DNA of 64,000 bases from Tistrella mobilis (GTDB lineage Bacteria > Pseudomonadota > Alphaproteobacteria > Tistrellales > Tistrellaceae): assembly GCF_041468085.1 (NCBI RefSeq), contig NZ_CP121015.1:372001-436000 (forward strand), read 5' to 3'. This document shows, one piece after another, positions 1 through 64,000 of this stretch. The notes beneath the pieces are model-generated. The model was not told the DNA's origin, searched no databases, and was given only the letters and a program-made list of their open reading frames with translations. The first letter of the stretch is position 1. Every line of letters starts with the position of its first letter. The position numbers and the translations under genes were made by a program.

Positions 1-1
1 C

Positions 2-3000
2 CTGGCCTGGATCATCCAGCAGGGATACACCGGCCCGTTCACGATCATCGTGACGACCGCCGGCGGCACCGTCATCAACGGCACCGCATCGGGCATGACG
101 CCCAATGGCGGCGTCTGGACGGCGGGCGAGGACATGAACGCCCAGACCACGATGTATTACATCCAGGTCGCCGTTCAGAGTGACCCGACCATCATCTCCG
201 ACCGGGTGCCCCTGCTTTTCGCACCGGTCACCAACATCACCACCGCCTATGACGGCGTCACCCTGTCGGTCGGCTGGACGGCGGCCGCCTCGGCCATGCC
301 GGCCGGCCAGACCCAGATCCGGCTGACCACCGGCGGCGGCTCGCAGGTCGCCTCGGTCACCTCGGGCACGGTCGCGCAATTCGTCGTCGCCCCCAATCTG
401 CGCAAGGCCGGCGGCAGCTGGACCGTGAAGGTGACGCCGGTCTTCGACGTGTCGAACGGCCCGGTCAGCGACCCTGCCACGGTGCTCTACGCCCGGCCCG
501 ACGTCACCGCGGTTGCGGTCGTCATCCCGCTTGAGACGGTCAACACCACCATCACGGTGTCGGGCACCGGCCTGCCGGACAGCGGCGATGTCTGGTTCAT
601 CGCCAGTCTGCTGCAGGACGGGCGGACGATCACCACCACCGCGCCGATCGCCGGCACCCGGATCGGCACGCGCACCTGGCAGTTCCCCGCCGGTTTCGGC
701 ATCGCGGCCGATCTGGCCCATGACTATGCCGTCACCGCGGCGCTGTCCTCCGCCACCGCCGGCACCGCCACCGGTCCCGACGGCAGTGCCATGGGGCTGG
801 TGCTGCTGACGCCCATGATCGATGTCGTGACCACGGCCTCGGGCACCGACCGCACGGTCACGGTCACCGTGCTGCCACCGGCCGGCGACTGGCGGATCAG
901 CGGCTCGGCGATCAGCGTGCTCGCCCCCGACGGCCAGCCGGTGACGGGTGGCCAGGCGTCGGGGACGGGCCTCACCCACAGCGTCACCCTGGCGGGCCTG
1001 ACCATCGGTGGCGCCTATACGGTGATCGCCGCCGCCTGCCGGGGCTCGTCCACCGGCCCCTATACCACCACCCGCCTGCCGCTGCTGACCTCAGCGCCCG
1101 CCCTTACCACCGCCAGCCTGGATGGCGGCGTGGTCACTGCCGCCTGGAACACCGTCGCCGATGCCGGTGTCACCGGCTACCGGCTCGACCTGGTCTCGGG
1201 CACCGGGGTGATGGCCTCGGGCAGCTTTAGCGGCGGATCGGGCAGCCTGACCGTGCCGCAGCTGCCGGCCGGCGACCAGGGGGCCGCCCCCTCTCTGGTG
1301 GTCACCGCGACGGGCAGCGGCACCACCGGCCGCACCACCGGCCCGGCCTCGGCCGCGCTGGCCCTGATCAGCGAGGCGGTGGCGGTAACCGGCATCGCCT
1401 TCCCGGCCGCCGGAGGCGACGTCACCGCCACCCTCAGCGCCGCCGGCCAGGGCGAGGACGGCTATGCGCTGGAACTCTGGAAGAACGGCACCCGCACGCA
1501 GGCACTGAGCAGCGCCACCACCGCCGTGACCGTGCCCGCCGCCGCCCTCACCGATCCGGCGAGCTATACCGTCCGCGGCCGGGCGACGCGGTCCAATGCC
1601 GCGGTCAAGGGGCCGTGGAGCGCGTTCACCCCGCTCGGCAACATCGCGCCGGCAGGCCTTGCCATCGCCTATGACGGCGCCACCGCCACCCTGTCCTGGC
1701 GGGCGGTGGAGGGGGCATCGGCCTATCTGGTGACCGGCATCCCGGGCTCTGGCGGCGTGCTGACCACGGCGCCGGCGCTCACCGCCGCCATCACCTATGC
1801 CAGCGACCAGAACCCGACCCTCAGCGTTCAGGCGATCACCGGCGTCACCACCGGCCCCGCCACCTCGGCCCAGGTCTTCGCCGCCGGCCTCTATCCGACC
1901 TTCGCCCAGGATACCGCCGCCGCGATCATTCCGGCGACCACGCCGGCGATGACCGCCTATCAGATCACCATCGGCCTGCCGCAGCTGTTCACCACCCCGC
2001 CGGCCGCGGCGGATCTGCCGGCGGTCGCCCCCTTCGCGATCGTCGAGGGCACGGCCCCCTACACCTATGCCCTGACCATCGCCGGTGATCCGGAGGCCCT
2101 GCCCTGGACCTTCACCGCCGATGCCGTGCGCCCGGATCTGGTGACCGCCTGGAACGGCTTTCTGACGGCGCTGGAAACGGCCACCGCCACGCCGCTCGCC
2201 ATCCAGACGGTGCAGGCGGCGATCGCCCGGTCCATGCCCCAGACCTTCGTGGAAACCCTGTTCTTCGGCTACAGCTTCAACCCCGATAAGGGCTATGTCG
2301 ATCTGCTGCCGGGCATGGTTCTGAGGGTGGAGTTCGAGGCCTATACCAGCATGCCGGCCGGCTCCACCGACCAGAATTATCTCAACGGCTTCGTGACCTC
2401 TGCGGTCGCCCGCTGGCAGGTGGGGCGGATGGTCAAGAACGGCGTCACCTGCACGGTGCTGGATGAATTCGTGGGCCTGGTCACCGGCCAGGGCGGCACG
2501 GCGGTGCCGCGGCCGGTGCCCGCCAACCGCAAGGTCGCCGGTGCCGGCGGCCTGATCGATACCGGCTGGTCGACCATGCAGCAGCCGCTGCTCCGCCTGG
2601 TCTATCCGCAGGCCTTCCCGTCCTGCGCCCAGCCGGGCACGCCCTATCCGGAACTGAATGCGGTGCTGCTCGCCGCCTCGAAACTGTCGGATCTGGAGGC
2701 GGCGACCCAGGCCGCGCATAACGGCACCGATGCCAGCGCCCGGGCGGCGGTGCTCTATTTCCGCGGCCGCACCACGCTGGTGGCCGAGATCCGCATCCTG
2801 GTCAACGGGGTGGAACAGCTGGTGCCGCTGGGCACCACGCTGGGCGATGTGCTGGCGGCGCGCGCGCAGGAGCCGTCGGCGGCCGGCCTGCCGCTGACCG
2901 GCATCCGGCTGACCCGCGGCACCGGCCCGGCACCGGCCGGCACGCCCGCCAGCTACAATGCCGGCGGCGGCCAGCCGCTCCGGGTCGACTGGGCGCCCGC

Positions 3001-3082
3001 GGCCAATGCGGCAATGACCGCCCTGCCGCTGATGGCCGGCGACCGGATCGAGATCGGCACCCCGCCCGCAGGTGCCGCATGA
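2..3082 (+). CDS. Large fibronectin-III-like repeat protein (5' truncated)
   Basis: The reading frame is open from base 2, so the gene starts outside the window; the GTG at 50 is internal, since codons before it read LAWIIQQGYTGPFTII without a stop. From residue 60 to 610 (counted from that GTG) there are about six repeats of 85-105 residues. Each is rich in Thr, Ala and Gly, with alternating beta-strand patterns, and several end in a TGP-type turn; I read these as fibronectin-III-like domains. Residues 611-1010 are different. The last 130 contain ILVNGVEQLVPLGTTLGDVL and end near LPLMAGDRIEI, a pattern like ThiS/MoaD or SLBB beta-grasp domains. No enzyme motif was seen. The stop overlaps the next start (ATGA), so the two genes are translationally coupled. 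Likely a structural or adhesive part of the giant-protein operon; its exact role is unknown. Confidence 0.85.
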   Translation: MAWIIQQGYTGPFTIIVTTAGGTVINGTASGMTPNGGVWTAGEDMNAQTTMYYIQVAVQSDPTIISDRVPLLFAPVTNITTAYDGVTLSVGWTAAASAMPAGQTQIRLTTGGGSQVASVTSGTVAQFVVAPNLRKAGGSWTVKVTPVFDVSNGPVSDPATVLYARPDVTAVAVVIPLETVNTTITVSGTGLPDSGDVWFIASLLQDGRTITTTAPIAGTRIGTRTWQFPAGFGIAADLAHDYAVTAALSSATAGTATGPDGSAMGLVLLTPMIDVVTTASGTDRTVTVTVLPPAGDWRISGSAISVLAPDGQPVTGGQASGTGLTHSVTLAGLTIGGAYTVIAAACRGSSTGPYTTTRLPLLTSAPALTTASLDGGVVTAAWNTVADAGVTGYRLDLVSGTGVMASGSFSGGSGSLTVPQLPAGDQGAAPSLVVTATGSGTTGRTTGPASAALALISEAVAVTGIAFPAAGGDVTATLSAAGQGEDGYALELWKNGTRTQALSSATTAVTVPAAALTDPASYTVRGRATRSNAAVKGPWSAFTPLGNIAPAGLAIAYDGATATLSWRAVEGASAYLVTGIPGSGGVLTTAPALTAAITYASDQNPTLSVQAITGVTTGPATSAQVFAAGLYPTFAQDTAAAIIPATTPAMTAYQITIGLPQLFTTPPAAADLPAVAPFAIVEGTAPYTYALTIAGDPEALPWTFTADAVRPDLVTAWNGFLTALETATATPLAIQTVQAAIARSMPQTFVETLFFGYSFNPDKGYVDLLPGMVLRVEFEAYTSMPAGSTDQNYLNGFVTSAVARWQVGRMVKNGVTCTVLDEFVGLVTGQGGTAVPRPVPANRKVAGAGGLIDTGWSTMQQPLLRLVYPQAFPSCAQPGTPYPELNAVLLAASKLSDLEAATQAAHNGTDASARAAVLYFRGRTTLVAEIRILVNGVEQLVPLGTTLGDVLAARAQEPSAAGLPLTGIRLTRGTGPAPAGTPASYNAGGGQPLRVDWAPAANAAMTALPLMAGDRIEIGTPPAGAA

Positions 3083-6000
3083 GCGGCGGGGCCGAGCCCG
3101 CCTTCAACCGTGCGGCTCAGGGCTCGCCGCTCTACTGGCTGACGGATGGCGGCAACCGGGCGGGCTTCCTCGCCTCGGATGCCGCCGCCTTCGGCGATAC
3201 GATCACGCTGTCCACCAGCTGGACCGATGCCGGGGGGCTCTGGTTCTGGCTGGATCAGGCGCCGGCCGATCCCGCCGGTTTCGCCGGCAGCCTTCAGGCT
3301 TTCCTCAACCTGCTGCCTCCCGCCCGCGGCCCGCGCTTTCTGTGGATCGCGGGCATCGCCGCCGGCGTCAACGGCTGGACGGGCTCTGCGATCGACATGA
3401 CCCGCAGCGGCGGGACGACGACCGTCACCGGCGGCCAGACCTTCAATGCCGGCGGCATCGTGGTGCTGGCGTCGGCCGGCGGACAGGTGATGGTGGAGCA
3501 GGCCTCCAGCGATCAGAGCTGGCTGTTCCGGGTCCATGACGGCGGCGCGCTCACCCTGCTGGCGGGCGATGCCAGCCTTGCCGCCAGTCAGAACCTCTGG
3601 GGCGTCAGCTACAATCCGCTCCGGCCCGGTGCGCTGGTCTGGACGCTGAACCTGCCCGCCCCGGGCGAGGGCGAGGTGCCGGTGCTGACCGGGATGGGCG
3701 CCAGCCTGCGCTTTTTTGCGCCCGACATGGACCCGTTCCTGACGCTGGACGAACCCGCGGTTGCGACCGGCGGCATCCGTAGCCTGCAGGTGGTGCCGCT
3801 GCGCCAGCGCGCGGCGGTGGCGCTCTATTGCGCCTTCGACCCGCTGGCGCCACTCGATCCCACCCGCACCCGGTTCGGCCTTGCCCCTTTCGGCGCCGCG
3901 GCCTCGGGCGATGCGCCGGTTTTCGACAGCGGCTATGTCACGGCGCTCGGCTATGGCGTGCAGCTGAGGCCGGTGCGGATGGCAAGCCAGACCCAGCCGG
4001 GTTTCGTGCTGGCGGTGCAGCCGATGACCACGGGGGCCATCGGCGACGGCCCGACCGATGTGCCGGTCTCGTATTACCTCACGCCCGATGGCGATTTCAC
4101 CCTGCTCGGGCTCGACCAGGGCGGCCAGCTGGCGACGGCACAGGTGGCACCCGAGATTGCGGCGGCCGCCCCGGCCGTGCGGGTGCTCTGCGGCACCACC
4201 GGCCTCGATTACGTCGGGCTCAACGCCGCCGACGGCAATGTTCTGAGCTTCCGCGCCGGACGGGCCGCCTATGCCCCGCCCACCCCGGCCGAGGGCGAAG
4301 GTCCGATCGTCAGCGCCGGAGACGGCGCTGCGGCACCGCCCTCGCTCACCGGTCTCGGCACCACCGCCTGGAGCTGGATTTCGGCCGGCAGCGCGCCCCG
4401 CTACTACGCCCAGCCCGAGGACGCGCCCTTCTATGCCGGCGGCTATTCGGGCTTCCTGTCCTATCTGGAAATGGCCGCCACCGATCTGGTGACCGACGAT
4501 CCCGCCCCCGCCTTCCCGATGGTCGGTTATGCCGGTCTCGCCCCGGAAGACGCCGTCTTCGCGCGCGAGATCGAGGCCCGCGGCATCGCGCCCGAGCGCC
4601 GGCGGCGGATCGGGCTCGCCACCGGCATGCAATGGGATGTCGCCAGGGCTGAAGACGCATCGGCGGTCCAGGCCGGCACGGTGACCCCGGCCGTCTCCCC
4701 GCCCGGCGTCGCCATCGGCTATGCCGGCGACAACCAGCCCTGGGCCTGGCTCGGCATCGGCAATATGGGCAGCGCCGACGGGCTGCCGGATCTGCGCTTC
4801 ACCGCCGTCGACGGCGCCTTCCGTCAGGCGCTGCTGTCCAACCGCCTGTTCATGGTGCTGGGCTCGGCCGCGACCGTGATGCAATCGGGCTCGGTCGCCT
4901 ATCAGCTGACCCAGGCGTCGATGAACCTGATCAAGGCCCTGCCGCCCGGCAAGGGCGTGTCGGACACGGTGTGGAACCAGGTCTCGGCCGCGGTTTCCAG
5001 CGCCGGCTATCCGGTCTACGACACCGAAACCGCCTTCGACCAGATGCTGACCCAGGCGACATCGGGCACGATCACCGCCGAGGAAACCCTGGTCTTCCAG
5101 CGCTTCGCCGGGCTGCTGACCCCGGTGATCGGCGACTGGCTGTTCCGGATGAGCCCGCGCAACTGGGCCGCCCCCGATCGCCAGGGGCCGAAAAACGCGC
5201 GGCTGATCTTCAAATTCATCAGTGGCCGCACGCTGGCCGATCTGGTTTCCGACACCGCCGCCTGGAACTGGCCCGAGGCATCGTCGGATGACGGCAAGGC
5301 CGAAACCGCGCGCAGCGACATCCAGGCGATCATCCGCACCGCCCGCGAAAGCGTCGCCACCGCACGGCTGAAGAACACCGCCTCGCCCTATGACCGTTTC
5401 GTGCAGGTGATCGACGATCCCGACTGGGCGGGCGTGCTGGCGCTGTCGGTGGAGGTGCCGCTCGACACCCTGCCGGAGCCGCTGCAACCGCTGGCCGCCG
5501 GCATCGACCCGTCCGGGTTCTACGCCCACCATCTGGGGCTGACCGCCACCTCGTTCACCTCGGACAACGGCACGCTCACCTTCGACACCACCTCCACCTT
5601 CGGCCTGATCGACTATCAGGATCCGATCGACCAGTATTTCTCCAGCGACATCGCCTTCGCCTTCAAGGTCCAGCAGCTGACGGTCGGCTTCGAGAACGGC
5701 CGGCTGGCGAGTTTCACCAGTTCGGCGCAGCTGATGGTGAACCGGGTGTTCGGCGCCCAGACCCGGCTTTTCCCCACCGGCCACGGCAATAATCTGATCC
5801 TGGACGGCGTCTATCAGTCGGAAGCGGCCGATGGCGGCGGCCGGCGCGACACCTATGTCTTCGCGATGCGCGAGGCGGGGGCGTTTCAGCTGCAGCTGGG
5901 TCAGCTGTCGGAAATGGCCGTGGACCAGACCCGGATGGTCACCGTGCGTGCCGCCGATCCCGAGACCGGCAACACCACGGTCACCGCCGCCTTCCAGATG

Positions 6001-6960
6001 GCCGGCCGGTTGCGCTTTGCCGAGCCTGAGAAATTCGATCCCTTCTGCTGGGGCCCGCCGCTGACCGCGGCCGGAACGATTGTCGACGGCGGGATCGACC
6101 TGCTGGCGGAAACCGGCACGGACGATGCCGCGGTCGCCGCCGGCCTCGCCTACACCAACTATGCCATCACCATGAGCTTCTCGTTGTCGGATCCGGCGAA
6201 GGTGACCTTCACCGTCCAGGATGCCGATCTCACCCTGAATGCGGCGAACAGCCGGGCGCGGCCGAATTCGCTCTTCGCCCGCTTCCCTCTGAGGCTCGCG
6301 GGACTGACCGGCACCCCCGACCCGGCGGTGACCGGCCAGGCATCCACCCGCACACCTGAAGCCGCCGGTTTCGTATCGATCTCGGCGCCCCTTCAGCAGG
6401 CGAAACTCACCCAGCCCTGGTACGGGCTGGTTTACGAGGTCGATCTCGGCACGCTCGGTGCACTGGCGGGATCGGTGGGCATCACCGTGCGCCTGCTGGC
6501 GGCCTGGAGTGCCGGCGGCGGCGACAAGGGCAATCCCGGCATCTATTTCGGCGTGGCCCTGCCGGGGATCGAGAACATGCTGGGGGTCAGTCTGCCGCTG
6601 CAGGGCATTCTGGATATCGGCTTCCGGACCATCCAGTTCACCACCTATGAAGACGAGCAGCACGGCCGGCAATATCTCATGCGGCTCAGGGATTTCGGGC
6701 TGCATGTGCTGGGCCTCTCCTTCCCGCCGGGTAAGAACGACATCACCGTCTTCGGCAATCCCGACCAGACCTCGAACACCAAGCTCGGCTGGTATGCCGC
6801 CTATGACGACGGCAAGGAGGTGCCCGCGAACAAGTCTGCCGCCGCCGGGGACCGTCTCGCCGCCCCCCATCGCAAGATCGCGCCGGCACACCGGACCGGG
6901 GCGGCGATACGTGCGGCGCGTGGTGCCAGGATCCGGCCGGATGGCGGGGAGGGTGCATGA
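3079..6960 (+). CDS. Giant beta-rich protein of unknown function (1293 aa)
   Basis: The start ATG overlaps the upstream stop and the stop overlaps the next start, both as ATGA, so it is translated as part of one operon. The first 400 residues are strand-rich repeats with WFWLDQ-like and LWGVSYNPL-like segments. A mixed helical region lies around 580-780, and a second beta-rich region from 820 to 1245. The latter ends in GIYFGVALPGIENMLGVSLP, which resembles GGIYFGLLDG in the 2522-residue protein downstream, so the two may share a domain. No signal peptide, transmembrane helix or catalytic motif is evident. The last 40 residues switch to an Arg/His/Pro-rich basic tail, as in the two following proteins. 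I do not recognise a named family; a large DUF such as DUF6603 is a guess that needs a profile search. Confidence 0.85.
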   Translation: MSGGAEPAFNRAAQGSPLYWLTDGGNRAGFLASDAAAFGDTITLSTSWTDAGGLWFWLDQAPADPAGFAGSLQAFLNLLPPARGPRFLWIAGIAAGVNGWTGSAIDMTRSGGTTTVTGGQTFNAGGIVVLASAGGQVMVEQASSDQSWLFRVHDGGALTLLAGDASLAASQNLWGVSYNPLRPGALVWTLNLPAPGEGEVPVLTGMGASLRFFAPDMDPFLTLDEPAVATGGIRSLQVVPLRQRAAVALYCAFDPLAPLDPTRTRFGLAPFGAAASGDAPVFDSGYVTALGYGVQLRPVRMASQTQPGFVLAVQPMTTGAIGDGPTDVPVSYYLTPDGDFTLLGLDQGGQLATAQVAPEIAAAAPAVRVLCGTTGLDYVGLNAADGNVLSFRAGRAAYAPPTPAEGEGPIVSAGDGAAAPPSLTGLGTTAWSWISAGSAPRYYAQPEDAPFYAGGYSGFLSYLEMAATDLVTDDPAPAFPMVGYAGLAPEDAVFAREIEARGIAPERRRRIGLATGMQWDVARAEDASAVQAGTVTPAVSPPGVAIGYAGDNQPWAWLGIGNMGSADGLPDLRFTAVDGAFRQALLSNRLFMVLGSAATVMQSGSVAYQLTQASMNLIKALPPGKGVSDTVWNQVSAAVSSAGYPVYDTETAFDQMLTQATSGTITAEETLVFQRFAGLLTPVIGDWLFRMSPRNWAAPDRQGPKNARLIFKFISGRTLADLVSDTAAWNWPEASSDDGKAETARSDIQAIIRTARESVATARLKNTASPYDRFVQVIDDPDWAGVLALSVEVPLDTLPEPLQPLAAGIDPSGFYAHHLGLTATSFTSDNGTLTFDTTSTFGLIDYQDPIDQYFSSDIAFAFKVQQLTVGFENGRLASFTSSAQLMVNRVFGAQTRLFPTGHGNNLILDGVYQSEAADGGGRRDTYVFAMREAGAFQLQLGQLSEMAVDQTRMVTVRAADPETGNTTVTAAFQMAGRLRFAEPEKFDPFCWGPPLTAAGTIVDGGIDLLAETGTDDAAVAAGLAYTNYAITMSFSLSDPAKVTFTVQDADLTLNAANSRARPNSLFARFPLRLAGLTGTPDPAVTGQASTRTPEAAGFVSISAPLQQAKLTQPWYGLVYEVDLGTLGALAGSVGITVRLLAAWSAGGGDKGNPGIYFGVALPGIENMLGVSLPLQGILDIGFRTIQFTTYEDEQHGRQYLMRLRDFGLHVLGLSFPPGKNDITVFGNPDQTSNTKLGWYAAYDDGKEVPANKSAAAGDRLAAPHRKIAPAHRTGAAIRAARGARIRPDGGEGA

Positions 6961-8360
6961 CCGATACGCCGGACATCACCCTCGCCCATCTGTTCCGGAT
7001 CGAGAAGGCCGCGCGGATGACGATGGCCTGTCTGTGGTGCGATCAGGGCATGGCCAACATGCTCACGGCGAACGAATATGAAGACGACTACATTCCGGAT
7101 GTCGTCGCCCTGTTCGACTACGGCGCAACCCTCAACTTCATTACAAGAACCCTGAAACCGGCCCTCGCTGCACCGGCGGTGGAGAAAGTCTGCGAAGTCC
7201 TGGTTGCGCAGCAGGAGGCGGGCAAGACGCCCCGTATCGATCTGGTGGTCATCAGTCACCAGGACGACGATCATTGGCGGCTTCTGGAATATCTCATCGC
7301 CGCAGTGCGCGAGCGCAGCATACCGCTGGAGGTCGGCCGGATCATCTATGCGGGGAGCGACTGGGGAAAGACCGCGCTCAGCGTCATAGATGATCTTGGA
7401 ACGTTCACGGCTGATCCCGACAAAGACGTCAACTACTTTGACACAATGGTGTGTGATTACGAGACGGCCGACAGCCCGCCGACACAGGCGGATTCACTCG
7501 GCGACATCGTCATCCGCACCCTGATGGCCAATGCCCCGAGTTCATTTCCGAAAAAATCCAAGGAGCGCAAGAACGGTACGTCGGCCGTTATGGTCATCGA
7601 CTATGCGGGCGAGCGGATCATCCTGCCTGGTGACGCGACCTACGAAACGCTGAATAAGATCAATGAATATCTGCTCACCTGGACGACCAGCCCGCTTCAG
7701 CCCGTCTCTCTGATGTCGGCGCCTCACCATGGCTCCCTCGCCACCATGACACGCAGCTCGGAGACATCCAACGACGCGGATCTCAGCGAGCTCATCCTCT
7801 TTACGGATCTGACGCGTCCAGACAGCGTCATTACCAGTGCCGGTTTTCAGAACAGCCACTTTCATCCTCATGCAATCATTCTCAAGAAATTGATCAAGTA
7901 TGCCGGCTCGGGTTCTTTCTATGTCCACCCGGTCGTCTACTACGATCTGGTGAGCAAGACCTTCAAAGTGCAGAACGAGGTCATGGCGAATCTGTATACC
8001 ACAGTGCTCGGCCTCGATACGCCGGTACCGGTGGCGGACTGGTATTACACATTCACCCCCACAGAACCGATGGTGACCAATGTCAAGACGTTCTATGGCG
8101 CCTCCAAGGCATTGATCAGCGTCCCCAACACCTCTCCGGATGTGTTCGGGCTGGAAATGGAACTCAGCGAGGATGATGGCGGCAAAGAAGACGACGTGAC
8201 GGCCCTTGCGGTCACCTCTTTGCAGGCGCCCTCCGCCCCGATCCGCTTTCTTTCCCGGCCGGTCAGCCGCACCCATGTGCCGGCCCCGGTCAAGCGCACC
8301 ACCGTCCTGGTCCGCTCCGGGCGTGACCGGGATAACGAAAGGGCCCCCGCATGCCCATAG
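6957..8360 (+). CDS. ComEC-like metallo-beta-lactamase-fold protein, copy 1
   Basis: Soluble 467-residue protein. The motif SHQDDDHW near residue 98 matches the variant metal-binding motif of ComEC/Rec2-type MBL domains, LPGDATYE near 222 matches their LxGD segment, and MSAPHHGS near 254 matches the PHHGS signature. These support a metal-dependent phosphoesterase or nuclease-like fold; the substrate is unknown. ComEC itself has membrane channel segments, and none are present here. The C-terminal 40 residues are an Arg/Pro-rich tail (for example RFLSRPVSRTHVPAPVKR). Start and stop overlap the flanking genes. Base composition is slightly less extreme than in the giant genes. It is a paralogue of the next gene, with the same motif order and spacing. 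Confidence 0.9.
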   Translation: MTDTPDITLAHLFRIEKAARMTMACLWCDQGMANMLTANEYEDDYIPDVVALFDYGATLNFITRTLKPALAAPAVEKVCEVLVAQQEAGKTPRIDLVVISHQDDDHWRLLEYLIAAVRERSIPLEVGRIIYAGSDWGKTALSVIDDLGTFTADPDKDVNYFDTMVCDYETADSPPTQADSLGDIVIRTLMANAPSSFPKKSKERKNGTSAVMVIDYAGERIILPGDATYETLNKINEYLLTWTTSPLQPVSLMSAPHHGSLATMTRSSETSNDADLSELILFTDLTRPDSVITSAGFQNSHFHPHAIILKKLIKYAGSGSFYVHPVVYYDLVSKTFKVQNEVMANLYTTVLGLDTPVPVADWYYTFTPTEPMVTNVKTFYGASKALISVPNTSPDVFGLEMELSEDDGGKEDDVTALAVTSLQAPSAPIRFLSRPVSRTHVPAPVKRTTVLVRSGRDRDNERAPACP

Positions 8361-9733
8361 AACTCGCCTATATGGACGGCATGTGGTGCGGCCAGGGCAT
8401 GGCGCATCTGCTGCGCCTTTACACCAATCGCTACGCACAGCCCGACAAGGACGCGGCCGAGATGATGGCCCTGTTCGATTTCGGCAATTCCGGTGGCGGT
8501 CTCAGCCAGTCGAAAGCCGTTCTCGGCGTCACCCCTCCGGTCCGTACGATGATCGATGCACTTAAGCTGCAGATAGCACAGGGCAAGTCGCCGAAGCTGG
8601 ATCTGGTGCTGTTCAGCCATCAGGACACCGACCATTGGACGCTGACGAAGGAATTCCTGGATCAGGTCGCGGCGAACAGTATTCCACTGGAGGTCGGTCG
8701 CATCCAGCTCGGCGGCACGAACTGGGGCTCGCAGGCCAAAGCAACCATCGGCCGTCTCGCAAAATTCCTTCCAGACGGCGAGGAACCCGTTTCCTACCTC
8801 ACCAATGCCAGCGACTATGGCAATGCAAATGGAGAGGTCACGGAGACTATGGCACTCGGCCCGGTGTCGATCCGGACCATCGTGTCAAATGTGCCGAGTG
8901 CGACCAAATCCGAAGCGCTGATCAAGAACGGCAGTTCGGCCGTGGCGGTCATTCAGTACGGCCAGACGGCTTTCATCCTGCCGGGCGATGCCACCTACGA
9001 GACCCTGGATTTCGCCAACGGTCTTCTGCGGGCTTGGACAAAGTCGCCGCTGCCCAACATCTACATGATGTCGGCACCGCATCATGGTTCTCTCGACACC
9101 ATGACGCGCAAGAATATCGGCGACAAGAGCGATCTCGCAGAGCTGAGGACATTCGTCGACCTGACGGTACCCTATTCGATATTTGCCAGCGCCGGCTATT
9201 ACAGTCACCACAAGCATCCCTATCTGGCCATTCTGGTCGCCTTGTCCAAACATACAGGCTCCCATGAATATCCCGACCCTCATGACGTGGTCGTCTACGA
9301 AGCCGATACCGCGCGCTGGAGCCTGATCCCCAATGTCGAGCGGAACGTCTACACCACGGTGCTCGACCTCGACCCCGACGAACCGCTGAAATCGGCCGAC
9401 TGGCTGTTCTGGCTCAATGACCTCGGCCATTTCGGCACCCAGGCGCGGTTCTTCGAAGGCGGTGCCCGGCAGATGATCGGCGTGCCGCAGACCGAGTCGA
9501 CCGAGATGGTCCTGGAGGAGGACGGTAGCGGCGGCGGCGGCGGAGACGGTCTTTCCGCGTTTGCCACCGTCGCACCCGGTCCGCTGCGCGTCACCGATGT
9601 CCTGCCGGGCCTTGAGCGGGGCCATCTCGTCCGGTCTCGCCGGATCCTCGACGGCGGGCGCACCGCATCGATGGTCAGATCCCCGCAGCCGATCCCGCCA
9701 CCTCGTCGGGTGAGGCCGCGCATCGCGGGTTGA
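8351..9733 (+). CDS. ComEC-like metallo-beta-lactamase-fold protein, copy 2
   Basis: A 460-residue paralogue of the preceding gene, starting 10 bases before that gene ends. It opens with YMDGMWCGQGMAHLL, comparable to CLWCDQGMANML in copy 1, so the copies are homologous over their whole length. The motifs are SHQDTDHW near residue 89, LPGDATYE near 212 and MSAPHHGS near 240. A glycine run (GSGGGGGDG) near 395 links the catalytic domain to a basic Arg/Pro tail ending PPRRVRPRIAG. Probably a metal-dependent hydrolase of the ComEC MBL group. Tandem retention of two diverged copies suggests they form a heterodimer or act on different substrates (inference). Confidence 0.9.
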   Translation: MPIELAYMDGMWCGQGMAHLLRLYTNRYAQPDKDAAEMMALFDFGNSGGGLSQSKAVLGVTPPVRTMIDALKLQIAQGKSPKLDLVLFSHQDTDHWTLTKEFLDQVAANSIPLEVGRIQLGGTNWGSQAKATIGRLAKFLPDGEEPVSYLTNASDYGNANGEVTETMALGPVSIRTIVSNVPSATKSEALIKNGSSAVAVIQYGQTAFILPGDATYETLDFANGLLRAWTKSPLPNIYMMSAPHHGSLDTMTRKNIGDKSDLAELRTFVDLTVPYSIFASAGYYSHHKHPYLAILVALSKHTGSHEYPDPHDVVVYEADTARWSLIPNVERNVYTTVLDLDPDEPLKSADWLFWLNDLGHFGTQARFFEGGARQMIGVPQTESTEMVLEEDGSGGGGGDGLSAFATVAPGPLRVTDVLPGLERGHLVRSRRILDGGRTASMVRSPQPIPPPRRVRPRIAG

Positions 9734-9802
9734 TCCGCCGTCACCCGCCGTCCACGCCTTCGTCGATCTGCACCGTCCCGCTGATGCCAGGAGATCCGCA
9801 TC

Positions 9803-12800
9803 ATGTCCGTCGCAACCCTCTATGACGCCTTCGTGCGTGCCGCGGCTCAGGGCAGGCTCGACGCGGCGATCCTGCCGTTGATGGGCAAGCTGGTGGCGGT
9901 TCTGGGGGTCGACGTCCTGCCGGTCACGGGCGGGCGGGCCGAACGCCTGCCTGCGACCGCACGGCTGACAGGCACATCCAGCTGGGCCAACGGTACCGGC
10001 TGGACGCTCGTACTCACCGGCACGGTCGATGATGCGGGCCGTGACCAGCTGGACCTGTCTCTTGAAGCGAGAACCAGCGACGGCTTCGTCGATCTGGCGA
10101 CACTGGTCCCCGATCTGCCGTCATCCCGCGTACCGGTGCCGGGATCGAACGGCACCGTCATGCTCGGCACCTCGGTGCTGGCGGGTCTCGGGCCACAGCA
10201 GGCCACGGTCACGGCGACGGCAGTCGACGACGAGGCGGTCACAGCGCCGCGCCCCGGCCTTGCGGGCACGCTCGTCCTGACCGGCACCGCACTCGCCCCC
10301 TATGCCCAGGTCCTGGGCAGCACCCGGCTGGCGCTGTCCGGCGTGTTCGACCCGCGGGCAGATGCCGCCATTGCCGACAAGGTCGATCTTCAGGCGGAGG
10401 CACCAGATGCCGATACCGCCTGGGCGAAGATGAATGTCGAATCTCTCGACCTGGTGCTGACGACCAATTACGTCGACGTCTACAGCCTTGAAGAACCACA
10501 GGCGCTGATCTCGGCGGTGCTGCTGCGCCTGATCCTGCAGGTCAATACCGGCACCCGTCATGACGTGGCCGTCACCGTGCCGCTGCTTCAGGCGGAGACG
10601 CTCTGGGACATCGACGGCACCATCGATCCGCCGCTGACCCTGTCGGACGGTATCGTCGCGCTGCTGCAGCTGTTCCCGGGCACCACGCCCGACACCTTCT
10701 CGCTGCCCCCGGGTGTGGCCGCGCTCGATGCGTTCGGTCTGTCCGCGCTCCGGTTCGGAATCCCCAACACCGGCGGCACCTTCCCGATGCCGACGGGCAT
10801 TTCCTTCACCGGCGCCACGATGGTCTCGACCACGGCCTGGGATGTGCCGATCCCCTTCATGCGCATCGATCAGGTCGGTGCGAGCTGGCTGGTGATGTGG
10901 GGCGGCGGCCGCCCCAACTGGACCGCGAGCCTGTTCGGAACCATGCGGTTCGGCTCCAAGACCGGTGACGGCAACGTGCCGCCGGGCGACGAGGTGACCG
11001 GCAGCAATGGCGAACCGGTCTATCTGGACGTGGTCGCCAGCCTGCCGAACCTGGCGGTCAACGCCGCGACCCGCGGTGCCATCGAAATCGACCTCGCCTC
11101 GGCGATGTCAGTGTTCTTCCCGGGCACGCAGCCCGATGTCGACGCATCGCTGATCGTCGACCGGATCACGATGAGCGCCAACCTGCCGACCCAGACCTAT
11201 GGCGCCACGCTCACGGCCCATGGCACCTGGGAAATCCCGATCGGCAACGTCGCTTTCACGCTGGAAAACGTCACCTTCGAGGTATCGGTCTCCCAGGCGA
11301 AGATCTGGGGCGGCCTCTCGGGCATGATCGGCGTCAACGTCAACGGAGAACAGGCCACCATCCTCTCCGCCGGCGCCTATTATCCGGGCGACGGCAGCTG
11401 GAGTTTCCAGGGTGGTCTGGCCGTCGGCGAACTCAATCTCGGCGAGTTCGTCTACGCCTTCCTCGGCGAAACCCCGCCGGATTGGCTGCCCGACCTGCTG
11501 CTCACCCGGCTCTGGGCCGCCTATTCGACCGGCACCGGCAACCCCTATTCGGTCTCTGCCGCAGTGGCCCTGCGCTGGGACCCCGAAGTCCTGGGCGTGA
11601 AGCTGTCGCTGATTGCCGAGGCCGATATCCGCCGCCGCCCCAAGGCCGGCACCGGCCTGACCGCCATCAGCGACCGCCTCCGCCTCGACGCGCTCTCTCG
11701 TGCGCGGCCGCAGCTGCATGCGGTGGTCCTGCGCGACGCCGCGGTGGGCGATGCGCCCGAGATGATCTACGAAGGCAATGTCAAAGGCGCCTTCGAGATC
11801 AACAATCTGATCGTCACGCTGGGCTTCTCGTTCCTCGCCCAGGAACTCACCTGGCTGTTCCGGCTGGATCTCGACCGCTTCTCGCTGGAGGCCCGCACCT
11901 CGTGGACCGGCGAGGGGGCGAAGCGCCATCAGGTGCTGACGGTGGAGATGAAGGGCGTCACGCTGGGCGCGATGATCGAAAGCTTCGCGGCGCTGGCCAA
12001 CCCCAATGCCAATTACCGGCTGTCGGCGCCCTGGACCTTCCTGAACGACATCAATCTGGGCAGTTTCACGCTGATCATCGATCCGACCGAACAGTCGGTG
12101 ACGCTCAACTACGCCATCAACCTGACGCTCGGCTTCATCACCATCAAGACGGTCGGCATCCGCTACGATCGCAAGACCGGCGAGCCGCAGGTCAATATCG
12201 AGATCACCGGCAACTTCCTCGGCAAGGATTACGGCCGCGAGCCGGGCATGGCGCCGCTGGCCTGGGATGCCCTGAACGACAGCCCGCCGGCCGTGCCGGG
12301 CAAGGGCAATTCGCTGGTCGATCTGCGCTATCTGGGCTTCGGCCAGCATGTGACGCTCGACGGGCTGACCCGGCCGGATTCGCTCGCCGACGTCATCCGG
12401 CTGATGCGCGCCCAGCTCCGGCCGGTGGATGATCCGAACCGCAACCCGCTCGACCAGCCGAGCGGCAACAAGCTGCATTTCCAGGAATCCAGCCAGTGGC
12501 TGATCGGTCTGGACGTGACCCTGATGGGCACGGCGACCGTCAAGCTGGTGATGAACGACCCCATCCTCTATGGCGTGCTGATCGCGCTGCAGGGGCCCGA
12601 GGCCGGCACGCTGTCGGGCTTCAGCTTCGAGCTGCTCTACAAGAAGGTCACCGACGATATCGGCGTGTTCCATGCCCGGCTGCAGGTGCCGGACATGTTC
12701 CGCCAGCTGGATTTCGGCGCGGTGGCGATCACGCTCGGCATCATCACCGTCGACGTCTTCACCAACGGCAATTTCAAGGTCGATCTGGGCTTCCCGCACA

Positions 12801-15800
12801 AGCGGGATTTCTCGGTTTCCTTCGGCCTGCAATACGGCCCGTTCCTGGGCAAGGGCGGCATCTATTTCGGCCTGCTCGACGGCGCCACCTCCACCCGTGT
12901 GCCGGCGATCACCAACGGCACCTTCTCGCCCGTGCTGGAACTGGGGCTCGGGCTTGCGGTCGGCGTCGGCCGCGAGTTCAACAAGGGCCCCCTCAAGGCC
13001 GGGCTCTATCTCCAGGTCGAGGTGGTGTTCGAAGGCGTGCTCGCCTGGTTCCACCCCGACGACGCCGCCGGATCGAAGGCGATGTACTACTGGGCCCAGG
13101 GCACGGCGGCACTGGTCGGCAAGGTTTATGGCAAGGTCGATTTCAAGGTCATCGCGGTCGATGTCAGTTTCGAGGCCTATGCGGCGGCAACCCTGACGCT
13201 TGCCGCCTATCGGCCGACGGTGATCGCGATGAGCGTGGGCGTGCGGGTTCATGCCTCGATCAAGATCGTGTTCGTCAAATTCTCCTTCTCCTTCTCCACC
13301 AGCCTCGACGTCTCGTTCACCATCGGTTCGGCCTCGACCACGCCCTGGATCCTCTCGGCCGACCAGTCCGGGCGAAGCCTGGATCAGCGGAATTCCGCGG
13401 CTCTGGGCGGCGCAGCCCTGGGCCGCTATGCCGCGATCGGCGTGGTGCCGCTCGCCAATGCCTCGCGCGGCCAGGGCCAGCGGCTGCGCCGCCGGCCCGG
13501 CGACATGGCGCGCATGACCCGGATGCTGACCCGCGCCCGGCTGCGCAGCGAGGCGGCGCATGGCCTCACCCATCCGATCGCACGCCAGATGGCGGTGCTG
13601 GCCGAGACCACGGCCGCAGTGGCCGACCCCTGTGCCGAGGGCGTCTACCGGCTGAACTTCGCAGCCGATGCGAAGGTCTTCGCAAACCCACACACGCTGG
13701 ATCTGCGCATGGTGCCGGGCTTCACCATCGCCGATATGGCGGTGGCCTGGCCCGGCGGCAGCACCCCGCCTGCGGCCGATCCGGCCCGGCGGATGGTGAT
13801 GATGCTGGCGATCGACGGCCCGGTGCCGGTGGAGGCCGAAACGCTGGAGGCCCGCCGCAACGCCGCCTTCACCGCCACGGCGCGGGCAGAGGATCAGGCG
13901 GAAACGCCCTTCGCCCTGCTGGCAGAGGCGATGTTCCGCTGGGCGGTCTCGGCGCTGGGGCTGGATCCGGTCACCGCCACGCTCACCGCCGGCGATCTGG
14001 CCGAGCTGGCAGCACAGATGGATTGCCCGCAGACCTTTGCCGAGGGCTTCCGCTTCGACAATCTGAGCGGCTTCCTGGGCGGCAATGTCGATCTGCACCT
14101 CTCGGGCCCGCCGGCGGGGAATGATGATGACGGCGATACCCTGTCGGGTGTCGCCTTCCCGATGCCGCCGGTGCTGGGCTGGACCAGCCCTGATCTGCAA
14201 CCGCCGGAAAATGACCGCAACTTCGCGGTGTATCAGCCGGTCGACAATGCCTATGCCGACCGGATCGCGGCCTATTTCCGCCAGCTCTCGCCGCAGCCGA
14301 TCGGCGATGGCGGGACGCCGTCGAGCGGCATCCAGCCGGAGGAATCGCTCGCCTCGGTGGTGTTCCGCGAATACATGCTGCTGGTCACCAAATACATGGT
14401 CCAGGCGGCCGAAGGGCTGTTCGCCCGCTTCCCCGTCGAAATCGACGCCGACACCACGCTCGCCGGCCTTGCCGGCGGCTTCCCGACCGTGACGATGCCC
14501 TATGTGGTGCATCTGGGCGATACCGTCGCCCAGCTTGCCGCCACCTTCGGCTACGACACGGCCGAGATCGTGGCGCTCAACCCCGGTATCACCGAAGAAC
14601 TGGCCGCCGCGGCGCCGGGCACGGTGCTGAACGTGACACTGGGTGTCACCCCTGAGGCGATCGCCGCCGCCAACCCCGAGCGTCTGCTGACCGCGGGCAA
14701 GACCATAGAGGCCGCCGCCCTGGAGACCCAGATCCTGACCGGCGAAACCCCGGCCGCGCTCTGCGCCCGGGTGGGGGCCGCGGTCGATGCCTGGCTGCAG
14801 ACGGCCGCCGCCCTGGACGTGCCGGCGATCACCCGCGCCACGGCACCCCTCGCCCTGCCCCAGGGGGCCGGGGTGGCGCTTCAGGGCCTGACCATCACCC
14901 AGGCGGCTGCGCTCTATTACGTCCGGCTGAATGCCGGCACCCCCGCCGTCACCCTGCTGCCCGAAACCGGCTGGTATGCCGAAGCGATCACCAGCCTGAA
15001 CGGCGAGACGATCGGCGCCGACGGCAGCCTGCCGGCGGTGGTGAAACTGCCCTCGGCCTATGACGTGCTGACCGCTCCGGTCGACTGGACCCGGCTGGCC
15101 GGCGACAGCCTGCCGCTGCTCGCGGCCGTCACCATGCTGTGGCAGAACCCCGATGCCGATCCGGCCTTCGCCAGCTGGGCCGACGCCGTCGCGGCGCTGA
15201 ACCCCGGCTATGCCGGCGGCCCGGTGACCCTGCCCGCCACCGGCACGGCCGTGCTGCCCGATGAAAGCCTGCGCGCGCTCGCCGCCCGCCTGCTGATGGT
15301 GACGGATGCAACCTCAATCCCAGCCGAACCCTCTGTCAACTTCCGTATGGTTGTGGCCAACACCGATCTGCTGGCACCGCTGGCGCCGGTGGTGGTGACC
15401 GATTGCCGGCTGACGACCGGCAGCGACCAGACCCTGCGCGATTTCGCGACGCTCTACGATCTGGCGATCGAAACCGTGGGCATGGTCGCGGCCGATGTCC
15501 CGGGGCTGTTCGTCGTGGATGCAACCCTGCCGCTGATCGTGCCCGATCTGGCCGCCATCGGCCTGGACCGGCTGATGCCGGCGCTGACCGGCGATGCGCC
15601 GGTGCGCGATGTCGCGGGCCAGGTTTCGCGCTTCATGCTCCATGGCCAGCGCCTGCCCGCCCCGACCGGCAGCGACGAGCAGTTGAGCGGCCTTTACGAC
15701 CTGATCGGCCAGCAGGTCACCGGCCCCGCCCCCGACACCGACCAGCCGCCCGAGACGGTGCGCCTGACCCTGACCGTCACCGAAACCGTCGAGGTGCCCT

Positions 15801-17371
15801 GGCTGACCCTGGTTGCGACCGAGATCGCGCCGCCCGCAGAGGGGCTTGCCGCCTATACCGCCCGCAACACCGGTCTTGCGGCCCGCAATCCGGCCGCCGC
15901 CGCCGGCCGCATCCGCCCGGGCATGATCCTGGAGGTGGACGACGTCCCCGAGCTGGTGATCCAGGTCACCGAGAAGATGCTCGAAGAGGGCTATCCGGCC
16001 GACACCCTGACACCGGTGCTGAGTTCGCCGCCGGCGCCGCTGCAGCTCTGGGAAGACGTGCCCGTGCGCCACGGCCTGTCGCAGATGGTGATCTGGCAGG
16101 TGGCCAGCCGGCCCGACCTGCCCAGCGTCGGCACGGCGGCAGAGGCACCCGCCGTGGGCATGCCATCCTTCTGGCCCTTCGGCAGCGACCTTGCCGCCAT
16201 CGCGGCGGCGGGCGATGGCGGCGCATGGCAGCTTTACCGCACCGATCCGGAAAAGGGCCCCGATGCGCCGGCCCTGCCGATCAACCGCTTCGCCTGGGCC
16301 AGCCTGATCGACATCGGCATCAGCCGCATTCCCGGCCGGCCGCACACGGCCAGCGTCACCGGCGCCGATACCGCGGGGCGCCAGCTGCTGCTGGAACTCT
16401 GGCGCTATCTGGAATCCCATCCCGACGACGATGCCACGCTGTTCTTCGGCTTCCGCCTGTCGCCGGCCGCCGGCCTGCCGGGCGGGCTCGCCTCCACCGG
16501 TATCGATCGCACCGCCAGCTATATCGTGCGCACCAATCTTTCGACCGAAACCCGCTCGGGCAATCTCTCCGCCAACCGGCTGGCCCGGGCGGGCGACGAC
16601 CTGCCGCCCTCCAGCCCGTATTTCGCCCCGGTCGCCGATGCCGAAATGTTCCTGAAACTGCTGTGGGAGGCGAGCGTGGTCGGCGGCGGCGGCTATTGGC
16701 TGGAGCTGACCGACAGCGACGGCCAGGGCTATGGCGACGAGATCTGGAGCCAGGAAGGCAGCGCCACCATCACCCTGGTCGCCGTGCTCGCCAGCCAGGC
16801 CGCGGCCGATCCGGACCGGCAGCTGCACGGTTTCAACACCGCGGCCCTGGTGGGCGACCCGATCGACACCGCCTCCACCGCCCTTTTCGTGGCGGCGCCC
16901 GATGATCGCGACCAGACCCGCCAGGCAACCGTCGCCCAGGGCAATGTCGGCTTCACCATGGGGCTGGTGAACCCGCCCGATACCGGCGACGACCCGGATC
17001 TGCGCGCCCGCCGGCTCTACAATCTGGCCGGCTATCAGCTGTCGGACACCGACGTCTTCGCCGCCAGCAATGCCGGCAGCCCGGTGGGCCCCAGGGTCGA
17101 CGGCAGCGCGGCGGCGATGGCGCGGATGCGCATGGCGCCCGCGCCCGAAACCGACGCGGTCGACGAGAACGACCAGACCCTGTCGCAGGTGATCCCCATC
17201 TATCGTTATGCGAAGACGGCGACGGTGCCGGCCATTCCGGGCCTGCCGCCCCAGGCGGGCGACCCTTACGCCGGCATCTCGGCAAGCGGCCGCACGGCAC
17301 CGCCGGTCGCGACCGTGGTGCTGGGCTTCCACGACGTCTACGGCAACGCCACCGCCGAAGGAGACGCATGA
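9803..17371 (+). CDS. Giant LysM-containing protein (2522 aa)
   Basis: The start is set by AGGAGA nine bases upstream of the ATG; the 69-base gap before it is the only real break in the operon. Residues 1-1180 are strand-rich, with long alternating hydrophobic stretches and the segment GGIYFGLLDG near 1020, but no signal peptide. Residues 1190-1260 form a basic linker (RLRRRP, RMTRMLTRARLR). From about 1560 there is a recognisable LysM unit (YVVHLGDTVAQLAATFGYDT, then IVALNPG), and up to 2060 several degenerate LysM-like units. The C-terminal 450 residues are another beta-rich domain ending GFHDVYGNATAEG. LysM domains usually bind GlcNAc polymers such as peptidoglycan; whether these do is unknown. 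Possible roles are a surface fibre, an injected structure or a scaffold. The stop overlaps the next start. Confidence 0.88.
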   Translation: MSVATLYDAFVRAAAQGRLDAAILPLMGKLVAVLGVDVLPVTGGRAERLPATARLTGTSSWANGTGWTLVLTGTVDDAGRDQLDLSLEARTSDGFVDLATLVPDLPSSRVPVPGSNGTVMLGTSVLAGLGPQQATVTATAVDDEAVTAPRPGLAGTLVLTGTALAPYAQVLGSTRLALSGVFDPRADAAIADKVDLQAEAPDADTAWAKMNVESLDLVLTTNYVDVYSLEEPQALISAVLLRLILQVNTGTRHDVAVTVPLLQAETLWDIDGTIDPPLTLSDGIVALLQLFPGTTPDTFSLPPGVAALDAFGLSALRFGIPNTGGTFPMPTGISFTGATMVSTTAWDVPIPFMRIDQVGASWLVMWGGGRPNWTASLFGTMRFGSKTGDGNVPPGDEVTGSNGEPVYLDVVASLPNLAVNAATRGAIEIDLASAMSVFFPGTQPDVDASLIVDRITMSANLPTQTYGATLTAHGTWEIPIGNVAFTLENVTFEVSVSQAKIWGGLSGMIGVNVNGEQATILSAGAYYPGDGSWSFQGGLAVGELNLGEFVYAFLGETPPDWLPDLLLTRLWAAYSTGTGNPYSVSAAVALRWDPEVLGVKLSLIAEADIRRRPKAGTGLTAISDRLRLDALSRARPQLHAVVLRDAAVGDAPEMIYEGNVKGAFEINNLIVTLGFSFLAQELTWLFRLDLDRFSLEARTSWTGEGAKRHQVLTVEMKGVTLGAMIESFAALANPNANYRLSAPWTFLNDINLGSFTLIIDPTEQSVTLNYAINLTLGFITIKTVGIRYDRKTGEPQVNIEITGNFLGKDYGREPGMAPLAWDALNDSPPAVPGKGNSLVDLRYLGFGQHVTLDGLTRPDSLADVIRLMRAQLRPVDDPNRNPLDQPSGNKLHFQESSQWLIGLDVTLMGTATVKLVMNDPILYGVLIALQGPEAGTLSGFSFELLYKKVTDDIGVFHARLQVPDMFRQLDFGAVAITLGIITVDVFTNGNFKVDLGFPHKRDFSVSFGLQYGPFLGKGGIYFGLLDGATSTRVPAITNGTFSPVLELGLGLAVGVGREFNKGPLKAGLYLQVEVVFEGVLAWFHPDDAAGSKAMYYWAQGTAALVGKVYGKVDFKVIAVDVSFEAYAAATLTLAAYRPTVIAMSVGVRVHASIKIVFVKFSFSFSTSLDVSFTIGSASTTPWILSADQSGRSLDQRNSAALGGAALGRYAAIGVVPLANASRGQGQRLRRRPGDMARMTRMLTRARLRSEAAHGLTHPIARQMAVLAETTAAVADPCAEGVYRLNFAADAKVFANPHTLDLRMVPGFTIADMAVAWPGGSTPPAADPARRMVMMLAIDGPVPVEAETLEARRNAAFTATARAEDQAETPFALLAEAMFRWAVSALGLDPVTATLTAGDLAELAAQMDCPQTFAEGFRFDNLSGFLGGNVDLHLSGPPAGNDDDGDTLSGVAFPMPPVLGWTSPDLQPPENDRNFAVYQPVDNAYADRIAAYFRQLSPQPIGDGGTPSSGIQPEESLASVVFREYMLLVTKYMVQAAEGLFARFPVEIDADTTLAGLAGGFPTVTMPYVVHLGDTVAQLAATFGYDTAEIVALNPGITEELAAAAPGTVLNVTLGVTPEAIAAANPERLLTAGKTIEAAALETQILTGETPAALCARVGAAVDAWLQTAAALDVPAITRATAPLALPQGAGVALQGLTITQAAALYYVRLNAGTPAVTLLPETGWYAEAITSLNGETIGADGSLPAVVKLPSAYDVLTAPVDWTRLAGDSLPLLAAVTMLWQNPDADPAFASWADAVAALNPGYAGGPVTLPATGTAVLPDESLRALAARLLMVTDATSIPAEPSVNFRMVVANTDLLAPLAPVVVTDCRLTTGSDQTLRDFATLYDLAIETVGMVAADVPGLFVVDATLPLIVPDLAAIGLDRLMPALTGDAPVRDVAGQVSRFMLHGQRLPAPTGSDEQLSGLYDLIGQQVTGPAPDTDQPPETVRLTLTVTETVEVPWLTLVATEIAPPAEGLAAYTARNTGLAARNPAAAAGRIRPGMILEVDDVPELVIQVTEKMLEEGYPADTLTPVLSSPPAPLQLWEDVPVRHGLSQMVIWQVASRPDLPSVGTAAEAPAVGMPSFWPFGSDLAAIAAAGDGGAWQLYRTDPEKGPDAPALPINRFAWASLIDIGISRIPGRPHTASVTGADTAGRQLLLELWRYLESHPDDDATLFFGFRLSPAAGLPGGLASTGIDRTASYIVRTNLSTETRSGNLSANRLARAGDDLPPSSPYFAPVADAEMFLKLLWEASVVGGGGYWLELTDSDGQGYGDEIWSQEGSATITLVAVLASQAAADPDRQLHGFNTAALVGDPIDTASTALFVAAPDDRDQTRQATVAQGNVGFTMGLVNPPDTGDDPDLRARRLYNLAGYQLSDTDVFAASNAGSPVGPRVDGSAAAMARMRMAPAPETDAVDENDQTLSQVIPIYRYAKTATVPAIPGLPPQAGDPYAGISASGRTAPPVATVVLGFHDVYGNATAEGDA

Positions 17372-20300
17372 TGAGCGCCGCAGTTTCGTTCGACGCCGCC
17401 TCCGGCACCGTGGACATGGTGGTCGGCTATACCGACCCGGTGATCGGCGTCACCTCCTGGCCGGTGACCAGCGTCGCCTGGGGGGTGACGTCGGCGGCGG
17501 ACGGGCAGCCGGGCGCCCGGCTGCAGCTGCGCATCGCCATGCAGCCGGGCGGCCTCACCGCCGGCGGCACGGTGGCGGGCGATGACGCAACCGCGACCGC
17601 CGCCGATATCGGCGCGCGCTTCGGCGCGGTCTGGTACCAGATCATGCAGCCCGACGTGACCGCGGCACTCTCCACCTCGCTGGATCAGCCGGCGGGCGGC
17701 AGCCCCACGGCGCTGCCGGTGCCGATGGACGGGCTGCGCGCGCATGTCTCGGCCTGCTATGCCTTCTCCACCGCCGCCGCCCTGTTGGGCGCCAGCCTGG
17801 CCGACCCGTCGGTCACCCCGACGCTGGCCGATGTGGTGACGCGCTACGGGCTGGACTGGCAGGCGCTGGGGCTGGCGGCCGGGGATCGGCCGCTCGGCCG
17901 GCTGGTCGCCCTGCCCGAGACGGGGCTGGCGGTGCCGGACTACGCCGTCTTCACCGCCGGCAGCACGGTGGCGGAGCTGGTGCCGCAGGGGCTGGACCCG
18001 GCCACGGTGCTGGGCGATGCCGACAACATCGTGCTGCCGCTGCTGCCCGGCACCGAACTGGTGGTGCCGGCGGCGGAACATGCCCAGCCGGCAGATGGTC
18101 TGTCGGCCGGTGAGCTGGCCGAGGCCTTCAGCGTAACCCTCGCCAGCCTGACCACCGCCAACAAGGACCGCCCGGCCCTGCTCGCCCCCGGCTTCGTGTT
18201 CAGCGCCCAGGGCATCGAGGTCGAGGTGCCGGCGACGGGGGAGCCCGGCGCCGACGCCACCCTCGACGACATCGCCGGCACCTTCCGCGACAATGGCGTG
18301 CCCTATGATGCGGTGATGACGGTCGGCGCCAATGCCGAGGCCAGGGGCATGTTCCGTACGGGCGTGACGCTGACGGTGGACCGCAGGCTGATCGAGGACG
18401 GCTGGACGCTCGACGACAACGACACCGGCCAGACCGCCGCGACGCTGGCCGGGCTCAACACCGCCACCGTCGATCTCTTCCCCGCCGGGGCGCCGCTGTT
18501 CCTGACGACCAATGCGGTCACCGGCCTCGACAATGCGCCGCTCGGCGCCACCGCCCGCGCCTATGGCGTGGAGCCGGGCGACCTGCTGCGCCACAATGCC
18601 GGGCTGGCACCGCAGGCCCCGGCAAACGGCGCCGGCCTGCCCGTCCCTGGTCTGCCCATTCCCGGCCTTTCGGCCTGGCCCGAGGACGCCACCACCATCC
18701 GCATTCCCTGGCGGATCCTGGGTGGTACCACCATGTCGGCGATCGCGGCGCGTTTCGTGGCGCTCGGCACCGATGCGGAAGTGGCCCTTACCCAGGCGAA
18801 CCGCGCCATGCCCGGCACTGTGGCCGGCGGGCGCACCATCACCGTCGACGGCCAGGCGCTGGCGACCCAGGCGGGGGACAGTTTCGATGCGGTGATCGCC
18901 CGCGCCGATCCGCCGGTGACGATCGACGCCTTCGCCGTCGCCATCGCCGATGATCCCGACGCGCTGGCCACCGGCGGGCTGCTGCTCTGCGGCCCGGCGC
19001 TGACGGGAGATGCGGCCCTCACCCCGGCCGATCTGGGCGCGCGCTACGGTCTGGACCCGACCCTGATCCTGTCGGCCAATGCCGCGACGCCGGGGGTGAT
19101 CGTGCCCGGCCTCACGCTCCGCCCCTCGGCCGTCGCCGCCACCCCCACCATCACCACGGCGGCGGACGACAGCCTGAACGCCATCATCCGGCGCTTCGCC
19201 GCGGCGGGCATCGCGGTCACCATCGGCGATGTGGTGACCGGCAACCCCGATCAGGCCTGGATCGCGGCCGCGGCGAAGCTGCTGCTGCCGCCGGCCGATA
19301 CCCGGCTGGAGGCCGCGTTCGGCACGGCCGGCTGGCAGTTTCCCGACGTCATCTTCCCGCTCAGGACCTGGATCACGCTGGCGCGCGATCCGCGGCTGGT
19401 CGATCCGGCCTTCATCCGCGATGGTGCCGATCCGGGGCCGGTGGTGCAGGTGGCAAGCCCGATCGCGGTGACCCGCAGCGCCACGCCCGACCGCGAGGAA
19501 GACGGCGCCGTCACCCTCGACGTCTTCGCAGCCGCGATGGAGGCCGCCATCCAGGGCCTCAAGATCGCCACCGGCAAGGTGCTCTCGGCCGAGCGCGACC
19601 CGGCACCGACCGATGTCTGGGCGGTATCCTTCGTCGATCCGGGCGGCATCACCAAGGTCGATCTGGCGCCGCCGCTGACGGTCGACTGGAACCCGTCCCC
19701 CCAGCCCTGGAGCTTCGGCCTCCGCCCGTTGTCCAACACGCTGGAGGCGGAAAGCGGCGTCACCATCAGCACCCTGGATCCCGCAACCGGGACTTGGGGA
19801 AAATCTCAAACCTACGACTTTCAGGGCATAGACCTGGAGGTCTGGGCCCGGTCGTGGCTGGCGGGGCTCGATCTGATCTGCACCGCCCCCTATGCCGCTC
19901 CGGCCTATCGGGTGAACCCGTCGGCCCTGCAGTCGATCCTGGCCGCCAAGAAGCTGACCGCCTGTGCGGTGGCCGACGGGCTGTCGGCGATCCTGGCCGA
20001 TCAGGACACAGGCGCCGGCGCGATCGGCGGCGGTGCCTGGACGGCCGCGCGCGAGGTGCTCTATCAGCGCCTGTTGCGCACGCTGGGCGCCGGCTACGAC
20101 ACCACCGCCGTGCTGCAATTCGCAGCCGAGGTCACGGCCCCCGTATCGGCCGCGACCGCACGGCTGTCGGGCGCCGGCAAACTGGCCGAGGTACCGGTTG
20201 AAGGCGGCGGCAACGGCGAACCCGGCGAAGGCGATCCGAATGCCTGGAAGGTCTCGCAGCTGGGCAATGCCAAGCTGCCGCTGAAGGCCGCACCGGCGGA

Positions 20301-21855
20301 TGCGAAGGCGCCGGTGTCGTTCACGCTGGACGTCTCGCAGCCGGCGCTGCACCGCTCGGTGCGGCTGAAGCCGGTCTATGCGGTCAACGAGATCGAATTC
20401 GGCATCACCCCGATCGACAGCGGTTACGACGCCTCGGACTGGCTGACCTTCGTTCTGCCGTTCCAGACCGCGGCCCCGCCGGCCTTCACCGCCGATCTGG
20501 GCACGCCCCAGGTGCCGGTGCCGCTGCGCGCCTATCCCGACCTGCCGGCCCTGATCTCGCAATCGGCCACCACGCCCGATGATCCGCAGAGCGTGGCCGA
20601 GGCGGTGCACTGGGCCTATGTCTTCACCTACACCCATCAGAGCGCGGATCAGGACCAGATCCGCATCGAGCTGGAATTCAACCGCCAGCCGGATCCGGCC
20701 CTGCGCGCGATGCTCGACGAGGATGAAAGCCTCTTCGCGCTGCTTGCGCAGTATGCATCGGCGTCGGATACGTTCTGGCAGATCCTGGCCGGGCTTCAGG
20801 CGCCGACCGCCGGGCCGGACGACACGGTGCTGGCCGCCACCCTCGACACCTATGCGACGCTGGCCGGCAAGGTGGCGACGCGCTGGTCGGCCTGGTGGGG
20901 GGTGGGCAGCTGCGACGAGACGGTCGCCGCCCGCAACCAGGCCCGCCCCGCCCATGAAGGGCTGGTGCCCGCGCATCGCACCACCAGAGGTCGCGCGGCC
21001 CTGCTCGGCCGGTCGATGGACGGGTCCGACGGGCCGGTGCACAGCTTCTTCCACTATCTCGCCACCCTGGGCATCACCATGATCGGCGATACCGATCCGG
21101 TGCCGGTCTACGGAACCCTCACCCTTCAGCAATTGACCGAGGACGTCGAGGCGGCCCCGTTCGACTGGCCCGGAATCGTGGTGATCCGCGATGACGGCGC
21201 CACCGCCGAACTCACCGGCCGCCCCCCTGAGGGCCGGATGCGGATCTATGATTTCCCGCTGGGCGAAGGGGCGCATCTGATGCCCGCCTTCTCGCGGCTC
21301 TCGTTCCGCTACACCATCGGCGGGCTGCACATCGCCGCCTTCCAGAATGCCACCGCCGGCGTTTCGGTGATCCGCAACGCCCGGCTGCTGGGTGCCGAGG
21401 GGCCCGAGACCAGCTCCGCCTTCGTCTACCGCACCCCGCAGCTGGGCTTCCCGGAACCGCTGGTGCCGCTGATCACCGTGCAGGACCGGATCGATATCGG
21501 CCCCTGGACCACCGACCCCGCCACCAACCCGCTGACGGCGGTGTTCAACGAAATGTTCGACGGCCAGCCCGATGGCCAGCAGATCGCAGTGTCGATCCGC
21601 TATGGCTATACGCTGGTGCAGGCCGGCGCCGATTCGATCGAAACCCTGCTGCCGGTGCTGCTGCACCCGCGCTACGACTATACCAACAGCACGGTGTCGG
21701 GGATCATCCAGGCCGTCGGCCAGTGGCAGCAGGCGACGCAGCCGGTCACCACCGGCGCGGTCTGGGGCTTCTCGATCAGCCTCTATTCCACCACCGACCC
21801 GGATCTGGACCGGCCGCTGCTGGAACTGCAGAAGCTGGTTTCGGCGATCGGGTAG
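17368..21855 (+). CDS. Giant protein with multiple LysM-like repeats (1495 aa)
   Basis: AAGGAG lies just upstream of two adjacent ATG codons (17368 and 17371); the first overlaps the upstream stop. Residues 110-660 contain about seven degenerate LysM-like units, each a short helix-turn-helix such as LADVVTRYGLDW, LGATARAYGVEPGDLLRHNA or LGARYGLDPTLILSANA. Residues 660-1495 are mostly beta structure with no enzyme motif. The N-terminus (VGYTDPVIGVTSWPVTS) reads like a continuation of the DVYGN domain that ends the preceding protein, so the two may be one chain in relatives. It closes the operon; the 199 bases after it hold no recognisable gene. Function unknown, presumably part of one assembly with the other giant proteins. 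Confidence 0.88.
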   Translation: MMSAAVSFDAASGTVDMVVGYTDPVIGVTSWPVTSVAWGVTSAADGQPGARLQLRIAMQPGGLTAGGTVAGDDATATAADIGARFGAVWYQIMQPDVTAALSTSLDQPAGGSPTALPVPMDGLRAHVSACYAFSTAAALLGASLADPSVTPTLADVVTRYGLDWQALGLAAGDRPLGRLVALPETGLAVPDYAVFTAGSTVAELVPQGLDPATVLGDADNIVLPLLPGTELVVPAAEHAQPADGLSAGELAEAFSVTLASLTTANKDRPALLAPGFVFSAQGIEVEVPATGEPGADATLDDIAGTFRDNGVPYDAVMTVGANAEARGMFRTGVTLTVDRRLIEDGWTLDDNDTGQTAATLAGLNTATVDLFPAGAPLFLTTNAVTGLDNAPLGATARAYGVEPGDLLRHNAGLAPQAPANGAGLPVPGLPIPGLSAWPEDATTIRIPWRILGGTTMSAIAARFVALGTDAEVALTQANRAMPGTVAGGRTITVDGQALATQAGDSFDAVIARADPPVTIDAFAVAIADDPDALATGGLLLCGPALTGDAALTPADLGARYGLDPTLILSANAATPGVIVPGLTLRPSAVAATPTITTAADDSLNAIIRRFAAAGIAVTIGDVVTGNPDQAWIAAAAKLLLPPADTRLEAAFGTAGWQFPDVIFPLRTWITLARDPRLVDPAFIRDGADPGPVVQVASPIAVTRSATPDREEDGAVTLDVFAAAMEAAIQGLKIATGKVLSAERDPAPTDVWAVSFVDPGGITKVDLAPPLTVDWNPSPQPWSFGLRPLSNTLEAESGVTISTLDPATGTWGKSQTYDFQGIDLEVWARSWLAGLDLICTAPYAAPAYRVNPSALQSILAAKKLTACAVADGLSAILADQDTGAGAIGGGAWTAAREVLYQRLLRTLGAGYDTTAVLQFAAEVTAPVSAATARLSGAGKLAEVPVEGGGNGEPGEGDPNAWKVSQLGNAKLPLKAAPADAKAPVSFTLDVSQPALHRSVRLKPVYAVNEIEFGITPIDSGYDASDWLTFVLPFQTAAPPAFTADLGTPQVPVPLRAYPDLPALISQSATTPDDPQSVAEAVHWAYVFTYTHQSADQDQIRIELEFNRQPDPALRAMLDEDESLFALLAQYASASDTFWQILAGLQAPTAGPDDTVLAATLDTYATLAGKVATRWSAWWGVGSCDETVAARNQARPAHEGLVPAHRTTRGRAALLGRSMDGSDGPVHSFFHYLATLGITMIGDTDPVPVYGTLTLQQLTEDVEAAPFDWPGIVVIRDDGATAELTGRPPEGRMRIYDFPLGEGAHLMPAFSRLSFRYTIGGLHIAAFQNATAGVSVIRNARLLGAEGPETSSAFVYRTPQLGFPEPLVPLITVQDRIDIGPWTTDPATNPLTAVFNEMFDGQPDGQQIAVSIRYGYTLVQAGADSIETLLPVLLHPRYDYTNSTVSGIIQAVGQWQQATQPVTTGAVWGFSISLYSTTDPDLDRPLLELQKLVSAIG

Positions 21856-22054
21856 GGGCGTGACCAAAACAACACCCCCCACCCGAGGATCGCTTCATCG
21901 TCGAACATGACTACACGCCAGAACCTCATCGTCCGGCGTGCCGATCTCAATACCGTCATCGCGGTGCGGAAATCGGGTCTCAAGCGTGAGAGATACCCGG
22001 CCGGCATCTGAAGACACCCCTTTGATCACCAGTGATTTGAGGAGAAATAACGCG

Positions 22055-23332
22055 ATGACGTCCGATGCAACGGCAATCGATCCGGCTCTCATTGCAGAGG
22101 TGGAGAGCTTTCAGCATCGACTGTTGATTCGCGCTGGATTCGATCCCGAAACATTTGCTCAGCGCTCGGACGCTGACGAAGTCACCTTGCCAATCCGGAT
22201 CGCTTCACGTGGTTTGCGACTGATCTTCCGGATCACTGGGCATCGCGATCGTGCAGAGGAGATCGGTTCCTTCATCGAGTACGCGCGCGAACGGTCGCGC
22301 GAGGCGCCGCTGCTGCGTAAGCTGACAGCGGAACGAACCGCTCGCGACCCCGCACCCGTCTCGCGCTACCAGCGTCGCGACGACCATAGCTTCCTGCTCG
22401 AGATACGCTCTCTCATACGTGCTGCGCTTGATAAATTGCCCGCAGGTGATCCACTTCGCGACATGATCCAGACGATCGACAGGACCCTGCTCGCCACCGC
22501 CCCGCTCGGGAGATGCGACGCCTGGATCAGGGCGAGTGCAGACCGCCGTAGTTTCGCGATCACGATCGACGATGAAATCGTGCGGCTCGCGTCGCAGATG
22601 GGATTTCTATTTGCAGAGATCATCGGCGAGCACCGCAACACGATGATCCTCGACTCGCACCGCGCCGAGGAATTGCTGACCAAGGCGGATGGTCCGATCA
22701 CTCAATTCGGCAAGATCGTCCGCGGCTTCATCATTGATGGCTCAAGCCTAATGGCGATCCCGCCTGCCCGGCCAAGCCGGTTCTCGCGCGACGTGATGGC
22801 GACCTTTGTCCAATTGGCGGCCATCTTCATCCTTGCGCATGAATACTCTCATGCGCACCTTGGTCATTTCGACGATCACGGTCAATTTCTTCGAATGATG
22901 GAAGAATGCGAGGACGATGATGAAGAGGCAGCCAGATATCAAAAAGCGCGAACCGATTCAATCGAAGCCGAGGCGGATGCAAATGCGCGTGCGGTGGTCC
23001 TTTGCGTTTGCCGCTTCTGGAACTATGATCCGAGTCTCATGGGGCCGGCCGCGGTCTCGATCCTGTCGGTCTATGATGCGGTATATCGCTCGATCGCGGC
23101 CAGCGCCGGGTTTGATGAGTCCCGTGCCGATGCAATCGTGAGCAGGCTGTTTGATCATCCGTCACCCTCCGAGCGGCTGCGCCGACTGATCAATCCCTCT
23201 GCACCGTCGGACGTCTGGGCACATTATGTGGCCAAGGGTCTGGCACAGCATCGATTCGAGGTGCGGCCCGATCGGATCCACCGGCGGTGGTCCGGTCTTC
23301 TGACGGCACTATCCCGCGTCGCTACGTCATAG
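22055..23332 (+). CDS. HExxH zinc metallopeptidase-like protein
   Basis: The ATG is preceded by GGAG ten bases upstream; the frame extends 39 codons further, but that extension has no ribosome-binding site and coding-unlike composition. The product has 425 residues. LAHEYSHAHLGH (His262, Glu263, His266) is a classic zinc-peptidase motif, and SIEAEADANARAV about 40 residues on supplies an acidic third ligand, as in peptidases of the M48/U49/ImmA-like type. There is no signal peptide. A hydrophobic segment (VQLAAIFILA) leads directly into the motif and is probably the core helix. GC content is clearly lower than in the giant genes and codon use is more mixed, pointing to acquired DNA. Substrate unknown; phage-exclusion peptidases such as Lit share the HExxH...E/D layout, but this is only analogy. 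Confidence 0.8.
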   Translation: MTSDATAIDPALIAEVESFQHRLLIRAGFDPETFAQRSDADEVTLPIRIASRGLRLIFRITGHRDRAEEIGSFIEYARERSREAPLLRKLTAERTARDPAPVSRYQRRDDHSFLLEIRSLIRAALDKLPAGDPLRDMIQTIDRTLLATAPLGRCDAWIRASADRRSFAITIDDEIVRLASQMGFLFAEIIGEHRNTMILDSHRAEELLTKADGPITQFGKIVRGFIIDGSSLMAIPPARPSRFSRDVMATFVQLAAIFILAHEYSHAHLGHFDDHGQFLRMMEECEDDDEEAARYQKARTDSIEAEADANARAVVLCVCRFWNYDPSLMGPAAVSILSVYDAVYRSIAASAGFDESRADAIVSRLFDHPSPSERLRRLINPSAPSDVWAHYVAKGLAQHRFEVRPDRIHRRWSGLLTALSRVATS

Positions 23333-23338
23333 ACGAAA

Positions 23339-23360
23339 GGACGGGCCCTTCAGCCCGTCC
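23339..23360 (+). terminator. Hairpin terminator after the metallopeptidase gene
   Basis: Perfect 8-bp stem GGACGGGC/GCCCGTCC with a six-base loop, followed by CTCTT. It sits six bases after the stop codon, between two converging genes. The T-run is poor, so it may work weakly or in both directions. Confidence 0.6.
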
Positions 23361-23385
23361 CTCTTGAACAGCAGTCGACGCAAGA

Positions 23386-24390
23386 TCACGGTTCCCGCAA
23401 GGTATCGATCAGGTGATCTCCCGCCTGCCAGCCGCCGAACTGATCCAGCGCATCAGTCCAGAACAGCCGCTGCAGCCAGCGATACGGAGCGCCATCGCGG
23501 GTGAAGGTCGCGGCATAGCCGCAGCGACCGTGCAGCATGCAGCGATTGTCGATGAGGATGAGCCGGCCAGGGTCGATCACCACACCGACCGCGACCGTCT
23601 GCAGCGCCCGGATGAAAGCCTGCAGCGCCACCGCGGCACGGTCGTCGTCAGCCCGAATCATATCGCCATAGGTGGCGATGATGAGGGCAATGCGGTCCCC
23701 GGGGCCCGGGACGACAACCGCAGTGCGCCGTTCGGCCGGCATGTCCGTTCGCCGCCAACGCTCGGGCCGACGGATCCAGAAGCGCTCTTCGAACAGGATC
23801 GCCCGGTCCTCCTCGCTCAGCATATCGAGCGCGATCCGCCCATCGGCCACATAAGTTGCGGGCGACCCGCCAGGCTCGCGGCATACACCGATCAGAGCGA
23901 GCCCTGCCGGCGAACGGTCCCGCCGGAAGGTCCGGCCAAAGGCGTTCTCGATATGCGGATTCAAGTGGACCGCCCCCAGACCCGTCAGCGTCTTCGTACG
24001 GCCAAGCTTGGCCGCGACGTTGCTGACCAGGCTGCGGCCCTCCTGGACGATCGCATAGGGCACGCCGCACTGGGCGACAAAGCCGGTGAGAACAGCCTCG
24101 CTGATACCGGTCGGCTTCGCACGGATCGGCGCTTCCGGGTCGATCGGCCCCGAGAGAACATTCGCATCGACTGGCACATTGTCGATAACCAGTGCGCCGA
24201 GATGGGGAAGATCGGCCAGCATGCGGCGCTGGCCGTCCTCCAAAACCGCGGAAACTGCTGCGCCGGTGCGCGCGATATAAGGTGCGAAGGGGCCGTTGAG
24301 AGGGTACGTCTCTGCAGCGATCCGGGCACTCAGCTCGTTGCGCTGCGCGTCCGCCAGCATTATCGTCGGGAGTGGAAAGGTATTCATCAT
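23386..24390 (-). CDS. Clavaminate-synthase-like Fe(II)/2-oxoglutarate dioxygenase
   Basis: AAGGAGG stands six bases before the ATG at 24390 (a second ATG follows directly), so the longer upstream frame is rejected. The 334-residue product fits the TauD/clavaminate synthase-like superfamily. HLNPHIENAF near residue 144 gives an H-x-E metal triad start, as in the amino-acid beta-hydroxylases AsnO and VioC. DNRCMLHGR near 280 gives the distal His and the 2-oxoglutarate-binding Arg. Family members hydroxylate free or carrier-bound amino acids such as Arg or Asn; the substrate here cannot be read from sequence. No NRPS or other biosynthetic gene is adjacent. Transcription diverges from an HTH regulator 110 bases away, the likely controller. 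Confidence 0.78.
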   Translation of the reverse strand: MMNTFPLPTIMLADAQRNELSARIAAETYPLNGPFAPYIARTGAAVSAVLEDGQRRMLADLPHLGALVIDNVPVDANVLSGPIDPEAPIRAKPTGISEAVLTGFVAQCGVPYAIVQEGRSLVSNVAAKLGRTKTLTGLGAVHLNPHIENAFGRTFRRDRSPAGLALIGVCREPGGSPATYVADGRIALDMLSEEDRAILFEERFWIRRPERWRRTDMPAERRTAVVVPGPGDRIALIIATYGDMIRADDDRAAVALQAFIRALQTVAVGVVIDPGRLILIDNRCMLHGRCGYAATFTRDGAPYRWLQRLFWTDALDQFGGWQAGDHLIDTLREP

Positions 24391-24418
24391 CTGGTGCCTC
24401 CTTCTATTCGAGCACCAG
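24391..24418 (-). promoter_or_regulatory. Inverted repeat enclosing the oxygenase ribosome-binding site
   Basis: Seven-base arms CTGGTGC and GCACCAG flank a 14-base loop that holds the AAGGAGG ribosome-binding site of the oxygenase gene. It could be an operator for the divergent HTH protein or an RNA hairpin that presents the ribosome-binding site. No clear sigma-70 promoter was identified in the 110-base divergent region. Confidence 0.4.
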
Positions 24419-24500
24419 CAATCATTGATCTCAGGTGGTCCGGAAGGGCGGGGACCAAAAGGCGGGCAAAGTTCGCCTGGGGGACTCGGGAAGGAGTTTG

Positions 24501-25331
24501 ATGGCTCTGGTTTCTTGCACGGCCTTACCATTAAAATTGCATCATTTTTTTGAGTTCGCCGGTCAGGCGATCGGCGGGCCATTCCCCATCAAAGACAAGG
24601 CAGCGATCGCCCGTCACCTCAACATCCCGCGCGCACGCGTCACCGAATGGACCCAGGCCGACGACGACAAGAACCGGCCTGTCAACAGCGTCCAGAACGC
24701 ACATGTCGAGGAGTTGGCGCGGCTTTATGCTTTACTTGCGCCCGGCCCGATTCTTGCTGAGGAGGCGTATCGCTACTGGCGCTATGTTTCAGCGGAGGTG
24801 TTTCGGGACGGGCTGTTTCCGCGTCCGGACTGGCGCAACTTGTGTCCCCTGCTCAAGAGCCGTGAGCCAAAGGTCAAGATCACATTGAACCCGGCGCAGG
24901 ATGCGCTCGGCATGATGGACGAGATGGTCGAGCCGGTGCCCGGAACACACTGTCTCAAGCTCGGCCAGCACTTTTCAGTTTACGTGGAGCGCATCCGGGG
25001 TAAGTCGATGTACCTGCTGGTAGACGCTCCCGAAGGCCTGTTCCTCCATGTTCCAGGAGCCACCTTCGACGGAATATTTCGACAGAATCCGCAGAGATTA
25101 CCCCCTGAACGGCGGTGGCGGTTCACGACCAACGGCCCCCACCGCATCATTGTGATCGAACTCAGCGCCGACGCGCCGCCCTTTGTCCGCCACCTGTCCA
25201 CCAGGGGGGCGCTCAGCGAGCGCGAGATCGATACAATGGTCTCGGCGCTGGAGGATCCTGGTCGAGTGCCAGTCTGGAACTGGGGCGCATGCGCCATCCA
25301 TGTCGGCGACATGAGCGCGGACCAAGAGTGA
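24501..25331 (+). CDS. HTH-domain regulator with unknown C-terminal domain
   Basis: AAGGAG four bases before the ATG fixes the start; the frame extends 22 codons upstream without support. Residues 30-55 (KAAIARHLNIPRARVTEW) form a Cro/XRE-like helix-turn-helix. The remaining 220 residues are not recognised. They include a strand-rich region around GKSMYLLVDAPEGLFLHVP that could be a ligand- or effector-sensing fold. It is transcribed away from the clavaminate-synthase-like gene, an arrangement typical of a regulator and its target. GC content is lower than the surrounding backbone, like the metallopeptidase and the oxygenase, so the three may have arrived together. Confidence 0.65.
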   Translation: MALVSCTALPLKLHHFFEFAGQAIGGPFPIKDKAAIARHLNIPRARVTEWTQADDDKNRPVNSVQNAHVEELARLYALLAPGPILAEEAYRYWRYVSAEVFRDGLFPRPDWRNLCPLLKSREPKVKITLNPAQDALGMMDEMVEPVPGTHCLKLGQHFSVYVERIRGKSMYLLVDAPEGLFLHVPGATFDGIFRQNPQRLPPERRWRFTTNGPHRIIVIELSADAPPFVRHLSTRGALSEREIDTMVSALEDPGRVPVWNWGACAIHVGDMSADQE

Positions 25332-25411
25332 CGACTGAGAATGACCCGTCCGGCGATCGGCTGACCACTTACTCCTTTGATGCGGCACGCATGCTGGCCC
25401 CGGATGGCCGT

Positions 25412-25897
25412 TCACCGCCAGGGGGCAGCGCCCCGCACGGGCGGACGATGGGCCAGGCAGGTGGCCACGACCAGCATCTGAAACAGCTGGACCGGCAGGC
25501 TGCCGCCGGTCTGCCAGGCGAAGCCGCCGGGCAGAAGAGCGCAGATCAGGATGGCGATCGGGAAGCTGCCATGCAGCCGCACCAGCGGCAGCCGGCCCGC
25601 CACCACCTGGCGGTGGCTGCGCAGGGCCGGCGGCATGCTGCGGCTGCCGAACAGGGCCCCGTTGAGGGCGGTGGAAAAACCGCCCGCGACGCCGATCCAG
25701 AGCGCCACCGCGGCCAGCTTCCACCACAGGCCGTCGCCCGCCGCCACACTACCGGCGGCCGAGGCCAGCTCCAGTGCGGCGGCGGCCAGGCAGATCGCGG
25801 CCAGCCAGACCGTCAGGCGCCGGGTGATGTCCCGGTCGAGACGGGCCGGCAGGGCGGAATCGGCGGGAAGATCGGCAGAAGCGTGGTGCTGGGCCAT
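25412..25897 (-). CDS. Small multi-pass membrane protein
   Basis: The 161-residue product has about four hydrophobic segments: LTVWLAAICLAAAALELA, LWWKLAAVALWIGVAGG, FPIAILICALLPGGF and LFQMLVVATCLA. The ATG at 25897 has only a weak ribosome-binding site (GGGGAC); a GTG 23 codons upstream is possible. No family is recognised. It converges on the HTH regulator with an 80-base gap. Confidence 0.6.
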   Translation of the reverse strand: MAQHHASADLPADSALPARLDRDITRRLTVWLAAICLAAAALELASAAGSVAAGDGLWWKLAAVALWIGVAGGFSTALNGALFGSRSMPPALRSHRQVVAGRLPLVRLHGSFPIAILICALLPGGFAWQTGGSLPVQLFQMLVVATCLAHRPPVRGAAPWR

Positions 25898-26090
25898 CGG
25901 CGCGCGTCCCCGGCTGATCGGAAGTCTTGCCCGAGGAGGATAATCCCGGCGGGTCCATGTCACCACAGGTTTTCAGTGTGGGGCGGCCGGCCAAAGGATC
26001 CGGCCCGTCCGAACGCACACCGCCGCCGCAACCCTTGAATGTGGGGCGGCGGCGGCGCGTCGTCTTTTAGATGCAGGTCGGGGTCGTGCC

Positions 26091-26576
26091 CTACCAGGCA
26101 CGTGCCCCGCCGCTCTGGGCCTGGGAAACCGTGCCTGCGATGTCGCCGGCGCGGAGATAGTCTTCCAACCGTTCCAGCCGGGCGGTCCAGTCGCGTTCTG
26201 CGGCCTGCATCAGATGCAGGCGGGCCTTTTCCTCGAAACCCGACCAGCCGACATGGTCCAGCTGAAGGCGGGTGTCGCCGTCGGGGGTCGGCGTCAGGCG
26301 GAGATTGACCCGCGTCTCGGCGGGCCAGGCGGCATCCGCCCAGGCCAGCTCAAGTGCGGAAGGCGGCGACCAGCGGAGCACGCGGCCGCGCACCTGGCGC
26401 GACTGCTCCCGCCCGTCGCCCCGGACGAGCAGCGTGCCCCCGGCGCGGGGGGTGAGGGAGACATGCCTCCCCCACCACGCCTGAACATGCTGCACGCCGG
26501 TCAGGGCCTCCCACACGGTCTGCCGGTCCGCGGCCAGATCGACCTTCAGGCGGATGATCCTGTCGGTAGCATTCAT
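26091..26576 (-). CDS. SRPBCC (AHSA1-like) domain protein
   Basis: GGAG eight bases before the ATG supports this start over an ATG 11 codons upstream. The 161 residues begin with the typical SRPBCC pattern, a first strand (DRIIRLKVDLAADRQTVWEA) followed by a helix and WWG. LELAWADAAWP and LRLTPTPDGDTRLQLDHVGW then match the AHSA1-type ligand-binding cup, and the C-terminal helix follows (WTARLERLEDYLR). Such proteins bind hydrophobic ligands or act in stress responses; the ligand is unknown. It precedes a CsbD-like stress gene on the same strand, which fits a minor stress role. Confidence 0.8.
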   Translation of the reverse strand: MNATDRIIRLKVDLAADRQTVWEALTGVQHVQAWWGRHVSLTPRAGGTLLVRGDGREQSRQVRGRVLRWSPPSALELAWADAAWPAETRVNLRLTPTPDGDTRLQLDHVGWSGFEEKARLHLMQAAERDWTARLERLEDYLRAGDIAGTVSQAQSGGARAW

Positions 26577-26631
26577 GATGCGTCTCCGGGAGAGCGTGGG
26601 ATAAGTCATCAGTCATCAGGCGGGCGCCGGG

Positions 26632-26814
26632 TCACTTCTTCAGGGCGTCGCGGACCTCATCCTTGGCCTTGCCGTATTCCTTCTGCACCTTGCCGGCGGT
26701 CTTCTCGGTGCGGCCTTCGGCTTCGGTGGCGCGGTCGCCGGTCGTGCGGCCCGCGACTTCCTTGATCTTGCCGGTGACCTGGCGGGTGGTGCCTTCAACG
26801 CGATCCTTGTCCAT
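26632..26814 (-). CDS. CsbD-like stress protein
   Basis: The 60-residue product begins MDKDRVEGTTRQVTGKIKEV and continues with charged, Gly/Lys/Glu-rich helices, which is the CsbD family layout and length. GGAG seven bases upstream of the ATG sets the start. CsbD proteins are small, hydrophilic and often induced in the general stress response. I looked upstream for an EcfG-type promoter: a GGAACC exists near 27004, but its spacing to a CGTT-like element is wrong, so regulation is not assigned. The 207 bases up to the response regulator hold nothing else recognisable. Confidence 0.9.
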   Translation of the reverse strand: MDKDRVEGTTRQVTGKIKEVAGRTTGDRATEAEGRTEKTAGKVQKEYGKAKDEVRDALKK

Positions 26815-27021
26815 CTTCGGTCTCCATTGCAGTCGATGCGGCGGAGGCTCGTATCCGCCGTCCTGGTCCAGACATCGGTATGGAGAGGAGATTGAACAAG
26901 CGGATGGCAGAGGAAGCCACGAAGCGCTCCCCATCAGGTCACAGCCCGCCGCAGATAAGGACACAGGATCCGGTTTCGGTCACGGATCGGTGCCGACCCT
27001 ATCGGTTCCGGCTGGGGCGGA

Positions 27022-27987
27022 TCACCGCCCGGCAAGGACTTTCAGCGCCGCCGCCGCTGCCGCGGTGCGGTTCTCGACGCCCAGTTTGGCGAAGATGCGC
27101 TCGACATGTTTGTCGACGGTGCGCGGCCCCAGTTCCAGGATTTCGGCGATCATCCGGTTGGGCTTGCCGTTGGCGACCCAGAGCAGCACCTCGGCTTCGC
27201 GCGCCGTCAGGCCGAAGGCATCCCGCAGGAGATCCTCGTCCCGGACCTCCCGGCCTTCGGTGAGGCGCAGCAGAATCTCGTCCGGCCCCAGCCGGCCGAT
27301 CAGCGCCAGGCAGAGCGGCAGCCCCACCTCCACGGCCAGGGTCAGCGGCCCCGCCTCGGCAGCCCCCGGCACCGCAAGCCAGGCCGTCACCTCACCGCCC
27401 AGCCGGAAGCCCGCCGGCAGGCTCCCACCAGGCTGGCCCCCACCCGGCAGCCCCGCCCCGCCCCCGCTGCAGCGCGAGGGGAAGGCCGCCGCCAGCCGGG
27501 CCTCGGCCTGGGGCGTCGACCAGAGCAGACGGCCGGCCCCATCCACCGCCAGCAGATGGCGGCCGGTGGCATCCAGGGCGGCCCGCGCACTCTGCGCCAG
27601 CCGGGCATTGGCCAGATGGGTGCGGATGCGCGCGATCAGCTCGTCGGGCACGATCGGCTTCGGCACGTAATCCACCCCGCCTGCGGCGAAACCCCGCACC
27701 ACATGCTCGGTCTCGGCCAGCCCGGTCATGAAGATCACCGGCACATGGGCGATATGGGGCCGGGTCTTCAGCCGGCGGCAGGTTTCGAACCCGTCCATGC
27801 CGGGCATCACCGCATCCATCAGCACGATGTCGGGCGTCACCCGCTCCACCAGATCGAGCGCGCGGGCGCCCTCTGCCGCGACCAGCACGGTCAACCCCGC
27901 CGCCTCGATCGCATCGGTCAGCAGGGCGAGCGTCTCCGCCCGGTCGTCCACCACCAGCACGATATCGCGCGGCCTGGTCATCATCAT
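27022..27987 (-). CDS. Response regulator, receiver plus LuxR-type HTH
   Basis: The 321-residue product starts with a receiver domain: acidic pocket VDDR, phosphorylated Asp near residue 58 in IVLMDAVMPGMDG, and Lys in YVPKP. A 90-residue Gly/Pro-rich linker follows. The protein ends in a LuxR-type HTH at 255-316 (LTAREAEVLLWVANGKPNRM, then RTVDKHVERIFAKLGV). Three ATG codons lie in tandem at the start, and the first overlaps the stop of the hybrid kinase (ATGA), so the two are a cognate pair made from one message. The target genes are unknown; transport- or nutrient-linked control is suggested by the partner kinase. Confidence 0.93.
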   Translation of the reverse strand: MMMTRPRDIVLVVDDRAETLALLTDAIEAAGLTVLVAAEGARALDLVERVTPDIVLMDAVMPGMDGFETCRRLKTRPHIAHVPVIFMTGLAETEHVVRGFAAGGVDYVPKPIVPDELIARIRTHLANARLAQSARAALDATGRHLLAVDGAGRLLWSTPQAEARLAAAFPSRCSGGGAGLPGGGQPGGSLPAGFRLGGEVTAWLAVPGAAEAGPLTLAVEVGLPLCLALIGRLGPDEILLRLTEGREVRDEDLLRDAFGLTAREAEVLLWVANGKPNRMIAEILELGPRTVDKHVERIFAKLGVENRTAAAAAALKVLAGR

Positions 27988-30900
27988 CCCCCGCTCTCCC
28001 GTTGGCTTTCCGCACGGCCGGTCTCTTGATCCCAGCCGTCGAGCACCGCATCGAACCCCGCCAGTTCGAACCGCTGCAGCATGGCGATCAGCCGCCCGGC
28101 CGTCGCTGCGTGTTCAGGCATATCCGCCGCCGCACTCTCCAGCCTCTGGATCAGGCCGCGGACATAGCCGATGCCGGCCAGCCGCCGCAGATCCTGAACC
28201 AGCGCCGCCGGCAGCGGCGCCAGGGGTGCGGATACCGCGGGGGCGGCCGTCTCCACCACCGCCCCCGCCTCGACCTCGGGCGCCGCATGCAGCCAGCGCA
28301 ACCCCAGCAGCCGGCCCACCGTCTCCACCAGCCGGTCCAGATCCACCGGCTTCGGCACGAAGGCGTCATGGGGCGGCGGCTGGCCATCCGTCGCAACGCC
28401 GACGCGACGATCCAGCCGCGCCCGATCGATCAGCGCCCGGTCGATCTGGGCATCGGCAGAGACCATGACGATGGCGGTGTGGTCCAACCCCGCCCGGCGC
28501 ATCTCCCGCGCGGCCGTCCAGCCATCCATATCGGGCATCGAGACGTCGAGCAGCACGAGATCGGGCCGGAAGCGTTCGGCCAGCGCCAGCGCGGTTTCCC
28601 CATCGGCCGCGAACAGCAGGGTGAAATCGAGCGGCGCCAGAACATCGGCGATCATGGCGCGGTGCGACGGATCGTCGTCGGCCACCAGCACCATCCGCCG
28701 CCGGCCGGCATAGCCGGTCACGTCGCGGGCGGGCCTGGGCGGCGCTGCCGGCTCGCCCGTGTCGTGCACCCCGGCATCGGACAGGAACAGCCGGATGCGG
28801 AAGCGGCTGCCCTGGCCGGGGGTGCTGGTGACGGAAATCTCGCCGCCCAGAATCTCGGTCAGCAGCTTCGCGATGGTCAGGCCCAGCCCGGTGCCGGGCA
28901 GTTCCCGCGCCCGGACCGAACCGCCGCGCTCGAAGGGCTCGAAGATTTTCGCAAGATCGGCCGGCGCGATGCCGATGCCGGTGTCGATCACCTCGAATTC
29001 CGCGACCTGGCTGCGGCGGCGGACCCGGAAGGTCACCTGGCCGCGATCGGTGAACTTCACCGCATTGGACAGAAGATTGATCAGGATCTGGCGCAGCCGC
29101 TTCTCGTCGGTCCAGACCTCGACCGGGGCGCCTTTGGCCTGGATGGTGGCGATGTCGGGGGCGGCGTCGTAGACGAAGCCGATGCCCTTCTCGGCGGCGG
29201 CGAGCGAAAACATGCCCACCAGCTGGTCCAGGAAATCGCCCAGGCGGATGCGCTCCCGCGCCAGCGTCACATGCCCTGCCTCGATCCGCGAGATGTCGAG
29301 CAGCCCGTCGATCAGCCCGGCCAGATGCTCGGCGCTGCGCCGCACCACACGCACGGCATCCCGCCGGGCCGGGGGCATGCCGGCATCGCGTTCCAGGATC
29401 TGGGCATAGCCGAAAATGGCGTTCAAAGGCGCCCGCAATTCATGGCTGATGCCCACCACATAGCGGGTCTTGGCGAGGTTCGCGGCCTCTGCCGCCTCCT
29501 TGGCGCGCTGAAGCTCGGCATCGGTCGCCTTGTGGGCCTCGATCTCTTCCAGCAGCAGCCGGGTCTGGCGGTTGCTTTCGGCCTGGGCGACCCGGCGGCT
29601 TTCGCGCGCCAGCACGAACAGCCAGGCGGCGACGGCGGCAATGATCGCCATCGCCGCAAAGGCCTTCCACAGCGTGGCCCCCGACCCCGGCCCCGGGGCG
29701 CCGGCATCCAGATGCGCCTGCACCCCCACCAGCGCCAGGGCTGCGCCGATCACGCCCAGGGACACGGTCAGGATGGTGAGATAGAGGCCCAGAGGATGCA
29801 GCGTGCGGCTGCGCGCCGCCGCCGGCATCACCCGGCGCAGCAGGCCGGCGAACTGGTCGGTCAGCCGGGCATCGGTTTTGCAGACATCGTGACAGCGGGC
29901 ATCGAGCGAGCAGCACAGCGAGCAGATCCGCCCGCCATAGGCCGGGCAATGCGCCATGTCTTCGGGCTCGAAACTGTATTCGCAGATCACGCAGGGCTCG
30001 GGTGCCGCCCCGCCCCCATCTGCCCCCTCTCCGCCCATTTCTTCCATCACCGGCGCCGGCTGGCGCGCCAGATAGAAGCGGTGGCCGCCGGCCGCCGCGA
30101 TGGCGGGGGCGGCGATCATCGGCACGCCCAGCGCGATGAAGGCCGCGAAGGGCTGGATGCCGCCGCCGAAGGCACCGAAATGGCAGAGCATCGCCGCCCC
30201 CGCCGCCAGCCCCATGGCGCCGAGACCCACCGGATTGACGTCGTAGAGATGCGCCCGGCGGAATTCGATGCGCTGCGGCGCCAGGCCCAGGGGCCGGTTG
30301 ATCACCAGATCGGCGGTGATCGCCCCCACCCAGGCGATGGCGACGATCGAATACAACCCCAGGATGTGCTCCAACCCTTCATAGATGCCGAAGGACATCA
30401 GCAGCACGGCGATGGCGACGTTGAAGATCAGCCAGACCACCCGGCCCGGATGGCTGTGGGTCAGGCGCGAGAAGAAATTCGACCAGGCGATGGAGCCGGC
30501 ATAGGCGTTGGTGACGTTGATCTTCACCTGGGCGAGCAGCACGAACACCCCGGTCAGCCCCAGCGCCAGCGCCGCCTGATCGGTGCCCACCATCTGGCCG
30601 AAGGCGACCAGATACATCCGGGTCGGCTCGTCGGCATGGGCGACCGGAACCCCCGCCTCCAGCGCCAGCACCGCCAGCAGCGACCCGCCCAGCAGCTTCA
30701 GCGCGCCGGGGATGATCCAGCCCGGCCCGGCCGCGGTCATCGCCGCCCACCAGCGCAGATCCCGCCGGCCCCGGCGGCGGGGCAGGAAGCGCAGGAAATC
30801 CACCTGCTCGCCGATCTGGCCCACCAGGGCGAACAGCACGCCCGATGCCGCCCCGAAGGCCATCAGATCGAAACCGCCCGCCGGGGCGCCGCCGCCACCC

Positions 30901-31661
30901 GACAGCCCGGCGCCGCCACCGGTCTGGCTGCCCGCAAAGCCCTGCCAGCGGGTGAAGATGTCGGGATCGGCCAGGGCCAGCGCGATGAAGGGCAGCAGCT
31001 GGAGCACGATCCAGACCGGCTGGGTCAGGTTCTGCACCCGGTTGATCAGGGTGATGCCGTGGGTGACGATCGGGATGATCGCCAGCGACGAGGCGATGGT
31101 GCCGATCCAGAACGGCACCCCGAACAGATCCTTCAGCGCCATGGCCAGAATGGCGGCTTCGATCGCGAAGAAGATGAAGGTGAAACTGGCATAGATCAGC
31201 GAGGTGATGGTCGAGCCGATATAGCCGAAGCCGGCGCCGCGGGTGAGCAGATCGATATCCACCCCCCATCGGGCGGCGGAGGCGGCGATGGGCAGGCCGG
31301 TCAGGAAGATCAGCGCCGAGACGGTCAGGATCGCCGCCACCGCATTGTCGAACCCGTAGGCGAGCGTGATCGCGCCGCCGATCGCCTCCAGCGCCAGGAA
31401 CGAGATCGACCCCAGCGCCGTGTTCGCCACCCGCCAGGGCGACCAGCGCCGCGCGCTCTTGGCGGTGAAGCGCAACGCATAATCTTCCAGCGTCTGGTTC
31501 GCGACCCACTGATTGTACTGCCGTCGGACGCGGACGATGCGCTGCGGGGCCGCCAGATCCGGCCGCTTCCCGGGCAGAGTGCCGCTGCCGGTGCCGGAAG
31601 CCGGCCCGCCACCACCCGCCACCTCGTGCACACCGCTGTTCACCCGTCCGGCATCTGCCAT
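27984..31661 (-). CDS. NCS1-type transporter fused to hybrid sensor kinase
   Basis: Residues 45-540 are about 12 hydrophobic segments resembling purine/cytosine permeases of the NCS1 (CodB/PucI) family, for example WSPWRVANTALGSISFLALE and GAGFGYIGSTITSLIY. A Cys-rich stretch at about 552-592 has nine Cys and several His (CVICEY, CSLCCSL, CHDVC), likely binding metal or sensing redox. Two more membrane helices precede HisKA (SHELRAPLNAIFGY, phospho-His near 737), HATPase with GTGLGLTIAK, and a receiver with Asp near 1037 (LLDVSMPDMDG). A C-terminal helical region may be a degenerate HPt domain, but no conserved His was confirmed. This resembles CbrA-like transporter kinases, but with an NCS1 sensor. 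The ATG at 31661 is preferred; a TTG ten codons upstream is possible. Confidence 0.88.
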   Translation of the reverse strand: MADAGRVNSGVHEVAGGGGPASGTGSGTLPGKRPDLAAPQRIVRVRRQYNQWVANQTLEDYALRFTAKSARRWSPWRVANTALGSISFLALEAIGGAITLAYGFDNAVAAILTVSALIFLTGLPIAASAARWGVDIDLLTRGAGFGYIGSTITSLIYASFTFIFFAIEAAILAMALKDLFGVPFWIGTIASSLAIIPIVTHGITLINRVQNLTQPVWIVLQLLPFIALALADPDIFTRWQGFAGSQTGGGAGLSGGGGAPAGGFDLMAFGAASGVLFALVGQIGEQVDFLRFLPRRRGRRDLRWWAAMTAAGPGWIIPGALKLLGGSLLAVLALEAGVPVAHADEPTRMYLVAFGQMVGTDQAALALGLTGVFVLLAQVKINVTNAYAGSIAWSNFFSRLTHSHPGRVVWLIFNVAIAVLLMSFGIYEGLEHILGLYSIVAIAWVGAITADLVINRPLGLAPQRIEFRRAHLYDVNPVGLGAMGLAAGAAMLCHFGAFGGGIQPFAAFIALGVPMIAAPAIAAAGGHRFYLARQPAPVMEEMGGEGADGGGAAPEPCVICEYSFEPEDMAHCPAYGGRICSLCCSLDARCHDVCKTDARLTDQFAGLLRRVMPAAARSRTLHPLGLYLTILTVSLGVIGAALALVGVQAHLDAGAPGPGSGATLWKAFAAMAIIAAVAAWLFVLARESRRVAQAESNRQTRLLLEEIEAHKATDAELQRAKEAAEAANLAKTRYVVGISHELRAPLNAIFGYAQILERDAGMPPARRDAVRVVRRSAEHLAGLIDGLLDISRIEAGHVTLARERIRLGDFLDQLVGMFSLAAAEKGIGFVYDAAPDIATIQAKGAPVEVWTDEKRLRQILINLLSNAVKFTDRGQVTFRVRRRSQVAEFEVIDTGIGIAPADLAKIFEPFERGGSVRARELPGTGLGLTIAKLLTEILGGEISVTSTPGQGSRFRIRLFLSDAGVHDTGEPAAPPRPARDVTGYAGRRRMVLVADDDPSHRAMIADVLAPLDFTLLFAADGETALALAERFRPDLVLLDVSMPDMDGWTAAREMRRAGLDHTAIVMVSADAQIDRALIDRARLDRRVGVATDGQPPPHDAFVPKPVDLDRLVETVGRLLGLRWLHAAPEVEAGAVVETAAPAVSAPLAPLPAALVQDLRRLAGIGYVRGLIQRLESAAADMPEHAATAGRLIAMLQRFELAGFDAVLDGWDQETGRAESQRESGG

Positions 31662-31875
31662 ACGCCCGCCTGCCGCCTCCCCGCGGTCCAACGCCCGTGA
31701 ACCTTCAGCCTAGCGGCGCCGGGGGCCGGCTCCCATACGTTATTTTGCGTATGCGGCAGCGGCCATACTGCTCCGCAGCATGGGCGTCGTCCGGAACCTT
31801 GTGACCGGCCCGGCAGTTCTTCGGCCAGGCGGACGCCCAACCGGGCGCCCGAAGCGACATGACGCGGAGGCCCGC

Positions 31876-32130
31876 ATGAACGAGCCCACCCCCGCCCAGG
31901 AACGCGCACGCCACCAGGGCCAGGGCATCACCCCCGGCCCCCATCCGGGCGCCGACGCCCACGGCACCCCCGGCCCCGACGCCCCGGTCAACCCATCGGG
32001 CCACCCCCCGGTCGAAGACCGCACCGACGCCCGCCAGGCCCGCACCACCGGCCGCATGCGCCATGTGCTGTGGATCAGCCTGTCGCTGGCGGTGCTGGCG
32101 ATGGTCATCGTTTATCTGCTGATGTTCTGA
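31876..32130 (+). CDS. Small C-terminally anchored membrane protein
   Basis: CGGAGG five bases before the ATG sets the start. The first 55 of 84 residues are hydrophilic and rich in Pro, Gly, His and Ala (low complexity). A single membrane helix follows at the C-terminus (LWISLSLAVLAMVIVYLLMF), so it is probably tail-anchored with the N-terminus in the cytoplasm. No family is recognised. It is divergent from the hybrid kinase gene. Confidence 0.65.
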   Translation: MNEPTPAQERARHQGQGITPGPHPGADAHGTPGPDAPVNPSGHPPVEDRTDARQARTTGRMRHVLWISLSLAVLAMVIVYLLMF

Positions 32131-32245
32131 GGGGGCGACAGCAGGCTCCGCCACATCGCCGCACCCCCCGATCCCCGCCCCACCCCGCCCGCGCCTTGCG
32201 TTATGATGGCGTTGCCCGATGGTGCGGCGAGGGGATGGATGTCCG

Positions 32246-33886
32246 ATGCACACCGAAGACCAGAGCGCTGCGATCGCCTGCGTGAAAGAGCATCTGGCGG
32301 CAGGCGACGGCGTGCCGCCGCGGCTGGTGGAGACCCATATCTCGCTGGTCTTCATCGGCCGCACCCGCGTGCTGAAGCTGAAGAAGGCGGTGCGGTTTCC
32401 CTATCTGGATTTCGGCACCGCGGCGCTGCGCGCGGCCGCCTGCGGGCGCGAGGTGGCGTTGAACCGGCGCACCGCGCCCGGGATCTATCTGGGGGTCCGG
32501 CGGCTGACCGCCAGCCCCGACGGCCGGGTGGTGATGGAGGGTGCAGGGCCGCTGGTCGATGCCGTCGTCGAGATGGTCCGGTTCGACGAGGACGGGCTGC
32601 TGGACCGGCTGGCGGCGCGTGACGGCTCGGGAGAAGGCGACGGGCTGAACCGCGGCCTGATCGAGGCGCTGGGCCAGGCGGTGTATGATTTCCATGCCGC
32701 CGCCCGGGTGATCGGGCCCGAGGGCGGCGCCGATCGGGTGCGGCGGGTGCTGGAGATCAACCGCCAGGGGCTGGAGGCGGGCCGTGCCGCCGGGCTGCTG
32801 GATGGCGGGGTCGTGCGCGCCGTGATCGGGGCGAGCGAGGCCGCCTTCACCGCCCATGCCGCCCTGCTGGAGACGCGCGGGCGGATCGGGCGGGTGCGCC
32901 ACGGCCATGGCGATCTGCATCTGCGCAACATCGTGCTGATCGACGGCCGCCCCACCGCCTTCGACTGCATCGAATTCGACGACGATCTGGCGATCACCGA
33001 CGTGCTCTATGATCTGGCCTTTCTGATCATGGATCTGCTGCACCGCAACCGTCCGGCCGCCGCCGCCGCGGTATTCAACCGCTATCTGGATGCCGGCCCC
33101 CAAGACGATGCCGGCGCCGCCCATGACCGGGGCCCGGGGCTGGCGCTGATGCCGCTGTTCCTGGCCATGCGCGCGGTGGTGCGCGCCCATGTGGGGGCCG
33201 CCGCCGCGATGGATGCGAGCGGCGCGGATCGCGACCGGATCGCGGCCGAGGCCGGGGCCTATCTGGATCTGGCCCGCCGGCTGCTGGCCCCCGCCCCGCC
33301 CCGGCTGGTGGCCGTGGGCGGGTTCAGCGGCAGCGGCAAATCGACCATCGCCGCAGCCCTTGCGGCCGATCTGGGCGCCGCACCGGGCGCCCGGGTCATC
33401 GCCAGCGACCGGCTGCGCAAGCGCGCCTTCGGCCAGGCCGCCACCACCCGCCTGCCGGCCGAGGCCTACACGCCCCAGGTGTCCGAACGGGTCTATGCCG
33501 GGATGGCGGCAGAGGCCGAAGCGGCGCTGGCCGCCGGCCATTCGGTGATCGCCGATGCCGTCTTCGACCGCGCCGACACCCGCGCGCGCATCCGCGCCGT
33601 GGCCGAGGCGGCCGGCCTGCCCTTCGACGGGTTGTGGCTGGAGGCAGCCGAGGCCGTGCTGGTGGCACGCGTCACCGCCCGCCGCGGCGACCCGTCGGAT
33701 GCCGATGCCGATGTCGTCCGCGCCCAGCTGGCCCGGGCGGCCGGCCGCGGCGCCCCTGCGGATTGGCACCACCTGGCCGCGGATGGCGCACCCGACGACC
33801 GGGCGGCACGGGCGCGGGCCATGCTGGGGCTGGCCGCCGATCCCCTCTCAGGCCCCGCCGTTACCTCTGCCACTGCGCCAGAATGA
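32246..33886 (+). CDS. Fused aminoglycoside-phosphotransferase-like / AAA ATPase protein
   Basis: The 546-residue protein has two domains. The N-terminal half is a protein-kinase-like phosphotransferase domain with HGDLHLRN near residue 222 and FDCIEFDDD about 15 residues later, the catalytic and metal loops of the APH family. The C-terminal half (from about 350) is a P-loop kinase-like ATPase with GFSGSGKST near 357 and a [15 protein letters not shown] region, as in gluconate-kinase-like AAA_33 proteins. This fusion is common in proteobacteria and its substrate is unknown. The start at 32246 follows GAGGGG 11 bases upstream; an ATG nine codons earlier is possible. The 3' end overlaps the converging ynfA-like gene by 26 bases. 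Confidence 0.85.
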
Positions 33887-34184
33887 CCAGCGCGCCGGCG
33901 AAGACCAGCCCCGCCCCGGCCCAGTCGGCCGTGCTCAACCGCACGCCGTCGACCAGCCGCAGCCAGACCAGGGCGGTTGCGACATAGATCCCGCCATAGG
34001 CCGCAAAGACCCGGCCGCTCGCGGCCGGATGCAGGGTCAGCAGCCACACGAACAGCGCCAGCGCCGCCGCGCCGGGCAGCAGGATCCAGAATCCGGCGGC
34101 GCCACGCAACCACAGCGCGGGCAGCACACAGCCGACGATTTCCGCCAGAGCCGTCACCACGAACAGCCCGACCGTCTTCAGCAC
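33861..34184 (-). CDS. YnfA/UPF0060 family membrane protein
   Basis: The 107 residues match the short UPF0060 (YnfA) family in length and pattern: four membrane helices, with [13 protein letters not shown] near the N-terminus and [19 protein letters not shown] in the third helix. YnfA proteins are SMR-like small inner-membrane transporters of uncertain substrate. The start is a GTG with a GAGGCGG-like site upstream. The 3' end overlaps the ATPase-fusion gene on the other strand. Confidence 0.88.
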
Positions 34185-34326
34185 CGGGTCCGCCTCGCAT
34201 CATTTTTCATGACGTGCCACTTGCTTTTTCTTTACCATCACCATGTCATTCTTTCGCAAGAAGGAGGGATCCGTCCATGCTGCACCGCGCAGCCGGCGAC
34301 ACCCGCCGCAGGACAGGTGGTTCCCC

Positions 34327-35778
34327 ATGTCTGACGATCGTCTGCCGCAGGTCGACATCCCCCGGACGCCGGGGCGACGCTGGACGTTACGAAGCACGAT
34401 GGCCGCGGCCAGCCTGCTGGTGGTGGCCATCTGCACCGCCATCGGCATCACCGGCACCCGCCTCGCCGATGCATTCGACCGCGTGGCGGATACCCGTGCG
34501 GTCATCGCCGCCGCCGACGGGCTGCTCGCCGCCCTCACCGATGCCGAAACCGGCCAGCGCGGCTTCCTGCTGACCGGGGACGAAACCTATCTCGGCCCCT
34601 ATTACAGCGCTCGGCCGCTGATCGAGGCGCGCATCGCGGATCTGGACCGGCTGACCGGCGATTCGGCCGCCCAATACGATATTCTTGAAGAGTTGTCGCC
34701 GCTGGTTGAGCACAAGCTCGCAGAGCTGGAAGAGACCATCATCATCCGCCGGATCGGCGGCCTGCCCGCCGCGATCGACATCGTCCGGGCCGGTCACGGC
34801 ATTCAGACCATGGACGGCATCCGCGGTGGCCTGAACCGCCTGCTCGCCGCCGAGCAGCAGCAGCTCGACAACCATACCAATGATGTGTTCACCAATTTCC
34901 GCATCGCCATGATCCTGGGCGGCAGCGCCGCGATCGGGCTGGTCGTCCTGACCTTCGCCTATATCCGCATACAGGATCGGGCCCATCGCCAGCAGATCGC
35001 CCTGACCCGCGTGCTGGAGACCGCGAAGGTCGAGCTGGAACGACGGGTCGAAGAGCGCACAGAAGAGCTTGCGCAGGCCAATCTGATCATGTCGCGCTTC
35101 CTTGCTAATGTCAGCCACGAGCTGCGCACGCCGCTGAATGCGATCATCGGCTATGCCGATGCCATTTCCAGCCGGATGCTCGGCCCGCTTGGCAATGACC
35201 GCTACGCCGAGTTTGCCGGCAACATCATCTTCAGCGGCCGGCATCTGCTCGACATGATCAACCAGATCCTCGACTTTTCGAAAGTCGAGGCGGGCGGGCT
35301 GGAACTGGAGCTGGAAGCCCTGGATCCGGTAGAGCTGGCCGAGGGCTGCATCGACATGCTCCGCCCGATGGCGGACCAGAACCAGGTTGAACTGATCCTC
35401 GATCCAGGCGACGCGCCGCGCCGGATCGTCGCCGACCCGGTGCGCCTGCGCCAGATCCTGGTCAATCTTCTGTCCAACGCGGTGAAATTCACCCCTGAAG
35501 GCCGGACGGTGCGGCTGGAACTGGCCGCGGTGCCGGTCGATGCCGCCACACCCTGGCTGATCCGGATCCGGGTCTGCGATCAGGGCATCGGCATGACGCC
35601 CGACCAGATCCAGGTGGCCCTCACCCCCTTCGGCCAGGTCGACAACAGCATGGCCCGCCGTCATGCCGGCACCGGGCTCGGCCTGCCGCTGGCCCGCCAT
35701 ATGATTGAGCTGCATAACGGCCGCTTCGCGATCGAGAGCGAACCCGGCGTCGGCACCACGGTCGAGATCGCCCTCTGA
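34327..35778 (+). CDS. CHASE3-domain sensor histidine kinase
   Basis: After a first membrane helix (MAAASLLVVAICTAIGI, about residues 25-43) comes a periplasmic CHASE3 domain marked by AETGQRGFLLTGDETYL near residue 72. A second helix (IGLVVLTFAYI) lies near 205, followed by a coiled-coil linker (ELERRVEERTEEL). HisKA has NVSHELRTPLNAIIGY near 262. The HATPase domain has LVNLLSNAVKF, a DQGIGM turn and GTGLGLPLARHMIE. No receiver is attached and no response regulator gene is adjacent, so it is an orphan kinase. The ATG at 34327 follows AGGTGG. An ATG 28 codons earlier in the same frame is possible. A strong AAGGAGG with an out-of-frame ATG at 34277 could be a short leader peptide. Confidence 0.9.
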   Translation: MSDDRLPQVDIPRTPGRRWTLRSTMAAASLLVVAICTAIGITGTRLADAFDRVADTRAVIAAADGLLAALTDAETGQRGFLLTGDETYLGPYYSARPLIEARIADLDRLTGDSAAQYDILEELSPLVEHKLAELEETIIIRRIGGLPAAIDIVRAGHGIQTMDGIRGGLNRLLAAEQQQLDNHTNDVFTNFRIAMILGGSAAIGLVVLTFAYIRIQDRAHRQQIALTRVLETAKVELERRVEERTEELAQANLIMSRFLANVSHELRTPLNAIIGYADAISSRMLGPLGNDRYAEFAGNIIFSGRHLLDMINQILDFSKVEAGGLELELEALDPVELAEGCIDMLRPMADQNQVELILDPGDAPRRIVADPVRLRQILVNLLSNAVKFTPEGRTVRLELAAVPVDAATPWLIRIRVCDQGIGMTPDQIQVALTPFGQVDNSMARRHAGTGLGLPLARHMIELHNGRFAIESEPGVGTTVEIAL

Positions 35779-35882
35779 TCCGCAGAGCGGACCGCAGGCC
35801 GCCGCCTCTTGTCCAGCCGCCCCGCACGCGCCTATGCTCCCGCGGAACCACAAGAACCGTATCCAAGGGAGGCTGCGGCCCC

Positions 35883-36650
35883 ATGCAGAACCTGTTCGAC
35901 ATTTCCGGCAAGGTGGCGCTGGTCACCGGCGGATCGCGCGGCATCGGCGAAATGATCGCCACCGGCTACGTCGAGAACGGCGCCAAGGTCTATGTGTCGT
36001 CGCGCAAGGCGACGGTCTGCCAGCAGATCGCCGACAAGCTGTCGGAGCGCGGCACCTGCATCGCACTGCCGGCCGACGTGTCGACCCTGGCCGGCATCGA
36101 AAGCCTGGTCGCCGAGATCGGCGCGCGCGAGCAGAAGCTCGACATTCTGGTCAACAATGCCGGCGCCACCTGGGGTGCCGCCATCGACGACTACCCGGAA
36201 AACGGCTGGGACAAGGTCGTCGACCTCAACATGAAGTCGGTCTTTTTCCTCACCCAGAAGCTGCTGCCGCTGCTCAGGGCCTCGGCCTCGGCCGCCTCGC
36301 CGGCGCGCGTGATCAACATCGCCTCGATCAACGGCATCAACCCCACCTTCCTTGAAACCTACGCCTATACCTCGTCCAAGGCGGGCTGCATCATGCTGAC
36401 CCGCCATCTGGCGAAACGGCTGGCGGCCGAGAACATCCTGGTCAATGCCATCGCCCCCGGCCCCTTCCCCAGCCAGATGATGGCGGCGACGCTGGCCGAG
36501 CGCGGCGACGAGGTGATCGGCGAGGTGCCGCTCGGCCGCATCGGCCAGCCCGAAGACATCGCCGGCGTCGCGATTTTCCTGGCCGCGCGCGCCGGCGCCT
36601 ATACCACCGGCGCCACCATCCCCTGCGACGGCGGCGCGGCGGAAGTCTGA
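35883..36650 (+). CDS. SDR family oxidoreductase (RhlG/FabG-like)
   Basis: The 255 residues are a classical short-chain dehydrogenase: TGGSRGIG at residues 15-22 binds the cofactor, NNAG is at 92-95, and the catalytic Ser is in INIASING. YTSSK near 160 holds the catalytic Tyr and Lys, and APGPF follows. SRKATVC after the second strand suggests NADPH preference. The overall pattern is close to RhlG-type beta-ketoacyl reductases. GGGAGG lies upstream of the ATG. It converges with an acyl-CoA synthetase gene and may reduce 3-oxoacyl intermediates in that pathway (inference). Confidence 0.88.
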   Translation: MQNLFDISGKVALVTGGSRGIGEMIATGYVENGAKVYVSSRKATVCQQIADKLSERGTCIALPADVSTLAGIESLVAEIGAREQKLDILVNNAGATWGAAIDDYPENGWDKVVDLNMKSVFFLTQKLLPLLRASASAASPARVINIASINGINPTFLETYAYTSSKAGCIMLTRHLAKRLAAENILVNAIAPGPFPSQMMAATLAERGDEVIGEVPLGRIGQPEDIAGVAIFLAARAGAYTTGATIPCDGGAAEV

Positions 36651-36675
36651 TACACCCCGTCCGGATCCTGCCGGC

Positions 36676-38517
36676 TCAGCCGCCCTCGACCACCGGCAGC
36701 GGCAATTCCCCCAGCGCGGCGCGGATGCGCGCCGCGCCGGCGGCGGGCCAGTCGGGTGGCAGATCCAGCCGCAGATGCAGGCCATGGGTGCCGTCGGTGG
36801 CGGCGCTCACCGCCTCCGTCGCCGCCGGATCGATCGCGGCAAGCAGCGCGCGGGCGGCGGTCTCTGCCGCCAGCTCGCGCAGCCGCGGCTTGAAGATCTT
36901 GCCGACCGGGGTCACCGGCATGTCGGCGAGCGCTTCGATCCGCCTGGGCCGGGCCGGCGGCTCGGTGATGCGGGTTTCCATGAAGCCCGCCAGATCCGCC
37001 AGATCCGCGCCCGCGGCCGGCACCACGAACAGCATCGGCACCTCGCCCGCGTAAGCGTCGGGCAGGCCCACCGCCGCCGCCATGGCGACGCCCGGATGGG
37101 CCAGCGCCGCATCCTCCAGGATCAGCGGATCGATATTATGGCCGCTGCGGATGATCAGATCCTTGATCCGGCCGGTGATGTGCAGCTGGCCGCTCTCTGC
37201 GATCCGGCAGATGTCGCCGGTGCGCAGCCAGCCGTCGTAAAAGGCGGCCTCGGTCTGGCGCGGGTCCATATAGCCCGCGAAGACCTGGGGGCCGCGGGCG
37301 AGCAGCTCGCCCGCAGGCGTCGGTGCCGTGCGGTGCAGCACGCCATCGGCCAGAACCGCCACCTCCACCTGGGCCAGCGGCAGACCGACCGCGGCGCCGT
37401 CGGGCATGACGTCGTGATGGACCTGGGCGATGGCGCCGGAAAATTCAGTCATGCCATAGACCTGGCGCACGGCATCGCCGCCCCAGGCGGCCAGGAAGCG
37501 CTTCACCACCTCCGGCGGGCAGGTGGAGGCGCCGGTCAGCACCAGGCGCAACGACGACAGATCGGCGCCGTCCGTGGGCGTGCCGGCAACCGCCCCCAGG
37601 CTGGTCGGCACCAGCGCGCCCAGGGTGATGCGGTGGCGGGCGACCATCTGCCAGAAGGCTGCGACCACGGCCGGGTTGCGGAAGCCGGCGATGGTCGGGA
37701 ACCACATGCCGGCCCCGGCCGCCGCCGCGGCCAGCGCGCCCACGAAGGCGCCGCCGACATGAAACAGGGGCAGCCCCGCCAGCAGCCGGTCATCCCGGCG
37801 ATAGTCGATCGACAGCATGGAGCCCAGGGCCGAGGCGACCATGCTGCGCTCGGTCAACCGGGCGAGCTTGGGCGCGCCGGTGGTGCCGCCGGTGGGGTAG
37901 AGCGCCGCCACCCGGTCGGGATCGGCCGCGACGCGCCCCTCGTCGAGCCGGGTGCGCCAGTCGGGATCGGGCGCCAGCGCCTCGCCATCCAGCGCCACGC
38001 TGCCGTCGATGGGCGCGGTCATGATCCGCAGGCCGGGGATCTCGGCCTCCAGCCCCGCGACCTTTTCATACAGCCCCGCCGGCGCGCCTTCGGGCGGCAC
38101 GATCAACAGCCTGGCCTTCGCCGCCGTCAGCTGGGCGGCGATGGCCTCGCGGGTGAAGAGCAGATTGAGCGGCTGTGCCACCCCCGCCCACATCGCGGCC
38201 CACAGCGACACCATCAGCGCCGGGCAGCTGGGCAACAGGATCGCGACCGCATCGCCCGGCTCCAGGCCGGCGGCGCGGAAGCGGGCGGCGGCGGTTGCCA
38301 CCAGACCCATCATCCGGTCATGGGTGACGGGCGCCATGCCCGGATGATCGGGGGTCGGCAGATGAACCAGCGCCACGCCCTCGGGGTTCAGGCGGGCACC
38401 GCGCGCGACCAGATCGATCACCCGCGGATGGGCGGCGGTCAGGTCGGCGGCCAGCTGGTCGGTTGCCGGCTGATCGGTGGGGCTGGGCGTGGCGGCGGAA
38501 ACGTCGGTCCGGGTCAT
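36676..38517 (-). CDS. AMP-forming acyl-CoA synthetase
   Basis: The 613-residue protein has the AMP-binding P-loop YPTGGTTGAPKLA near residue 214, the VYGMTEFSG region near 357, and the RTGDICR/GRIKDLIIRSGHNI hinge typical of acyl-CoA ligases. A C-terminal PVGKIFKPRLR carries the catalytic Lys. It activates a carboxylic acid to its CoA thioester; chain type is not readable. The AraC gene and crotonase gene on the same strand, and the carboxylase cluster nearby, suggest a degradation pathway, possibly of acyclic terpenoid or branched acids. A GAGGTG site lies 11 bases before the ATG. Confidence 0.9.
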   Translation of the reverse strand: MTRTDVSAATPSPTDQPATDQLAADLTAAHPRVIDLVARGARLNPEGVALVHLPTPDHPGMAPVTHDRMMGLVATAAARFRAAGLEPGDAVAILLPSCPALMVSLWAAMWAGVAQPLNLLFTREAIAAQLTAAKARLLIVPPEGAPAGLYEKVAGLEAEIPGLRIMTAPIDGSVALDGEALAPDPDWRTRLDEGRVAADPDRVAALYPTGGTTGAPKLARLTERSMVASALGSMLSIDYRRDDRLLAGLPLFHVGGAFVGALAAAAAGAGMWFPTIAGFRNPAVVAAFWQMVARHRITLGALVPTSLGAVAGTPTDGADLSSLRLVLTGASTCPPEVVKRFLAAWGGDAVRQVYGMTEFSGAIAQVHHDVMPDGAAVGLPLAQVEVAVLADGVLHRTAPTPAGELLARGPQVFAGYMDPRQTEAAFYDGWLRTGDICRIAESGQLHITGRIKDLIIRSGHNIDPLILEDAALAHPGVAMAAAVGLPDAYAGEVPMLFVVPAAGADLADLAGFMETRITEPPARPRRIEALADMPVTPVGKIFKPRLRELAAETAARALLAAIDPAATEAVSAATDGTHGLHLRLDLPPDWPAAGAARIRAALGELPLPVVEGG

Positions 38518-38567
38518 GGGGTCACGTCACCTCTGGTCGAGGGACCGCCCATTCCGGCCGGTCGGGA

Positions 38568-39422
38568 TCAGCTTCGGGCAAGCCCTGCGACGGCGGGCGG
38601 CCGCATGGCCGGCGGCAGCACGCCATCGGTCAGGCGGATGTCGAGCCGGCGGGAGCCGGCGACGATGTCGCGGGGGCGCAGGCCGAAGATGTTGCGGATC
38701 GACCGGCTGAAATGGGTCTGGTCCGGATAGCCGAAATCCAGCGCCAGATGCGCCAGATTGGGGTTGCGGTTGACATGGGCAAGCGAGATCCGCGCCCGTT
38801 TCCAGGCGCGCCAGTTGCGGAAGCTCAGCCCCGTCTGGTCACGGAACAGATGCAGGAAGCGTGAGACCGACAGCTCGCACAGCGCGGCACAGGCCTCGGC
38901 CGAGGGGAAGGCCTGGATGTCCGCCGGGGCCTGGCGCACCACGGCGCGGATGCGGCGGTCCAATACCCGGGGCGGGATCGCGGCGCCGAAGAAGGCCCGG
39001 TCGAAATCGGGGCTGTCGGGGCAGGCGCCGCCCGGGCGGGCGGCAAGATCGGCATGGGCGGCGCGGATCCGGGCCACCGCTTCGGGCGCCTCGACGATGC
39101 CGGCGGCATCGGGCAGGGTCAGCGCGCGACGGATGAAACCGGGCAGGCCGTGGAGGTCGACGGTCTCGGGCTCGATCTTCACCGCCAGGATGTCGCGGCC
39201 TTCGGCGCGGATGGTGTGGGGGGTATAGGCGGGCACCACCGCGCAGCTGCCGACGCGGTCGGGGCCGCCGTCCACCTGAACCGCGATCCGGCCTTCCGCT
39301 GCCACATAGATGCCGATCCCGCCCAGATTGCGGGTGCTGGGCCGGCCCAGCAGCCCGGCATAGAACAGCCGTTCCGGGCCGATCAGCATCACCCGCGGAT
39401 TGCCGCCAGCGCTCATGCTCAT
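38568..39422 (-). CDS. AraC-family transcriptional regulator
   Basis: The 284-residue protein has an N-terminal sensing half with a cupin-like pattern (VVPAYTPHTIRAEG) and C-terminal tandem helix-turn-helices at about 185-265. The second carries the family signature around LALDFGYPDQTHFSRSIRNI. GGAGGG six bases upstream favours the ATG at 39422 over a GTG and a later ATG. It lies 50 bases upstream of the acyl-CoA synthetase and just downstream of a crotonase, all on one strand, so it probably controls acyl-CoA catabolism. Confidence 0.9.
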   Translation of the reverse strand: MSMSAGGNPRVMLIGPERLFYAGLLGRPSTRNLGGIGIYVAAEGRIAVQVDGGPDRVGSCAVVPAYTPHTIRAEGRDILAVKIEPETVDLHGLPGFIRRALTLPDAAGIVEAPEAVARIRAAHADLAARPGGACPDSPDFDRAFFGAAIPPRVLDRRIRAVVRQAPADIQAFPSAEACAALCELSVSRFLHLFRDQTGLSFRNWRAWKRARISLAHVNRNPNLAHLALDFGYPDQTHFSRSIRNIFGLRPRDIVAGSRRLDIRLTDGVLPPAMRPPAVAGLARS

Positions 39423-39439
39423 CACCGCCCTCCGTCCGG

Positions 39440-40210
39440 TCAGGCGAGGCCCGAGAAATCGGGCTTGCGCTTCTGGAAGAAGGCGCCCACGGCCTCGCGC
39501 ACGGCGGGGCCTTCCATCAGCGTGGCAAGGGCGCGCATCTCGGCCTGGATCGCGCCTTCAAGTGCGGCCAGATGGACATCCTGAAGCAGTTTCTTGGTTG
39601 CCCGCACCGCCTCGCCCGCGAAGCCCGCAAGCTGGTCGGCGACCGCATCGGCGCGGGCCTCCAGCATGTCATGGGGCACGATTTCGGTCACGAGGCCCGC
39701 GGCCAGCGCCTCTTCGGCGCCGATCTTCCGGCTGGTCAGCATCCAGTCCCGCGCCCGCCGCTCCCCCACCGCCAGCGGCAGAAGATAGCTGGAGCCGATC
39801 TCGGGGCAGATGCCCAGGCTTGAGAACGGGAACACGAAGCCGGCGCGATCCGATGCGATGACGATGTCGCAATTCAGGATCAGCGTCGACCCGCCGCCGA
39901 TCGCCGGCCCCTGCACGGACGCCACGATCGGCTTCTGGAACCGCGCCAGTTCCAGCGTGCATTCATACAGCGCCGACTGTTCCCAACCGCCTTTCAGCGG
40001 ATTCTCGACGAATTCGTTCAGATCCCCACCGCGGGTAAAGGCATCGCCGGTCGATCCCAGCCGCACCACCCGCACCGCCGGATCACCGCCCACATCCCGC
40101 AGGGCATCGCGCAGCGCCGCAAACAGCGCCGCATTCATCAGATTGCCGGTCTCGGGCCGGTTGAACACGATCTGCGCGACACGTCCGCGACGCTCGACGG
40201 CGATGGGCAT
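39440..40210 (-). CDS. Enoyl-CoA hydratase/isomerase family protein
   Basis: The 256-residue crotonase-fold protein starts MPIAVERRGRVAQIVFNRPE. FTRGGDLNEF forms the first half of the oxyanion hole, and VQGPAIGGGSTLILNCDIV the second. LGICPEIGSSYLLP places a Glu where hydratases and isomerases have a catalytic acid. GGGAGG nine bases upstream sets this start within a frame that stays open nearly 100 codons further. Its exact reaction (hydratase or double-bond isomerase) is undetermined. It leads a possible operon with the AraC regulator and acyl-CoA synthetase. Confidence 0.88.
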   Translation of the reverse strand: MPIAVERRGRVAQIVFNRPETGNLMNAALFAALRDALRDVGGDPAVRVVRLGSTGDAFTRGGDLNEFVENPLKGGWEQSALYECTLELARFQKPIVASVQGPAIGGGSTLILNCDIVIASDRAGFVFPFSSLGICPEIGSSYLLPLAVGERRARDWMLTSRKIGAEEALAAGLVTEIVPHDMLEARADAVADQLAGFAGEAVRATKKLLQDVHLAALEGAIQAEMRALATLMEGPAVREAVGAFFQKRKPDFSGLA

Positions 40211-40274
40211 CAGGCATTTCCTCCCTGGCCACCGCCTGCATGGGCGGGGCGCGTTCTTGTGGATTGGGGGTATA

Positions 40275-40324
40275 ATGCCTGTGTTTAGGTATTTAGGCAA
40301 TGCGGGCTGACATCTGTCAGCCGC
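40275..40324 (-). promoter_or_regulatory. Likely promoter and palindromic operator for the crotonase gene
   Basis: On the minus strand TTGCCT, a 17-base spacer and CATTAT resemble a sigma-70 promoter. Directly upstream is a near-perfect palindrome, GGCTGACA-TC-TGTCAGCC, extended by GC pairs with one bulge. Its position just above the -35 box suits an activator or repressor site. CCTAAATA and CCTAAACA repeat within the spacer. Confidence 0.45.
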
Positions 40325-40461
40325 ATGCATACACGGCTCATTTATACGCGATTCATTCTCATTTGCATATTGACCAGAGAGGCACCTGGTTCCTATCGTA
40401 CCGGGTATCCGCTTTGGGGTTGATCCCCTGCCCCGGGGAGACCTGAGAGGAGATGCAACGG

Positions 40462-40884
40462 ATGCCCGTTCCGGCCCATCCCGATCCTCGCAGGCCGGCA
40501 CGGCTTGCCGGCCGGATCCTGCCGGGGATCCTGTTCGCCGCCGGTGCCACTGCGCTGATCGTCCTGCCGCTCAGCCAGGGGCCGTTCCTGGCGATGCAGA
40601 CGGATTACCCGAGGGACACGCTGATCGCCGGCACCGTGGTCACCTTCCTGTGGTTCCTGGCGCTCTGGCTGATGACCGCCCGCCTGGTCCGCATCGCCCG
40701 CCGAAGCCCGGCCCGCCGCGCCGCGGGGCTGGGCTTCAGCCTGGGCCTGCTGCTGATCCTGGGCGTCGCCCTGGCCCGCATGCTGACGGGATCCGGCCTG
40801 ATGGGCGTGGTGATCGGGGGGCCGGCGGCACTGGCTCTGGTGCTGGTGGGTGAGCGGCTGTTCCGTGACCACAAAACATACTGA
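40462..40884 (+). CDS. Small membrane protein, four helices
   Basis: AGAGGAG nine bases before the ATG at 40462 favours it over the ATG at 40453, which touches the ribosome-binding site. The 140 residues contain about four membrane helices: LPGILFAAGATALIVLPL, TLIAGTVVTFLWFLALWLM, LGFSLGLLLILGVALA and MGVVIGGPAALALVLVG. A basic cytoplasmic loop (RLVRIARRSPARRAA) lies between helices two and three. No family is recognised. It overlaps the next small membrane gene, with which it likely works. Confidence 0.65.
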   Translation: MPVPAHPDPRRPARLAGRILPGILFAAGATALIVLPLSQGPFLAMQTDYPRDTLIAGTVVTFLWFLALWLMTARLVRIARRSPARRAAGLGFSLGLLLILGVALARMLTGSGLMGVVIGGPAALALVLVGERLFRDHKTY

Positions 40885-41158
40885 AACGACCCGGCCTGCT
40901 TCCAGGATTGGCCGCATCTGGCGGCGCTATGTCGACCTCGTCTGCCGGTATACCCCGATCTACCGGCGATCCGTGCCGCGCCTGACGATCGGCTTCGCGC
41001 TCGTGCTGATCGGCATCGGCCTCTGGGCGCTGTTCGGCGACATCTGGATGGTGGGTGTCTTCGCCGTTGCCGGCGTCTCACTGATGGGGGAGTTCCAGGG
41101 TGATATCCGCCATGCCTGGGATACGAGAAACAGAAAAAGAGATCATGAGCGAGACTGA
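40850..41158 (+). CDS. Small two-helix membrane protein
   Basis: Overlaps the end of the preceding gene by 35 bases in another frame. The start is uncertain: GTG at 40850 or GTG at 40865. A basic N-terminus (RIGRIWRRYVDLVCRYTPIY) precedes two close helices (LTIGFALVLIGIGLWALF, MVGVFAVAGVSLM), and the tail is charged. Unknown function. The stop overlaps the start of a broken reading frame downstream. Confidence 0.55.
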   Translation: MSGCSVTTKHTETTRPASRIGRIWRRYVDLVCRYTPIYRRSVPRLTIGFALVLIGIGLWALFGDIWMVGVFAVAGVSLMGEFQGDIRHAWDTRNRKRDHERD

Positions 41159-41356
41159 TTCATAGGTCAGTCACAAGGAATTCGATGACCGGGTCGGGCA
41201 TCTTTCAACGGTATTTGACAGCCTGACAGATGCTTCAGAGGCCGTCTCGACACCAACAAAGAGAAGGATATCGAGGCCACCATCGACTTCGCAGAAACAT
41301 TCCTCTACGTCGCTGCGGTCATGCTTCTCGTCCGCAGGATCCCAAGGGGAGGATGA
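41145..41356 (+). pseudogene. Broken small membrane protein gene
   Basis: An ATG overlaps the previous stop and begins MSETDS, then hits TAG at 41163. The same frame continues coding-like (VSHKEFDDRVGHLSTVFDSL) to about 41248, then shifts frame and continues DTNKEKDIEATIDFAETFLY with a hydrophobic end (VAAVMLLVRR) to TGA at 41354. One nonsense codon and one frameshift point to a decayed gene of about 70 codons, the third member of this small membrane-protein group. No intact homologue was identified by eye. Confidence 0.5.
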
Positions 41357-41371
41357 GTTTCGAGGCCGCCC

Positions 41372-41932
41372 CTAAGCAGAAGGCCAGACCGGCATGATCG
41401 AGTTCGGATCGGTCGCGTTGATGCAGTAGACGAGTGTCAGATAGGGTGACATGTTGGGGTGCGGGATACCGCCCCCGGTAGACGTAATGGTTGCATCGGC
41501 CATGGCGACGGTGACAGGCGCACTGCCGTCACCGATATACCCTTTGTACAGATACTGCTTGCCCTTGAACGGATATTGCGGCGATCCGATCAGGGTCGTG
41601 CTTCCGGGCTGCGCCGCGCGCTCAACGCTTATCTGCGTCTGTATCACATGCGTATGGGCTGGAATGGTGTCCTTGGTCAGCGCGACGGTGGCAGAGCCCA
41701 CCGCCTGCCCGGCGGTGAAGCTGCGTCCGGCAGACATGCCCGTACCGATCACCGCCGACCCCAGCAGAGACGGCAGGCCGAACGTCCCCTCGCCGCCGCC
41801 ATAAGTCGTCCCGATGACCGAGAACAGATTCTGGTATGTGTCCATCGACACCAGGCTTCCGTCGCACAGCAGCCATCCGGCCGGGATGAAGGCATAAGGA
41901 AAGGCGCGGACTTCGCCGACAAACACGTCCAT
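41372..41932 (-). CDS. Tail-collar-domain (MdpB-like) protein 3
   Basis: The 186 residues have the phage tail-collar layout: N-terminal GEVRAFPYAFIPAGWLLCDG, then LFSVIGTTYGGGEGTFGLPS, a middle IPAHTH turn, and a C-terminal SPYLTLVYCINA strand. Such 170-190 residue proteins ('microcystin-dependent protein' MdpB-like) are found in tandem in many Gram-negative bacteria without other phage genes; function is unclear. Start and upstream stop overlap as TGATG, with GGAGG seven bases before. Last gene of a three-paralogue operon. Confidence 0.88.
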   Translation of the reverse strand: MDVFVGEVRAFPYAFIPAGWLLCDGSLVSMDTYQNLFSVIGTTYGGGEGTFGLPSLLGSAVIGTGMSAGRSFTAGQAVGSATVALTKDTIPAHTHVIQTQISVERAAQPGSTTLIGSPQYPFKGKQYLYKGYIGDGSAPVTVAMADATITSTGGGIPHPNMSPYLTLVYCINATDPNSIMPVWPSA

Positions 41933-42474
41933 CAGGCACCTCCTTCCGGCATCGTCTGCGGCATGCTGCCCGCCACGGAGATGATGTAGGCCATGGGCAT
42001 GCTCGGCATCATATTGTCGTGGGGCTGGTTGCCGCCGACATAGGTGAGCATGCTCGCCGACAGGGCGACCGATCCGGCCGTGGCCGATTGCGGCACGAAG
42101 GTCTGAAACGGCTGGGGCGGAACGGCGGGAACCGCGCCGTCCGGCTGGGTCGTCGTGGCCGCATCCGTTGTCACCATGAAATCATGGCTGTGAGGCGGCA
42201 GGGCCGTCAGGGTCGTGGTCTGCTGGCCGCCGGTCTCCGCCAGCAGATAGGCCGGCTGCGCGGCGGTCGCCGCCCGCTGGCCGATCGGCAGCCGCCCGCG
42301 AAGATCGGGCAGGGCGAACTGCCTGACCCCGTCCCCGCCATAGGTGGTGCCGATCATGGAAAACAGGCCGGGATACTGGCTGATATTCACCAGGCTGCCG
42401 TCGCATTTCAACCAACCGACCGGCGCCCGATCCGTCGCGATCAGACGGATTTCCCCCATCAAGCTGCCATCCAT
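41932..42474 (-). CDS. Tail-collar-domain (MdpB-like) protein 2
   Basis: The 180-residue paralogue of its neighbours has GEIRLIATDRAPVGWLKCDG, LFSMIGTTYGGDG and PDLRGRLPIGQ near the start, LPPHSHDF in the middle, and MPSMPMAYIISVAG at the end. It lacks the C-terminal Cys found in the other two. GGAGG eight bases before the ATG. Fifteen bases separate it from the upstream collar gene. The central 70 residues diverge most, as expected if that part is the exposed tip. Confidence 0.88.
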   Translation of the reverse strand: MDGSLMGEIRLIATDRAPVGWLKCDGSLVNISQYPGLFSMIGTTYGGDGVRQFALPDLRGRLPIGQRAATAAQPAYLLAETGGQQTTTLTALPPHSHDFMVTTDAATTTQPDGAVPAVPPQPFQTFVPQSATAGSVALSASMLTYVGGNQPHDNMMPSMPMAYIISVAGSMPQTMPEGGA

Positions 42475-42489
42475 GGACCTGACCTCCGG

Positions 42490-43023
42490 TCAGCTGCTGC
42501 GTGAAGGATAGGGGCCGTTCGTGCAGATGCAGTAGCTCAGCACGATATATGGCTGCCGGTTTTCATGCGGCAGATCGGACCCGGTGGAGGCGACGGTCAT
42601 CGGGTGCAGCGCGGTGAGGGCCGCCGGATCAGGCTTCCAGACGGGCGGCCCGGCCGGTAGCGACGAGGATTGCGGCGTCGGCTCCGCCAGATATGCGCCG
42701 GCCGGGTTGGCCGTATCGGCCGGTGCCGACACGGCGGCCACGGGGTGCGTATGTGGCGGCAGATTCTCGACCGTCACCGTAACCTGCTCGCTGCCGCCGG
42801 TCTCCCCCCGCCCGGCGGGCGCCACGCCGATGACCGCCCGCCCCCGCAGATCAGGCAGGGCGAAGTTCAGGGCATCACCGCCGAAGGCCTTCCCCAACAG
42901 GGTGAACAGGGCCGGATTGGCCGTGATACCGATAAGGGAGCCGTCACATACCGCCCAATTATCGGGGATCTTGTTGTGAGCGAACAGACGGATTTCACCA
43001 AGATAGGCCAGCAGATCGGACAC
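42490..43023 (-). CDS. Tail-collar-domain (MdpB-like) protein 1
   Basis: The 177-residue first collar paralogue carries GEIRLFAHNKIPDNWAVCDG, LFTLLGKAFGGDA, LPDLRGRAVIG, LPPHTHPV and a C-terminal QPYIVLSYCICTNG. It starts at GTG with AAAGGTG just upstream. It follows a short lasso-like peptide gene by 41 bases with no terminator between them, so the peptide and the three collar genes are probably one transcript. Confidence 0.88.
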   Translation of the reverse strand: MSDLLAYLGEIRLFAHNKIPDNWAVCDGSLIGITANPALFTLLGKAFGGDALNFALPDLRGRAVIGVAPAGRGETGGSEQVTVTVENLPPHTHPVAAVSAPADTANPAGAYLAEPTPQSSSLPAGPPVWKPDPAALTALHPMTVASTGSDLPHENRQPYIVLSYCICTNGPYPSRSS

Positions 43024-43064
43024 CGGCGCACCTTTCCGGCCAGGGCTTCAGACAAGGCGCGATG

Positions 43065-43229
43065 TCAGCTGGCGTTTCCCAGCCCGTCATTCACGACCAC
43101 CGGCCCGCCGGCAATCGTGTTGTCGGTGACGTCGAGCACGGTCAGCTGCGGGCGCTGCCACAGGGGGGAGGTCGCGGCCGTCTGATCGGATGCCGCCGCG
43201 GAAGGCTTCGGATGCGCGCTCATGGGCAT
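43065..43229 (-). CDS. Orphan lasso-peptide-like precursor A
   Basis: The 54-residue peptide begins MPMSAHPKPS (a second ATG two codons on is also possible). Its C-terminal half reads WQRPQLTVLDVTDNTI followed by AGGPVVVNDGLGNAS. The W-x-x-P-x-L...T-x pattern matches the leader recognition motif and the penultimate Thr of lasso peptide precursors such as paeninodin. With cleavage after T-I, the core starts Ala-Gly and has Asp at position 9, a legal ring-closing residue. No lasso peptidase, RRE or asparagine-synthetase-like cyclase is in the window, so modification is inference. A second peptide with the same motif lies at 45212. It leads the collar-gene operon. Confidence 0.6.
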   Translation of the reverse strand: MPMSAHPKPSAAASDQTAATSPLWQRPQLTVLDVTDNTIAGGPVVVNDGLGNAS

Positions 43230-43244
43230 GGTTTCTTGCACAAG

Positions 43245-43312
43245 GGATGGACAGGGCCCACGGATGGACAGGGGCCAAGGATGGACAGGGGCCAGAGATA
43301 GACACAGGCTGG
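43245..43312. repeat. 17-bp tandem repeat, three copies plus one degenerate
   Basis: Unit GGATGGACAGGGGCCAN occurs at 43245, 43262 and 43279 with one or two changes; a fourth, worn copy follows at 43296. It ends 16 bases upstream of the peptide A start and so lies in its leader or promoter region. It could be a set of binding sites or a simple slippage repeat. It is not a CRISPR array: there are no spacers. Confidence 0.75.
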
Positions 43313-43438
43313 CATCCTGCGCCACGTCCGGTCATGCGGGGGTACCGTGTGGCGTGAATATCCCGTACATATACGACGACATTTGCACAGGCGGCAACGC
43401 GGATCAGCGGCCAGCCCGAGACAAATCCGCGTGATGTG

Positions 43439-44834
43439 TCATCGGTGCAACATCGTCCCGACCAGGGTTTTCAGCTGCCCGAATTCGGCCTCCAGCCCGC
43501 TCGCCGCGGCAAGCACCTCCTGCGACACCCGGCCGCTTTCATCGGCGGCCTCGCGGACGCGGCCGATACTGACCGCCACCTTGCGGGCACCCTCGGCGGC
43601 CGTGGTGACACGGCCGGCGATGTCGCGGGTGGTCGCGCCCTGCTCTTCGGTGCCGGCGGCAATGGCCGACGAGATGTCGCGCAATCGTGCGATCACCGCA
43701 CCGATGTTCTGGATCGCCTCCACCGTGCCGCGGGTCTGCTCCTGAACCGAGGCGATCTGGCCGGCGATCTCTTCGGTGGCGCGCGCGGTCTGGGTCGCCA
43801 GGCTCTTCACCTCGCCGGCCACCACGGCAAAACCTTTGCCGGCGGCCCCGGCGCGCGCCGCCTCGATGGTGGCGTTGAGTGCCAGAAGATTGGTCTGGCT
43901 GGCGATCTGGTTGATCAGGCTGACCACCGCGCCGATCCGGCCTGCGGTGCCGGCCAGTTCCTGCACCAGGGCATCGGCGCGGGTGGCCTCGTCACCTGCC
44001 GAGCGGGTGACGGCGTCGGCTTCGGCCATCCGCGCGCCGATTTCGCCGATCGACGCCGCAAGCTGGCCGGTCGCCGCGGCGATCGCCTGGGCTTCGTCGG
44101 ACACCTGTGCCGCGGAACCGTCGGCCGCCCTGATCTCGTCCAGCCCGCGATGCGCCTCCACGGCCAGGCTGCGGGCCCGCGACTGCATCTCGTCGGTCCG
44201 GCGGGCGAAGCCCTCGGCGCGCCCGATCACCTCTTCCGCCATGTGCCGGCCGGCCTCGCGCTCCTCCACCACCCGCGTCAGATCGCGCCAATAGACCACC
44301 GCCAGAGGGCGGCCCTGGTGTTCGAAGGCCACCAGCGTCACCTCGACGGGCACGGGCGTGCGGTCAAGCCGGCAATGGGTCCATTCGAAACGCGAGAACC
44401 CTTTGGCCAGCGCCGCCCGCAGATGGGCCACGGCCCCCACCTCGGACGGGGACCCGTCGGGCTGAACAGGGGGCGACAGCCGCGCCGGCTGCAGGCCGAT
44501 GATCTCGGTGCGATCGCGTGCGCCCAGGAAGCGGACGGCGGCATCGTTGCAGGCCAGGAACCCATCGGGCCCGGCGACCAGGATCGGATCTGCCGAGCGG
44601 TCGAAGGCGATCCGGGCCAGCATCTCGGCCACATCGCCCTCCCGCGCGGCAATATCCGCGGCACCACCGGTCGGGCCACGCCCGATGCGGCCAAGGCCGA
44701 GCCCCCCCCAGGGCAAGCGCGGTGCCCGCCACCCCCGACAGCAACTCGCCGCCGCCGGCCATCTGCCCTGCCACGATCGCCGCCGGCACCGCCGCCAGCA
44801 CAAGACCCGCTCCCAGAAGCTGCCGCATATCCAT
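43439..44834 (-). pseudogene. Chemoreceptor (MCP) gene with a +1 frameshift at a G8 tract
   Basis: The main part encodes a PAS domain ([20 protein letters not shown]), then a methyl-accepting signalling domain with the conserved hairpin tip [20 protein letters not shown]. Upstream of the PAS domain the main frame gives an implausible Arg/Trp/Cys-rich sequence. In the neighbouring frame lies a normal membrane N-terminus, [20 protein letters not shown] followed by a second hydrophobic stretch. The two frames meet at eight consecutive G on the coding strand (44702-44709). With seven G the protein is continuous, [12 protein letters not shown]. So the gene is either off because of slippage (phase variation), truly mutated, or affected by a sequencing error. 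An intact product would have about 465 residues. Confidence 0.8.
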
Positions 44835-45211
44835 GGACCGATCCCACTCCGAAATCCGACCATCGGTGCAGATTGCATCGATGGCGGGCGCAAGCTAGTG
44901 GAATCGGCACGCAGATGAAAGAGCCAATCACTGGCGCGTCATATGACACCGCAGAAATTGAGTGTTTTCTTTAACTATCTGAAATTTACCTATTATTTAC
45001 CATGACCCGGCAGGCTCTCCGGGGTCGTTTACCATATCGGCGGCACACGAAATCTGCGCAATATCCTGCAATTTTTCGGCAGGTGGTCAAACGGCCGTGA
45101 TCGAGCCCGGCCTGCATGCGCCATCGCCCGCATGCACCATCGGAGGGCGTTCTGAGCAAAGGTGCAGCTGGGGGACGGCAGTTTCGGCCGCCCCCATTCG
45201 ACCCGGTCGGC
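44835..45211. other. Intergenic region without a recognised gene
   Basis: The 377 bases between the chemoreceptor and peptide B include an AT-rich stretch (about 44945-45000), a likely promoter zone for the chemoreceptor. A GACCCGG/CCGGGGTC hairpin lies near 45004-45027. No supported reading frame. Confidence 0.4.
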
Positions 45212-45385
45212 TCAGCTGAAGATGTCGACATCGCCAGTGCCATATTCACCGGCCGCGGTCTGCGTCGCGTCGAGCATATCCAGCTTCGGGCTGCGCCATG
45301 CCGGCCGAGATCCGGCAGGGGTCGCCTTTTCCAGGTATGCGGCGGACATACCAGGGTTGGTTTTCTCTGCAAGGCTGCTGATCAT
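45212..45385 (-). CDS. Orphan lasso-peptide-like precursor B
   Basis: ATG at 45385 with AGGTG six bases upstream gives a 57-residue peptide starting MISSLAEKTNPG; a longer frame exists but lacks a ribosome-binding site. The C-terminal half is WRSPKLDMLDATQTA followed by AGEYGTGDVDIFS. This matches precursor A in spacing: W-x-x-P-x-L-x-x-L-D-x-T-x-x-T-x-A-G. If cut after T-A, the core starts Ala-Gly and has Asp at position 8, which would suit a lasso macrolactam. No maturation genes are nearby. The two peptides differ almost completely outside the motif, as paralogous precursors do. Confidence 0.6.
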   Translation of the reverse strand: MISSLAEKTNPGMSAAYLEKATPAGSRPAWRSPKLDMLDATQTAAGEYGTGDVDIFS

Positions 45386-45815
45386 TTGTTCACCTGTCCC
45401 GACATCAGAGTCGTTTGACAACATTCGGCTGCCAGGATTCTGATCAGATGACTGGCTGATGCTATTCCGTTATACGTTTTAATCCGTCGGATCTCTCATC
45501 TTCTGCATTAAAAATACATTTTTAGTTGCTTTATTTCCGGATGTTAACGCATAGGCTAAACGCCCTCCCGCAAAATCAGATCAGCCGGTCGGCAGGCCGG
45601 AAACGCGGCGAGGCCGCGCTCATGCGCAGCACCGACGGCCGGCGTCCGGCCCTTCGGGCAGCCACTGAACGCAAGACGCACCGCACCGCCACCCGATAGG
45701 CTGTGGTCCGGGCGGTTGCCGGCTGCATCCCCCAATGCTCTCCTCCCGAGGCCGGCGACCGCCCCCGCAGGACCAGACACGACCATTCCATCCGCACGGC
45801 AGAGGTGCCCGGCCC
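45386..45815. promoter_or_regulatory. AT-rich divergent region between peptide B and the carboxylase genes
   Basis: The segment 45460-45560 is strikingly AT-rich for this genome and contains a perfect 16-base palindrome, TAAAAATACATTTTTA, at 45509-45524. It probably holds the promoter of peptide B and perhaps that of the carboxylase operon, which starts 250 bases to the right. No gene was recognised in the region. Confidence 0.4.
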
Positions 45816-47441
45816 ATGACGCAGATAACGTCCTCCATCTCGACCGGAGCCGAGAGCTTCCAGGCGAATCGCCGGGACATGACGGCGCTGATCGATCGGG
45901 TCCGGGCGCTGGAGGCGCGGACGCGGGCGGCATCTGCCCGGTCCAAGCCGCGGTTCGAAAAGCGCCACCAGCTGCTGCCGCGCGAACGGGTCGCCCTGCT
46001 GCTGGATCCGGGCACGCCTTTCGTCGAGCTGTCGACCCTGGCCGGCTATCTGATGGACAGCACGGATCCCGAAAAGAGCATTCCCGGCGGCGGCGTCATC
46101 GCCGGCATCGGCTTCGTGTCGGGCGTGCGGGTGATGGTCTCTGCCTCCGACAGCGGCATCGATGCCGGCGCGCTCCAGCCCATGGGCCTGGCCAAGCAGC
46201 TGCGCGCGCAGGAACTGGCGCTGGAAAACAAGCTGCCCTATGTCCAGCTGGTCGAAAGCGCCGGCGCCAATCTGATGAACTACCGCGTGGAAGATTTTGT
46301 CCATGGCGGCAGCATGTTCCGCAATCTCGCCCGGTTGTCGGCCGCGGGCCTGCCGGTGGTGACCGTCACCCATGGCTCGTCGACGGCCGGCGGCGCCTAT
46401 CAGACCGGGCTGTCGGACTATATCGTCATGGTCCGCGACCGCACCCGCGCCTTTCTGGCCGGCCCGCCGCTGCTGAAGGCCGCCACCGGCGAGATCGCGA
46501 CCGAAGAGGAGCTGGGCGGTGCGGTGATGCATACCAGCATCTCAGGGCTCGGCGACTATCTGGCCGAGGACGATCGCCATGCCATCGCCATCGCCCGCGA
46601 CATCGTCGCCGGGCTGGACTGGGATGCGGGCCTGGTGCGCGCCACGCCGGAACACGCCCCGCTGCCGCCCCGGCTCGACCCGGAAGAGCTGGTCGGGCTG
46701 ATGCCGGTGGATCACAAGCGGCCGGTCGACATGAAACAGGTCATCGCCCGCATCGTCGACGACAGCGACTTCCTGGAATTCGGCGAGCGCTACGGCCCGG
46801 CCACGGTCTGCGGCCATGCCCGGATCGAGGGTTTCGCGGTCGGCATCATCACCAATAACGGCCCGATCGATCCGGCCGGCGCCAACAAGGCGACCCATTT
46901 CATCCAGGCCTGCTGCCAGTCTGAAACCCCGATCATCTACCTGAACAACACCACCGGCTACATGGTCGGCCGCGCCTATGAAGAGGCGGGGATGATCAAG
47001 CACGGCTCCAAGATGATCCAGGCGGTGACCAGCGCCACCGTGCCGCAGATCACCATCTATTGCGGCGCCTCCTTCGGTGCCGGCAATTACGGCATGTGCG
47101 GCCGCGGCTTCCACCCGCGTTTCTGCTTCTCGTGGCCCAATGCCCGCACCGCGGTGATGGGCGGCGAGCAGGCGGCCCAGACCATGGCGATCGTCACGGC
47201 GGCCGCCGCGAAGCGCAAGGGGGTGGAGCCGGATCAGGCCCAGCTGGATGCGCTGCAGAAGCGGATCATCGACATCTTCGACGGCCAGATGAGCGTCTTC
47301 GCCACCAGTTCCCGCCTGCTGGACGACGGCGTGATCGACCCGCGCGACACCCGCGCGGTGCTGGCCGAGGTGCTGGCGATCTGCCGCGAGGCCGAGGCCC
47401 GCCAGCCCCGCCGGATGCAGTTCTCGGTCGCCAGGCCGTGA
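45816..47441 (+). CDS. Acyl-CoA carboxylase beta (carboxyltransferase) subunit
   Basis: The 541-residue protein has both carboxyltransferase halves: GASFGAGNYGMCGRGF near residue 420 is the carboxybiotin/oxyanion region, and GSSTAGGAYQTGLSDY near 190 the acyl-CoA region. It belongs to the 3-methylcrotonyl-/geranyl-CoA carboxylase group. The stretch RTRAFLAGPPLLKAATGEIA and the VESAGANLMNY region look more like geranyl-CoA carboxylase (AtuC) than LiuB/MccB; this is judged from memory, so the substrate stays open. GAGGTG ten bases before the ATG at 45816 is preferred over an ATG 27 codons upstream. The partner biotin-carrying subunit follows 85 bases later. Confidence 0.88.
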   Translation: MTQITSSISTGAESFQANRRDMTALIDRVRALEARTRAASARSKPRFEKRHQLLPRERVALLLDPGTPFVELSTLAGYLMDSTDPEKSIPGGGVIAGIGFVSGVRVMVSASDSGIDAGALQPMGLAKQLRAQELALENKLPYVQLVESAGANLMNYRVEDFVHGGSMFRNLARLSAAGLPVVTVTHGSSTAGGAYQTGLSDYIVMVRDRTRAFLAGPPLLKAATGEIATEEELGGAVMHTSISGLGDYLAEDDRHAIAIARDIVAGLDWDAGLVRATPEHAPLPPRLDPEELVGLMPVDHKRPVDMKQVIARIVDDSDFLEFGERYGPATVCGHARIEGFAVGIITNNGPIDPAGANKATHFIQACCQSETPIIYLNNTTGYMVGRAYEEAGMIKHGSKMIQAVTSATVPQITIYCGASFGAGNYGMCGRGFHPRFCFSWPNARTAVMGGEQAAQTMAIVTAAAAKRKGVEPDQAQLDALQKRIIDIFDGQMSVFATSSRLLDDGVIDPRDTRAVLAEVLAICREAEARQPRRMQFSVARP

Positions 47442-47526
47442 CCGGAGGGCCGCCCTCTGCCTGATCCGGGCAGAGACGCGCCGCCCGCCCCACCCCTTCC
47501 CCGTCTTCCGTCAGAGTGTCAGGGTC

Positions 47527-49521
47527 ATGGCCGAACCTACCCCCTTCTCCACCATCCTCATCGCCAATCGCGGCGAGATCGCCCGCCGGGTGATCCGCAC
47601 CGCCCGCCGCCTGGGCTATCGCACGGTCGCGGTCTATTCCGATGCCGATGCCGGCGCCGCCCATGTCCGCGAGGCCGACCGCGCCGTGCGCATCGGCGAA
47701 GCCGCACCCGCCGCCTCGTATCTGAAAATCGATGCGATCATCGCTGCCGCCAAAGCCGCCGGCGCCGATGCCATCCATCCGGGCTATGGCTTCCTGGCGG
47801 AAAACGCCGGCTTCGCCGCCGCCTGTGCCGAGGCCGGGATCGTGTTCATCGGCCCCTCGCCCGCCGCCATCATCGCCATGGGCGACAAGGCCGGCGCCAA
47901 GCGGGTGATGGAAGCGGCCGGCGTGCCCTGCGTGCCCGGCTATCAGGGCGAGGACCAGGACGAGGCCCGGCTCGCGGCCGAGGCCGGCCGGATCGGCTTT
48001 CCGGTGATGATCAAGGCGACCGCCGGCGGCGGCGGACGCGGCATGCGGCTGGTCGAGACCGCCGCCGATTTCCCCGCCGCGCTCAAAAGCGCCCGGTCGG
48101 AAGCGCAGAGCGCCTTCGGCAACCCGGATGTGATCGTCGAAAAGGCGATCCTGTCGCCGCGCCATGTCGAAATCCAGGTCATCGCCGACCGCCATGGCAA
48201 TGTGCTGCATCTGGGCGAGCGCGACTGCTCGGTTCAGCGCCGCCATCAGAAGGTGATCGAAGAGGCGCCGTCGCCCGCGGTCGACGAGGATCTGCGCGCG
48301 CGGATGGGCGAGACCGCCGTGCAGGCCGCCCGGGCCATCGGCTATGAGGGCGCGGGCACGCTGGAATTCCTGCTCGACACCCAGGGCCGCTATTACTTCA
48401 TGGAGATGAACACCCGGCTGCAGGTGGAGCATCCGGTGACCGAGGCCGTCACCGGGCTCGATCTGGTCGAGTTGCAGCTGATCGCGGCCGCCGGCCGGCC
48501 GCTGCCCATCACCCAGGCCCAGGTGCAGGTGCGGGGCCATGCGATCGAGGTCCGGCTCTGCGCCGAGGATCCGTCGAAGGGCTTCATGCCCCAGAGCGGC
48601 CGCTTCCGGGCCTGGGAGCCGACCGCGGCGCTGCGCGTCGACCATGCGCTGGGCGGCGACCCGGAAATCTCGCCCTATTACGATTCGATGATCGCCAAGG
48701 TCATTGCCCATGGCGCCAGCCGCGACGATGCCCGCCGCAGGCTGATCCACGGGCTGGAGGATACGGTGGCGCTGGGCATCGCCACCAATCAGGGCTTCCT
48801 GGCCGCCTGCCTGGCCCATCCGGTCTTCGCGGCCGGCCAGGCGACCACCGCCTTCATCGGTGCCCATGGCGACGAGCTGCTGGCCCGCGATGCGCTGGCC
48901 GACCGCCGCGCCGCCGCGGTCGCGGCCCTGCTGCTGCACGGCATCGCCACCGACGGCCGCGGCGTCGCCGGGCGCAGCCTGGCCCATACCCTGCCGGTGC
49001 CGGTTCTGCTGGCGGTGGACGGCAATGCCACGGCGGTTTCCATCGCCCGCACCGGCCCCGGCCGCTTCACGGCAGAGGTCGGGGAGGAGACGGTGGACCT
49101 GGCCCCGGTGGAGCTGACGCCCGGCGCCGATGGCGTGGCCGGCACCCTGGTTCTGGCGATCGACGGCACGGTCACCCGGCTGCGCTTCGCCCAGGACGGC
49201 CATGTGCTGCATCTGCATCTGGACGGCCGGCCGGTCAGGATCGACGACCGGTCTTTCGAGCCCGCCCATCGCGCCGGCGAGGCCGCCGGCGACGGCCGGA
49301 TCAAGGCGGCGATGAACGGCCGGGTGGTCGCGGTTCTGGCCGCCATCGGCGACGAGGTCGAGCCCGGCCGGCCGCTGGTGACGCTGGAGGCGATGAAGAT
49401 GGAGCACGTTCACAAGGCCGACCTCGCCGGCCGGATCACCGCCATCACCGTCGGCGAGGGCGACCAGGTCGGCGCCGGCCAGGTGCTGGTGGAAATCGAG
49501 GCCCCAGCCGCCGCAGGCTGA
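47527..49521 (+). CDS. Acyl-CoA carboxylase alpha subunit (biotin carboxylase + BCCP)
   Basis: The 664 residues contain an N-terminal biotin carboxylase (ILIANRGEIARRVIRTARRL), ATP-grasp loop KATAGGGGRGM near 165, and FMEMNTRLQVEHPVTE near 290. A linker domain follows, then a C-terminal biotinyl domain with EAMKMEH near 620, whose Lys carries biotin. The layout and length match the alpha subunits of methylcrotonyl-CoA (LiuD) and geranyl-CoA (AtuF) carboxylases. It forms the holoenzyme with the preceding beta subunit and carboxylates an unsaturated branched acyl-CoA. Confidence 0.93.
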   Translation: MAEPTPFSTILIANRGEIARRVIRTARRLGYRTVAVYSDADAGAAHVREADRAVRIGEAAPAASYLKIDAIIAAAKAAGADAIHPGYGFLAENAGFAAACAEAGIVFIGPSPAAIIAMGDKAGAKRVMEAAGVPCVPGYQGEDQDEARLAAEAGRIGFPVMIKATAGGGGRGMRLVETAADFPAALKSARSEAQSAFGNPDVIVEKAILSPRHVEIQVIADRHGNVLHLGERDCSVQRRHQKVIEEAPSPAVDEDLRARMGETAVQAARAIGYEGAGTLEFLLDTQGRYYFMEMNTRLQVEHPVTEAVTGLDLVELQLIAAAGRPLPITQAQVQVRGHAIEVRLCAEDPSKGFMPQSGRFRAWEPTAALRVDHALGGDPEISPYYDSMIAKVIAHGASRDDARRRLIHGLEDTVALGIATNQGFLAACLAHPVFAAGQATTAFIGAHGDELLARDALADRRAAAVAALLLHGIATDGRGVAGRSLAHTLPVPVLLAVDGNATAVSIARTGPGRFTAEVGEETVDLAPVELTPGADGVAGTLVLAIDGTVTRLRFAQDGHVLHLHLDGRPVRIDDRSFEPAHRAGEAAGDGRIKAAMNGRVVAVLAAIGDEVEPGRPLVTLEAMKMEHVHKADLAGRITAITVGEGDQVGAGQVLVEIEAPAAAG

Positions 49522-49541
49522 ACCACACGGAGACGCCCCCC

Positions 49542-50687
49542 ATGAACCTCCTGCGCTCCCCCTATCTCTCGCCCGAGCATCTGGAGTGGCAGGACACGCT
49601 CCGCCGCTGGGTGGCGCGCGAGATCACCCCCTTCGTCAACGACTGGGACGAGGCGGGCGAATTCCCGCGTGACCTCTACCGCAAGGCGGCGGAGATCGGG
49701 CTGCTCGGTCTCGGCTTTCCGGAAGACTATGGCGGGATCCCGGCCGACCGGTTCATGAGCATGATCGCCGGCCGGGAACTGGCCCGCTGCGGGGCGGGCG
49801 GCGTGCCGGCCAGCCTGCTCAGCCATACCATCGGCGCACCGCCGATTGTGAAAGCCGGCTCCGACGAACTGAAGGCCCGGGTGCTGCCGGGCATTCTGGC
49901 GGGTGAGAAAATCTCGGCGCTCGCGATCACCGAACCGGGTGGCGGCTCCGACGTCGCCAATATCCGCACGAAGGCCCGGCGCGAGGGCGACCATTACGTG
50001 GTCAGCGGCGAGAAGACCTTCATCACATCGGGCATGCGCGCGGATTACTACACGGTCGCGGTGCGCACCGGCGGGCCCGGCCGCGACGGCATCAGCCTGA
50101 TGGTGATCGAGGCGGAAAGCCCCGGCTTCGCCCGCACGCCGCTGAAGAAGATGGGCTGGTGGGCCTCGGACACGGCGACACTGCATTTCGACGAGGTCCG
50201 GGTGCCGGCCGCCAATCTGATCGGCGAGGAGGGCTCGGCCTTCCGGACCATCATGCTGAACTTCAACGACGAGCGGATCGCGCTCGCCACCACCGCCTGC
50301 GCCTTCGCCCGGGTCTGCGTGGACGAGGCCGCCGCCTATGCCCGCGAGCGCACCACCTTCGGCAAGCCCCTGTCCAGCCATCAGGTCATCCGCCACAAGC
50401 TGGTCGACATGGCCCAGCGTGTGGAGGTGACCGAAGCCTTCATCGAAAGACTGGTCTGGGCGCTGGAAGCCGGCGACAATCCGGTTGCCCAGATCTGCAT
50501 GGCAAAGAACCAGGCCACGCAGACCATGGCGTATTGTGCCTCGGAAGCCGTGCAGATCTTCGGCGGCGCCGGCTATATGCGCGGGGCGGCGGTGGAGCGG
50601 ATCTACCGCGAAGTGAAGGTGAATGCCATCGGCGGCGGCGCCGAGGAAATCATGAAGGATCTGGCGAGCCGGCAGATGGGGCTGTAA
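49542..50687 (+). CDS. Acyl-CoA dehydrogenase
   Basis: The 381-residue FAD-dependent dehydrogenase has ITEPGGGSDVANIRTKA and GEKTFITSGMRAD in the middle (flavin and substrate contacts). It ends GGAGYMRGAAVERIYREVKV followed by AIGGGAEEIMKDL, whose Glu is the usual catalytic-base region of short- and branched-chain members. It lies 20 bases after the carboxylase alpha gene and so belongs to the operon. It would introduce the double bond before carboxylation; citronellyl-CoA or isovaleryl-CoA dehydrogenase are the natural candidates. GGAG lies upstream of the ATG. Confidence 0.92.
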   Translation: MNLLRSPYLSPEHLEWQDTLRRWVAREITPFVNDWDEAGEFPRDLYRKAAEIGLLGLGFPEDYGGIPADRFMSMIAGRELARCGAGGVPASLLSHTIGAPPIVKAGSDELKARVLPGILAGEKISALAITEPGGGSDVANIRTKARREGDHYVVSGEKTFITSGMRADYYTVAVRTGGPGRDGISLMVIEAESPGFARTPLKKMGWWASDTATLHFDEVRVPAANLIGEEGSAFRTIMLNFNDERIALATTACAFARVCVDEAAAYARERTTFGKPLSSHQVIRHKLVDMAQRVEVTEAFIERLVWALEAGDNPVAQICMAKNQATQTMAYCASEAVQIFGGAGYMRGAAVERIYREVKVNAIGGGAEEIMKDLASRQMGL

Positions 50688-50738
50688 GCCCCGCAGCCGT
50701 CGACGCCGGACGGACAGCACCCGGGAGGATTTGACGCC

Positions 50739-51419
50739 TTGCTGACCCTCTATCATTGCCACGACGCCCGGTCCTTCCGCCCGCTCTGGACGCTGGAGGA
50801 ACTGGCGGTGGAGACCGGCGGCCCGGCCTATGAGCTGAAGATGCTGCCCTTCCCGCCCCGGGTGTTCCAGAAGAGCTATCTGGAGATCAACCCGCTCGGC
50901 ACCATCCCCGCCCTGTTCGACGAGGGCCGGCGGATGACCGAATCGGCGGCGATCTGCCAGTATCTCGTCACCCGCTATGGCCCGACCAGCCTGGCGGTGG
51001 CGCCGGACGAGGCCGATTACGGCCCCTTCCTCAACTTCCTGCATTTCGGCGAGGCGACGCTGACTTTCCCGCAGACCCTGGTGCTGCGCTATCGCTTCTT
51101 TGAACCCGACGAGCGCAAACTGCCCCAGGCGGCCGACGACTACGCCAAATGGTTCCTGGCCCGGCTGCGGCTGATCGAGCAGATGACCGGCGAGCAGGAC
51201 TATCTCTGCGCCGGCCGCTTCACCGCCGCCGACATCTCGGTCGGCTATGCCATCCTGCTTGCCCATTCGGTGGGGCTGGCGGGCGAACTCGGCCCCAATG
51301 TCCGCGCCTATTGGGAGCGGCTGTCGGGACGCGAGGGCTTCCGGCGCGCCAAGGCGGTGCAGCTGGCCGCCGCGGAAGACCAGGGTGTGCCGGTGCCGAA
51401 GATCGGGGTGTCCGGGTAA
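50739..51419 (+). CDS. Glutathione S-transferase family protein
   Basis: The 226-residue protein has an N-terminal thioredoxin-like domain (LTLYHCHDARSFRPLWTLEE), the cis-Pro segment GTIPALFDEG, and glutathione-contacting ESAAICQYL. An all-helical C-terminal domain holds AGRFTAADISVGYA (N-capping box). It starts at TTG, with GGGAGG about 11 bases upstream. It lies directly behind the acyl-CoA dehydrogenase gene; GSTs in catabolic operons often isomerise or detoxify intermediates, but no specific role can be read. Confidence 0.88.
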   Translation: MLTLYHCHDARSFRPLWTLEELAVETGGPAYELKMLPFPPRVFQKSYLEINPLGTIPALFDEGRRMTESAAICQYLVTRYGPTSLAVAPDEADYGPFLNFLHFGEATLTFPQTLVLRYRFFEPDERKLPQAADDYAKWFLARLRLIEQMTGEQDYLCAGRFTAADISVGYAILLAHSVGLAGELGPNVRAYWERLSGREGFRRAKAVQLAAAEDQGVPVPKIGVSG

Positions 51420-51425
51420 CAGACC

Positions 51426-51453
51426 GCCCGGTATCGCCGGGGGTTTACCCGGC
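51426..51453 (+). terminator. Two overlapping alternative hairpins after the GST gene
   Basis: CCGGG at 51437-51441 can pair with CCCGG on its left (51427-51431) or on its right (51448-51452; the right-hand stem extends to GCCGGG/CCCGGC). The hairpins exclude each other. No strong T-run follows, so it is either a weak terminator or an attenuator-like element ahead of the peptide precursor genes. Confidence 0.4.
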
Positions 51454-51574
51454 CGCTGCCGATGCCTTTGATCGGACGCGGCGGCATGTCAGGGATGGTG
51501 CCGGCGGATGGATTGGTGAGCCCGTCATCCGCCAGGCCACATCTTCGATATGCACCCGGGCCGGGATACCCGCC

Positions 51575-51967
51575 ATGGCAGACGCCATCCATACACACGC
51601 GCCGGCAGCGCAACAGACGGACATTCTTGAACGACTGGCCCGGCTGCTGGCAGCCGCCGGCCGTGACGCCGCGCTTCATCACCGGCTGTGCCAGGCCCCG
51701 AAGGCCGTGCTGGCCGAGGCCGGCCTGGCCGTGGCCGACGGCGTTCAGGTGACCATCCATATCACGGACCCCGCCGATGCCGCGGCGATTGCCGAGGCGA
51801 CCACCCCGGATCATCTGGTCCTGCCCGTCCCGCCGCTTGCCGGCCAGGATGCGCTGAGCGATGCCGATCTGGACCATGTGTCGGGCGGCAACCGGTTCTA
51901 CGATCAGGTGCAGACCTTCGGCCCCTCGTTCACGACCGGCATCCCGGGCATATTCGGCCTGCGTTGA
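51575..51967 (+). CDS. NHLP/Nif11-type leader peptide RiPP precursor 1
   Basis: The 130-residue precursor starts MADAIHTHAP. Its leader contains LERLARLLAAAGRDAALHHR, then KAVLAEAGLAVADGVQVTI and LVLPVPPL, the pattern of NHLP (nitrile-hydratase-alpha-like) leaders used by proteusin-type RiPPs. It ends LSDADLDHVSGG, a double-glycine-type cleavage site near residue 105. The remaining 25 residues (NRFYDQVQTF..., ending IFGLR) are the presumed core and lack Cys, so lanthionine rings are not possible. First of four paralogues. No C39 peptidase/ABC exporter or modifying enzyme is nearby. The ribosome-binding site is weak. Confidence 0.82.
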   Translation: MADAIHTHAPAAQQTDILERLARLLAAAGRDAALHHRLCQAPKAVLAEAGLAVADGVQVTIHITDPADAAAIAEATTPDHLVLPVPPLAGQDALSDADLDHVSGGNRFYDQVQTFGPSFTTGIPGIFGLR

Positions 51968-51990
51968 CCGCGCAGGCCATAAGCCGGAAT

Positions 51991-52063
51991 GAGACGGACG
52001 GCCGGATTTCAGAGACGGCACGAAAAGTCGGGCCCGGCCGCCCGCGCTATACTGCGGGCATCA
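51991..52063 (+). promoter_or_regulatory. Duplicated promoter segment, copy 1
   Basis: About 70 bases closely match 52488-52557 without gaps. Shared blocks include GACGGCCGG, AGAGACGG, CGAAAAGTC and CGCTATACTGCGG. TATACT at 52048 fits a -10 box; no good -35 consensus is seen 17 bases upstream. It lies about 50 bases before precursor 2. Confidence 0.65.
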
Positions 52064-52103
52064 GCCTGCGCGCGCGGACGCAGGACAGCGAAAGACCGAT
52101 GCC

Positions 52104-52481
52104 ATGCCCGACACCCCCGCCCTCGCCCCGACCGATCCGCTGCACCGCCTGGCCCGGCTGCTCAACGATGCCGCCCATGATCGGGCCCTGCACCAGCGCC
52201 TGCTGGCCGATCCGCGCGCCGCACTCACCGCGGCCGGCATCGCCGTGGACGACGATGTCCGTGTGACCGCCGAAATCACCCCGCCGGCCGAGGCCGCGGC
52301 CGTGGTGGCGCGCACCACCCCCACCTGGCTGATCCTGCCGGTGCCGCCGCTGGCCGGCGATACGGCGCTCAACGACAGCGATCTGGACCGGGTCGCCGGT
52401 GGCGGCTGGTTCAACGACCTGATCTCGGCCATCGGGCCGATCGCCGGATCGGGCATCGGCAAGCTGATGAACGGCCGTTGA
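52104..52481 (+). CDS. NHLP-type RiPP precursor 2
   Basis: The 125-residue paralogue has leader LHRLARLLNDAAHDRALHQR, then RAALTAAGIAVDDDV and LILPVPPLAGDTALNDSDLD, ending at RVAGG. The 25-residue core begins GWFND and continues ISAIGPIAGSGIGKLMNGR. It has no Cys, two GxxxG-like spacings and an amphipathic outline that recalls unmodified pore-forming bacteriocins. It is preceded by promoter copy 1. Exporter and immunity gene are not identified. Confidence 0.82.
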   Translation: MPDTPALAPTDPLHRLARLLNDAAHDRALHQRLLADPRAALTAAGIAVDDDVRVTAEITPPAEAAAVVARTTPTWLILPVPPLAGDTALNDSDLDRVAGGGWFNDLISAIGPIAGSGIGKLMNGR

Positions 52482-52487
52482 CCAGAT

Positions 52488-52557
52488 GAGACAGACGGCC
52501 GGGTTTTAGAGACGGAGCGAAAAGTCCCGCCGGGCCGCCCCCGCTATACTGCGGTCA
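52488..52557 (+). promoter_or_regulatory. Duplicated promoter segment, copy 2
   Basis: Second copy of the element before precursor 2, starting seven bases after that gene's stop. TATACT at 52545 is 36 bases before the precursor 3 start. The duplication suggests that a gene-plus-promoter unit was copied in tandem, and that each unit can be transcribed on its own. Confidence 0.65.
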
Positions 52558-52585
52558 TGACTGCACGCCAGCGGAAGCTTGTTCC

Positions 52586-53029
52586 ATGACCGACGCCACT
52601 GCCGCGACCGAAACCGATGTCCTGCACCACCTGGCCCGGCTGCTGAACGATGCCGCCCACAACCCGGCCCTGCATCAGCGCCTGCTGAGCGATCCGCGTG
52701 CGGCCCTGGCCGAAGCCGGCCTGCCGGTCGACGATGTGGTTACCGTCACGGCCAGGATCACCCCGCCGGCCGACGCGGCCGCCGTCGCGGCGCAGACCAC
52801 GCCCGACCGGCTGGTTCTGCCGGTGCCGCCGCTCGTCTCGGGCACCGAACTCAGCGATGACGAGCTGGAGGCTGTGGCAGGCGGCGGCGCGCTCGCCAAC
52901 ATGTTCAGCAACCTGATCGGCGCCGTCCGCAACGCTTTCGCCCAGATTTTCGGCAAGAAGGTGGATATCGCCGGCGCGGTCGCCCAGCACCATGCCGATG
53001 TGCAGGCCGCACGCGGCAGCCAGGGCTGA
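52586..53029 (+). CDS. NHLP-type RiPP precursor 3
   Basis: The 147-residue paralogue has the same leader (LHHLARLLNDAAHNPALHQR, RAALAEAGLPVDDVV, LVLPVPPL) ending SDDELEAVAGG. The core is longer, about 47 residues. An amphipathic helix (NMFSNLIGAVRNAFAQIFGK) is followed by a hydrophilic His/Gln/Ala-rich end. No Cys. Its N-terminal 60 residues are nearly identical to precursor 2, while the core is unrelated, the usual sign of core diversification. Confidence 0.82.
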   Translation: MTDATAATETDVLHHLARLLNDAAHNPALHQRLLSDPRAALAEAGLPVDDVVTVTARITPPADAAAVAAQTTPDRLVLPVPPLVSGTELSDDELEAVAGGGALANMFSNLIGAVRNAFAQIFGKKVDIAGAVAQHHADVQAARGSQG

Positions 53030-53066
53030 CACCCCCAATCCTTCGCGCAGGGCCCGGAGATCCACC

Positions 53067-53519
53067 ATGGCAGACATCCTTCACCCCACCGCGCCGGACG
53101 CCATGCAGGTGGAGATCCTGACGCAGCTGGCCGGGCTGTTTGATGCCGCCGGCCGTGACCCCGGGCTGTACGACCGGCTGCGCACCGATCCGCGCGCCGC
53201 TTTGGCCGAGGCCGGCCTGCCGCTGGCCCCGGATGTCGAGATTGCAACCGAGATGACGGCCCCGGCCGGTTTCGGCGCCGTGCTTGCCCGCACCACGCCC
53301 GCGCGCCTGGTGCTGCCCCTGCCCGAGCCGGCCGACGGCGAGTTGAGCGATGCCGATCTGGAGACCGTGGCCGGCAGCGGCGCGGCCGGTCGCTTCATCG
53401 CCCATCTGATGGCGATGGGCGCGGGCGTGCTCTTCGCCGTCGGGCTGTTCACAGGCCACTCGGTCAAGGGTGCGGCCGCCAAGACGATCAACGACATCTC
53501 CGCCGTCTACAACAGCTGA
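53067..53519 (+). CDS. NHLP-type RiPP precursor 4
   Basis: The 150-residue paralogue starts MADILHPTAP (GGAG eight bases upstream). Leader blocks EILTQLAGLFDAAGRDPGLY, RAALAEAGLPLAPDV and LVLPLPEP end in SDADLETVAGS, where the second Gly of the usual site is replaced by Ser. The core of about 46 residues is hydrophobic (FIAHLMAMGAGVLFAVGLF) and then polar (KTINDISAVYNS). No Cys. It lies 37 bases behind precursor 3 and is probably co-transcribed with it. The altered cleavage site may affect processing. Confidence 0.8.
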   Translation: MADILHPTAPDAMQVEILTQLAGLFDAAGRDPGLYDRLRTDPRAALAEAGLPLAPDVEIATEMTAPAGFGAVLARTTPARLVLPLPEPADGELSDADLETVAGSGAAGRFIAHLMAMGAGVLFAVGLFTGHSVKGAAAKTINDISAVYNS

Positions 53520-53627
53520 CGGCTGCACGGCCGGTCAGAGGCATGTGCACGCCCTTGCGCTGACCGGGGCGATGGCGGACAATCGGGCAAATTGAAACGA
53601 ACGTCTGATTGACGAGGAAACGCCCCG

Positions 53628-54455
53628 ATGCCCGCCACCCCGCCCGCCTTCACCACCCTCGCCGTCACGCTGGAAGGTGCGGTTGCCCGCGTGACGCTGA
53701 ACCGGCCCGACAAGGCCAATGCCATGAACGCGCCGATGTGGGTGGAGCTGAAGGCCGCGATGGAGTGGCTGGACGAGACCCCGCAGGCGCGGGTCGGCAT
53801 CATCACCGGCGCCGGGCGCTTCTTCACCGCCGGCATCGATCTGGCCATGCTGGGCGCCATGAAGGACGAGGTCGCCGACGGCTGCGATGGCCGCCGGGGG
53901 GAGAAGCTGCGCCGCCAGATCCTGGCCATCCAGGACACCGTGACCTCGGTGGAACGCTGCCGCAAGCCGGTGATCGCGGCGGTGAACGGCCCCTGTGTGG
54001 GCGGCGGCATCGACCTGATCACCGCCTGCGACATGCGCTATGCGGCCGACGATGCCTGGTTTTCGGTGAAAGAGGTCGATATGGGCCTGGCGGCGGATGT
54101 CGGCACGTTGCAGCGCCTGCCCAAGATCGTGGGCGAGGGCATGGCGCGCGAGCTGGCCTATACCGCCCGCAAGGTGACCGCGGCCGAAGCCGAAGCCATG
54201 CGGCTGATCAACCGCCGCTTCGCCACCGTCGACGCGCTGAACGACGGGGTCGCGGCGATCGCGGCCGAGATCGCGTCCAAGTCGCCGCTCGCCATCCGCG
54301 GCACGAAGGAGATGATCACCTATGTCCGCGACCACTCGGTCGCCGACGGGCTGAACTACATCGCCACCTGGAACGCCGCCATGCTGCTGTCGGACGACCT
54401 GACCGAAGCGATGACCGCCTTCTTCGAAAAGCGCCCGGCGCGCTTCCGCGACTGA
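53628..54455 (+). CDS. Delta(3,5)-Delta(2,4)-dienoyl-CoA isomerase (ECH1-like)
   Basis: The 275-residue crotonase-family protein is strikingly like eukaryotic ECH1. It has RKPVIAAVNGPCVGGGIDLI, then FSVKEVDMGLAADVGTLQRL, then FTAGIDL upstream as the first oxyanion strand. The acidic residues corresponding to rat ECH1 Asp176 (GIDL), Glu196 (KEVD) and Asp204 (AADVG) are all present, as is the late RDHSVADGLNYIATWN. The enzyme shifts conjugated double bonds in unsaturated fatty acyl-CoAs, which fits the surrounding degradation genes. GAGGAAA upstream of the ATG. It is separated from the carboxylase operon by the four peptide precursors. Confidence 0.9.
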   Translation: MPATPPAFTTLAVTLEGAVARVTLNRPDKANAMNAPMWVELKAAMEWLDETPQARVGIITGAGRFFTAGIDLAMLGAMKDEVADGCDGRRGEKLRRQILAIQDTVTSVERCRKPVIAAVNGPCVGGGIDLITACDMRYAADDAWFSVKEVDMGLAADVGTLQRLPKIVGEGMARELAYTARKVTAAEAEAMRLINRRFATVDALNDGVAAIAAEIASKSPLAIRGTKEMITYVRDHSVADGLNYIATWNAAMLLSDDLTEAMTAFFEKRPARFRD

Positions 54456-54751
54456 CCCGCCCCAGGCGGCGCCGCCCGGGGCTGAACGCTCACGGGCGGC
54501 GCGCGGGCGATGATCACCGCCGGGATGACGACCGCGATCTTGCGCGCCCGGTCGGCCAGGGTCCCGGCCGATGCCAGGCCCTCGGGCATTTCATCGCGGA
54601 CGCGCCGGTCCGGATAGCCGCGCTGCTCCGGCCACTGGCAGGATCATGGCAGGACCTTCCGACGGATGGCACAGCAGGCGGGGCCGGTCCGGATCTTCAT
54701 CGGGCCCTGGCCTGAACGAAAGGCGGACCCCTGACGTCGCAGCATGTCGAT
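54456..54751. other. Intergenic region with only faint remnants
   Basis: A minus-strand frame near 54510-54589 reads MPEGLASAGTLADRARKIAV, in the same frame as the end of the decayed gene to the right, so it might be a further fragment of it. Nothing else is supported. A GGCGGCGCCGCC palindrome follows the isomerase stop. Confidence 0.3.
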
Positions 54752-55073
54752 CTACGGCATCATCCCTGGCCGGGGCGAGGCCTTTCTGGCGGTGTGCTGG
54801 CGGTGACAAGCCGGAACGACGCGGCCATCGCCCGGCGGCCGGGCGGGGGCCCGGATACCCGGCAGTTCACCTGCAATCCCGCGCAGCACCGCCTTGGCAT
54901 GGGGGCGCGGGACATCGAAGATGTCGTCGATGACGTGGAAAGCCTGGCCCCGGAACAACCTCACGCGCCGCCGCCGCCAGATAGAACAGCCCCATCGGAT
55001 GCGTGCCCCGGCTGCTGGTATGCAGCGTATCGGGCGCGCTGTCGGCGGTAACGAGCAGGATGCGGCGGATCAT
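54752..55073 (-). pseudogene. Decayed N-terminal fragment of a probable B12-binding radical SAM protein
   Basis: The fragment opens MIRRILLVTADSAPDTLHTS, then SRGTHPMGLFYLAAAARE. This is the typical start of B12-binding radical SAM enzymes: a Rossmann strand, then a HPLGLLYLAA-like helix. The frame then slips by one base near 54960, and the neighbouring frame continues FHVIDDIFDVPRPHAKAVLR, as expected for the next strand and helix of the same domain. It stops at TAG after about 105 residues, and the radical SAM CxxxCxxC cluster is absent. Such enzymes mature proteusin-type RiPPs, whose precursors use the NHLP leaders seen 1.2 kb away. The link is inference; the fragment could derive from another B12-rSAM protein. 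Confidence 0.5.
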
Positions 55074-55140
55074 CGGGCGTCGGAACCTCGGCCGGAAACG
55101 AGTGCAAGACCCCGAACTTCCCACGAAACGTCACAGGCCA

Positions 55141-56046
55141 TCAGCCCTGCCGCAACCGCTCGCGCAGGCGGGGTGCGGCATGATCCAGGAAGGCCTCGAT
55201 CCGTCGCGGTGCCCGCTCGCGGCCCAGATACACCGCATGCACCACCTCGCTGTCGGCCAGGCAGTCGTCGAGCACGGTGACCAGCCGGCCGGCGGCGATG
55301 TCGTCGCGGACATGGTATTCGGCAAGCCGGGCCAGCCCCAGCCCGGCGCGGGCCATATAGCGCATGGTCTCGCCGTCGCTGACCTGGATCCGCCCCTCTA
55401 CCTCGCGCGCCACCTGGCGGCCGTCGACCGTCATCGGCCAGACCGCGGCGGCGCGGCGGAAATTGAAGCCCAGGCAGTCGTGATCGACCAGATCGTCGGG
55501 CCGCCGCGGCACGCCGCGCCGGGCCAGATAATCGGGCGAGGCCACGATCCGCCGCCGCACCTCGCCCAGATGCACCGCGCGCAGGCCCGAATCGCCCAGC
55601 TTCCCCACCCGGAAGGCGATGTCCACCCGCGCCAGATACAGATCCACCACCTCGTCGGTGAAGGTGAGATCCAGCCGGATCTGCGGATATCGCAGGGTGA
55701 AATCCGGCAGCAGCGGCAGCAGGCAGTGCCGGCCGAAGGGGATGGAACTGTTGATCCTGACCAGCCCCGACGGCACCACCGCCTGGCCGGCGACTTCGGC
55801 CTCCATCGCCTCCAGCTCGGCCAGCAGCGCCTCGGCCCGCTCGCGGTAAACCTCGCCCTCGGGCGTCAACCGCAACCGCCGGGTCGACCGCTCCACCAGC
55901 CGCACCCCCAGCCGCGCCTCGATCCGCGTGATCAGTTTGGCGGTCGCCGACGGCGTCATCCCCAGCTCCCGCCCGGCCGCACTGAAGGCCCCGCGCGCCG
56001 CGACACGCAGAAAGACACGCATTTCCCAGGCGCGGGCGTCGGTCAT
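55141..56046 (-). CDS. LysR-family transcriptional regulator
   Basis: The 301-residue protein has an N-terminal winged helix (FLRVAARGAFSAAGRELGMT, then ITRIEARLGVRLVERSTRR) and a LysR substrate-binding domain (FRVGKLGDSGLRAVHLGEVR and others). Its start overlaps the stop of hsdR by four bases (ATGA), so it is read as the last gene of the restriction operon, unusual for a LysR gene. Its target is unknown; normal LysR divergence from a target is not seen. Confidence 0.92.
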   Translation of the reverse strand: MTDARAWEMRVFLRVAARGAFSAAGRELGMTPSATAKLITRIEARLGVRLVERSTRRLRLTPEGEVYRERAEALLAELEAMEAEVAGQAVVPSGLVRINSSIPFGRHCLLPLLPDFTLRYPQIRLDLTFTDEVVDLYLARVDIAFRVGKLGDSGLRAVHLGEVRRRIVASPDYLARRGVPRRPDDLVDHDCLGFNFRRAAAVWPMTVDGRQVAREVEGRIQVSDGETMRYMARAGLGLARLAEYHVRDDIAAGRLVTVLDDCLADSEVVHAVYLGRERAPRRIEAFLDHAAPRLRERLRQG

Positions 56047-59000
56047 GGGGTGGGGAGCCGGGAGGTGGGGGCGGACATAGCGGCAACGGCACGCGCCTGC
56101 GCCCGACCGCGCAATTCCTCGTAAAGCTCACCCGGCCCCAGCAGGATGTCGCGCAGGCGCTGGCGGACGCGCTCATTGTCCAGGGCCTGGCGGCTCATCG
56201 CGGTATGAGCCTCCAGCGCGTCCATGATGGCGTGAAGAAGGCTCTGATCAAGATCGGGGGATGCGGAGAACTGTTCCTTGCTGTTGCTGACCGCCTGCTC
56301 GCACAGGGTCTCGGATTCCAGCAGCTTCCCCTTGATGACGCTGTTGACGTAGATCAGCTTGTCGTCATCGGTCATGTCGCCTTCGAACAGGTCGTTGATC
56401 CGGGCGATGATCTCGGCCAGCAGGGCCTTTTCCTTGTCCCGGATTTCGCCGCTGCCCGGTGCGGTAAGGGGAGCCAGCTTCTCGGCCTCGCCCGGGCCCA
56501 GAGCCAGGGCACGGCGGCCGCGATTGCGCAGGGAATGATGGGTCAACACCACGCCCGACAGATCGACGCCCTCGCGCTCGCGGCCGAAATCGAGCAGGGG
56601 CAGCAGGCGGCGATAAAAGATCGCCCTTTTCTCGATATCGGTGTTGCCGTAATCGAAGATCTGCGACAGGAAGGTATAGAGCCGCAGGAAGGCGCCCAGA
56701 TCGCCCTTGAACAGGACCAGCGCCGCCATCTCGTCGCGGGCGTCTGCTGCCGTTCGCTCGTCCCCGCTATCCCGCGCCGTTTCCAGCATGTGTTGCAGGG
56801 TCTTGTAGCGGCGGAGCAGCCGGTCGGCGACGGGGGCTATGGCGGCCTGAAGCTGTGCCTGGCTTCCACGCGGGTCCAGCTCCGCCGCAACCACCCGCTC
56901 GACCTCGTTGTCGTCATAATGGCCGAAGGCATCCAGCCGGCTGCGCAGGTCATAGACCAGATCCGGATCGGTAACCGCCGCCAGCTCCGCGGTTTCATAA
57001 TAGGTCTGGAAGGCCGCCAGGATGTCTTCGGGCTCGTTGACGAAATCCAGGATATAGGTCGTATCCTTGCCCGGATGGGCGCGGTTCAACCGTGACAGGG
57101 TCTGCACCGCCTGAATGCCCGCCAGCCGCTTGTCGACATACATGCCGCAGAGCAGCGGCTGATCAAAGCCGGTCTGGAACTTGTTTGCCACGATCAGGAT
57201 CTGAAAGGCGCTGGTGGCAAAGGCCTCGCGGATGTCGCGCCCGGCAAGATCGGGGTTGAGCATCCGGCTGGTTTCGGTGAACGGATCCGGCGCCAGCTCG
57301 GTATCCGTCACCTCGCCCGAAAAGGCCACCAGCGTGCCGATGGAATAGCCCTGCTCGCGGATATAGCGGGTCATCGCCAGCTGCCAGCGGATCGCCTCGC
57401 GCCGGCTTGCCGTCACCACCATCGCCTTGGCGGTGCCGCCCAGCAGGGGGGCCACGGTCTCGCGGAAATGCTCCACCACCACCTGCACCTTCCGGGCGAT
57501 GTTGTAGGGATGCAGCCGCACCCAGCCCAGGATGCCCTTCATCGCGGCGCTGCGCTCCACCTCGCGCTCGTCCCATTCGCGGCCGCCGCTGGCCAGGCGG
57601 AAGGCCAGGCGATAGGGCGTGTAGTTCTTCAGCACGTCGAGGATGAAACCCTCCTCGATCGCCTGGCGCATGGAATAGACATGGAACGGCGCCGGCAGGT
57701 TGTCGGGGCCGGCCGGGCGCGAGGGATCGGGGCGGCGCCCGAAAAGTTCCAGAGTCTTGGCCTTGGGCGTTGCGGTGAAGGCGACATAGGTGACACCGCG
57801 CCGCGCCGCCCGGCCGTCCATGCGGGCGATCAGAAGATCCTCGCTGCCCAGCTCCCCGCCATCGGCCAGATCCTCAAATTCGCGTGCCGACAGCACCTCT
57901 TTCAGCTTCACCGCCGCCTGGCCGGTTTGGGAAGAATGGGCCTCGTCGGCAATCACCGCAAAGCGCTTGCCCTGGGTTGCGGCCAGCCTTTCCACCTCGT
58001 CCAGCGCGAAGGGAAAGGTCTGGATGGTGCAGACCACGATCTTTCTGGACCCGGACAGCGCGGCTGCCAGCCGTCTGCTCTTGCTGCCGTCGACATTGGT
58101 GATGGTCTCCACCACGCCGGTGGTGCGTTCGAAGGCGAAGATCACCTCCTGCAACTGTGCATCCAGAACCGTGCGGTCGCTGACCACAAGCACGGTATCG
58201 AACAGCTTTGTGTCGGTCGCATCATGCAGATCGGCCAGGAAATGGGCGGCCCAGGCGATCGAGTTGGTCTTGCCCGATCCGGCCGAATGCTGGATCAGAT
58301 AGCGGCCGCCGGGCCCGTCTTCGCGCACCGCAGTCACCAGCCTGCGGATGGCGTCAAGCTGGTGATAGCGTGGAAAGATGATCGCCGCGATCCGCTTGCG
58401 GGCATCGCGGGTGGCGACGATATAGCGGCCCAGGATCTCCAGCCAGCTGTCCCGCGCCCAGACCTCCTGCCAGAGATAGGCGGTGGCATGGCCGTCGGGT
58501 ACCGGCGGGTTGCCGGCGGCGCCGTCATGGCCGCGGTCGAAGGGCAGGAAACGGGTGGCGGTGCCGGCCAGTCGGGTGGTCATCCGCACCAGCGTGTTGC
58601 TGACCGCGAAATGGACCAGCGCGCCGCGCGGAAAATCCAGCAGCGGCTCGGCCGCGCCCTGGCCGCGCGGGCGGGGGTCGCGGTCGGTCCGGTACTGGTC
58701 GATCGCATCCTCGACCGCCTGGGTAAAATCGGTCTTGAGTTCGGCGGTGGCGACCGGAATGCCGTTCAGGAACAGCACCAGATCCAGGCAGTTCTGGTTG
58801 TGCAGCGAATAGCGCAGCTGCCGCACCACCCGCAGGCGGTTGGCGGCATAGCGCGCCTGCAATGCCGGGTTCATCCCCAGGGCCGGCCGGAACTGGGCCA
58901 GCATCAGCCGCTGCCGCAGCCCCAGCAGATCCACGCCGTGGCGCAGCACGTCCAGTGTGCCGCGATCATCCAGTTCCCGGCGCACCCGGTTCAGCAGCAC

Positions 59001-59204
59001 ATCGGCCGCATCGGCGCCGTGCCGCTGGCACATCCCCTCCCAGGCCTCGGGCTGGGTGTCGCGCAGCCATGCCAGAAGATCCTCGGGGAAGACGGCCCGC
59101 CGCCGGTCGTAACCGGCGGCGGCGGCCGGATCATACAGCCAGCCATGCGCCGCCAGATGGGCGCAGACATCATCCTCGAACGCGATCTCCCGGTGCAGAC
59201 TCAT
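56043..59204 (-). CDS. hsdR: Type I restriction enzyme R subunit
   Basis: The 1053-residue motor and nuclease subunit has an N-terminal nuclease segment with CLDLVLFLNGIPVATAELKT (PD-ExK type, about 137-155). Helicase motif I is HSAGSGKTNS near 306, and motif II is ADEAHSS near 418 (DEAH box). Later helicase motifs include TFTATPKAKT-like VAFTATPKAK and TLSRLNRAHPGK. It cleaves DNA away from unmethylated sites after ATP-driven translocation, in complex with HsdM2-HsdS. The start overlaps the hsdS stop (ATGA) and its own stop overlaps the LysR start. Length is normal; no inactivating change was seen. Confidence 0.95.
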   Translation of the reverse strand: MSLHREIAFEDDVCAHLAAHGWLYDPAAAAGYDRRRAVFPEDLLAWLRDTQPEAWEGMCQRHGADAADVLLNRVRRELDDRGTLDVLRHGVDLLGLRQRLMLAQFRPALGMNPALQARYAANRLRVVRQLRYSLHNQNCLDLVLFLNGIPVATAELKTDFTQAVEDAIDQYRTDRDPRPRGQGAAEPLLDFPRGALVHFAVSNTLVRMTTRLAGTATRFLPFDRGHDGAAGNPPVPDGHATAYLWQEVWARDSWLEILGRYIVATRDARKRIAAIIFPRYHQLDAIRRLVTAVREDGPGGRYLIQHSAGSGKTNSIAWAAHFLADLHDATDTKLFDTVLVVSDRTVLDAQLQEVIFAFERTTGVVETITNVDGSKSRRLAAALSGSRKIVVCTIQTFPFALDEVERLAATQGKRFAVIADEAHSSQTGQAAVKLKEVLSAREFEDLADGGELGSEDLLIARMDGRAARRGVTYVAFTATPKAKTLELFGRRPDPSRPAGPDNLPAPFHVYSMRQAIEEGFILDVLKNYTPYRLAFRLASGGREWDEREVERSAAMKGILGWVRLHPYNIARKVQVVVEHFRETVAPLLGGTAKAMVVTASRREAIRWQLAMTRYIREQGYSIGTLVAFSGEVTDTELAPDPFTETSRMLNPDLAGRDIREAFATSAFQILIVANKFQTGFDQPLLCGMYVDKRLAGIQAVQTLSRLNRAHPGKDTTYILDFVNEPEDILAAFQTYYETAELAAVTDPDLVYDLRSRLDAFGHYDDNEVERVVAAELDPRGSQAQLQAAIAPVADRLLRRYKTLQHMLETARDSGDERTAADARDEMAALVLFKGDLGAFLRLYTFLSQIFDYGNTDIEKRAIFYRRLLPLLDFGREREGVDLSGVVLTHHSLRNRGRRALALGPGEAEKLAPLTAPGSGEIRDKEKALLAEIIARINDLFEGDMTDDDKLIYVNSVIKGKLLESETLCEQAVSNSKEQFSASPDLDQSLLHAIMDALEAHTAMSRQALDNERVRQRLRDILLGPGELYEELRGRAQARAVAAMSAPTSRLPTP

Positions 59205-60487
59205 GCCGCCTCCGTCGCCCCCGCCGCCACACGGTCCCGCACATCGATCCGGCCGGTGACGGCGGCGGAAATCAACGCGGCGCGGCGTTCTTTCAGGAGG
59301 GTGATGGCTTTTTGGGCCTCGGTGATGAGGGCTCCATACCGCTCCGTCTCCCGACGAAGATGGGCCGCAATATCCTCCTGCTCCTGGCGAGGAGGGAAAG
59401 CAAAACGATAACGCCGAAGAGCTTCGGCAGTCAGATGTTCGATGGTCGCTTGATTTCCTCCGGCAACGAATACGCCCTGACGAGTCGCGTTCTCCATGAC
59501 GAACAAGAAAAATTCAGCAGTGTCCGCCATCTTATCATGAGGTCGAAGCCGGTGGAGTGCCTTCTGATAATAGCATTCCTCCATCTCCCCACGCCAGACC
59601 GCAGAGCGTCCCACGTAACTTCCGCCTTCATTTACAAGAAGATCCCCTGCTCTCAAGCTATATCTAACGCGGTCTTCCTGATCAAAATCCATCTCCGGAA
59701 GATCATCGATATTGATCTTATCCCACTGAACATCAAAAACCCGGAGATAAGGGCGCAGATTTTTGCCGGTGATTTTGTTTCCATCCAGCATCTTGCCGAG
59801 TTGAACCTCATAGCGGTAGGAAACCGGCACCACATCCCAATGCGCCGGCACCTCCCCCAGCCACGCAATCCCGCTGTCCTTCATCGGAACCTGCGGATCG
59901 AGCCCTTTGGTCACGGCCCGGGAAATGACCGCCTGCCGCTTTTCCTTCAGCAGATCGATCAGTTTTTCCTGTTCGGTGACCAGGGCGTCGATTCTGGCGG
60001 TTTCGCGGTCGAGGAAGGTGGCGATAAGCCTTTGCTCCTCATGAGGAGGGCGCGGGAGTATCCTTTCGTGCGCGAAGTCTCTCGGCAGTCCCGGCACACC
60101 TGTGTCCTGGGATACCGAACTCAACTCCGCAATGTGGAGCAGCCAAAACATCCATCTAATGTCTGGATCGCAAGATCTATTATCGACATAATAAACAGTA
60201 TCGATCCCAAATGAACTGACATCACTCCAATTTAGAGCTCCACACGAACCTTTCCGACCAATAAATATTGCTGGGGATTCCGTATTTGATCGATCATGGT
60301 ATCCCACGACACCATTTGAGCCAAAAACGGGCACCATACCTTCTTCGTTCCTGATATCGGCAGGAAGGGCTTCTCCGTAAGCGAAGCGTGCGAAGCGCTT
60401 CATTGGGCACACCTCCCAATGCGCCGGCACCTCCCCCAGCCATTCAACGCCACTGTCCCGATAGGCCGGATAACGCTGGAAGCTCAT
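59201..60487 (-). CDS. hsdS: Type I restriction specificity subunit
   Basis: The 428 residues contain two target-recognition domains separated by conserved helices ([20 protein letters not shown] and [20 protein letters not shown]). Each half begins with nearly the same phrase, [14 protein letters not shown] and [14 protein letters not shown], encoded by a 29-bp identical repeat. Both recognition domains have lower GC than the flanking genes, as expected for horizontally exchanged segments. Overlaps hsdM and hsdR by four bases each. The recognised DNA sequence cannot be predicted by eye. Confidence 0.94.
59834..59862. repeat. 29-bp direct repeat in hsdS, internal copy
   Basis: Identical to 60414-60442, 580 bases away. 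It encodes WLGEVPAHW ahead of the second recognition domain. Recombination between the two copies, or with other hsdS genes, could swap or delete the first recognition domain. Confidence 0.85.
60414..60442. repeat. 29-bp direct repeat in hsdS, 5' copy
   Basis: Partner of 59834-59862, placed ahead of the first recognition domain near the hsdS start. Confidence 0.85.
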
Positions 60488-62226
60488 GCGCTCAACCCCT
60501 CGATCATCGCCTTGATCCGGTCGGTGGTCTGTTTGAGTTCGGCGTCGATCACCTCCAGCGGGCGGGGCGGGGTGAAGACGTAGAAATGGCGATTGAAGGG
60601 GATCTCATAGCCGATCCGGGTCTTGTCGTGATCGATCCAGGCATCGGGAGCATGGGGCAGGACCTCGCGGCGGAAATAGGCCTCCACATCTTCATCCAGC
60701 GGCACGTTTTCGGTGTCGCGGCGGCTGGTATCGGGGACCGGGCGGCCCTTCATTTTGCCGCGCTGGCCCAGGACGATGCGCCCCGCCTCGTCGCGGGTGG
60801 GGCGCTCCACCGTGATGGTGCGATAGCCGAAGGCGGTGTTGGGGAAGATGCGGGATACCGGCCGGCCATCGGCCTCCGCCTCGACGAAATGGCCGAACAG
60901 GCGGGTGATCTCGTCGATATGGGCATCCGACAGTTCCTTGCGCTTCGAGCCCAGGCTCTTGCGCATCTTCTGCCACATGGCCGAAGCGTCGATCAGCTGC
61001 ACCTTGCCGCGACGGGGGGCCGGCTTGCGGTTGCTGACGATCCAGATATAGGTGCTGATGCCGGTGTTGTAGAACATGTCGGTCGGCAGGGCCACGATCG
61101 CCTCAAGCAGATCGTTTTCAAGCACGTAACGCCGGATCTCGCTTTCGCCGCTGCCGGCACCGCCGGTAAACAGCGGCGAGCCGTTGAGCACGATGCCGAA
61201 GCGAGAGCCGCCATCGGCCACCGGCCGCATCTTGGCGATCAGGTGCAGCAGGAACAGCATCGACCCGTCGGACACCCGCGGCAGGCCGGGGCCGAAGCGG
61301 CCGTTGAACCCCTGCTGGGTGTGCTCTGCCCGAACCTCTTTCTCTACCTTCTTCCATTCCACGCCGAAGGGCGGGTTGGAAAGCATATAGTCGAAACGTG
61401 CCGCCGGGTGGCCGTCATCCGACAGGGTGTTGCCGAACACGATCTTGGACACGTCCTGGCCCTTGATCAGCATGTCGGCCTTGCAGATCGCATAGGATTC
61501 CGGGTTCAGCTCCTGGCCATAGACGGTCAGCCGCGCCTTGGGATTGTGTTCGGCCAGATATTCGCCCGCAATCGACAGCATGCCGCCGGTGCCGGCGGTC
61601 GGATCATAGATCGTGCGCACCACATTGGGGCGGGTCAGGACGTCGTCGTCTTCGATGAAGATCAGGTTGACCATCAACCGGATGACTTCGCGCGGCGTGA
61701 AATGCTCACCCGCGGTCTCGTTCGACAGTTCGGCGAATTTGCGGATCAGTTCTTCAAAGACCAGCCCCATCTGGTGGTTGGTCACCTGATCCGGATGCAG
61801 ATCGATCTGGGTGAAGCGCTCCGCCACCTGATAGAGCAGCCCGGCCTTGTGCAGCCGGTCGATCTGGTTTTGAAACTCGAACCGCTCGAAGATGTCGCGC
61901 ACGGCCGGCGAGAAACCCTCCAGATAGCTCGCCAGGTTCTGCCGGATATCGTCCGGCGCCCCGATCAGCGTCTTCAGGTCGAGCGGCGACGTGTTACAGA
62001 AATTATGCCCCGCCACCCTGAGCACGAAGGGTTCGGGGTTGATCCCCTGGGCGCGCTTCGCCGCATGCTCCGCCAGCACCGCCGCCTTGGTGGGGGCCAG
62101 CACGCAGTCCAGCCGGCGCAGTACCGTGAAGGGCAGGATCACCCGGCCATATTCCGACTGCTTGTAGTCACCGCGCAGAAGGTCGGCGACCGACCAGATG
62201 AAGGCGGACAGGGACTGCTGATTCAT
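60484..62226 (-). CDS. hsdM: Type I restriction-modification methyltransferase subunit
   Basis: The 580-residue N6-adenine methyltransferase has the SAM-binding motif [10 protein letters not shown] near residue 208 and catalytic NPPFGVEW near 284. The N-terminus ([20 protein letters not shown]) is the usual HsdM helical domain. It methylates the site recognised by HsdS and so protects host DNA. First gene of hsdM-hsdS-hsdR, overlapping hsdS by ATGA. The 418 bases upstream are intergenic and divergent to a large gene. Confidence 0.95.
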
Positions 62227-62644
62227 GGACGCAAGAAACCTCGGACGGCATCACGACCGGCGTCACCGGCCCCCGGCACCACGGTGCCCGGCAACCACTT
62301 CCGCCAGCAAAGGTACCGCAGTATCCCGTCAACCCGCACGAGAAGGCAAGCGGGGGGGCCCGGCTGCCGGGCGACCCATGCCGCCCCCCATCGATCAACA
62401 CAATTTATAGTTGCATCGTCAACAGTCGATCATCATGTTCGATAATATGCACATGATTGATCCCCATCTTCTGCAAGTGCATATTTCACGCCAATTTTTC
62501 GCCCTCCATTGAAATGATTCGACTCACTCTTCGCATATAGATTGCGCTACGGTCTGTGTGACGGGCCTCACATCCGCCCGCTTCGTACAGTCTTCCTGAC
62601 AACATCATACAACTATTGATAGTGTATCGATCCGGGAGGGACGG
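62227..62644. promoter_or_regulatory. AT-rich divergent control region between hsdM and the right-edge gene
   Basis: From about 62395 onward the sequence is unusually AT-rich. It holds an inverted repeat AATATGCAC...GTGCATATT (62444-62452 and 62477-62485) and a palindrome ACTATTGATAGT (62612-62623), flanked by ATAC/GTAT, about 22 bases before the start of the right-hand gene. These are good candidates for operator sites. No gene lies in the region. Confidence 0.45.
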
Positions 62645-64000
62645 ATGCCTCAGGATGACCCGATGGCGGGGATCGCCCGCCTTTTGCCCGGCCTGAAGGC
62701 CGATCGGCGGACCCCGGCGGCAGATCTCGGCGTGCTGGCCGGAAAGATCGAGACCGGGGGCGCGAACATCCTGGCGGCGCGGCCGCAGGATGCGTTTTCG
62801 GTGCTGGCCATGGCCGGGATCGGGCCGGCGGCGGATCTGCGCGGGCTGGCGCCGTCCAGGGTGGCCGGGCCGTTCGTCGATCTGGACGGGCGGCGGCTGT
62901 TCGTCGATGTGTTCGAGGCGGGCAAGCTGACGCCGGTGATCCCGAAGGGTGAAACGACACCGCTGATGCTGGTCCCGGGCGGCTCGGCGCGGCGGATGCG
63001 CGATCAGATCGCGATCAACATCACCGCCGGCACGGTCTGGATCGCGGCGGGGCTGTTCTCCAGCAAGGCACCGGCGAAGGGCTGGGCCGGGCTGCCGGTT
63101 CGGGGCGGCACCGCCCGGTTCGCCGCGGCCACCACCACCGGCACCGCCATCGCCGCCCCGCCCAGGGGCGAAATCGTGCTGGAACTGGGCTATGAACCCG
63201 ACCCGGCCAATACCTGCCCGGATGCGGCGATCACGGCACCCGCCAAGCTCACCATCACCATCGACGGCGGCAAGGCGACGGTTGCACTGGACGGCGGCGA
63301 GGCGCGGTTCGGCGGCACCACCCATGTCGTGGAGCCGGCGGAAAAGGTGGTGTGGCATGCCGCCGAAAACGGCCTCTGGTTCCCGGCCGACATCGCCCCC
63401 ACGGCAATCGATGCCGCCGGGATCGACTGGCGGGTGGCCGGTTTCGATGCCGGTTTCCGCATCGCCCGCGGCGGCTGGCTGATCCCGGTGGTGGTGAACG
63501 CCGCCCCCGAAACCCTGCCCCAGGCCAGCACCAGCGGCCATTGGTGCCTGGCGCTGAAGGGCGATCCGCAGGTCGGCTGGGCGGGGCTGAATGGCCGGGT
63601 GCGGATCACCGATCCCACGCTGCTGATCGGCCAGGGCGTTTTCATGCTGATCGACCGCAGCGCCGCCGCCGATCCGGGGGCCGCGACCCGCTTCGATCTC
63701 TGGGCGCTGGGGGCCGACATCGCCGGCCGCCAGGGCATCACCGCCACACTCGCCACCGCCGGTGCGGTGGTGATCGGCTGCGCCGGCGCCGGTCGGCATT
63801 TCGCCATGGCCGAGGCCCGGCTGGCCGAACGGCTCGCCTGTCCGCGCGACCATGCCGGCCGGCCGGTCGCCACCCGCCCGGTCGCCGCCATGGTGATGAT
63901 TTCCGAAGAAGCGGGGCAGCTGCGGGCCGATCTGATGGCGACCGGTTTTGCCGGCGATGCCCCGGGCAGCCTGCGCCTGGTGGTGGAAAACGCCGTGCTG
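62645..64000 (+). CDS. Large beta-rich protein, 3' truncated by window end
   Basis: GGGAGGG five bases before the ATG sets the start, and the frame stays open for 452 codons to the last base. The product begins MPQDDPMAGIARLLPGLKAD, with no signal peptide. It is Ala/Gly/Thr-rich with repeated strand pairs such as LTITIDGGKATVALDGGEA and GRVRITDPTLLIGQGVFML. A hydrophobic stretch GAVVIGCAGAG lies near residue 378. No catalytic motif was seen. Composition and style recall the giant proteins at the left end of the window, so this may begin a second cassette of the same kind. That is inference; no direct sequence identity was shown. Confidence 0.8.
   Translation, partial: MPQDDPMAGIARLLPGLKADRRTPAADLGVLAGKIETGGANILAARPQDAFSVLAMAGIGPAADLRGLAPSRVAGPFVDLDGRRLFVDVFEAGKLTPVIPKGETTPLMLVPGGSARRMRDQIAINITAGTVWIAAGLFSSKAPAKGWAGLPVRGGTARFAAATTTGTAIAAPPRGEIVLELGYEPDPANTCPDAAITAPAKLTITIDGGKATVALDGGEARFGGTTHVVEPAEKVVWHAAENGLWFPADIAPTAIDAAGIDWRVAGFDAGFRIARGGWLIPVVVNAAPETLPQASTSGHWCLALKGDPQVGWAGLNGRVRITDPTLLIGQGVFMLIDRSAAADPGAATRFDLWALGADIAGRQGITATLATAGAVVIGCAGAGRHFAMAEARLAERLACPRDHAGRPVATRPVAAMVMISEEAGQLRADLMATGFAGDAPGSLRLVVENAVL

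What the first reader, a model, noticed from the sequence alone, without database searches (positions are those of the whole stretch)
51575..53519. Array of four NHLP-leader precursors with diverse Cys-free cores
Leaders are conserved (LARLL..A, RAAL.EAGL, LVLPVPPL, ..VAGG) while cores vary in length (25, 25, 47, 46 residues) and sequence and have no Cys. No maturation or export gene is nearby. Their products could be unmodified or trans-processed bacteriocin-like peptides of a new kind.
Basis: partly seen in the sequence, partly recalled or inferred. Interest (0 to 1): 0.8.

Follow-up and report, generated by a model that had tools for sequence, protein, structure and literature searches.

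The report
Cys-free secreted-peptide gene array, exporter elsewhere
Next to ordinary metabolic genes on a secondary replicon, this Tistrella genome carries four conserved genes for small peptides that are probably cut and exported by a transporter encoded on another replicon; they look like a divergent, possibly unmodified branch of a known family of secreted bacterial peptides.

Summary
Four ORFs (51575-51967, 52104-52481, 52586-53029, 53067-53519, +) share a ~100-residue NHLP-like leader ending in GG (GS in the fourth) and have Cys-free cores of 25, 25, 47 and 46 residues. No maturation, export or immunity gene lies nearby. The array is conserved at the same site in all three Tistrella genomes held (4, 5 and 3 members). 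Cores are under purifying selection (pooled dN/dS about 0.25; leaders about 0.45), so it is not a relic. Three of the five core types are homologous to one another. The leaders are related to NHLP (profile-profile 98-99%) but lie below NCBI's TIGR03793 cut-off and carry a ~10-residue insert: a divergent subtype. An alphaproteobacterium of another family shows the same layout: one NHLM cassette and three scattered Cys-free precursors of this subtype. Best reading: precursors exported in trans, probably unmodified, possibly antimicrobial. Neither the lack of modification nor the activity is shown. New variant of a known kind.

The parts
51575..51967 (+). Precursor P1, 130 aa: NHLP-like leader (105 aa, ends VSGG) + core NRFYDQVQTFGPSFTTGIPGIFGLR
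   Evidence: ortholog in one sister species with an identical core
52104..52481 (+). Precursor P2, 125 aa: leader (100 aa, ends VAGG) + core GWFNDLISAIGPIAGSGIGKLMNGR
   Evidence: core homologous to the P5 core of sister species
52586..53029 (+). Precursor P3, 147 aa: leader (100 aa, ends VAGG) + 47-aa core with a strongly amphipathic first half
   Evidence: orthologs in both sister species, one frameshifted in the core tail
53067..53519 (+). Precursor P4, 150 aa: leader (104 aa, ends VAGS) + 46-aa hydrophobic core
   Evidence: core dN/dS 0.10-0.12 over three species
52004..52061 (+). Conserved 58-bp upstream element of P2 (GAGACGgcacGAAAAGTC ... CTATACTGCGG), possibly a promoter or regulatory site (ends approximate)
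   Evidence: no sigma-70 consensus match
52501..52558 (+). Same conserved 58-bp element upstream of P3 (ends approximate)

Best explanation
The four genes encode precursor peptides of a divergent, long-insert subtype of the NHLP leader family. The structured leader keeps the peptide in the producing cell and hands it to a C39 peptidase-ABC exporter encoded elsewhere, most likely the NHLM cassette on contig C4. The peptidase cuts after GG/GS and the cassette, with TolC, releases a linear Cys-free peptide. The 25-26-residue cores are glycine-rich, probably amphipathic helices with a central Pro and a terminal Arg; P3 and P4 have longer cores. They most likely act outside the cell as membrane-active, class II bacteriocin-like peptides. 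SHOWN: gene reality, conservation in three species, purifying selection on the cores, leader homology to NHLP, presence of complete exporters, absence of linked enzymes. INFERRED: cleavage and export in trans, lack of modification, and antimicrobial rather than signalling function.
For: Leader homology: hhalign against canonical NHLPs 98.3%/E 2e-14 and 99.0%/E 7e-18; a profile of the array finds the solved NHLP leader 8tb1 in the PDB at E 2e-8. LSDxDLxxVxGG/S is the double-glycine signature. Complete NHLM cassette in the genome and its C39 subunit in all three species. Leader conservation in NHLPs was attributed to handling by this transporter rather than by modifying enzymes (PMC2887384). Purifying selection on cores: excess of synonymous change, Fisher p 1e-5 pooled, P4 core p 2e-4. 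P2/P5 cores alike beyond shuffles (0 of 2000) and amphipathic moment above shuffles for P1, P3, P5. In genome G317 of another family, one NHLM cassette (1077 bits) has no recognisable precursor in its surroundings, while three lone Cys-free precursors with the same leader insert sit elsewhere with no obvious RiPP enzyme in the ~3 kb around each. The genome's LanM and YcaO genes each have their own Cys-containing candidate precursor nearby.
Against: No direct evidence of cleavage, export or activity. No immunity gene in the array. Net charge only +1 to +2. The fourth leader ends GS rather than GG. Leaders score below the TIGR03793 cut-off. Structure models are of low-to-moderate confidence (mean pLDDT 67.5 and 62.7; cores about 40-65). 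The conserved upstream element was not found near the exporter, so co-regulation is unsupported. One species has a frameshifted P3 core tail. LanM, YcaO and 27 radical SAM genes exist in the genome, so modification in trans is not excluded.
Confidence: 0.5

Rival explanations
1. The same precursors are modified in trans by an unlinked enzyme (LanM dehydrating Ser/Thr, a radical SAM epimerase or methyltransferase, or an unknown enzyme) before export, i.e. they are true but scattered RiPP precursors.
For: The genome has LanM genes on C2 (L083) and C4 (L084), a YcaO, and 27 radical SAM genes. NHLP precursors far from their enzymes are on record (PMC2887384). All five core types hold Ser or Thr.
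Against: No Cys for lanthionine or thiazole rings. Each LanM and the YcaO has its own Cys-containing candidate precursor nearby. Of ten radical SAM proteins scanned, the only RiPP maturase over its cut-off belongs to the GDL-motif system. The C2 LanM was not found in the third species, which keeps three array members.
Confidence: 0.25
2. The peptides are exported as above but serve as signals or as envelope/biofilm components rather than antimicrobials.
For: Core sequences are nearly fixed between species (P1 and P5 identical, P4 one to a few changes), which is more like a conserved signal than an arms-race toxin; no immunity gene.
Against: Several paralogous core types per genome and gain and loss of members between species fit a toxin repertoire better; the cores are hydrophobic and in part amphipathic.
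Confidence: 0.2
3. A decaying relic: duplicated leader genes without a working pathway.
For: P3 of T. mobilis is frameshifted in the core tail; members differ between species.
Against: Purifying selection on both leader and core, the other eleven copies intact in three species, a conserved upstream element, and exporters present in all three species.
Confidence: 0.05

Closest known systems
NHLP leader family RiPP precursors (TIGR03793; Haft et al. 2010, PMC2887384)
   Same: Leader order of three helices, strand, strand, then an LSDxDLxxVxGG end; tandem arrays with one leader type; genomes with the NHLM (TIGR03794/03796/03797) cassette
   Different: Below the curated cut-off; a ~10-residue insert (AAVVARTTPT-like) between the two strands; no Cys in the core; no adjacent enzyme or exporter; leader ~100 aa
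Canonical NHLPs of the same genome (C1 array, C4 pair beside the NHLM cassette, C4:2456k)
   Same: GG leaders, Cys-free cores
   Different: Most pass the cut-off, lack the insert and have unrelated cores
Class II (unmodified) bacteriocins / class II microcins
   Same: Double-glycine leader, C39 peptidase-ABC export available, short partly amphipathic cores
   Different: Folded ~100-aa leader instead of a short one; no immunity gene; activity unknown
Nitrile hydratase alpha subunit
   Same: Leader shares the helix-strand pattern (best PDB fold matches, Z 5.2, 4.5 A over 106 residues)
   Different: Not an enzyme; the structural match is weak and covers the leader only

Membership tests
NHLP leader family (TIGR03793) | Score over NCBI's curated cut-off (50.9 bits) | tested here: not met
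   34.5, 36.8, 33.6, 24.2 bits
NHLP leader family (TIGR03793) | Homology to NHLP leaders over the whole domain | tested here: met
   hhalign 98.3-99.0% over 79 columns; PDB 8tb1 E 2e-8
NHLP leader family (TIGR03793) | GG-type cleavage motif ending the conserved part | tested here: met
   GG in P1-P3 and P5; P4 has GS in all three species
NHLP leader family (TIGR03793) | NHLM export cassette in the genome | tested here: met
   TIGR03794/03796/03797 all over cut-off at L009, C4; C39 subunit over cut-off in all three species
Modified RiPP (lanthipeptide / TOMM / proteusin) | Dedicated modification enzyme linked to the precursor | tested here: not met
   Flanks are acyl-CoA metabolism and GST genes in the three species
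Modified RiPP (lanthipeptide / TOMM) | Cys in the core for lanthionine or thiazole | tested here: not met
   No Cys in any intact core of the array
Class II bacteriocin / microcin | Double-glycine leader with a C39 exporter available | tested here: met
Class II bacteriocin / microcin | Adjacent immunity gene | tested here: not met
   No further gene called between the GST and enoyl-CoA hydratase genes
Class II bacteriocin / microcin | Unmodified peptide with antimicrobial activity | not testable with these tools
   Needs mass spectrometry and killing assays

The most novel reading that the evidence does not exclude
A distinct subfamily of NHLP-type leaders (long insert between the two strands) works as a carrier for unmodified, linear peptides: precursors scattered over the genome share one unlinked NHLM exporter with no modifying enzyme, forming a dispersed Gram-negative class II bacteriocin-like system that gene-cluster search tools would miss.
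Probability: 0.35. Interest if true: 0.65.

Novelty: new variant of a known kind. Interest (0 to 1): 0.45.

Why it matters
NHLP leaders are studied mostly as docking platforms for modifying enzymes. A conserved, enzyme-free branch with intact cores under selection would suggest that the leader's basic role is export, would open a class of short linear peptides in alphaproteobacteria that cluster-based mining misses (in T. mobilis the genes are annotated 'hypothetical protein'), and would make the question 'can NHLM exporters serve precursors encoded elsewhere?' directly testable.

Tried and rejected
Relic hypothesis: rejected on the substitution pattern. Chance ORFs: rejected by codon usage, conservation and leader homology. 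Double NHLP hits at C4:4021k and C1:548k in the own genome, and at C12 in G317, are nitrile/thiocyanate hydratase alpha-like genes, not precursors; the one at C4:3790k is a precursor-like gene. Shared upstream element as a link to the exporter: not found in the fetched exporter or other precursor loci. Sigma-70 promoter and terminator scan: nothing above chance. A genome-contig scan for relatives gave only two weak distant hits; the class-wide profile search (385 genomes) gave two further genera, one with canonical NHLPs (G260) and one with the insert subtype (G317). A leader-versus-core difference in constraint is suggestive only (Fisher p 0.07 for P4, 0.5 pooled), so I claim only that the cores are constrained, not that they are more constrained than leaders. 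17 of the 27 radical SAM proteins were not scanned by family. Fold matches not listed by the aligners are not excluded.

Full report
1. What is there. The window is G000:C2:372001-436000 of a 6.3-Mb genome in 4 contigs. Four + strand ORFs lie between a GST gene and an enoyl-CoA hydratase gene: P1 51575-51967, P2 52104-52481, P3 52586-53029, P4 53067-53519. A codon-usage caller trained on other genes of the genome picks these four with these starts and each scores best in its own frame. They and their orthologs share 27 invariant columns, all in the leader, which ends in LSDxDLxxVxGG (GS in P4). Cores are 25, 25, 47 and 46 residues, none with Cys.

2. Leader family. TIGR03793 leader_NHLP is the best NCBIfam hit of each protein, but at 24-37 bits against a curated 50.9. 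A profile of the array against canonical NHLPs of the same genome and one other genome aligns over 79 columns with 98.3-99.0% probability, with a gap of about ten residues: the array's leaders carry an insert (AAVxARTTP-like) between the two strands. The profile finds the NMR structure of an NHLP leader (8tb1) at E 2e-8. AlphaFold models of P3 and P2 put three helices, strand, short helix, strand, helix in the leader (pLDDT about 77-88 over residues 11-80 of P3) and a helix over the core at low confidence; the best PDB fold matches are nitrile hydratase alpha subunits, Z 5.2 at 4.5 A over 106 residues, and 8tb1 at Z 4.6. These are weak but agree with the family's name. I therefore call them a divergent, long-insert NHLP subtype, not members by the curated threshold.

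3. Conservation. Among 385 genomes drawn from the class, the array itself is found only in three genomes of one genus. One is Tistrella mobilis KA081020-065: G002 contig C2 has the length and coordinates of plasmid pTM1, NC_017957.2, where the three genes are annotated as hypothetical proteins between the same GST and enoyl-CoA hydratase genes. Content differs: window genome P1-P4; second species P1-P5; T. mobilis P3-P5, its P3 frameshifted in the core tail. Synonymous divergence between the window genome and the second species is low for GST, P1 and P2 (0.05-0.09 for GST and the two leaders; the short cores have too few sites) but 0.31-0.37 for the P3 and P4 leaders, the P4 core and enoyl-CoA hydratase (0.56 for the P3 core), while the second species and T. 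mobilis differ by only about 0.05-0.13 over P3, P4, P5 and enoyl-CoA hydratase. This points to a recombination joint between P2 and P3, so the array seems to be shuffled between species.

4. Selection. Pooled dN/dS is 0.23-0.26 for cores and 0.43-0.48 for leaders; the P4 core is 0.10-0.12. The excess of synonymous change in cores is significant (p 1e-5 pooled, 2e-4 for P4). The core/leader difference itself is not significant. This speaks strongly against a relic.

5. The cores. P2 and P5 cores are homologous (score 58, none of 2000 shuffles as high) and P1 joins them (p 0.001 to P2); the alignment shows a central Pro and a terminal Arg. Helical moments exceed shuffles for P1, P3 and P5 (p 0.04, 0.001, 0.02), not clearly for P2 and P4. 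Net charge is +1 to +2. So the 'diverse' cores include one 25-26-residue family plus two longer types.

6. Machinery elsewhere. Contig C4 has a complete NHLM cassette: HlyD (TIGR03794, 271 bits), C39-ABC (TIGR03796, 1042), ABC (TIGR03797, 835), then TolC and two NHLP precursors, one over the cut-off. A second C39 cassette lies at C4:2.099 Mb (849 bits against 853.3) beside a 192-aa protein with a short GG leader. Both C39 proteins are present in all three species. Canonical NHLPs also occur as an array of five on C1 and at C4:2456k, all with Cys-free cores. Modifying enzymes exist: LanM on C2 (with a Cys-containing candidate precursor about 1.2 kb downstream), LanM on C4 (with an adjacent Nif11-like Cys-containing precursor), one YcaO (with a Cys-rich precursor), and 27 radical SAM proteins, of which ten were scanned and one is a RiPP maturase over its cut-off, of the GDL-motif system. 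None is linked to the array.

7. An independent case. Genome G317, of another family, has one NHLM C39 exporter (1077 bits) whose surroundings hold HlyD, both ABC proteins and TolC but no NHLP precursor or modifying enzyme that I could recognise. Its three precursor-like NHLP genes lie at C2:277k (about 50 kb away), C16 and C17, each alone among other genes, each Cys-free in the core and each aligning with the array across the insert. The same layout in another family favours export in trans as a normal mode for this subtype. Modifying enzymes elsewhere in G317 were not searched.

8. Mechanism. Shown: conserved genes under selection, NHLP-type leader, cleavage motif, exporters in the genome. 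From established knowledge (mine, not tested here): C39 domains cut after GG/GA/GS-type motifs and couple cleavage to export. Haft et al. argued that NHLP leader conservation reflects handling by this transporter (PMC2887384). Inferred: export by the C4 cassette, absence of modification, membrane activity. Rivals are modification in trans and a signalling or structural role.

9. Regulation. A 58-bp element (GAGACG...GAAAAGTC...CTATACTGC) lies upstream of P2 and P3 in every species that has them and, at that score threshold, nowhere else in the fetched loci; its core occurs just twice in the window, at these two sites. It may be a promoter but no sigma-70 consensus fits. A shared duplication origin of the two genes is an equally good reason for the likeness.

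10. Novelty. NHLP arrays, precursors remote from their machinery and NHLPs in species lacking known enzymes were already reported (PMC2887384), and recent work treats NHLP leaders as docking modules for enzymes (PMC12455567). I found no paper in the searched library on this insert subtype or on enzyme-free NHLP arrays, which is weak evidence given the library's limits. Verdict: new variant of a known kind.

Noticed in passing
L011 6729-7928 and 7844-8782 (- strand; G000 C4:2.454-2.456 Mb): Two genes without any Pfam or NCBIfam hit lie beside two NHLP precursors (one with core NVDWNNLHFPM); a homolog of the first (26% identity, E 2e-6 pairwise) lies beside an array of NHLP precursors ending in ..NW/..SW in genome G260 (L057). 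They could be enzymes of an undescribed RiPP type.
   Followed up: partly
L049 6201-13115 (G000 C4:2.096-2.103 Mb): Second NHLM-like export cassette, just under the TIGR03796 cut-off, with a 192-aa protein that has a short N-terminal GG leader (TDEDLAQVTGG) and a large Gln-rich cargo; the C39 protein is present in all three species.
   Followed up: partly
L050 4299-4880 (- strand; G000 C4:3.790 Mb): A lone precursor-like protein with two NHLP-like domains in tandem, then VAGG and a Cys-free tail; no RiPP enzyme beside it.
   Followed up: no
L083 6072-10719 and L084 5545-8661: Two LanM-like genes, each with a Cys-containing candidate precursor nearby; the L083 candidate repeats CIDADASVSAAAVTF / CIDVDASVSAAAISW.
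   Followed up: no
G000 C1:212611-224445 (L099, L103, L109, L112): A cluster of four radical SAM genes, at least three resembling B12-binding types (BchE/PhpK/HpnJ models, below cut-off); possible unknown biosynthetic cluster.
   Followed up: no
window 51575-53519 versus L039 and L040: A recombination joint between P2 and P3: left of it the window genome matches the second species, right of it the second species matches T. mobilis.
   Followed up: partly
L010 9291-11169 (G000 C1:469-471 kb): Canonical NHLP array whose cores begin with a Trp-containing stretch (AWNT, SWSP, AWNP, NWGI) near a cyclic-peptide ABC exporter and siderophore-uptake-like genes.
   Followed up: no
window 56043-59204 (- strand): A large ORF that reads like the restriction (HsdR) subunit of a type I restriction system; not checked against a database.
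   Followed up: no
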